Positions 1-33,713 of a stretch of 33,713 bases of DNA are shown here, piece by piece. A model generated the notes under the pieces. The model saw nothing but the letters and a program-made list of their open reading frames with translations, was not told where the DNA came from and did not search any database. This stretch comes from Actinomycetota bacterium (GTDB lineage: Bacteria > Actinomycetota > Actinomycetes > Nanopelagicales > Nanopelagicaceae). The first letter of the stretch is position 1; each line of letters starts with the position of its first letter. The stretch is from positions 1 through 33,713 of the forward strand of contig JACPZY010000168.1 in assembly GCA_016195215.1 (NCBI GenBank). The letters run 5' to 3'. The position numbers were made by a program, and so were the translations under genes.

Positions 1-2
1 AG

Positions 3-308
3 GAGAGAGAGATGACAGATCTTCATCTGAAGTGGATGGATGAGCCAGGCCCCACTGATGTGCTCTCTTTTCCAATGGATGAACTTCGCCCAGGCTCCAA
101 AGAGGTCGGAATTCTTGGCGACATTGTTCTCTGTCCAGCTGTGGCAATGACTCAGGCGAAGGAGGCAGGACATGACTTCGATCATGAAATGTCAATCTTG
201 AGTGTCCATGGACTCTTACATATTGTGGGCTATGACCACGCCACTGCTGCGGATGAAAAAGAAATGTTTACGCGCCAGGAATCAATAGTGGATCGGTGGA
301 AGAATTGA
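3..308 (+). CDS. ybeY: Endoribonuclease YbeY, 5' end truncated by window start
   Basis: Translation contains PTDVLSFPMDE and the metal-binding HGLLHIVGYDH motif; the frame is open to the window edge upstream of the listed ATG at 12. Confidence 0.93.
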   Translation, partial: EREMTDLHLKWMDEPGPTDVLSFPMDELRPGSKEVGILGDIVLCPAVAMTQAKEAGHDFDHEMSILSVHGLLHIVGYDHATAADEKEMFTRQESIVDRWKN

Positions 309-1591
309 ATTCTTTACTAGTTCTCTTCATCGTGCTTCTTCTCGCATTCGCGGGATTCCTTGCCGGCAGCGAGGCTGCACTTACCTCGATTTCCCGTGTC
401 AAGATAGAGGAACTAGAGCGCCTCAGTGGCGGCGCTATTCTCCGCCGTGTCACTCGGGATCTCGCTCGATACCTCAATGTCGCACTCCTAGTCCGAAAAA
501 CCTGTGAACTTTCTGCGACGGTTCTTCTCTCTGTCATCCTCCTTCGCGTGTTAGACGGAGGCCAGGCGCTCTTTCTGACTGTTGTAATTATGGTCGTTGT
601 TTCTTACGTCATAGTTGGTGTCGGGCCGCGAACACTTGGAAAACAGAATCCGCATTTCTGGGCGCGCAGTGGCGCAGTTGTCACCTTCTATTTGGCTTAC
701 ATTCTTACCCCGATCACCTCACTTCTTATTGCGCTGGGGAATGCCATCACCCCGGGCAAAGGCTTTAGGCAGGGTCCCTTTGCTAACGAAGCAGAACTTC
801 GCGATTTGGTAGATCAGGCACACGAGCGTGGGCTCGTGGAGTCAGATGAACACGAAATGATTCACTCAGTCTTTGAACTCGGAGACACACTTGTCCGCGA
901 GCTCATGGTCCCTCGAATTGAAATGGTCTGGATTGAGAAGGATAAAACGCTTCGACAAGCGCTCTCTCTTGCGCTCCGCTCTGGGTTTTCCCGCATCCCA
1001 GTGGTAGGCGAGGATATCGATAATATTATTGGCATTGCTTATGTTAAAGATCTAGCAAAGCGTGCTCTCGATCACCACGAAGCTGAGCAGAGTGAACGAG
1101 TCGAACTCCTGATGCGACCAGCCACTTTCGTCCCGGAAAATAAAATTGCGGCAGAGCTTCTCAAGGATATGCAGCGCAATCAGATCCACTTGGCGATTGT
1201 GATCGATGAATACGGTGGAACGGCGGGAATCATCACGATCGAGGATATTATCGAGGAGATCGTCGGTGAAATTGAAGACGAGTACGACGACGGAGAAGAA
1301 GAGTTCTCATGGCTCAGCGATGGCAAGGCAAGAGCCCAAGCCGGCTTGCACGTGGAAGATTTTGCACGCGAACTAGAAATCTCGGTACCTGAAGCCGAGT
1401 ATCACGATGTAGATACGATCGGTGGGCTTATGGCCAAGAAATTGGGACGAGTCCCGATTCCGGGAAGCACAATCTTCTTAAGCGGATGGAACATAACCGC
1501 AGAGCGTCCGATAGGTCGCCGTCGAAGAATTAGTAGCGTATTAGTGGAACGCGAGGCACCCTCAGGCATGGAAGAGCATGACGAACTCTAG
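296..1591 (+). CDS. DUF21/CNNM-CBS-CorC_HlyC family membrane protein (hemolysin-like)
   Basis: N-terminal TM segments, then CBS pair (ELMVPRIEMVWIEKDK..., AIVIDEYGGTAGIITIEDIIEEIVGEIEDEYD) and CorC/HlyC C-terminal domain; GTG start overlaps the ybeY end. Confidence 0.92.
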   Translation: MEELNSLLVLFIVLLLAFAGFLAGSEAALTSISRVKIEELERLSGGAILRRVTRDLARYLNVALLVRKTCELSATVLLSVILLRVLDGGQALFLTVVIMVVVSYVIVGVGPRTLGKQNPHFWARSGAVVTFYLAYILTPITSLLIALGNAITPGKGFRQGPFANEAELRDLVDQAHERGLVESDEHEMIHSVFELGDTLVRELMVPRIEMVWIEKDKTLRQALSLALRSGFSRIPVVGEDIDNIIGIAYVKDLAKRALDHHEAEQSERVELLMRPATFVPENKIAAELLKDMQRNQIHLAIVIDEYGGTAGIITIEDIIEEIVGEIEDEYDDGEEEFSWLSDGKARAQAGLHVEDFARELEISVPEAEYHDVDTIGGLMAKKLGRVPIPGSTIFLSGWNITAERPIGRRRRISSVLVEREAPSGMEEHDEL

Positions 1592-1919
1592 TTTTAATAT
1601 TGGTGATTTTAGATATTCCGAGAATCAGAAATTAGGTGTACTCGCACGAGCCACCATTCGCCGCACGGGAGCCACGCAAGCTGCAGCCCTTCGCGATGAC
1701 ACCGGCCGCACTTACGTGGCGCGAAACATTACAACTGCCAATTTCATCGCAGATGCCCTAGAGGCAGTTTTTACTGTTGCTATGGCAAGTCAGATTGACA
1801 CTATTGAGGCGATTGTTCTTGCCGGCCAGGGTCCAATCAATGTAAAACCCGCACGTGAGTACACTCCTGCTTGCCTCATCTGGGTTGTTAATGAAGATGG
1901 CGAATTGGAGTCCCTCTAA
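1578..1919 (+). CDS. Cytidine deaminase-like protein lacking canonical zinc motifs
   Basis: Short ORF overlapping the previous gene; fold-like pattern AALRDDTGRTYVARNITTANFIADALEAVFTVAMAS resembles actinobacterial CDA-like proteins found after ybeY/hemolysin genes. Confidence 0.6.
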   Translation: MTNSSFNIGDFRYSENQKLGVLARATIRRTGATQAAALRDDTGRTYVARNITTANFIADALEAVFTVAMASQIDTIEAIVLAGQGPINVKPAREYTPACLIWVVNEDGELESL

Positions 1920-1938
1920 GGCACGATACCCTTGCCTC

Positions 1939-2733
1939 ATGCGTATCGTTCGTTTCTCTCCCGCTGCTGCCGACCCAACTCTCGAACTTGGGAAAGACCC
2001 ACTTTTTGGAGTCTTGGCTGAGGGATCCATCGCGGTAATCAACGGAGATCCGCTCTATATGGGAGCCAACCCAACGGGCAAAGTCATTCCTCTTTCGCAG
2101 GTCCGCCTGCTTGCGCCAGTTCTTCCACGGAGCAAGGTCGTCTGCATTGGGAAGAACTACGCCGATCACGCCAAGGAGATGGGTGGGGAGGTCCCGCAGG
2201 AACCAATCATTTTCCTCAAACCAAATACCTCTGTGATTGGGCCGGGCGACACAATTGCATGGCCGGCCATGAGCGATCGCGTGGATTTCGAAGCTGAATT
2301 GGCGATTGTCATCGGCCGAATATGCAAGGACGTTCCAAAAGAGCGCGCAAGTGATGTCATTTTCGGTTACACCCTTGCCAATGACGTTACGGCACGTGAT
2401 CTTCAGAAAAGAGACGGCCAGTGGACGCGGGCAAAAGGATTCGACACTTTCTGTCCGTTGGGACCGTGGATTGAAACCGATTTCATCCCAGGGAATCAGC
2501 AAATATCGTCGACTCTCAATGGCGAAATAATGCAATCGGCGAAACTCTCGGAGATGATCTTTGATATTCCGACAATTATTAATTTCGTCACTCAGGTAAT
2601 GACTCTTCTGCCAGGAGATGTCATTTTGACTGGTACACCCGCGGGAATTGCTCCGATGCCAGAGAGGTCGGTTATCACAGTGGCTATTGAAGGCCTGGGC
2701 GAATTGACCAATAAGGTGAGTGTTCATGGCTGA
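1939..2733 (+). CDS. Fumarylacetoacetate hydrolase family protein
   Basis: SKVVCIGKNYADHAKEMGGEVPQEPIIFLKPNTSVIGPGD...DRVDFEAELAIVIGR...GYTLANDVTARDLQ...LTGTPAGI. Start taken at ATG 1939 (MRIVRFSP) rather than the listed 1855. Confidence 0.93.
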   Translation: MRIVRFSPAAADPTLELGKDPLFGVLAEGSIAVINGDPLYMGANPTGKVIPLSQVRLLAPVLPRSKVVCIGKNYADHAKEMGGEVPQEPIIFLKPNTSVIGPGDTIAWPAMSDRVDFEAELAIVIGRICKDVPKERASDVIFGYTLANDVTARDLQKRDGQWTRAKGFDTFCPLGPWIETDFIPGNQQISSTLNGEIMQSAKLSEMIFDIPTIINFVTQVMTLLPGDVILTGTPAGIAPMPERSVITVAIEGLGELTNKVSVHG

Positions 2734-4186
2734 GATAAAAGTACGAGTCCGTTTTGCTCCCTCGCCAACAGGCGATCTTCATGTAGGAAATATTCGCACC
2801 GCCCTTTTTGATTGGGCTTACGCGCGACACACTGGCGGCACTTTCATCTTCCGTATTGAAGACACCGATACAACTCGTGTCACCGACGAGTACATCACAG
2901 CCGCAATCGACACTCTCCGCTGGTTGGGTCTGCAATGGGATGAAGGCCCAGAAGTCGGTGGCAACTTTGGCCCCTACCTTCAATCGCAGCGTCTGGATCT
3001 CTACTCCCATTGGGCGCAGAAATTTCTAGATCAGAAAGATGCGTACTACTGCTTCTGCACGGCCGAGGAGCTGGAAGCCCGTCGCGAAGCGCAGCGAGCA
3101 GCAAACGTCGCACCGGGCTATGACGGTCAATGTCGCAACCTCAGTGATGATCAGATTGCGACCTTTAGAGCACAGGGTCGCTCACCTGTCATCCGTATGC
3201 GTATGCCTGATGGCCATACAACATTTGTTGACCAGATCCGTGGCGAACTCTCCTTCGATCACAAATTTGTTCCTGACTTTGTTCTTGTACGAGGCGATGG
3301 CTCGCCTCTCTATACCCTCGCAGTTGCAGTAGATGATGTCCTGATGAAGGTTACTCACATTCTTCGTGGAGAGGATCTTCTTTCCTCCACTCCGCGCCAG
3401 ATTCGTGTCTATCAGGCAATGGGTCTAAAGGATGAAGAGTTTCCGACTTTTGCGCATCTGCCATTTGTTATGGGACAGGACAATGCAAAATTGTCGAAAC
3501 GAAATGGCGAAGTTTCCATCGCATGGTACCGAGAAGCAGGTTTCTTGCCGGAAGCGATCTGTAACTACCTGGCACTTCTTGGTTGGTCTCCAGGGGAAGA
3601 TCGTGAAAATATCACAATGAAGGAATTGACCGAGCTCTTCACTGTTGAGCGCGTCAATAGTTCACCGGCTCGATTCGATATGAAGAAACTTGAAGCGATA
3701 AACGGAGACAAGATTCGCGCACTCTCAGTTGAGGAGTTTCTTAACTGGTCGTTACCGTTCTTGAAGAAGTCCGATGTGATTACAGGTACGGATGAGGAAA
3801 TTGCACTCGTTAGAGCCGCCCTTCCGATTATTCAAGAGCGCATTACGAAATTGAGTGAAATTCCAGGGATGCTCAAATTCTTATTTGTTAAGGACTTCTA
3901 TGTGGAGTTGGAATCAATTTCCAAGGTGACGGATTCAGATTCGAAGGAAGTCTTACGACGAACCCTTGATGAGTTAACTCCTCTCAGGGATTGGACACAT
4001 TCATCCATTGAAGCTGCTCTTCGATCCTCTCTCATTGAGAGGATGGGTCTAAAGCCGCGTGTCGCATTTGGCTCAGTTCGTATCGCAGTAACAGGCAGCA
4101 CCGTTTCGCCTCCATTATTTGAATCAATGGAATTACTCGGCAAAAAGGTTTGCCTAGAGCGGATCTCATCGGCTCTTACCCTCTAA
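2726..4186 (+). CDS. gltX: Glutamyl-tRNA synthetase (likely non-discriminating)
   Basis: MAEIKVRVRFAPSPTGDLHVGNIRTALF (HIGH-type motif) and KLSKRNGEVS (KMSKS-type motif). Confidence 0.97.
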   Translation: MAEIKVRVRFAPSPTGDLHVGNIRTALFDWAYARHTGGTFIFRIEDTDTTRVTDEYITAAIDTLRWLGLQWDEGPEVGGNFGPYLQSQRLDLYSHWAQKFLDQKDAYYCFCTAEELEARREAQRAANVAPGYDGQCRNLSDDQIATFRAQGRSPVIRMRMPDGHTTFVDQIRGELSFDHKFVPDFVLVRGDGSPLYTLAVAVDDVLMKVTHILRGEDLLSSTPRQIRVYQAMGLKDEEFPTFAHLPFVMGQDNAKLSKRNGEVSIAWYREAGFLPEAICNYLALLGWSPGEDRENITMKELTELFTVERVNSSPARFDMKKLEAINGDKIRALSVEEFLNWSLPFLKKSDVITGTDEEIALVRAALPIIQERITKLSEIPGMLKFLFVKDFYVELESISKVTDSDSKEVLRRTLDELTPLRDWTHSSIEAALRSSLIERMGLKPRVAFGSVRIAVTGSTVSPPLFESMELLGKKVCLERISSALTL

Positions 4187-4226
4187 TTTCTACGGTATCC
4201 TTTGCAATGCCTTTTGGGGCGCCTTT

Positions 4227-4298
4227 TGGGGTATGGGGTAATTGGCAGCCCTGCTGATTCTGGTTCAGTAAGTCTAGGTTCGAGTCCTGGTACCCCAG
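4227..4298 (+). tRNA. tRNA-Gln (anticodon CUG)
   Basis: Acceptor TGGGGTA/TACCCCA, anticodon stem-loop GCTGA-TTCTGGT-TCAGT, T-loop GGTTCGAGTCC. Confidence 0.93.
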
Positions 4299-4374
4299 CA
4301 AAAGAAACCAATTTTATTTATCAAGATCATTTTTTGTCCTGTTTATTACTTTGGAACTTTGATACAGTGAAAAT

Positions 4375-5619
4375 ATGAATGACAACCTCTTGGGAATAAT
4401 TGAAAGATATAAAAAAGACCGAGAGTCTGTATATAACACCTGGTTTATTGATAACGAGGAAAGATTAAAAGCCTTCCGAACTATAAGACGCGGTATTTTT
4501 ATGGTTGTTGAATCTATCAAGATGAATAACTTTGGGAATAATTTTAAGGGATCTTCTCTAGAAACCGTTCTTAATTGTATAAGCGAACAGAAGCAAGTTT
4601 TTAGAGGTGCTTATCATCCCTTTTGTTGGAAACCTAAATTGAGAATTCCCGATATCTATGAAAATGAGAAGAATAAAAAAATGTTTGGACAGTTTTTGGA
4701 AAGATGCCTAACGGTTAGCGATGAAGCGAGACTAGTATCGGAAATAATTAAACTTGATCAAGAAAAAATAAAAGGATTAGGTCCTGCAGTTGCAAACATA
4801 CTATATTTCTTACATCCTGCAATATTTCCTCCATTCAATACGGCTATTGTAAAAGGATACAATGCTTTAGTTGGTGAAAGAATAAAGCTTGGCTCATGGA
4901 CTGAATACCTTAAGATGAGAGAGGGATTAGCGAGATTAAACAAAGAATACAGGAATGAGTTGTCAAGCGATTATGGAGCAATTGCAGGTCTTTTATTTGA
5001 AATAGGATCTGGAAAACTACTGATCGAGGATGAAACATTTCTAACAGAAAAAGAAAAAGATGAATTTACGAAAAAAGTGGATCAGAGACATTTGGAAGTA
5101 GCATTAGAAAAGGAGGAAGAAGATTTACATTCAGAGATGCAGTATCATTTATTGAAAATAGGGAAAGCACTCGGATATAACGTTGCTGTTGCTTCAAATG
5201 ATAAATCAAAATCGTATAGGAATAGCCCATTTTCTTCATTCGAACTTTCTAAGATTTCTGGAGATAAAAGTAAAGAGTTAACAACCATTGGCTTAATAGA
5301 TGTGTTATGGCTCAATAAAGATACAAATAAAGTAATTGCTGGATTCGAAGTCGAAAAGAGCACATCAATCTATTCTGGTATTTTGAGATTGTCAGACCTA
5401 TTTCTTTCAGCATTTCAAAATGAAGTTGATCTGTACATTGTAGCTCCTGATTCAAGAGAAAAAGAGGTAACATTTCAATTAAAGAGGCCGTCAATCAAGA
5501 GCAATGGGATTTATCTAAGGTATATTCTTTTTTCAGATTTAAGACAGCACTGTGAATCTATTTGTGCTTTTGGGGAAGACAAATCGACTATCGGAAAAAT
5601 TGCAAAAATTGCATCCTAG
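4375..5619 (+). CDS. Putative PD-(D/E)XK-like nuclease, possible N-terminal HhH-like segment
   Basis: AT-rich ORF with motif IDVLWLNKDTNKVIAGFEVEKSTSIYSGILRLSDL followed by VDLYIVAPDSREKEV; earlier HhH-like IKGLGPAVANILYFLHPAIFPP. Nuclease assignment is by motif impression only. Confidence 0.6.
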   Translation: MNDNLLGIIERYKKDRESVYNTWFIDNEERLKAFRTIRRGIFMVVESIKMNNFGNNFKGSSLETVLNCISEQKQVFRGAYHPFCWKPKLRIPDIYENEKNKKMFGQFLERCLTVSDEARLVSEIIKLDQEKIKGLGPAVANILYFLHPAIFPPFNTAIVKGYNALVGERIKLGSWTEYLKMREGLARLNKEYRNELSSDYGAIAGLLFEIGSGKLLIEDETFLTEKEKDEFTKKVDQRHLEVALEKEEEDLHSEMQYHLLKIGKALGYNVAVASNDKSKSYRNSPFSSFELSKISGDKSKELTTIGLIDVLWLNKDTNKVIAGFEVEKSTSIYSGILRLSDLFLSAFQNEVDLYIVAPDSREKEVTFQLKRPSIKSNGIYLRYILFSDLRQHCESICAFGEDKSTIGKIAKIAS

Positions 5620-5750
5620 GTAGATAAAAGGTGATTTGGCCACAGATTAGCCATTAAGATGCTGACGTTGGCCAAGACTGCCTGCGATGCTACGTAATGA
5701 AGATTTGCCTAGATGGGAAAAGCGGAGGACGATTCACATCTAGGAACTAG

Positions 5751-5823
5751 GGCCCCGTCGTCTAGCGGCCTAGGACTCTGGCTTCTCAAGCCAGCTACGA
5801 GGGTTCGAATCCCTTCGGGGCTA
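5751..5823 (+). tRNA. tRNA-Glu (anticodon CUC)
   Basis: Acceptor GGCCCCG/CGGGGCT, D-arm GTCTAGCGGCCTAGGAC, anticodon stem-loop CTGGC-TTCTCAA-GCCAG, T-arm GAGGGTTCGAATCCCTT. Confidence 0.94.
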
Positions 5824-5839
5824 CTATTGGTTTATTTTG
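5795..5839 (+). repeat. Left copy of 45-bp imperfect direct repeat (tRNA-Glu 3' end plus 16 bp downstream)
   Basis: Ungapped match, 38/45 identical by hand alignment, to 11932-11976. Confidence 0.85.
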
Positions 5840-5953
5840 GGTACGCAGTAGCCTTTTCCGTCATTTACTCGACTGTTTCTTGTTAGAAATTCCACCTACC
5901 CCTAGTCTTGACATTCGACATCTCGAGCCGGAATTTAATTTGCAAGGACACCA

Positions 5954-6847
5954 TTGAAAACTTGGATAGTAGTATCGATTGCTTTCGCGCAACTTCTCGG
6001 TTTCGTATCAGTAGTCGTTGCTCTGGCACGACAGGAGACAGCTCCGGGGATAGTAATTGGCGCGATAGTGCTATTAGTCACAATTGCATTATTGATCATC
6101 GGAAACTATCAATGGAGATCCCTTCGCGCGGACATAAATCGAGTACGACTTGTAGCGAGACAGTCAGCTGATCGCTTTCCAATCATTAGCCATGAAATAA
6201 GAACTCCGCTCTCCCTTATAAAAGGTGCTAGTGACCTTTTGCTTGAGGAATCCCCCGGGAAGTTGAATGCGCGACAAAAGGGATTCATGAGGAGCATTAG
6301 TGCCAATTCTATGAACTTAGTGGACCTCGCGGAGGACCTGCTCACTCAAGCTCGTATTGACTCCGGATTATTTACTATGAAAATGGACAGGGTGGATCTG
6401 AGATCCATTTGCCAAGGCATTGTCAAGGAATTGCACAGCGCCCTCCATATAGAAATTGCGTTGGATTCATCTGGCGCTCCACCCAAATTGTGGGTCGACT
6501 CAAAATTGATCAAACAAGCCCTGATAAATTTAATTAACAATGCTGTTAAAGCAAGTCCGGAAGCCTCGATCATCAATGTGAAACTAAGTAGCACGGACTT
6601 TGGTGTGAATATCGTAGTGAGTGACAATGGTTCAGGAATGAATGACGAAGCCCGAGCCAGACTTTTTCAGCGATTTGCGAGCGGCCATCCACTTAGAGAT
6701 GGGACGGGCCTAGGTCTGGTGATAACGAAGGAAATTGCTGAAATGCACGGGGGAACTTTATTTGTCGATACGGTTATGGGAAAGGGTACAACTATTATTA
6801 TGTCGCTACCAAATATAGTGAAAGCCAACGTGGATGAGCAATCTTGA
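5954..6847 (+). CDS. Membrane sensor histidine kinase (HisKA/HATPase_c)
   Basis: Two TM helices, H-box FPIISHEIRTPLSLIKG, N-box NLINNAVKAS, G-boxes VSDNGSGM and GTGLGLVITKEIAEMHGG; TTG start. Confidence 0.93.
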   Translation: MKTWIVVSIAFAQLLGFVSVVVALARQETAPGIVIGAIVLLVTIALLIIGNYQWRSLRADINRVRLVARQSADRFPIISHEIRTPLSLIKGASDLLLEESPGKLNARQKGFMRSISANSMNLVDLAEDLLTQARIDSGLFTMKMDRVDLRSICQGIVKELHSALHIEIALDSSGAPPKLWVDSKLIKQALINLINNAVKASPEASIINVKLSSTDFGVNIVVSDNGSGMNDEARARLFQRFASGHPLRDGTGLGLVITKEIAEMHGGTLFVDTVMGKGTTIIMSLPNIVKANVDEQS

Positions 6848-7541
6848 TCCAAAACCTTCGGTTCTTATCGTAGATGACGAAATTCAGATGCTCGAGATAA
6901 TTTCTTTTGCTTTGGAAACACAGGGTTTCAACACATCCACCGCAATGAGTGCGATGCAGGCGATGGAACTTTTCGAGAAAGTTAACTACGAAATCCTTAT
7001 CTTGGACGTAATGCTTCCAGATTTCAGTGGGACGTGGGTGTGCAATCAAGTCAGGCAAGTCTCAAATGTGCCGATTATTATGCTGACGGCCAAAGGCGAA
7101 GTTGCTGATCGCGTTGTAGGTTTGGAAGCTGGTGCCGATGATTACGTGGTGAAACCTTTTCATCCTAGAGAGCTTGCCTTGAGAGCTCAGGCGATTGTGA
7201 AGAGAAGCCGCGAAAATCAACGAACGGGCGTTGTGCATCTAGGTTGGTTGGTCATCGACCCCAAGAATGCGACAGTAATGCTCAGAGGACATCGAGTTTC
7301 GCTCTCTCAGAGTGAATTCCGACTTCTCATGGTCTTGACTTTGAATGTTGGCGAAGTCATGGGCGTTGAATATCTCTTACGCGAGGTTTGGGGTGTGGAA
7401 TCGTTAGTGGGTGGAAGGGAGATGGTAAAGACGGCCATATATCGCCTTCGGATAAAACTAGGTGACAGCGTTACCGCACCAGTTTTCATCCAGACAGTGC
7501 GTGGAAAGGGTTACCGAATGACTCGAGGAGACCCGGCTTAA
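6834..7541 (+). CDS. OmpR/PhoB-family response regulator
   Basis: PSVLIVDDEIQMLEII, LILDVMLPDFSG, LTAKGEVADRVVGLEAGADDYVVKPFHPRELALR; winged-helix C-terminus ending FIQTVRGKGYRM. Overlaps the kinase end. Confidence 0.95.
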   Translation: MSNLDPKPSVLIVDDEIQMLEIISFALETQGFNTSTAMSAMQAMELFEKVNYEILILDVMLPDFSGTWVCNQVRQVSNVPIIMLTAKGEVADRVVGLEAGADDYVVKPFHPRELALRAQAIVKRSRENQRTGVVHLGWLVIDPKNATVMLRGHRVSLSQSEFRLLMVLTLNVGEVMGVEYLLREVWGVESLVGGREMVKTAIYRLRIKLGDSVTAPVFIQTVRGKGYRMTRGDPA

Positions 7542-7694
7542 ATCCGCAGGTCGCGAGCACAGTCGAAGGTCACGGAACTGTGACCGTAATTCTCCTTAAA
7601 TCCCTTCTTATAAATAGGTCTGTTAGTTACCTTCCTCTTGAGTAAGGGTTTTTAAGGCCAGACCAGGTCCCTTTGAGAGTGAGGATTTGAAAGC

Positions 7695-8846
7695 ATGACT
7701 AAATTACGAATCACAACTATGGCAAGTATGGCGGTGATGATCCTTTCACTCAGCGGCTTGGTCATATCCCCGGCGGATGCAGCTGTTGATCGTTCAGGCA
7801 AAGTGTGCGTTCAGGAGGGCATGGTGGTGAGTTCCGGTGGAGTGACAAACACCTGTGCGAAAACCGACAAAGGCCTCTTCTACACTCCATCTAGAAAGTT
7901 GAGCGGATCCCTCACGGTTGTATGTGGGGCGACGGAGGCTTGGTGTGGGGCAATGACTAAGGCATTCACCAATAAGACTGGGGTAAATACGAAATTTGTC
8001 CGGCTCTCGTCTGGCGAAACAGTGGCTCGTTTAGATGCCGCAAAGAATAATCCAGAGTTCGATGTGTGGCACGGTGGACCAGCAGATGGTTTCGGAGTAG
8101 CAAGGATCGGAAACCTCATCGAAAAGTATCTATCCCCTACTCGAAATATGATTCCCGCGAAATACCAAGACACTGACGGATATTGGACCGGCGTTTATGT
8201 TGGGGCTCTCGGATTTTGCTCCAATACCAAAGAGCTCAAGCGGCTCGGAGTGGCCGTTCCAAGAAGTTGGGCGGACCTCCTTAATCCGAAACTCAAGCGC
8301 CAGATTTCAACTGCTCATCCTTCGACTTCAGGCACTGCTTTTACGACCCTTTGGACGCAAGTCACCCGTTTGGGATCCGAGGAAGCGGGTATTGCATACA
8401 TGAAGAAACTACATAACAATATTCTTCAATACACCAAAAGTGGTGTCGGCCCAGTTCAGATTGTTGGACGTGGAGAAGCAGCAATAGGTATCGTGTTCTC
8501 GCATGATTGCGTTGCTGGTGCCGAACAAGGTTTGCCACTCAAGGTCTCCTTTCCATCAGAGGGTACAGGGTACGAAATTGGTGGAGTCGCCCTCGTGAAA
8601 GGTGCGAAAAATCCGGAAGCCGCAAAAGCCTATATCGATTTTGCACTGTCGGCTGAGGCTCAAAATTTGGGGCCAACCGTGGCGGCATATCAAGTTTTAA
8701 CAAATCCACGAACAAAACTTGATAGGAGAATGGTGGCACTGAAGAAATTGGCTATTGTCAATTACGACTTCGAGAAGGCGGCCGCATCAAAGAAAGCCCT
8801 GACGGCTAGATTTGATAGCGAAGTAGCAGTTGCACCAAAAGTTTAA
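7695..8846 (+). CDS. ABC transporter substrate-binding protein, AfuA/FbpA type
   Basis: Signal peptide, then LTVVCGATEAWCGAMTKAFTNKTGVNTKFVRLSSGETVARLDAAKNNPEFDVWHGGPADGF...HPSTSGTAFTTLWTQ...VFSHDCVAGAEQGLPL. Confidence 0.88.
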   Translation: MTKLRITTMASMAVMILSLSGLVISPADAAVDRSGKVCVQEGMVVSSGGVTNTCAKTDKGLFYTPSRKLSGSLTVVCGATEAWCGAMTKAFTNKTGVNTKFVRLSSGETVARLDAAKNNPEFDVWHGGPADGFGVARIGNLIEKYLSPTRNMIPAKYQDTDGYWTGVYVGALGFCSNTKELKRLGVAVPRSWADLLNPKLKRQISTAHPSTSGTAFTTLWTQVTRLGSEEAGIAYMKKLHNNILQYTKSGVGPVQIVGRGEAAIGIVFSHDCVAGAEQGLPLKVSFPSEGTGYEIGGVALVKGAKNPEAAKAYIDFALSAEAQNLGPTVAAYQVLTNPRTKLDRRMVALKKLAIVNYDFEKAAASKKALTARFDSEVAVAPKV

Positions 8847-8874
8847 TCTCACTCCCAAAGTTTGATGACCGCTT

Positions 8875-8924
8875 GAGAATTCTGAGGGTTTATGGAATGG
8901 GTTTCCTAAACCTTCAGAATTCTC
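8875..8924. repeat. 18-bp inverted repeat, one mismatch, 14-nt loop
   Basis: GAGAATTCTGAGGGTTTA (8875-8892) / TAAACCTTCAGAATTCTC (8907-8924). Confidence 0.9.
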
Positions 8925-8944
8925 ACCGTGAGGAGAAACTAAAC

Positions 8945-10684
8945 GTGATTGATGTGACCGTTCCTAGAGTTGTGAAGAAACTGAGAAACCCCATGAGAAG
9001 TAGTTCAAAGGTTCGCCTGGATCGAGTTACGAGATTCGTTCTGTGGTTCACCCTCGCTCTTCTGGCAATGCTTATCATCTTTCCATTGGGGAATATTTTG
9101 GTCACGGCCTCCCGCGAGAGTGGAAGGGAAGTATTTGCTGCGCTCTTTTCGTCGTCGGTGACTCAGCAGATCGTAAAGAATACGATTTTGTTAGGCGTTA
9201 CCGTGGGCCTTTTAGGAACATCTATCGGCTTCTTATTCGCCTATGCACAAACGCGACTTGAGTTCCGTGGTAAAAGGATTCTTCACATCATTAGTCTCGT
9301 CCCTCTTATATCACCGCCATTTGCCTTTGCGACCGCCATTATTATTCTTTTCGGTCGAAGTGGCATCATTACCCGCGACTTGCTGGGGTTGAGTCCTATC
9401 CTTTATGGCTTTCCAGGACTCGTAATAGTTCTGACCACCTCATTCTTCCCGGTTGCGTATATGAACATACTTGGAATGATGCGCAGTTTGGACCCCTCCC
9501 TTGATGAGGCCGCATCGATACTAGGCGCTTCTAAGTTCAGGGTCTTTGTGAAAGTCACCCTACCCATGCTCATCCCCGGAATCGCGAGCTCCTTTCTCCT
9601 TCTATTTGTGGAATCTATCGCAGACCTGGCAAATCCTCTGGTAATCGGGGGAGATTTCACTGTGCTTTCATCGCGTGCTTACATTGCGATCAACGGGGAC
9701 TATGACGTTGCAGCTGGCGCGGCATATTCGGTCGTTTTGCTCATACCCGGTCTTCTTGTTTTTCTACTGCAGCGGTATTGGGCTCAACGTAGAAATATCG
9801 TTTCTGTCACTGGCAAACCATCTGGTCGAATAAGTCCGGTAGAATCAAAATCTGCGAAAATTGCTTTGTTGGCGGTACCTTTTACAGTCTCATTTCTTAT
9901 AGTGCTCGTGTACATAACGGTTATTGTCGGTGGTTTTGTGAAGGTACTCGGTGTAAACAACACCTTGACGATGGAGCACTATTCCTATGTTTTTAGTGGA
10001 ATCGGCAACGAAGCTATATTCAAGACAACTTTGCTAGCTCTCATTGCTACGCCACTAGCCGGAATTTTCGGAATGATTCTGGCCTGGCTAATAGTGAGAA
10101 AAATTCGACGGGGACGACAGGCGATGGACTTCTTGGGGATGTTAGGAATTGCCGTCCCTGGCACAGTACTAGGTATCGGATATGCAGTGACCTTCAATCA
10201 CACTACCAAACTTGGCAATTTCGGAATTGTGCCACAACTTGCTGGTGGGGGTGCAATTTTCGGTGGTGCACTCGCAATCATTATGGTTTACACAATTCGT
10301 TCTAGTCCAGCGGGGCAACGTTCGGGTATCGCCGCGCTGCAACAGATTGATCCGGCGATAGATGAAGCTGCATCCTCGCTGGGCGCTTCTGGCGTAGTTA
10401 CATTCCGGAAGATCACGCTTCCACTTATTCGGGGAGCACTTCTCACTGGTCTTATGTTTGCTTTTGCGCGTTCAATGACGACGCTCTCTCCAATTATCTT
10501 TATCACAACACCAGATACACCTATCATGACGTCCAGAATCCTCTCCGAAGTCGATGGAGGACGATTTGGAAATGCTTTCGCTTTCAGCTCGATTCTCATC
10601 GTCCTTGTCCTGATCGCCTTGGGAGTGATCAATCTCTTCGTCAAAGGCCGACCCACTCTCTCCCTTACCACCCCAATTGACTGA
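8945..10684 (+). CDS. ABC transporter two-domain permease, FbpB/AfuB type
   Basis: Two BPD_transp-type domains with EAA loops (DEAASILGASKFRVFVKVTLPML; DEAASSLGASGVVTFRKITLPLI). GTG at 8945 has AGGAG upstream; the listed TTG at 8873 would run through the hairpin. Confidence 0.92.
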   Translation: MIDVTVPRVVKKLRNPMRSSSKVRLDRVTRFVLWFTLALLAMLIIFPLGNILVTASRESGREVFAALFSSSVTQQIVKNTILLGVTVGLLGTSIGFLFAYAQTRLEFRGKRILHIISLVPLISPPFAFATAIIILFGRSGIITRDLLGLSPILYGFPGLVIVLTTSFFPVAYMNILGMMRSLDPSLDEAASILGASKFRVFVKVTLPMLIPGIASSFLLLFVESIADLANPLVIGGDFTVLSSRAYIAINGDYDVAAGAAYSVVLLIPGLLVFLLQRYWAQRRNIVSVTGKPSGRISPVESKSAKIALLAVPFTVSFLIVLVYITVIVGGFVKVLGVNNTLTMEHYSYVFSGIGNEAIFKTTLLALIATPLAGIFGMILAWLIVRKIRRGRQAMDFLGMLGIAVPGTVLGIGYAVTFNHTTKLGNFGIVPQLAGGGAIFGGALAIIMVYTIRSSPAGQRSGIAALQQIDPAIDEAASSLGASGVVTFRKITLPLIRGALLTGLMFAFARSMTTLSPIIFITTPDTPIMTSRILSEVDGGRFGNAFAFSSILIVLVLIALGVINLFVKGRPTLSLTTPID

Positions 10685-10727
10685 GGGCATCGAAACTATG
10701 ACTGGCGCCAAACAAAGGAGCAAATAG

Positions 10728-11885
10728 ATGTCCAAGACCTCGCAATATTCTGCGGCTAGTAATGGCTCTTCAACTGAAGAATCGGAGTCCAGCCGTCTTG
10801 AATTAATCAATTTATCAAAGGAATTTGGCCAAGGCTCTGAGCGCGTAATCGCGGTTGATAATATTAATTTGAGCATTCACCCAGGAGAATTTCTCACTTT
10901 GCTTGGACCTTCTGGCTGCGGTAAAACAACTACCTTGAGAATGATTGCCGGTTTTGAACGTCCCAGCTCTGGCGAAATTCTCCTGGATGATCAGGATATG
11001 AGTAAGTTGACTCCAGATCGTCGTCCAATGGGAATGGTTTTTCAATCGTACGCACTCTTCCCTCATATGAGTGTTTATGAGAATGTTGCTTTCGGCTTGA
11101 AAATAAAGAAACTTCCTGCAAAACAGATTGAACAGGAAGTCGGATTTGTCTTGGCCACCATGAGTCTGCAATTCCTAGCTAATCGCGCGCCACATCAGCT
11201 TTCTGGGGGCCAACAGCAGAGAGTTGCTCTAGCGAGGGCGATGGTTACCCGTCCTAAGGTTCTGCTTTTCGACGAACCGCTTAGTAACCTGGACGCCAAA
11301 CTTCGCGCGCAAATGCGGATTGAGATTCGCCAGTTGCAGCAGCGTCTGGGAATTACGAGTATTTTTGTGACTCACGATCAAGATGAAGCGATGAGCATTT
11401 CTGATCGAATCGTTGTCATGAGAAATGCTCAAATTGAGCAAGTTGGCGCACCAGCGGAGATTTATCTTCATCCAAAAGGCATATTTGTCGCTGATTTTGT
11501 TGGAAGATCAAATTTTCTCGCGGTAGATAAGGTGCATGCTAAGAAGAAGTCAGGCAAGGTTGCAATAAGGGTTCTGGGTAAGGATTTAGAGGTTGAAGCG
11601 CATGAGAGTGCCCTGCAGGCCTCCGCGCCGGTGCTTCTCATACGCCCCGAGTCCATCCGTGTTTCCAAATCCAAGTCGGAGGCGACGACAATTTCTGGCA
11701 CAGATGGACGCGTACTCAATGTGGTCTTTTATGGCGAACACGTTGAATACTCGATAGAGACGGAAAAGGGGAATCTTGTAGCTGTCGTCTCGGATCCAAA
11801 ATACGATGAAATCGTCCCGATCGGACAAATGGCTGAATTTTCCTTCGATCAAGAGAGAGCATGGCTGCTCCCGGCTGACGCCTAG
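10728..11885 (+). CDS. ABC transporter ATPase, FbpC/AfuC (PotA-like) type
   Basis: Walker A LGPSGCGKTTTLRM, signature LSGGQQQRVALARA, Walker B VLLFDEPLSNLDAKLR, C-terminal TOBE-like region. Confidence 0.95.
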   Translation: MSKTSQYSAASNGSSTEESESSRLELINLSKEFGQGSERVIAVDNINLSIHPGEFLTLLGPSGCGKTTTLRMIAGFERPSSGEILLDDQDMSKLTPDRRPMGMVFQSYALFPHMSVYENVAFGLKIKKLPAKQIEQEVGFVLATMSLQFLANRAPHQLSGGQQQRVALARAMVTRPKVLLFDEPLSNLDAKLRAQMRIEIRQLQQRLGITSIFVTHDQDEAMSISDRIVVMRNAQIEQVGAPAEIYLHPKGIFVADFVGRSNFLAVDKVHAKKKSGKVAIRVLGKDLEVEAHESALQASAPVLLIRPESIRVSKSKSEATTISGTDGRVLNVVFYGEHVEYSIETEKGNLVAVVSDPKYDEIVPIGQMAEFSFDQERAWLLPADA

Positions 11886-11931
11886 TGGTGGGCTAATTCT
11901 CCAAAAATTGGAAACTCAGGTATGGATCCAA

Positions 11932-11976
11932 CTACGAGGGTTCGGACACCTGCGGGGCTACTGGTGGTTTAATTTG
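11932..11976 (+). repeat. Degenerate copy of tRNA-Glu 3' end and downstream flank (att-like or tRNA remnant)
   Basis: CTACGAGGGTTCGGACACCTGCGGGGCTACTGGTGGTTTAATTTG matches 5795-5839 at 38/45 positions, same orientation. Confidence 0.8.
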
Positions 11977-11999
11977 CTCTGGCTTTCTAGACTGTCTCT

Positions 12000-12461
12000 A
12001 TGGATATCAAGGAATACTCAGCGCTATTTGAAGCATCTACTCAATATTTCGCCGACACCGTTACGGCGCTCTCCGATAGCGATCTCGATCGCCACCAACC
12101 CGATGGTTGGTCGCCACGTCAGGTGATTCATCATATTGCTGATAGCGAAACCCAGTCCTATGTTCGCTTGCGACGTCTTGTTGCCGAACCTGACGGTTCT
12201 CTCATCCAAGGTTATGACGAAGGGGCTTGGGCTGAAAATAAGACTCTGGATTATAAAGATCTTCCGGTTGAAAACTCTTTTGCAGTCTTCCTCTCAGTGC
12301 GTGCGGCTTCACTTGACATTATCAAGCGCTTGACGGAGAAGGATTTGGAAAAGTACGGCGAACATTCTGAGAGTGGTAGGTACACGATTGAGAAATGGCT
12401 AAAGAGCTACACGAAACATCCACGTGATCATGCCGATCAGATAAAGAGCGCTCTGGCTTAG
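12000..12461 (+). CDS. DinB-like family protein
   Basis: PDGWSPRQVIHHIADSE and KHPRDHADQI, the spaced histidines of DinB/YfiT-like proteins. Confidence 0.82.
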   Translation: MDIKEYSALFEASTQYFADTVTALSDSDLDRHQPDGWSPRQVIHHIADSETQSYVRLRRLVAEPDGSLIQGYDEGAWAENKTLDYKDLPVENSFAVFLSVRAASLDIIKRLTEKDLEKYGEHSESGRYTIEKWLKSYTKHPRDHADQIKSALA

Positions 12462-12488
12462 CAACTCTTGCTTTGGTAACTTTCCTCT

Positions 12489-12887
12489 ATGCCCATTGCA
12501 CATTACCGCCATCCGACAATTGACTGTCCAGATCCGCTTGCTCTTGCGAAGTTTTATGCTTCGCTGGCAGATTTGGAAATTGAAGATCTGAAGGATTTTC
12601 CGCTGGAGAAAATCACCTGGCTCACCCTGCAAGATAAAGATGGGCGATCCGTTCTGGCTTTTGCCAAGGTGGAGAACTATCTTGCACCGACGTGGCCAGA
12701 GGGCGATGTTCCGCAACAGGCACATCTGGAATTTAGTGTGCTAGACCTTGATGTGGCCGAGGCGGCGGCAATATCAATAGGAGCGCGGAAGGCAGAGTTC
12801 CAACCCGGAGAAGATTTTCGAGTTTACTTCGACCCCGTTGGGCATCCGTTCTGTCTCATCCTGAATTACTCGGGAATCAATACTTAA
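12489..12887 (+). CDS. VOC/glyoxalase-like family protein
   Basis: DCPDPLALAKFYASLADLE ... HLEFSVLDLDVAEAAAISIGARK ... VYFDPVGHPFCL. Confidence 0.88.
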   Translation: MPIAHYRHPTIDCPDPLALAKFYASLADLEIEDLKDFPLEKITWLTLQDKDGRSVLAFAKVENYLAPTWPEGDVPQQAHLEFSVLDLDVAEAAAISIGARKAEFQPGEDFRVYFDPVGHPFCLILNYSGINT

Positions 12888-13617
12888 CTTTCTCCCACCC
12901 AGGGCGCGCCTTGCTGCTGCCAGCATTGGTACGTCCGTCGCGAGTTCTGTAAATAATCGGCGGTCGGAAGAGATACCCGATTGGCGCACTCATCGCATGC
13001 ACCAGACGCGTGAATGGCCAGATGATAAAGAGGAGCATGCCCAGTACTGCGTGAATTCTGAAAGGGAGGGGGGTCTGAGCCATCAGAGTTCCATCCGGTT
13101 GGAGAAAGAGAATGGACCTAAACCAAGGTGAGACAGTTTCGCGATAATTACTTGCTCTGCCGATAACCCCAGCGCCTGAAAGAGTTGCAACGCCTCCTGC
13201 AAGCAGAGTGGCCAGAAGAAATAAGTACATCGTTTTGTCATTCTTCGTTGTTGCTGCAAAGACTGTGGCTGTGGTCCGACGTCTGTAAATAAGAAGGATG
13301 ATTCCAAGAACCGTCGCGACCCCAGCGAATCCACCCATTGTGATTGCGCCAATGTGATATGTCTCCTGGCTAATTCCAATTGTTTCTGTCCACTCTTTTG
13401 GAATTAGGAGTCCGACGATATGACCTCCGATCACCGCAAAGAGTCCAAGGTGGAAGAGTGGCCCGGCAATGCTAAGAAGTCGACCTTCATAGATTTGGGA
13501 TGAGCGTGTTGTCCAACTAAATTTGTCATACCGGTACCGCCAGATCAGACCAATGACGAAGGATCCAATGGCAATGTATGGAAGTACTGACCAGAGCAAT
13601 ATATCTAACGAGCTCAT
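12877..13617 (-). CDS. narI: Respiratory nitrate reductase gamma subunit
   Basis: Multi-TM cytochrome b type with spaced histidines (GPLFHLGLFAVIGGHIVGLL; RIHAVLGMLLFIIWPFTRLVHAMSAP); end of narGHJI. Confidence 0.94.
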   Translation of the reverse strand: MSSLDILLWSVLPYIAIGSFVIGLIWRYRYDKFSWTTRSSQIYEGRLLSIAGPLFHLGLFAVIGGHIVGLLIPKEWTETIGISQETYHIGAITMGGFAGVATVLGIILLIYRRRTTATVFAATTKNDKTMYLFLLATLLAGGVATLSGAGVIGRASNYRETVSPWFRSILFLQPDGTLMAQTPLPFRIHAVLGMLLFIIWPFTRLVHAMSAPIGYLFRPPIIYRTRDGRTNAGSSKARPGWEKVKY

Positions 13618-14261
13618 ACGCGAACTCCATCTGCTACTAGGGCTGAGTTTGATGAGAAAGGTTCGAGTGCAATGGTGATTGCGCCGCTAAGGCCAACAAA
13701 TTCTTGTGGCGGCCCATTGAGTGCGATAGCGCGTGCTCGCTCGGCGATGGCAGGAGTCATCGGTGCCAAAGTCTCGACAACGGCGTCTAATACAGAGGCA
13801 TAGAAGGAACCAGCTGAATGGAGCGCATCTCTAATTAATTCAATCGGTGCTCGGTGTTCGGCAAGAAGGAGTGCTCCTTCAATGGGATCCACCAGTGCTG
13901 CAAATTCAAGTACCACGGCGAGATGATCTGGAAGTTCCTCATCTGTAAGAGTAATTCCTACTGATTTATAGACCTCTTTGAAGTAGAGAAGTGCCATGCC
14001 TCGATTTCGTGTATCTCCGTGTGTCCACGAGGTAAGGAAGAGAGAGCAGCGACGGCGCATGTCAAAGATCTCGACATAGTGACGTTGGATCTCATCCAAT
14101 GCCATCGCCTCTATCGTTGAAAAAAAAGTGACGAAGGATGCACCGGCCGGGCTGCCAATATCTAGAGACATCGACTTCAACTCTTCCCGTCTTGCCAGGA
14201 ACCGCTCATCTGGGTAGACCAGGAGTGAGGACGCGATCATCTGAATTCTGGCGGTATTCAC
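13614..14261 (-). CDS. narJ: Nitrate reductase assembly chaperone
   Basis: FFSTIEAMALDEIQRHYVEIFDMRRRCSLFLTSWTHGDTRNRGMALL; probable GTG start at 14261 overlapping the narH stop. Confidence 0.92.
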   Translation of the reverse strand: MNTARIQMIASSLLVYPDERFLARREELKSMSLDIGSPAGASFVTFFSTIEAMALDEIQRHYVEIFDMRRRCSLFLTSWTHGDTRNRGMALLYFKEVYKSVGITLTDEELPDHLAVVLEFAALVDPIEGALLLAEHRAPIELIRDALHSAGSFYASVLDAVVETLAPMTPAIAERARAIALNGPPQEFVGLSGAITIALEPFSSNSALVADGVRV

Positions 14262-15817
14262 TTTGTCTGCCGATCTCTCATTATTTGGAAGTTCTCGATT
14301 GTGACGGGCACAGGGTTTCCTGAGGAGCGACCAAAAGGACCACCGCCCATCGCTTCTACTCCATCGATTCCATCCAACGAACAACCAAGGTGATCCAACT
14401 CTCTGGCCTGCTCGGTGTGAGCTGCGGGGATGACATACCTGTCCTCGTATTTTGCGATTGCGAGGAGTCGGTACATCTCGTAAATGTTCTCTTGGTCCAT
14501 TCCAACTGCTTCAGGAATTTCTGGTCGAGGCTCGCGACCCAAGTTGATATCTCGCATATATGAGCGCATCGCCGAGAGTTTTCGAAGCGTGCCAGTGACT
14601 ACATCAACATCTCCGGCAGAGAATAGTTCGGCCAGGTATTCGATTGGGATACGGAGGGCTTCTATCGCTCCAAATAGATTTCCTGCTTCCTCGCCATCGT
14701 GTCCCGTCTCCGTGAGGACATCAACTATGGGCGATAGGGGAGGTACGTACCAGACCATTGGCATGGTCCGATACTCAGGGTGCAGTGGAAGTGCAATTTT
14801 GTAAATCTTCGCCAATTTGTAAACTGGTGATTTTTGCGCGGCGATTAGCCAATCCTCTGGAATTCCCTCGGCACGTGCCGCTGTCAATACTTCTGGATCG
14901 TATGGATCGAGCATCAGATCCAGTTGAGTTTGGTAGAGATCTTGATCGTTCTCTACCGATGCGGCTTCCAAAACCTTATCTGCATCGTAAAGAAAGAGCC
15001 CGAGATAACGCAGACGCCCAACACAGGTCTCTGAACATACGGTTGGCAATCCGATTTCAAGTCGGGGGTAGCACATCGTGCACTTCTCGGCTTTGCCTGT
15101 TTTATGGTTGAAGTAGATCTTCTTATAAGGACAGGCCGAGACACACATCCGCCAGCCCTTGCACTGCTGCTGGTCGACGAGAACGATTCCGTCCTCTGCC
15201 CTTTTGTAGATTGCGCCCGATGGGCAAGCGGCAACACAAGCTGGGTTGAGGCAATGTTCGCAGATGCGTGGAAGGTAGAACATGAAGGTCTCTTCAAAAG
15301 CGAGTTTTACCTTTGTTGTTACATCTTCGGCAAGTTTTTGAAGTATGGGGTCTTTCTCGATATTTTCAGGGCCTCCTCCGAGGTCGTCATCCCAGTTTGC
15401 CGACCACTCGATTTTCATCGGCTTGCCAGTGAGCAGTGACTTTGGTCGCGCAACTGGAGTCTGTTCTCCTAGTGGCGCGCTAATCAAATTGTCGTACTCA
15501 TATGTCCATGGTTCGTAGTAATCCTTGATGTTGAGCATTCTTGGATTGGAGAAGATGGAGAGCAGGCGACGGGCTTTACTGCCGCTCTTAAGACGGAGCC
15601 TGCCGCCACGTGTGCGAACCCATCCTCCCTTTGCTTTCTCTTGATCCTCATATCGCCTTGGATAGCCCTGACCTGGACGGGTCTCTACATTGTTAAACCA
15701 GGCGTACTCAAGACCGGAGCGATTTGTCCATGCGTGCTTACACGTCACCGAACATGTGTGGCACCCGATGCACTTATCAAGGTTCATCACCATGCCCATT
15801 TGGGCCATAACCTTCAT
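14258..15817 (-). CDS. narH: Respiratory nitrate reductase beta subunit
   Basis: Fe-S clusters: DKCIGCHTCSVTCKHAWTNR, CEHCLNPACVAACPSGAIYKR, QQCKGWRMCVSACPYKKIYFN, EKCTMCYPRLE. Confidence 0.97.
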   Translation of the reverse strand: MKVMAQMGMVMNLDKCIGCHTCSVTCKHAWTNRSGLEYAWFNNVETRPGQGYPRRYEDQEKAKGGWVRTRGGRLRLKSGSKARRLLSIFSNPRMLNIKDYYEPWTYEYDNLISAPLGEQTPVARPKSLLTGKPMKIEWSANWDDDLGGGPENIEKDPILQKLAEDVTTKVKLAFEETFMFYLPRICEHCLNPACVAACPSGAIYKRAEDGIVLVDQQQCKGWRMCVSACPYKKIYFNHKTGKAEKCTMCYPRLEIGLPTVCSETCVGRLRYLGLFLYDADKVLEAASVENDQDLYQTQLDLMLDPYDPEVLTAARAEGIPEDWLIAAQKSPVYKLAKIYKIALPLHPEYRTMPMVWYVPPLSPIVDVLTETGHDGEEAGNLFGAIEALRIPIEYLAELFSAGDVDVVTGTLRKLSAMRSYMRDINLGREPRPEIPEAVGMDQENIYEMYRLLAIAKYEDRYVIPAAHTEQARELDHLGCSLDGIDGVEAMGGGPFGRSSGNPVPVTIENFQIMRDRQTK

Positions 15818-18800
15818 TAGTACTCCACATTCTGGGATCGGCGACGGATCACGGTGACTTCATCGCGTTGATTTCCGGTTGGTCCTAGATAGTTGAAAGC
15901 AAAGGTGAGCTGCGCATACCCCCCGATGAGGTGAGTTGGTTTTAACATCAGACGGGTGAGCGAATTATGGATTCCACCGCGCTTGCCTGAGGTTTCTGCA
16001 AGAGGGACGTCGACAACACGGTCTTTTGCGTGATACATAAAAACGGTCCCCGTCGGCATTCGGTGGGAAACACATGCTCGTGCGACGACCACTCCGTTCC
16101 GGTTGTACGCCTCAATCCACTCGTTATCCTTGACGCCGATTGTCTGGGCATCTTCAACACTCATCCATATCTCTTGTCCACCTCGCGAGAGGGAAAGCAT
16201 GAAGAGGTTATCTTGGTATTCCGAGTGAATTGACCATTTCGAGTGAGGTGTGAGGTAGCGAACCGTCACTTCTTTCTCGACACCGTCGGCCTGATTGCCA
16301 AAGATCCGGTGCATATTGAGGGGCGGTCGGAAGACTGGAAGTTGTTCGCCCAGTTCGCTCATCCAGTCGTGATCGACAAAGAAATGTTGCCGTCCCGTCA
16401 ATGTATGCCAGGGTTTGAGTCTTTCGACATTGATGGCAAAGGCGGTGTAACGCCGACCACCGTGTTCTGATCCTGACCATTCTGGACTCGTAATAACTGG
16501 AACAGGCCTTGCCTGTGTGTCGGCGAAAGTTATTCGTTTGCCCTCATTATCAAGAGCCAGGTCAGTTAATTTCTGTCCGGTTCGTTTTTCGAGTGCTCTA
16601 AATCCGGCCACAGCAACTCTCCCATTTGTTGTGCCAGAAAGGGCGAGTATTGCTTCGCAAGCATCCATATCCCGAGCAAGCGAAGGTCTGCCAGCGGCAA
16701 CACCGTGAGAAATCACGCCGTTGGTCCGACCCAGAAGTTCAACTTCTTGAAGGACGGTGACAGGGACACCTTTTGTATTCGTTCCGAGTTGGTCGATCAG
16801 TGGTCCAAGGGCTGCCATCTTCTCGCCAATGTGGGTGTAATCCCTTTTAACAACAACCAGCTTGGGCATTGTGGATCCAGGTATCGGCTCTACCTCACCC
16901 TTATGCCAATCAAGTACCACTCCGCCTGGATTTGCCATCGCATCTGGAGTGTCATGCATAAGAGGTACGACGACTAGGTCTTCTCGTTCACCAAGATGCC
17001 CCTTGGCCTGTTCTGAAACTTGGCGGCCAAGCATCTGGAAGATTTCATAATCTGTCTTTGTCTCCCACGGCGGATTGATTGCCGGTGTAAATGCATGGAC
17101 AAATGGATGCATATCTGTGCTGGAGAGATCGTGCTTCTCATACCACGTGGCAGCGGGAAGCAAGATATCTCCAAAGAGACCTGTGCTTGTCATGCGGAAA
17201 TCAATGGAGACGAGGAGATCTAATTTTCCTTCAGGTGCATCTTCAACCCAGTCGACATCTCGTGGACGATTTTCGGGAGCATTCTCCTCTGCCCGAACTG
17301 AGTTACTCGTTCCCAGTAGGTGTTTGAGAAAGTACTCGTTTCCTTTACTTGACGAACCCAAGATGTTGGCACGCCAAACGGTGAGTACGCGAGGCCAGTT
17401 CTCAGGCGCATCTGGATTTTCAATGGCGAATTTAAGATCACCGGATTTGAGTTGATTAACGACGTGAGTTGCGGGTTCGATACCCATGGCACGCGCTTCA
17501 TCAACAAGATCGAGGGAATTTCGATTGAGTGATGGGTACGAAGGCATCCATCCCATCCGAGCAGATTGTGCAAGTACATCAATCGCACTCATATCTTTGA
17601 AGCGACCTTCGCCAAGGGGAGTGGCCAATAATTCTGAGCCCAGTGCGTCGTAGCGCCACTGATCTGTTGAGACGTACCAGAAGGCGGTACCAATCATCTG
17701 GCGCGCAGGACGGGACCAGTCAGCACCGAAAGCTAATTGCGCCCAGCCGGTGACGGGACGACATTTCTCCTGACCAACATAATGCGCCCAACCTCCCCCA
17801 TTGACTCCTTCGCAGCCGGTGAGTGTTACAAGAGCGAGGAATGTGCGATACATCGTGTCGGAGTGGAACCAGTGGTTTGTGCCTGCGCCAAGAAGAATCA
17901 TCGAGCGACCCTCGGAATCCACGGCATTCTGAGCGAATTCGCGAGCAATGCGAATTGCTTGGACGGCAGGAACGCTTGTTATCTCCTCTTGCCAGGCAGG
18001 AGTGTAAGGAGTTAAGTCCTCGTAATCGCTGGGCCATTCACCGGCAAGACCTTCGCGAGCGACTCCATACTGTGCCAGCATCAGGTCATAAACAGTTGTG
18101 ACTTTCTTATCTCCGATTTGGACAGTGGGTACACCTCTACGGAGGACTCCACCACTTTCAGATTCTTTCTGTCCCATATCAAAGCGGGGCATAAGGACTT
18201 CGTCCACTGTCGATCCAGAAGTTCCAAAGACCGTGAGTGATGGATCTACACCTTCAAGATCGAGATTCCATTTGCCCATGGAAGAGTCGTTGTAGCGGTG
18301 TCCAAGTGAGCCATTTGGCACAAAGGTCTCTCCATTACTGGAATCAAGCATGACGGTCTTGAATTTGGCGCCCTCGGATGTGTCACCAAGATCAGAGGCG
18401 ACTAGGAATTTGTCCGGTACATACGAGCCATCTTTCTCCCGAAGAGTAACGAGATAGGGAAGGTCGGTGTATTTCTTCACATAATCTTGGAAGCGAGGAA
18501 TCTGCTTATCAACGAAGAATTCCTTAAGGATGACATGTCCCATAGCCATGCCAAGTGCGCCGTCAGTGCCCGGATGTGGTGCCACCCATTCATCAGCGAA
18601 CTTGGTGTTATCTGCATAATCTGGACTGATCGCGATCACTTTCTGTCCGCGGTAGCGACCTTCCGTCATGAAGTGAGCATCTGGTGTGCGCGTCACTGGA
18701 ACATTGGAGCCCCACATGATGAGGTATGAAGAGTTAAACCAATCTGCCGATTCGGGAACATCGGTCTGATCACCGAAGACTTGCGGTGATGCCACTGGCA

Positions 18801-19500
18801 AATCCGCATACCAGTCGTAGAAGGAGAGCATCGCCCCACCCATCAGTGAGATAAAACGTGCACCTGCTGCATGTGATGCCATAGACATTGCGGGGATCGG
18901 AGAGAAGCCAAAGACGCGGTCAGGTCCGTATTTCTTAATCGTATGTACGTGTGCTGCCGCAATTATCTCTGAAATCTCGCCCCAGTTTGCGCGGACGAGT
19001 CCACCCTTGCCTCGGGCTTGGTGATACCGAGCCCTATGTGCGGGGTTGTCTACAACATCGGCCCAAGCAAGGACGGGATCACGGAGGCGTGACTTGGCCT
19101 CTCGGTACATCTCAAGTAGGACTCCGCGGATATAAGGAAAACGGATTCGAGTGGGCGAATATGTGTACCAGGAGAATGCTGCCCCGCGCGGACATCCGCG
19201 TGGTTCGTACTCTGGTGAATCTGGACCGACGGAGGGATAATCAGTTTGTTGTGTTTCCCATGTAATGATTCCGTCTTTTACATAGACCTTCCACGAACAC
19301 GATCCGGTGCAGTTAACACCGTGTGTTGACCTAACAACTTTGTCATGACTCCAACGATCTCTGTAAAAGATATCTCCAGCACGCCCACCACTTTTGGTAA
19401 TACTGCGAAGGTCTTTCGAGACTTCCCCTCTGGAAAAGAATCTTCCGAGTTTGATAAGAGCGTCTTCAGGATCTGTACGTGGCGCACTCTGTTTCTTCAT
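15817..19500 (-). CDS. narG: Respiratory nitrate reductase alpha subunit (Mo-bisMGD)
   Basis: 1227 aa; STHGVNCTGSCSWKVYVKDGIITWETQQTDYPS, RGCPRGAAFSWYTYSP, YADLPVASPQVFGDQTDVPESADWFNSSYLIMWGSN. Confidence 0.97.
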   Translation of the reverse strand: MKKQSAPRTDPEDALIKLGRFFSRGEVSKDLRSITKSGGRAGDIFYRDRWSHDKVVRSTHGVNCTGSCSWKVYVKDGIITWETQQTDYPSVGPDSPEYEPRGCPRGAAFSWYTYSPTRIRFPYIRGVLLEMYREAKSRLRDPVLAWADVVDNPAHRARYHQARGKGGLVRANWGEISEIIAAAHVHTIKKYGPDRVFGFSPIPAMSMASHAAGARFISLMGGAMLSFYDWYADLPVASPQVFGDQTDVPESADWFNSSYLIMWGSNVPVTRTPDAHFMTEGRYRGQKVIAISPDYADNTKFADEWVAPHPGTDGALGMAMGHVILKEFFVDKQIPRFQDYVKKYTDLPYLVTLREKDGSYVPDKFLVASDLGDTSEGAKFKTVMLDSSNGETFVPNGSLGHRYNDSSMGKWNLDLEGVDPSLTVFGTSGSTVDEVLMPRFDMGQKESESGGVLRRGVPTVQIGDKKVTTVYDLMLAQYGVAREGLAGEWPSDYEDLTPYTPAWQEEITSVPAVQAIRIAREFAQNAVDSEGRSMILLGAGTNHWFHSDTMYRTFLALVTLTGCEGVNGGGWAHYVGQEKCRPVTGWAQLAFGADWSRPARQMIGTAFWYVSTDQWRYDALGSELLATPLGEGRFKDMSAIDVLAQSARMGWMPSYPSLNRNSLDLVDEARAMGIEPATHVVNQLKSGDLKFAIENPDAPENWPRVLTVWRANILGSSSKGNEYFLKHLLGTSNSVRAEENAPENRPRDVDWVEDAPEGKLDLLVSIDFRMTSTGLFGDILLPAATWYEKHDLSSTDMHPFVHAFTPAINPPWETKTDYEIFQMLGRQVSEQAKGHLGEREDLVVVPLMHDTPDAMANPGGVVLDWHKGEVEPIPGSTMPKLVVVKRDYTHIGEKMAALGPLIDQLGTNTKGVPVTVLQEVELLGRTNGVISHGVAAGRPSLARDMDACEAILALSGTTNGRVAVAGFRALEKRTGQKLTDLALDNEGKRITFADTQARPVPVITSPEWSGSEHGGRRYTAFAINVERLKPWHTLTGRQHFFVDHDWMSELGEQLPVFRPPLNMHRIFGNQADGVEKEVTVRYLTPHSKWSIHSEYQDNLFMLSLSRGGQEIWMSVEDAQTIGVKDNEWIEAYNRNGVVVARACVSHRMPTGTVFMYHAKDRVVDVPLAETSGKRGGIHNSLTRLMLKPTHLIGGYAQLTFAFNYLGPTGNQRDEVTVIRRRSQNVEY

Positions 19501-19616
19501 GCCTCAATTGTGACCTTGACCTCTTTCGAAATAAATAGGTACAAAGACCCTACTTGCCACGTACTGCGGGGGAGCAGAGTTCTCCCTAGGAGAGTTCCCA
19601 ATAAACAGGAGGATCT

Positions 19617-20945
19617 ATGTCCAAGGGAGCCAAAGGCTCTACGCGAGTACTTTCACTTTCCACCTTTGCGTTTACCCTGATGTTCGCCGTCTGGTTGATG
19701 TTTGGCGTCCTAGGAATCCCTATTCAGAAGGAATTCGGACTGAGCGATTCGCAGTTGGCCTGGCTCTCGTCGGTTGCAATTCTCAACGGATCCATCTGGC
19801 GCCTCTTCCTTGGAGTACTCACCGATCGTATCGGGGGCAAGAGGGTGACCATTGTCATGCTCCTTGTGACATCAATTCCCGCTTACCTACTTGCGCATAT
19901 GACATTGAACTACAACTGGCTGCTCACTTTGGCATTTCTCGTTGGCTTTGCCGGGAATCTATTTAGCGTTGGAATTGCTTGGAACTCGCATTGGTTCGAA
20001 CGGGAACGTCAAGGATTCGCGCTTGGAGTATTTGGAGCTGGAAATATTGGGGCTTCGGCAACCAAATTCATCGGTCCTGTAGTCATTGCGAGCACAGTAG
20101 GTGGTTCGTACTTTGGGGGAATTATTCCCGGTGGATGGCGATTTGTACCAGCTCTGTATTCGGTCTTGTTGATCTTTACCGCAGTTGCGATATTACTTTT
20201 TACACCAGCAGACTCGGTGAAAATTCAAGCGGCGCGACCATTGAAGGATATGTTTAAACCACTCAAATATATTCAAGTCTGGCGTTTCAGCCTCTACTAC
20301 GTTGTGATGTTTGGGGCTTATGTAGCCCTTGCATCGTGGATGCCAAAATACTTTGTCTCTGTATATAAATTAGATTTACGTGATGCTGCGCTGCTTACAG
20401 CTCTCTTCATCTTCCCTGCTTCACTCCTTCGCCCCTTCGGAGGCCACCTCTCAGATAAGATGGGCGCAAGGCGTCTGATGTACGCATCTTTCGGAACGAT
20501 GCTAGTGGCTCTCCTCCTCCTCGCCGCGCCATTTGGGCATATTGTTCTTGAAACGCAGAGTGGTCTCAAGAGGGTTCTTCCCTACTCTCTCGGAGTTTTT
20601 CCATTCACGGTTTTACTTTTTATTGTCGGATGTTCGATGGGCATCGGCAAAGCCGCTGTCTACAAACATATTCCGGAGTACTTCCCCAAAGATGTTGGCG
20701 CGGTGGGAGGTCTCGTGGGAACCCTGGGAGCATTGGGAGGTTTTCTTCTCCCGCCACTTTTCGTTTCAGTACGCGAGTGGACCGGCATTCCTCAATCGAC
20801 ATTTATCGTGCTCTTCATTCTTACCCTCGTCGCAAGCGTTTGGATGCATCTGACAATCGTCAGATTGATGTACCGCGCCACTCCACAGCTTGAACATCGA
20901 ATTGATACCGCAGCCCAGGAATTACTAGAGAAAGTTGGAAACTAA
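19617..20945 (+). CDS. narK: NarK-type nitrate/nitrite MFS transporter (copy 1)
   Basis: 12-TM MFS; FAVWLMFGVLGIPIQKEFGLSDSQ, LFLGVLTDRIGGKRV, GFAGNLFSVGIAWNSHWF. Confidence 0.92.
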   Translation: MSKGAKGSTRVLSLSTFAFTLMFAVWLMFGVLGIPIQKEFGLSDSQLAWLSSVAILNGSIWRLFLGVLTDRIGGKRVTIVMLLVTSIPAYLLAHMTLNYNWLLTLAFLVGFAGNLFSVGIAWNSHWFERERQGFALGVFGAGNIGASATKFIGPVVIASTVGGSYFGGIIPGGWRFVPALYSVLLIFTAVAILLFTPADSVKIQAARPLKDMFKPLKYIQVWRFSLYYVVMFGAYVALASWMPKYFVSVYKLDLRDAALLTALFIFPASLLRPFGGHLSDKMGARRLMYASFGTMLVALLLLAAPFGHIVLETQSGLKRVLPYSLGVFPFTVLLFIVGCSMGIGKAAVYKHIPEYFPKDVGAVGGLVGTLGALGGFLLPPLFVSVREWTGIPQSTFIVLFILTLVASVWMHLTIVRLMYRATPQLEHRIDTAAQELLEKVGN

Positions 20946-20946
20946 G

Positions 20947-22284
20947 ATGGCCAGTAGCGCATCAAAAGCAAAAAGCGGAAGTGAGTGGCTTGAGAACTGG
21001 GATCCGAATGATGAGAGCAAGTGGGATTCCAAGATCGCTTGGAGAACTCTCTGGGTGAGCACGTACGCACTCACCCTCGGCTTCATAAGTTGGTACCTGG
21101 TCTCGGCGTTGGCTCCGAAACTCAATAATCTCGGTTTTGATCTCAGTAAAAAAGAACTGTATTGGCTTGCTGCTATGCCTGGGCTTGCCGGTGGTGGACT
21201 TCGTCTTCTCTGGATGTTCATGCCGCCAATTCTTGGTACTCGACGCCTTGTTACTTATTCCACGGCGCTCCTCGTAATGCCTCTCTTGGGCTGGTCCTTT
21301 GCGGTGCGCAATCCAGAGACCCCGTACATCGGACTTCTCGCCCTCGCATTTCTTGCAGGTCTAGGTGGTGGAGTCTTCTCTGGATTCATGCCGAGCACGT
21401 CATATTTCTTTCCGAAATCAAAGCAAGGTATGGCACTTGGTATCCAAGCTGGCGTCGGAAACTTCGGTGTCAGCATTGTGCAGTTCGTGACTCCAATTAT
21501 TGTTGGATCGGCGATGTTCGGTGCCACCTTTGGTGCGCCTCAGCACTTTGTGAATAAAGCTAAAGGAATTGATAAATCTGCCTGGTATCAGAACGCAGGA
21601 CTTTTATGGGTTCCATTTGTAGTTGTGGCTGTTATTCTGGCTTGGACCCTCCTTAAGAGCGTTCCTGTAACTTCGCGGGGAGTCAAAGAGCAATTTGATA
21701 TTTTTAGCAATAAGCACACGTGGTTGATGACTCTTCTTTACGTGATGACCTTCGGGACATTCTCTGGCCTTGCCGCTCAATTTGGATTGCTGACGAAGAA
21801 TCTTTTTGGTGATTTCGCGAATGCGCCTGATCCTGTGAAGTACGCTTTTTACGGTCCACTCATCGCTTCTGCCGCACGAGTTCTCACCGGTCCAATCGCT
21901 GATCGAACGGGTGGCGGAATCCTTACTGTATTTTCCGGCGTGGGAATTGCCGGATCTTCGATCTTCACGGCCTTCCAACTGTCACCTCAGAGCAGCGATG
22001 ACTTTATGAAGTTCTTCTGGGGAATGATTACCATCTTCTTCTTTGCTGGAGTTGGAAATGCAAGCACGTTTAAACAGATGCCTATGATTTTCCAACCTCG
22101 ACAAGCAGGAGGAGTTATAGGGTGGACCGCGGCTATAGCGGCGTTTGGTCCATTCATTTTTGGAATCCTGCTTTCGGAAGTTGCTCCTAAATCGTTCTTC
22201 CTCGGTGTCTCATTGTTCGCCCTCGGCTGCACCTTTGTTGCCTGGTGGTACTACACCCGTCGTGGTGCAGAAAAACCCTGTTAA
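20947..22284 (+). CDS. narK: NarK-type nitrate/nitrite MFS transporter (copy 2)
   Basis: FISWYLVSALAPKLNNLGFDLSKKELYWLAAMPGLAGGGLRLLWMF, LAGLGGGVFSGFMPSTSYFFPKSKQGMALGIQAGVGNFG; ATG at 20947 preferred over the listed 20935. Confidence 0.92.
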   Translation: MASSASKAKSGSEWLENWDPNDESKWDSKIAWRTLWVSTYALTLGFISWYLVSALAPKLNNLGFDLSKKELYWLAAMPGLAGGGLRLLWMFMPPILGTRRLVTYSTALLVMPLLGWSFAVRNPETPYIGLLALAFLAGLGGGVFSGFMPSTSYFFPKSKQGMALGIQAGVGNFGVSIVQFVTPIIVGSAMFGATFGAPQHFVNKAKGIDKSAWYQNAGLLWVPFVVVAVILAWTLLKSVPVTSRGVKEQFDIFSNKHTWLMTLLYVMTFGTFSGLAAQFGLLTKNLFGDFANAPDPVKYAFYGPLIASAARVLTGPIADRTGGGILTVFSGVGIAGSSIFTAFQLSPQSSDDFMKFFWGMITIFFFAGVGNASTFKQMPMIFQPRQAGGVIGWTAAIAAFGPFIFGILLSEVAPKSFFLGVSLFALGCTFVAWWYYTRRGAEKPC

Positions 22285-22299
22285 TTCGCCATTGACGCC

Positions 22300-23424
22300 A
22301 TGATTGGGCAGAATTCCGACATGGCGTCGAACCGTTTGGGAGCCCTCTCCGAAGCGGTCATCGACATTGCAAAGGGAGAGGATCTCAAGGCATCACTGCG
22401 TCGCTTAGTTGAAAATGCGGTGGCACTCTCTGGGGCAACATATGGCGCATTAGGTGCCCTGGGTGCCGATGGGAGCCTTGAAGAGTTCACCTATGTTGGG
22501 TTGAGCGAAGAGACTGCCGATGAGATCGCCTCTTTTCCTGAAGGCAAGGGCTTACTCGGTCACTTGCTGACCCATCCTGTACCACTGCGTGTTAACCCTA
22601 TTAAGTCGCATCCAGCTTCTATTGGATTTCCAGCTGGCCATCCCTCAATGATTTCATTTCTTGGAGTGCCAATCCGTATCCGTGATGAGATTTATGGGAG
22701 CCTCTATTTAACAGAGAAGCGCGGGGGAGAGGATTTCACTGAGGAAGACGAACAACTCGTGAGTGCACTTGCTTCCGCAGCGGGCGTTGCCATTGATAAT
22801 GCACGTGGTTTGGAGGCACAGCATCGAGTCATCGTTCTGGCCGAACGCGAACGTATCGCCCGCGATCTTCACGATCTGGTGATTCAGCGCCTTTTTGCCA
22901 CAGGGCTCTCACTTCACGCAATCACAAAAGACCCAGATCTTCCCGAGCAAGACCTCGCCCGAGTCCGCGAAGTGATCGATAATCTTGATTCAACAGTCCA
23001 ACAGATTCGCAATTCAGTCTTCGCGCTCCAAGACCAAAATGACAGTCACGGGCTTCGGGCGCGCGTTCAGAGCGAGATTGATTCTTTGCGAAGCAGTTCT
23101 GACATGAACATAATCTGCGAATTTAATGGACCGATCGATACTGTCATTGATGGCGAACTTGCCGAGAATGTCTTTGCTGTTTTGCGAGAGCTTCTGGCAA
23201 ATGCGATCAGGCACTCTAAGGCCCACCTAGTCGAGGTACAAGTCAGTGCGCTCAAAACGCGTTGCGAAGTGCGAATAGTCGACGACGGGGTTGGGATGGA
23301 GGAGGACGTGCACCGGAGTGGTCTTCTCAATTTAGCTAAGCGGGCAGAGGATTTCGGTGGATCCTTTGAGATTTATAAGCGTCCAAGCGGTGGAACTCGG
23401 GCTATCTGGAGTGCAAAACTTTAA
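22300..23424 (+). CDS. GAF-domain sensor histidine kinase (HisKA_3, DevS/DosS-like)
   Basis: SHPASIGFPAGHPSMISFLGVPIRIRDEIYGSLYLTEK (GAF), ERERIARDLHDLVIQRLFATGLSL (HisKA_3), ELLANAIRHSKA, IVDDGVGM. Start could be ATG 22321. Confidence 0.93.
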   Translation: MIGQNSDMASNRLGALSEAVIDIAKGEDLKASLRRLVENAVALSGATYGALGALGADGSLEEFTYVGLSEETADEIASFPEGKGLLGHLLTHPVPLRVNPIKSHPASIGFPAGHPSMISFLGVPIRIRDEIYGSLYLTEKRGGEDFTEEDEQLVSALASAAGVAIDNARGLEAQHRVIVLAERERIARDLHDLVIQRLFATGLSLHAITKDPDLPEQDLARVREVIDNLDSTVQQIRNSVFALQDQNDSHGLRARVQSEIDSLRSSSDMNIICEFNGPIDTVIDGELAENVFAVLRELLANAIRHSKAHLVEVQVSALKTRCEVRIVDDGVGMEEDVHRSGLLNLAKRAEDFGGSFEIYKRPSGGTRAIWSAKL

Positions 23425-24062
23425 GGGCGGTTGAGACCGAGTCTGACTGCGAGAGCGGCCGCTTGCGTTCGTCTTTCAAGTCCTAACTTGGAGAGCAGTG
23501 ATGAGACGTAGTTTTTGACTGTTTTCTCCGCCAGGAACATTGAATTTGCTATCTGGCGATTGGTGAATCCTTCTCCAATAAATTCAAGAACTCTCCGCTC
23601 TTGATCCGTTAGGTTTTCGACTCCGCCTGCAGGATTGCTTGACTCACGAAGTCGACTACGGAGTTTGGTTGTTGTCGCAGTATCCAGAAGCGATTCTCCA
23701 TTTGCGATGCGACGGATGGCATCGAGTAGATCAAGGTTCTTAATATCTTTGATCACGAATCCGCTGGCACCGCCCATTACTGCACCCAGAAGTGCTTCAT
23801 CATCCGAGAACGAGGTGAGCATGAGGACGCGCGTGCTGGGATAGAGAGAGCGAATCTCGCGGCAGAGTTCGATTCCGTTTCCATCTGGCAGACGGACATC
23901 GAGGACTGCCACGTCAGGTAGATCTTTGATGATTTCCTCTAGCGCAGTGGCAACAGTCCCCGCTTGGCCAACGACATCAAGGTCACCCTCTGCGTCAATG
24001 AGATCAATTAATCCCCGGCGGACTAGTTCGTGATCATCTACGACAAAGACCTTGATGGTCAA
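23421..24062 (-). CDS. NarL/FixJ-family (LuxR HTH) response regulator
   Basis: IKVFVVDDHELVRRGLIDLID, VAVLDVRLPDGNGIELCREIR, LTDQERRVLEFIGEGFTNRQIANSMFLAEKTVKNYVSSLLSKLGL; TTG start at 24062 with GGAGG upstream. Confidence 0.94.
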   Translation of the reverse strand: MTIKVFVVDDHELVRRGLIDLIDAEGDLDVVGQAGTVATALEEIIKDLPDVAVLDVRLPDGNGIELCREIRSLYPSTRVLMLTSFSDDEALLGAVMGGASGFVIKDIKNLDLLDAIRRIANGESLLDTATTTKLRSRLRESSNPAGGVENLTDQERRVLEFIGEGFTNRQIANSMFLAEKTVKNYVSSLLSKLGLERRTQAAALAVRLGLNRP

Positions 24063-24087
24063 AGGAGTTACCTCCAAGAAATTACAG

Positions 24088-24804
24088 TTAGACGTTGGCG
24101 ATATGTTCAGAGAGTCTAGCCGCGGTCGCGGCGACAACTGCCGCATGTAATCGCCCTGGCTGTCTTCCCAATCGCTCGATTGGACCGCTAATACTGACGG
24201 CGGCAATCACTTTGCCATTTGGACCGCGGACCGGTGCCGAGACAGATGCGACGCCAGCTTCTCGTTCGCCCATACTCTGCGCCCAACCGCGTCGTCGAAC
24301 TGCTGCTAACTGCGCCGCGGTGAATCGTGCATTGGTAAGTCCGCGGTGGATACGATCAGAGTCTTCCCACGCCAGAAGTACTTGCGCGGCAGATCCCGCT
24401 TGCATTGTTAACGCGGCGCCAATCGGGACTGAATCGCGAAGACCAGAGAGTCGCTCTGCAACTGCAACACAGATTCGCAGGTCACCTTGGCGTCGATATA
24501 ACTGCGCACTCTCTCCGGTTGCGTCTCGCAGAGAAGTAAGTGCCGGGGCAGCAGCGGCAAGGAGGCGATCCTCACCTGCAGCGGCGGCGAGTTCGCCCGA
24601 TCGAGGCCCGAGCACAAAGCGACCACTCAAGTCGCGGGCGACAAGACGGTGAAATTCAAGTGCGACTGCCAGGCGGTGTGCAGTGGGACGGGCGATGCCG
24701 GTTGCCGCTACCAGTTCGGCCAGGGAATGTGGTCCCGATTCCAAAGTAGTAAGGATGGCTACGGCTTTATCTAATACGCCAACTCCGCTATTCTTTCTGT
24801 CCAC
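24088..24804 (-). CDS. IclR-family transcriptional regulator (NdgR-like position next to leuCD)
   Basis: VLDKAVAILTTLESGPHSLAELVAATGIARPTAHRLAVALEFHRLV HTH, IclR effector domain; divergent from leuC. Confidence 0.93.
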   Translation of the reverse strand: MDRKNSGVGVLDKAVAILTTLESGPHSLAELVAATGIARPTAHRLAVALEFHRLVARDLSGRFVLGPRSGELAAAAGEDRLLAAAAPALTSLRDATGESAQLYRRQGDLRICVAVAERLSGLRDSVPIGAALTMQAGSAAQVLLAWEDSDRIHRGLTNARFTAAQLAAVRRRGWAQSMGEREAGVASVSAPVRGPNGKVIAAVSISGPIERLGRQPGRLHAAVVAATAARLSEHIANV

Positions 24805-24817
24805 GATGCAATATTAA

Positions 24818-24836
24818 CATCTCAACGTATGAGATG
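24818..24836. promoter_or_regulatory. Inverted repeat CATCTCA-n5-TGAGATG in iclR-leuC intergenic region
   Basis: Perfect 7-bp arms between the divergent regulator and leuC. Confidence 0.6.
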
Positions 24837-24863
24837 ACAAGTGGGCAGGGGAAGGAGTATTAA

Positions 24864-26270
24864 ATGGCGAGTAAGACCTCAGGGAAGACTCTCGCGGAGA
24901 AGATCTGGCTAGAGCACACCGTCCGCAGTGCAGAAGGCGAACCTGATCTACTTTATGTCGATCTCCATCTCATCCACGAGGTAACGAGTGCTCAGGCATT
25001 TGACGGTCTCCGCCTTGCCAGTAGGAAAGTTCGCCGCCCTGATCTCACCATAGCCACCGAGGATCACAACACTCCTACATTGAATATTGATCTGCCTATC
25101 GCCGACCCCGTCTCCAAGCTTCAGGTGGACACTCTTCGCAATAACTGCGCTGAATTTGGAGTGCGGATTCACTCACTGGGCGATATCGACCAAGGAATTG
25201 TTCACGTAGTCGGCCCGCAACTAGGTCTGACCCAGCCCGGAATGACGATTGTCTGTGGTGACTCTCATACCTCCACACATGGAGCCTTCGGTGCTCTCGC
25301 ATTCGGAATTGGCACCAGCGAGGTGGAACATGTTCTGGCTACCCAAACTCTGCCTCTGGTCCGCCCGAAAACAATGGCGCTCAATGTCGAAGGAGAATTG
25401 CAGCCAGGCGTCACCGCCAAAGATCTCATCTTGGCTGTAATCGCCCAGATCGGTACCGGCGGCGGACAGGGTTATGTCATTGAGTACCGCGGAAGCGCTA
25501 TCCGAGCACTATCGATGGAAGGTCGTATGACCGTCTGCAATATGTCGATTGAAGCCGGTGCTCGCGCCGGTCTGGTTGCGCCGGATGAGACGACTTTTGC
25601 TTATATCAAGGCAAAACCACATGCCCCCCACGATTGGGATGCGGCTCTTGCCTACTGGAACACCCTCTTCACCGATGCTGATGCGAAATACGATCTGGAG
25701 ATCACCATTAACGCCAATGAATTGGCCCCTTTTGTTACGTGGGGGACAAACCCTGCACAAGGTGTGCCACTTAATAGCGTTGTGCCAGATCCTGCGTTAA
25801 TCACAGATATTGAGGAACGGGGTGCGGCTGAGCGAGCACTCCTCTATATGGATCTCAAAGCTGGAATGCCGCTTAAAAATATTGCAATAGATACTGTCTT
25901 TCTTGGCTCCTGCACCAACGGACGAATTGAAGACCTCCGCAATGCCGCAGCGATCTTGGAGGGGAAGAAGATCGCCTCCACACTGCGCATGCTGGTGGTT
26001 CCGGGATCTGCACGCGTGCGGCTACAGGCCGAAGCAGAAGGCCTGGATCAAGTTTTTATAGAGGCCGGGGCTGAATGGCGAAATGCCGGTTGCTCCATGT
26101 GCCTTGGTATGAACCCTGACCAGCTGGCACCGGGGGAGCGGGCTGCCTCAACCAGCAACCGGAACTTTGAAGGCCGCCAAGGCAAAGGTGGTCGTACCCA
26201 CTTAGTGAGCCCTCAAGTAGCAGCAGCAACTGCGCTACGAGGAAGACTCTCATCACCGGCAGATCTGTAG
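24864..26270 (+). CDS. leuC: 3-isopropylmalate dehydratase large subunit
   Basis: [71 protein letters not shown]. Confidence 0.97.
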
Positions 26271-26285
26271 AAAGGCGGGCAGATC

Positions 26286-26882
26286 ATGGATAAATTCGTC
26301 ACCCACACTGGCACTGGAGTTCCACTTCGCCGGAGCAACGTGGACACAGATCAGATCATTCCGGCCGTTTATCTCAAGCGAGTCACTCGCTCCGGCTACG
26401 AAGATGGTCTCTTTGCCGCCTGGCGGAAGAACCCGGAGTTTGTTCTCAATAACGAATCCTTTAAAAAGGGGACAATTCTGGTTGCCGGAGCTGATTTTGG
26501 CACCGGCTCATCTCGTGAGCATGCCGTCTGGGCATTGCAGAATTATGGTTTTAAGGTCGTAATCTCACCTCGCTTTGCCGATATTTTCCGCGGAAATAGC
26601 GGAAAAGGCGGGCTTCTTACGATTATTCTCCCGCAGGATCAGGTTGAGGCTCTCTGGGATGTAATAGAGGCTGAGCCCACGATGCAGATTGAAGTAAACC
26701 TTGAAAAAAGAAGGGTTTCCTACAAATCTGTAAGCCTGCCATTTGATATTGATGACTACACCCGCTGGCGTTTAATGGAGGGTTTAGACGATATTGGGCT
26801 CACATTAAAGCAGACTGATTCAATAGATGCCTTTGAAAAGAGGCGTCCTACAATCAAACCTGCGACTCAACCCGCACAGTAG
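26286..26882 (+). CDS. leuD: 3-isopropylmalate dehydratase small subunit
   Basis: [64 protein letters not shown]. Confidence 0.97.
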
Positions 26883-27092
26883 GCCCATTTTGGCCTTTTA
26901 CGCTGTGCAAGTGGTCACATCTACAGAAGTCTCTACCCTCTATTGAGACATTTTTAGAGTTCGTGGCGCTGAAAAAGCAGTGAATATCAACATTTTTTCT
27001 CCCCACTGAGAATAATTAGCCGAATAAATTAAGTGCGACACGCGTGTGTAATGGTGGACTCACTTTAAAATAGTGCGTAAATTTCCAACTGT

Positions 27093-27124
27093 GTTAAGCA
27101 ATTGCTTAACATTTACGCGTAAAT
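27093..27124. promoter_or_regulatory. Two adjacent perfect palindromes upstream of the HU gene
   Basis: GTTAAGCAATTGCTTAAC (27093-27110) and ATTTACGCGTAAAT (27111-27124), both exactly self-complementary. Confidence 0.75.
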
Positions 27125-27138
27125 ATAAGGGGAATTTA

Positions 27139-27573
27139 ATGAATAAGGCCCAATTCATTGCCTCGTTGACCCCACACTTCAACGACAGCAAGAAGGAAGC
27201 AGCACACGCTGTTGATATCGTTTTTGACGCCATCACTCGTAACCTGGCTAAGGGTGATGACGTGATGATCAACGACTTCGGCAAATTCAAGAAGGTTGAT
27301 CGCAAAGCACGCAAGGGTCGTAACCCATTTACCGGTGAGACCATTCAGATCAAGGCGAGCAAGAAGCCACGCTTCCTGCCTGCAAAGGGTCTGAAAGAAG
27401 TTATCTCAGGTGCTCGTAAACTCGAGCCAGCTCCAAAGCCAGTTCCAAAAGTTGTTGCCAAGCCAGTTGTGAAGGCAGCCCCCAAGAAGGCCGCTAAGAA
27501 AGTTGCTCCTAAGAAAGCAGCGAAGAAGGCAGCCCCCAAGAAGGCCGCTAAGAAAGTTGCAAAGAAGAAGTAG
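27139..27573 (+). CDS. hup: HU-family DNA-binding protein with Lys/Ala/Pro-rich histone-H1-like tail
   Basis: MNKAQFIASLTPHFNDSKKEAAHAVDIVFDAITRNLAKGDDVMINDFGKFKK...GRNPFTGETIQI, tail APKKAAKKVAPKKAAKK. ATG 27139 preceded by AAGGGG; the listed GTG 27073 would place the palindromes inside the CDS. Confidence 0.95.
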   Translation: MNKAQFIASLTPHFNDSKKEAAHAVDIVFDAITRNLAKGDDVMINDFGKFKKVDRKARKGRNPFTGETIQIKASKKPRFLPAKGLKEVISGARKLEPAPKPVPKVVAKPVVKAAPKKAAKKVAPKKAAKKAAPKKAAKKVAKKK

Positions 27574-27594
27574 ATTCTTCTCGATTTTTGAGGG

Positions 27595-27632
27595 CGGGGC
27601 TGACCACTGGTCGGTCCCGTTCTTATCTTTTT
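27595..27632 (+). terminator. Rho-independent-type terminator after the HU gene
   Basis: CGGGGCTGACC-ACT-GGTCGGTCCCG (11-bp stem including two G-U pairs) followed by TTCTTATCTTTTT. Confidence 0.75.
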
Positions 27633-27684
27633 AGGATAACTCCTCTTTTGAAGGAAAATGTAGGCGACCCAGTACTCTTACAGT

Positions 27685-29424
27685 GTGCCGGCAATAACTT
27701 ATCCACCTCCGACGGGCTCACCTTTAGGCACAAATCTCGCCTTCAAAATCTGCACAACTATTGGGATTCCCATTCTGCGCGCAGTTAGTTCCAGAGAGTG
27801 GTCAGGCTCTTCCTATATTCCCAACTCTGGGCCGGCGATCGCCGCGAGCAATCACATCTCTTATGTAGATGCGCTTTTCTTCGCTCAGTTTCTCTATCTT
27901 CACGGTAGAGCGCCCCGGTTCATTGGTAAAAAATCGATTTTCGAGATTCCCATTATTGGAAAGATTCTCTACGCCGCAGGGCAGATCCCTGTGGAGAGAG
28001 AGAGCGGCGAGGCCAAGCAGGCCCTTGACCACGCAGTTGCAGCTCTTGCGGCAGGCCATCTCATCGCTATCTATCCCGAAGGCACATTGACTCGTGATGA
28101 GAACCTCTGGCCGATGGTTGGCAAAACCGGGGTCGCCCGTCTGGCCATTCTTACTCAGGCGCCTGTTATCCCCGTAGCGGCATGGGGTACCCAGAGAGTT
28201 CTCCCGCGCTACGGCAGGCGAGTACATCTCTGGCCGCGCACCCGGGTTACCTATCGCGCAGGTGCTCCGCTTGATCTCTCGCCCTGGTTCGGCAGAGCCG
28301 AGGAACCCCAGGCCCTTATTGAGGCGACTGCATTTGTCATGAGAGCGCTGACGGCCATGCTGGAAGATATCCGCCACGAGAAAGCCCCTGAGATCCCGCT
28401 GGATCCGCGCGCCTTGATGAATCGGATAACTGTTTTAGGTGCCGGATCCTGGGGGAGCACTCTGGCACAAGTTCTGACCGATGCCGGCAACAATGTCCTC
28501 TTATGGGGTCGCAATCCTGAGCTCGTCGATGAGATCAACCATTCCCATAGAAATAGCACCTATCTACCCGGGATCATCCTGCCTGCACTCCTGCGGGCGA
28601 GCGAGAATTGGGAGCAAGCTTTTGCTCATTCCCGTACCTACGTTCTGGCCATTCCGGCGCAGAGTCTGCGTCCTCGACTAGAAGAGTGGAAGGGCGCCAT
28701 TGGAAGAGATGCCACGATTATCAGCACCCTAAAGGGCATCGAAGTTTCGACGTATATGCGCATGACGGAGGTAATCGTCGACGTCCTCGAAATTGATCCA
28801 GCTCAGGTAGCAATCATCACCGGACCAAATCTGTCGAGTGAATTGGCTCTCCGTCAGCCGGCAGCTGCAGTCGCGGCAGCACCCACCGAAGAGTTAGCAC
28901 ATCGAGTTCAGAAGCTTTTTACGACACCCTATTACCGCGTTTATACATCGGTGGATGTTGTCGGATGTGAAATGGCGGGCGCGGTCAAAAGTGTCATCGC
29001 CCTCGGCGTAGGAATAGCTGTGGGGTTGGACTTGGGGGAGAACACGCAAGCCATGCTTATCACGCGGGGCCTCAATGAAGTTGCCCGCCTGGGGGCCGCA
29101 CACGGGGCAGACCCACTCAGTGCCGCCGGTCTGGCAGGGATGGGCGACCTTGTCGCCTCCTGTTCATCCCCACTTTCCCGGAACCGGACATTTGGTGAGG
29201 CCTTAGGACGAGGTGGAACGATGGAGTACGCCAACGCTCATGTTGCGATGACAGTTGAGGGCGTAGCCTCAGCTGGGGCAGTGGTGGAGTTAGCTCATCG
29301 AGTCGGAGTTGAGGTACCTGTGATTGAAGCGGTCGCGGATGTTGTCAGTAGTTTAATCACCCCAACGCAAGCACTCCAACGGTTGATGGAAATCAGCACC
29401 CGCTCAGAGGACTTCATTAAATGA
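27685..29424 (+). CDS. Fused 1-acylglycerol-3-phosphate acyltransferase / NAD(P)H glycerol-3-phosphate dehydrogenase (PlsC-GpsA)
   Basis: PlsC motifs NHISYVDAL and YPEGTLTRD, then from codon 245 a complete GpsA: MNRITVLGAGSWGSTLAQVL, KGIE, GPNLSSELA, AGAVKSVIALGVGIAVGLDLGENTQAMLITRGLNE. Confidence 0.9.
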   Translation: MPAITYPPPTGSPLGTNLAFKICTTIGIPILRAVSSREWSGSSYIPNSGPAIAASNHISYVDALFFAQFLYLHGRAPRFIGKKSIFEIPIIGKILYAAGQIPVERESGEAKQALDHAVAALAAGHLIAIYPEGTLTRDENLWPMVGKTGVARLAILTQAPVIPVAAWGTQRVLPRYGRRVHLWPRTRVTYRAGAPLDLSPWFGRAEEPQALIEATAFVMRALTAMLEDIRHEKAPEIPLDPRALMNRITVLGAGSWGSTLAQVLTDAGNNVLLWGRNPELVDEINHSHRNSTYLPGIILPALLRASENWEQAFAHSRTYVLAIPAQSLRPRLEEWKGAIGRDATIISTLKGIEVSTYMRMTEVIVDVLEIDPAQVAIITGPNLSSELALRQPAAAVAAAPTEELAHRVQKLFTTPYYRVYTSVDVVGCEMAGAVKSVIALGVGIAVGLDLGENTQAMLITRGLNEVARLGAAHGADPLSAAGLAGMGDLVASCSSPLSRNRTFGEALGRGGTMEYANAHVAMTVEGVASAGAVVELAHRVGVEVPVIEAVADVVSSLITPTQALQRLMEISTRSEDFIK

Positions 29425-30494
29425 AGAAAACTGTTGTCGGCATCCTCTGTGGAGGCCGTAGTAGCGAGCACGAGATCTCCTGTATTTCCGCTGGTGGAAT
29501 TTTAGCCGCGATCGACCGCGAACTCTACGAACCAATTCTCATCGGAATTACGAAGACTGCCGGGCGTTGGGTTCTCATTCCTGAGGGTTATCCACTCTCC
29601 ATTGTTGATGGCGTTCTTCCCACCGTTCCCGAGAACGGTATAAAGATAAATACAGATATTGCTGGATTTTCCGCAAATGGCAGAGCGCTTCATCTTGATC
29701 TTATTTTCCCTATGTTGCATGGTCCCTATGGTGAGGACGGAACCATTCAAGGATTCTGCGAGATTGCGAATATTCCATATGTGGGAAGCGGCGTTCTCGC
29801 ATCTGCTGTTGCGATGGATAAATCATTTACCAAAACTGTTTTTAGCGCTCATGGCATGAGGGTCGCCGAAGGCACTGTCATCACGACGGAACAGTGGGAG
29901 GATAACCGCGCTGCGTGCGAAGCGCTGCTATCTGCTCTGAGTTATCCGCTCTTTGTTAAACCTGCGCGCGGAGGATCAAGCCGAGGAACTTCGAAGGTGA
30001 AATCTTTACCTGCACTTGCTGCCGCTATCGAAGAGGCACATAGTTATGACCGCAAGGCGATGATTGAGGAGAAAGTGCCAGGGCGAGAAATTGAGTGCGC
30101 AGTACTTGAAGTTGATGGCGAGGTGCGCACATCCTTGCCGGGGGAAATTATTATTGATAAGAAATTTGAATTCTATGATTTCCAAGCCAAATATTTAGAT
30201 GATGCAACGCACTGCACTGTTCCAGCAGAGATTCCTGCGGAAGGGCTAAAAGAAATCCAGAGACTGGCCGCATTAGCATTTACATCACTGGGATGTTCTG
30301 GTCTTGCACGAGTGGATTTCTTCTACCGTCCAGATGGTCAAGTAGTAATAAACGAATTAAATACGATGCCTGGTTTCACACCGACCTCTGTCTTCCCAAC
30401 TCTCTGGGCAGAGCGCGGCGTGACTTATTCTCAAATTATCCACGAACTCATTAAAGGCGCACTTGCGCGCAGAAACGGCGTTTTAGGAAATTAA
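29421..30494 (+). CDS. ddl: D-alanine--D-alanine ligase
   Basis: CGGRSSEHEISCISAG, FPMLHGPYGEDGTIQG, VKPARGGSSRGTSKV, INELNTMPGFTPTSVFP; overlaps the previous ORF by 4 nt. Confidence 0.96.
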   Translation: MKKTVVGILCGGRSSEHEISCISAGGILAAIDRELYEPILIGITKTAGRWVLIPEGYPLSIVDGVLPTVPENGIKINTDIAGFSANGRALHLDLIFPMLHGPYGEDGTIQGFCEIANIPYVGSGVLASAVAMDKSFTKTVFSAHGMRVAEGTVITTEQWEDNRAACEALLSALSYPLFVKPARGGSSRGTSKVKSLPALAAAIEEAHSYDRKAMIEEKVPGREIECAVLEVDGEVRTSLPGEIIIDKKFEFYDFQAKYLDDATHCTVPAEIPAEGLKEIQRLAALAFTSLGCSGLARVDFFYRPDGQVVINELNTMPGFTPTSVFPTLWAERGVTYSQIIHELIKGALARRNGVLGN

Positions 30495-30727
30495 TAACTA
30501 GTTACGGGGCAGGTCAATGTCCGCGTAATGCCAGCGACGGCTTGAACCTTGGAGAGAATCACTCGACCAAATTCCTCCATGCTCGGTGCTTCGGCGCGCA
30601 TGATGACATCGTATGGACCTGTAACGCCCTCAGCGAGAGTGACTCCAGAGATAGCCGAGACTGCACGCGCAACGCTTGATGCTTTCCCGACCTCGGTTTG
30701 GATCAAGATGTAGGCCTGTACTGACAT
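30491..30727 (-). CDS. Standalone Lrp/AsnC-type ligand-binding (RAM) domain protein
   Basis: MSVQAYILIQTEVGKASSVARAVSAISGVTLAEGVTGPYDVIMRAEAPSMEEFGRVILSKVQAVAGITRTLTCPV; internal ATG at 30727 chosen, no HTH. Confidence 0.85.
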   Translation of the reverse strand: MSVQAYILIQTEVGKASSVARAVSAISGVTLAEGVTGPYDVIMRAEAPSMEEFGRVILSKVQAVAGITRTLTCPVTSY

Positions 30728-30818
30728 GGGAGCGTCCTTTCGATATAAGTGCTGCAAGGCGACGGTATCGTATTTTTCTGCCTCATGGCAGAGCAATATT
30801 TGCGCGTAGGCTGGAGGG

Positions 30819-31754
30819 GTGGAATTTTCTGAGTCTGAGGTGATCGAAGAGTTACGGAGAATTTTCACCGATACCGATTCTCGGGTACTCGTCGGTATCG
30901 GAGATGACGCCGCTGTTGTCTCCACTCCAGCAAGCAAAATTGCGATTACTACCGACATGGCCGTTGAGAACGTGCATTTTCGACGCAACTGGGCAACTGC
31001 TGAAGAAATCGGAATGAAAATAACTGCTGCAAATCTGGCAGATATTTATTCGATGGGAGCGACCCCCGAACATTTAGTTGTTGCCGTGGCGCTAACGGGC
31101 CTGGAGAGCATGGCATGGATAAGGGAGTTAGCTCGTGGCATCGAACGTGAAGCGCAAAAGTGTGACGTACGAATCATCGGAGGAGATATTGTTCGCGGTC
31201 CGACCGTAACGATTTCAATAACGGCTTTCGGTGAGGTAAAGAAACCAATACTCCGCTCTGGAGCCGCTATCGGTGAGAAGATCGTGATCACAAATCTTCC
31301 TGGCTGGTCGGCTGCCGGCCTCTTCCTTCTTCATGGGAGAGTGAATGTGAGCGCCGTCCACCCTGCCCACGCGGTGGAGCGTGCTCTCGCCCAGTTCAGA
31401 GCTCCATCAGTTCGGTATTTAGATGCGCTCGCACTGCGCGGCGCGCACGCAATGTCAGATACCAGTGATGGACTTCTTACTCAGGGGTTGCAGATGGCCG
31501 ACGCTTCCGGGGTGAAATTCGAGATTCATTCCTCTCTTCTTGCCAAGCATCCAGAGTTTGCTGATTTATCTGCTCTGGCAGATGCGGTGGGCGCCAATGT
31601 CTGGGATTGGATTGGGGCGGGAGGAGAGGATCATGTCTTTCTGGCAACCGGGCATGACTTACCGGGGTATGAAATTGGCGAGGTTATGGCTGGATCTGGA
31701 ATAGAACTCGTGGGCGTAACGCAGAGCCCAAAGGGCTTCACTCACTTTAACTAG
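30819..31754 (+). CDS. thiL: Thiamine-monophosphate kinase
   Basis: VGIGDDAAVVS, ITTDMAVENVHFRRNWATAEEIGMKITAANLADIYSMGA, SDTSDGLLTQGLQMA; GTG start. Confidence 0.95.
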   Translation: MEFSESEVIEELRRIFTDTDSRVLVGIGDDAAVVSTPASKIAITTDMAVENVHFRRNWATAEEIGMKITAANLADIYSMGATPEHLVVAVALTGLESMAWIRELARGIEREAQKCDVRIIGGDIVRGPTVTISITAFGEVKKPILRSGAAIGEKIVITNLPGWSAAGLFLLHGRVNVSAVHPAHAVERALAQFRAPSVRYLDALALRGAHAMSDTSDGLLTQGLQMADASGVKFEIHSSLLAKHPEFADLSALADAVGANVWDWIGAGGEDHVFLATGHDLPGYEIGEVMAGSGIELVGVTQSPKGFTHFN

Positions 31755-31789
31755 CAAAGGAAACTAGCAAAGGAGACGAGCAGGAGAAA

Positions 31790-31975
31790 CTAACGGCTAA
31801 CTTTGCCAGCCTTAAGGCACGAGGTGCAGATATTCTGACGCTTGGAAGTGCCACTCACGAGGGTGCGAACGCGTTGAATATTTGGATTCCAACGGCGGCG
31901 GGTCTTCACCTGGGAGTGCGAGACATTATTGCCAAAACTGGGGCCCTTGCCACAGATATCGCAGTTTGCTGCCAT
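31790..31975 (-). CDS. rpmB: 50S ribosomal protein L28 (C+ type)
   Basis: [34 protein letters not shown]...[12 protein letters not shown]. Confidence 0.96.
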
Positions 31976-32287
31976 CGTCGTACTCCTTTATTTCTGGGTA
32001 TAGACCCATTGCATCAATCCGAGTCTTTCTGAACGGGGGTAAGGGTAGCGCCTATAACCGCACCGAGGCTAATCGAGGCAGGCGTAGATCCTTTTACTCC
32101 CCGAAATTAGCCAATCTGGCTGCAAAATCCTTCCTCACCATCCTTACTTGGGGTTTGGACTCACAGGGGGTTTGGCGGAGAATTGGGCGTGAGCGTTCTC
32201 ATACGCGAAGGCTTATAAAACGTGGCGAATTTCACGGAGAATTGATGCTACATGCCTAGTTAGTTGAAGCTACCGGAGGAGAAAAAG

Positions 32288-33691
32288 ATGCAGGCGCTGG
32301 ATCTGGCTCGCTGGCAGTTCGCAATTACGACGGTCTATCACTTCCTCTTTGTACCCATCACCATCGGGATGGCTTTCCTGGTGGCTGGACTCCAAACCGC
32401 CTGGTACCGGAGCGGAAATCTTAAATACTTGCGGGCAACTAAGTTCTTTGGACGCCTCTTCCTCATCAATTTTGCCATGGGCGTTGTGACAGGAATTGTC
32501 CAGGAGTTTCAGTTCGGCATGAACTGGTCCTCCTATAGCCGTTTCGTGGGAGATATTTTTGGAGCGCCGCTTGCCATCGAAGGTCTGCTCGCATTCTTCT
32601 TGGAGAGCACCTTCCTTGGACTCTGGATTTTCGGTTGGGATAGATTGCCGAAGAAACTCCATCTGGCGTCAATTTGGCTCGCAGCTAGTGGCACCATTTT
32701 CTCCGCCTATTTCATTCTTGCGGCAAATTCCTGGATGCAGCATCCAGTTGGATATGTTCTCAATCAGGCAAAAGGAAGAGCAGAACTCACAAATATTTTT
32801 GCAGTTCTGACTCAGAAAACTGCACTCGTCACTTTCTTCCACACAATTCCTGCCGCAGCATTTAGCGGTGCTGCGTTTATTGCCGGTGTTTCCGGCTGGC
32901 TCATCATTAAGAAGAAGGATATTGAGATGTCCCGCGGGACTCTCAAACTTGGTCTGGTGACAATGCTGATTAGTTTTACCTTTCTTGGAATTACGGGCGA
33001 CCTCACTTCTCGAGTAATGACCCAGCAGCAGCCCATGAAGATGGCCGCCGCCGAAGCCCTCTATGACACGACTTCGTCTGCACCGTTCTCTCTCCTCACG
33101 ATTGGAACTCTGGATGGTTCGAAAGCTGTCTTCCAGATAGATATTCCCTCTGTCCTTTCATTTCTCTCAACTGGAGATTTCAAAGGCGTTGTCGAAGGCG
33201 TCAATGATCTTCAGGCCAGGTACGAGAAGCAGTACGGTCCTGGAAATTACAAACCAAATATTCCTCTGGCTTACTGGTCCTTCAGATTGATGATTGGATT
33301 TGGATTCTTAGGCGCATTATTTGCCTTTCTGGCGCTATGGCAGATGAGAAAGGGCGGACTTCCCCGGGGTAAGTGGTTTGCGCCGGCAATGATCTCACTT
33401 CCCTTCATTCCACTCTTGTCAATCTCGTTTGGTTGGATATTTACCGAGACCGCCCGTCAGCCATGGGCCGTATTCGGCCTTATTAAGACCGCTGATGGGG
33501 TGAGCGCAGCAGTCTCGGCTGGGTCTGTTCTCTTTACGATGATTGTATTCACTCTCCTATACGGCCTTCTTGCCGTCATTGAAGTTGGGTTGATATTGAG
33601 AACAATTCAGATCGGACCACGTGTAGAAGTCGACTATGACATCACAAGTATCGGCGGCTCCGATGAGCGCCCACTAGTGATGTCATATTAA
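32288..33691 (+). CDS. cydA: Cytochrome bd ubiquinol oxidase subunit I
   Basis: DLARWQFAITTVYHFLFVPITIGMAF, EFQFGMNWSSYSRFVGDIFGAPLAIEGLLAFFLESTFLGLW, GWIFTETARQPWAVFGL; SD GGAGGAG before ATG 32288. The sequence after the stop (AAGGAGAGAGAAATAA) may be the SD of a following gene. Confidence 0.96.
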   Translation: MQALDLARWQFAITTVYHFLFVPITIGMAFLVAGLQTAWYRSGNLKYLRATKFFGRLFLINFAMGVVTGIVQEFQFGMNWSSYSRFVGDIFGAPLAIEGLLAFFLESTFLGLWIFGWDRLPKKLHLASIWLAASGTIFSAYFILAANSWMQHPVGYVLNQAKGRAELTNIFAVLTQKTALVTFFHTIPAAAFSGAAFIAGVSGWLIIKKKDIEMSRGTLKLGLVTMLISFTFLGITGDLTSRVMTQQQPMKMAAAEALYDTTSSAPFSLLTIGTLDGSKAVFQIDIPSVLSFLSTGDFKGVVEGVNDLQARYEKQYGPGNYKPNIPLAYWSFRLMIGFGFLGALFAFLALWQMRKGGLPRGKWFAPAMISLPFIPLLSISFGWIFTETARQPWAVFGLIKTADGVSAAVSAGSVLFTMIVFTLLYGLLAVIEVGLILRTIQIGPRVEVDYDITSIGGSDERPLVMSY

Positions 33692-33713
33692 GCCCGGAAG
33701 GAGAGAGAAATAA

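Follow-up and report, generated by a model that had tools for sequence, protein, structure and literature searches.

The protein described here is encoded in a 33,713-nucleotide stretch of DNA (hereafter the window), and its nearest described counterpart is CopL (Rmet_6120) of Cupriavidus metallidurans CH34, a full-length member of the same family. The copL gene lies in the cop cluster of plasmid pMOL30, whereas the window gene is unlinked to copper genes. A transcription start has been reported at position 181983, 14 bp upstream of Rmet_6120 (PMC9045368). The start site and promoter of copL carry the conserved motif of the cop cluster, and acute copper did not induce the gene in one study (PMC7563307). 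It has also been listed among the cop genes responsive to a metal mix (PMC11647585), went undetected in one proteome (PMC11647595) and was described as encoding a cys-rich cytosolic protein (PMC7563307). The homologue that we found on pMOL30 (RMET_RS30570, 180704-181969, minus strand) is 46% identical to the window protein at 99% coverage, and since its coordinates and start site agree with those reported, it is copL/Rmet_6120. With about 5 Cys in 421 aa, its sequence does not support the 'cys-rich' label. The CopL of Xanthomonas is a different, short copper-binding protein. The family thus already has a named member, the uncharacterised cop-cluster gene copL, and so the original prediction's candidate for an undescribed system belongs to a family that is not wholly undescribed.

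Other described proteins resemble parts of the window protein. HhH-GPD DNA glycosylases such as Tm1821 (Ogg2), SsOgg and MutY have a fold that the model of its N-terminal half resembles, and its GLGPAxAN hairpin lies in the HhH register of the glycosylases; unlike them, it has a nuclease-like domain fused behind this part and, by eye, other residues at the two diagnostic positions. The D...ExE and SGxxR motifs of its C-terminal domain are common to the proteins matched by the PADLOC REase_II profile, including a group of nucleases that have an EVE-like N-terminus in place of the HhH-GPD-like one and no Cu-ATPases nearby. EVE domains read modified bases. The nearest full-length folds are the type II restriction endonucleases EcoT38I and BsaWI (E about 0.04), from which the window protein differs in having no partner methyltransferase and an extra N-terminal domain. 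A type II endonuclease gene next to a copper cluster in Methylorubrum extorquens AM1 has been interpreted as a restriction-modification (RM) remnant (PMC9948745).

A single gene between two tRNA genes

The window gene (4375..5619, plus strand) encodes a CopL-type protein of 414 aa that has full-length homologues at 40-63% identity and keeps all invariant residues of a 21-member alignment. It is the sole gene between tRNA-Gln (CTG; 4227..4299, plus strand) on the left and tRNA-Glu (CTC; 5751..5824, plus strand) on the right. Its GC content is 0.34 and its GC3 0.27, against 0.45-0.51 and 0.44-0.52 in the neighbouring genes, and the 1-kb GC profile dips to 0.34 at this gene. Only 71 bp separate the two tRNA genes in the closest sampled member of the genus (G016; GltX 92% identical), indicating that the gene was gained in the window genome; the AT-rich insert of the original prediction is thereby confirmed. 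The gap measures 20-66 bp in six other relatives, and in six further relatives of the genus (L049, L054, L059, L060, L062 and L065) it holds a different small YCII-like ORF. As its contents differ among relatives, being empty, a YCII-like ORF or the window gene, the site is variable. The acquired single-gene segment spans roughly 4300..5700 (plus strand; GC 0.34). The last ~50 bp 5' of tRNA-Glu (about 5701-5750) are host sequence, since they match an empty-site relative at 84%.

The gene was found in none of the other 20 genus members searched. It is foreign, recently acquired and an intact ORF. At neither tRNA was an integrase or a clear att repeat detected, no promoter scored above chance, and the only RNA families found were the tRNAs. 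One of the six YCII-like-ORF loci carries an additional ArsR-like HTH ORF.

Gene content also varies 3' of tRNA-Glu, as a comparison with G016, G015 and G013 shows. In the window, a histidine kinase, a response regulator and an iron(III)-type ABC transporter (5954-11885) lie between tRNA-Glu and a DinB-like gene; in G016 (L082) an XRE/HEPN-like pair occupies this place, and G015 and G013 (L083, L050) have none of these genes. Farther along, a nitrate reductase-like cluster (12877-19500, minus strand) comprises a large subunit, an iron-sulfur subunit, a chaperone and a membrane subunit, and is followed by nitrate/nitrite transporter-like genes.

Predicted domain architecture

The C-terminal part (residues 235-414; 5077..5616, plus strand) is a PD-(D/E)XK nuclease-like domain, as indicated by its PADLOC match and by its order of strands and helices. 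The window protein matches PADLOC REase_II (PDLC03534) with E=9.6e-6 over residues 250-376, and the profile is matched by 21/21 family members, with a best E-value of 6.9e-15. The putative catalytic core D309...E325-V-E327 (5299..5355, plus strand) falls within IDVLW (residues 308-312) and FEVEKSTSIYSGILRLSDL (residues 324-342). D309, E325 and E327 are invariant in all 21 aligned sequences and are also kept in distant relatives that share the nuclease domain only, including the EVE-linked ones. In the AF2 model, strands at 269-272, 310-313 and 319-326, a helix at 332-345 and a strand at 352-358 reproduce the alpha-beta-beta-beta-alpha-beta core topology of the PD-(D/E)XK superfamily. The full-length model reached only a modest pLDDT of 73.5 and a pTM of 0.54, and its best Foldseek matches, EcoT38I and BsaWI, are weak. 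From the model and the conserved residues, the C-terminal half is predicted to act as a nuclease of the PD-(D/E)XK superfamily, with D...ExE as its active site.

The N-terminal domain (residues 1-219; 4375..5031, plus strand) is all-helical. Modelled alone with AF2, the N-terminal half reached a pLDDT of 81.7 and a pTM of 0.82, and its best 15 Foldseek matches in the PDB are all HhH-GPD DNA glycosylases. The top match is the Tm1821 8-oxoguanine glycosylase (prob 0.90, TM 0.48/0.50, E=0.26), followed by MutY and SsOgg; Foldseek E-values were weak throughout (0.04-0.3). The HhH hairpin and the segment after it, IKGLGPAVANILYFLHPAIFPPFN (residues 132-155; 4768..4839, plus strand), were delimited from the 21-member alignment, the motif table and Nth motifs; residues 132-153 of this segment read IKGLGPAVANILYFLHPAIFPP. 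Its IKGLGPAVAN motif is in the same register as the glycosylase hairpin LPGVGRKTAN. When the register is set by eye, N155, invariant in the 21 sequences, occupies the position of the glycosylase catalytic Asp, and the HhH Lys of the glycosylases is replaced by Ala. HHalign of the N-terminal half against Nth-type profiles gave a probability of 0.1%, Pfam PF00730 had no match in the window protein, and Pfam and NCBIfam scans returned nothing credible. Since profile comparison did not confirm the homology, the HhH-GPD assignment is one of fold and motif only. PDB sequence-profile matches to viral spike proteins were dropped as chance helical matches. Judging from the modelled fold, the N-terminal module probably inspects or flips bases, and from its sequence it seems to be without the glycosylase catalytic residues.

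No DNA methyltransferase is evident beside the nuclease in the 33.7-kb window, and none is annotated in the homologue neighbourhoods seen. In its structural particulars, namely an ExE variant of the PD-(D/E)XK fold, an HhH-like N-terminal half and the absence of a methyltransferase partner, the original prediction is supported.

Family distribution and copper-cluster linkage

Full-length homologues, 40-63% identical over about 410 residues, occur in five phyla: Bacteroidota, Pseudomonadota, Bacillota, Cyanobacteria and Actinomycetota. The family matches 183 plasmid records, at least 80% of the protein being covered in 173 of them; none of 50,697 phage records matched. A viral fold search yielded only generic nuclease-like or low-TM matches. 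By identity, the nearest relatives of the window protein are cyanobacterial plasmid genes (63%). A partial relative in G334 is 66% identical, and its contig also bears what by eye is a P-type ATPase fragment. Many homologues are annotated as 'type II restriction endonuclease', a label that is probably misleading.

Around the homologues lie genes for copper ATPases, multicopper oxidases, CusA/CzcA pumps and CopY/CueR regulators, along with the small families DUF305, DUF2933 and DUF3347. We tested this linkage by comparing the positions of Cu-ATPases (TIGR01511) relative to the family gene with random placement. A Cu-ATPase lay no more than 10 kb from the family gene on 15/22 plasmids, which were selected for taxonomic spread and not at random (5.0 expected, P=1e-6), and in 10/19 genomes (0.26 expected, P=1e-14), where close relationships among several Bacteroidota genomes leave fewer independent cases than the P-value implies. 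By comparison, none of about 21 distant relatives that have just the nuclease domain in common with the family had a Cu-ATPase within 15 kb (Fisher P=9e-6). On the same plasmids, 16/40 strong Cu-type ATPases lay within 10 kb, against 1/32 weaker-scoring P1B ATPases (P=2e-4), and the link is thus to copper more than to metals generally. In Runella, the start codon of the homologue overlaps the end of the upstream gene within a run of mer and copper genes. We read the family as a mobile accessory of copper-resistance clusters across phyla. The linkage to copper could reflect co-mobilisation instead of function.

The window copy departs from this pattern. It is related to CopL over its full length, but its contig, which is the whole window, has no Cu-ATPase, no copper genes are evident among the window ORFs, and the Cu-ATPases of the host genome are located on other contigs. 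It is an orphan copy of the CopL family, unlinked to copper genes, and may either function by itself or be a transient acquisition.

Among the distant relatives, the same nuclease domain follows an EVE-like N-terminus whose EVE matches are weak and below the Pfam cut-off; no EVE domain was matched in any of the 21 family members. Such EVE-like fusions are found at L095:9272-10384, L096:8757-9872, L098:9007-10101, L094:553-1659 and L101:8414-9700. These proteins have the appearance of modification-dependent restriction enzymes. Near the first of them lie a cytosine DNA methyltransferase-like ORF and further large ORFs, an arrangement resembling a modification-dependent defence locus. As the same nuclease domain is found behind both EVE-like and glycosylase-like modules, a base reader joined to a nuclease appears to be a recurring design.

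Possible functions

Our leading explanation, which we hold tentatively and at somewhat short of even chances, is that CopL-family proteins incise damaged DNA under copper stress. It is favoured by the copper linkage together with the resemblance to 8-oxoguanine and MutY-type glycosylases. The family gene would be expressed together with the copper regulon, the N-terminal module would recognise aberrant bases, such as oxidised guanine arising from copper stress, and the nuclease domain would incise the DNA at the recognised base. Damage recognition, an advantage in the presence of copper and whatever role the unlinked window copy may have are inferred, as is the nuclease activity. The original prediction proposed a stand-alone defence gene, but the homologues sit in copper-resistance clusters and not in defence islands, and a role of the window gene in copper or DNA-damage stress is likelier than one in stand-alone defence against phages. 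Accounts of copper resistance usually centre on efflux, oxidation and sequestration; a copper-linked nuclease with a glycosylase-like reader would add DNA protection to these. The wider proposal, that a glycosylase-fold lesion reader joined to a restriction-type nuclease is a widespread, unrecognised component of copper resistance that incises oxidised DNA, is possible but on balance doubtful. The damage-nuclease reading, if true, would give copL a testable role.

Modification-dependent (type IV-like) restriction, in which the N-terminal module would read modified bases on incoming DNA for the nuclease to cut, is the main rival and a strong one, though on balance less likely than not; on this view, shared residence on plasmids explains why the gene accompanies metal-resistance cargo. 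The REase_II match throughout the family, the nuclease domain held in common with EVE-like proteins (one of them, L095, near a methyltransferase-like ORF) and the 183 plasmid records all accord with it, and it would require no cognate methyltransferase. Against it, the linkage is specifically to copper genes, is seen on chromosomes and plasmids alike and is lacking in the EVE-type relatives, and copL belongs to the cop cluster and has its promoter motif; moreover, the annotated loci show no defence-gene neighbourhood except at L073 (dsDNA nuclease, HipA). If restriction is the function instead, the family would exemplify a defence nuclease carried specifically alongside copper genes. A remnant or solitary type II enzyme carried as selfish cargo would fit the annotation of many homologues and the reading of the AM1 copper-cluster endonuclease as an RM remnant (PMC9948745), a likeness by description only. 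We consider it improbable, as the catalytic and N-terminal residues do not vary over five phyla, unlike those of decaying remnants, no adjacent methyltransferase is annotated in the neighbourhoods seen, and toxicity would be expected of a type II enzyme on its own. Least probable of all is a non-nuclease DNA-binding regulator or sensor: the family gene does sit among copper regulators and efflux genes, but in its protein D309, E325 and E327 never vary, and the strands follow the order found in active PD-(D/E)XK enzymes.

Compatible with each of these explanations, the window copy itself could be a chance acquisition under no selection. Its absence from the other 20 genus members searched, its host-atypical composition and the lack of linked copper genes point in this direction; the ORF is intact and every invariant residue is kept, and we regard such an origin as unlikely.

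Elsewhere in the family, copies interrupted by a frameshift or stop are present in Neobacillus muris (L010:6001-7219) and G344 (L085:11781-12446), both near P-type ATPases, which indicates that the family gene can decay. On a Hymenobacter plasmid (L073:10274-14023), a 1249-aa protein with a dsDNA nuclease domain and a HipA toxin come closely after the family gene.
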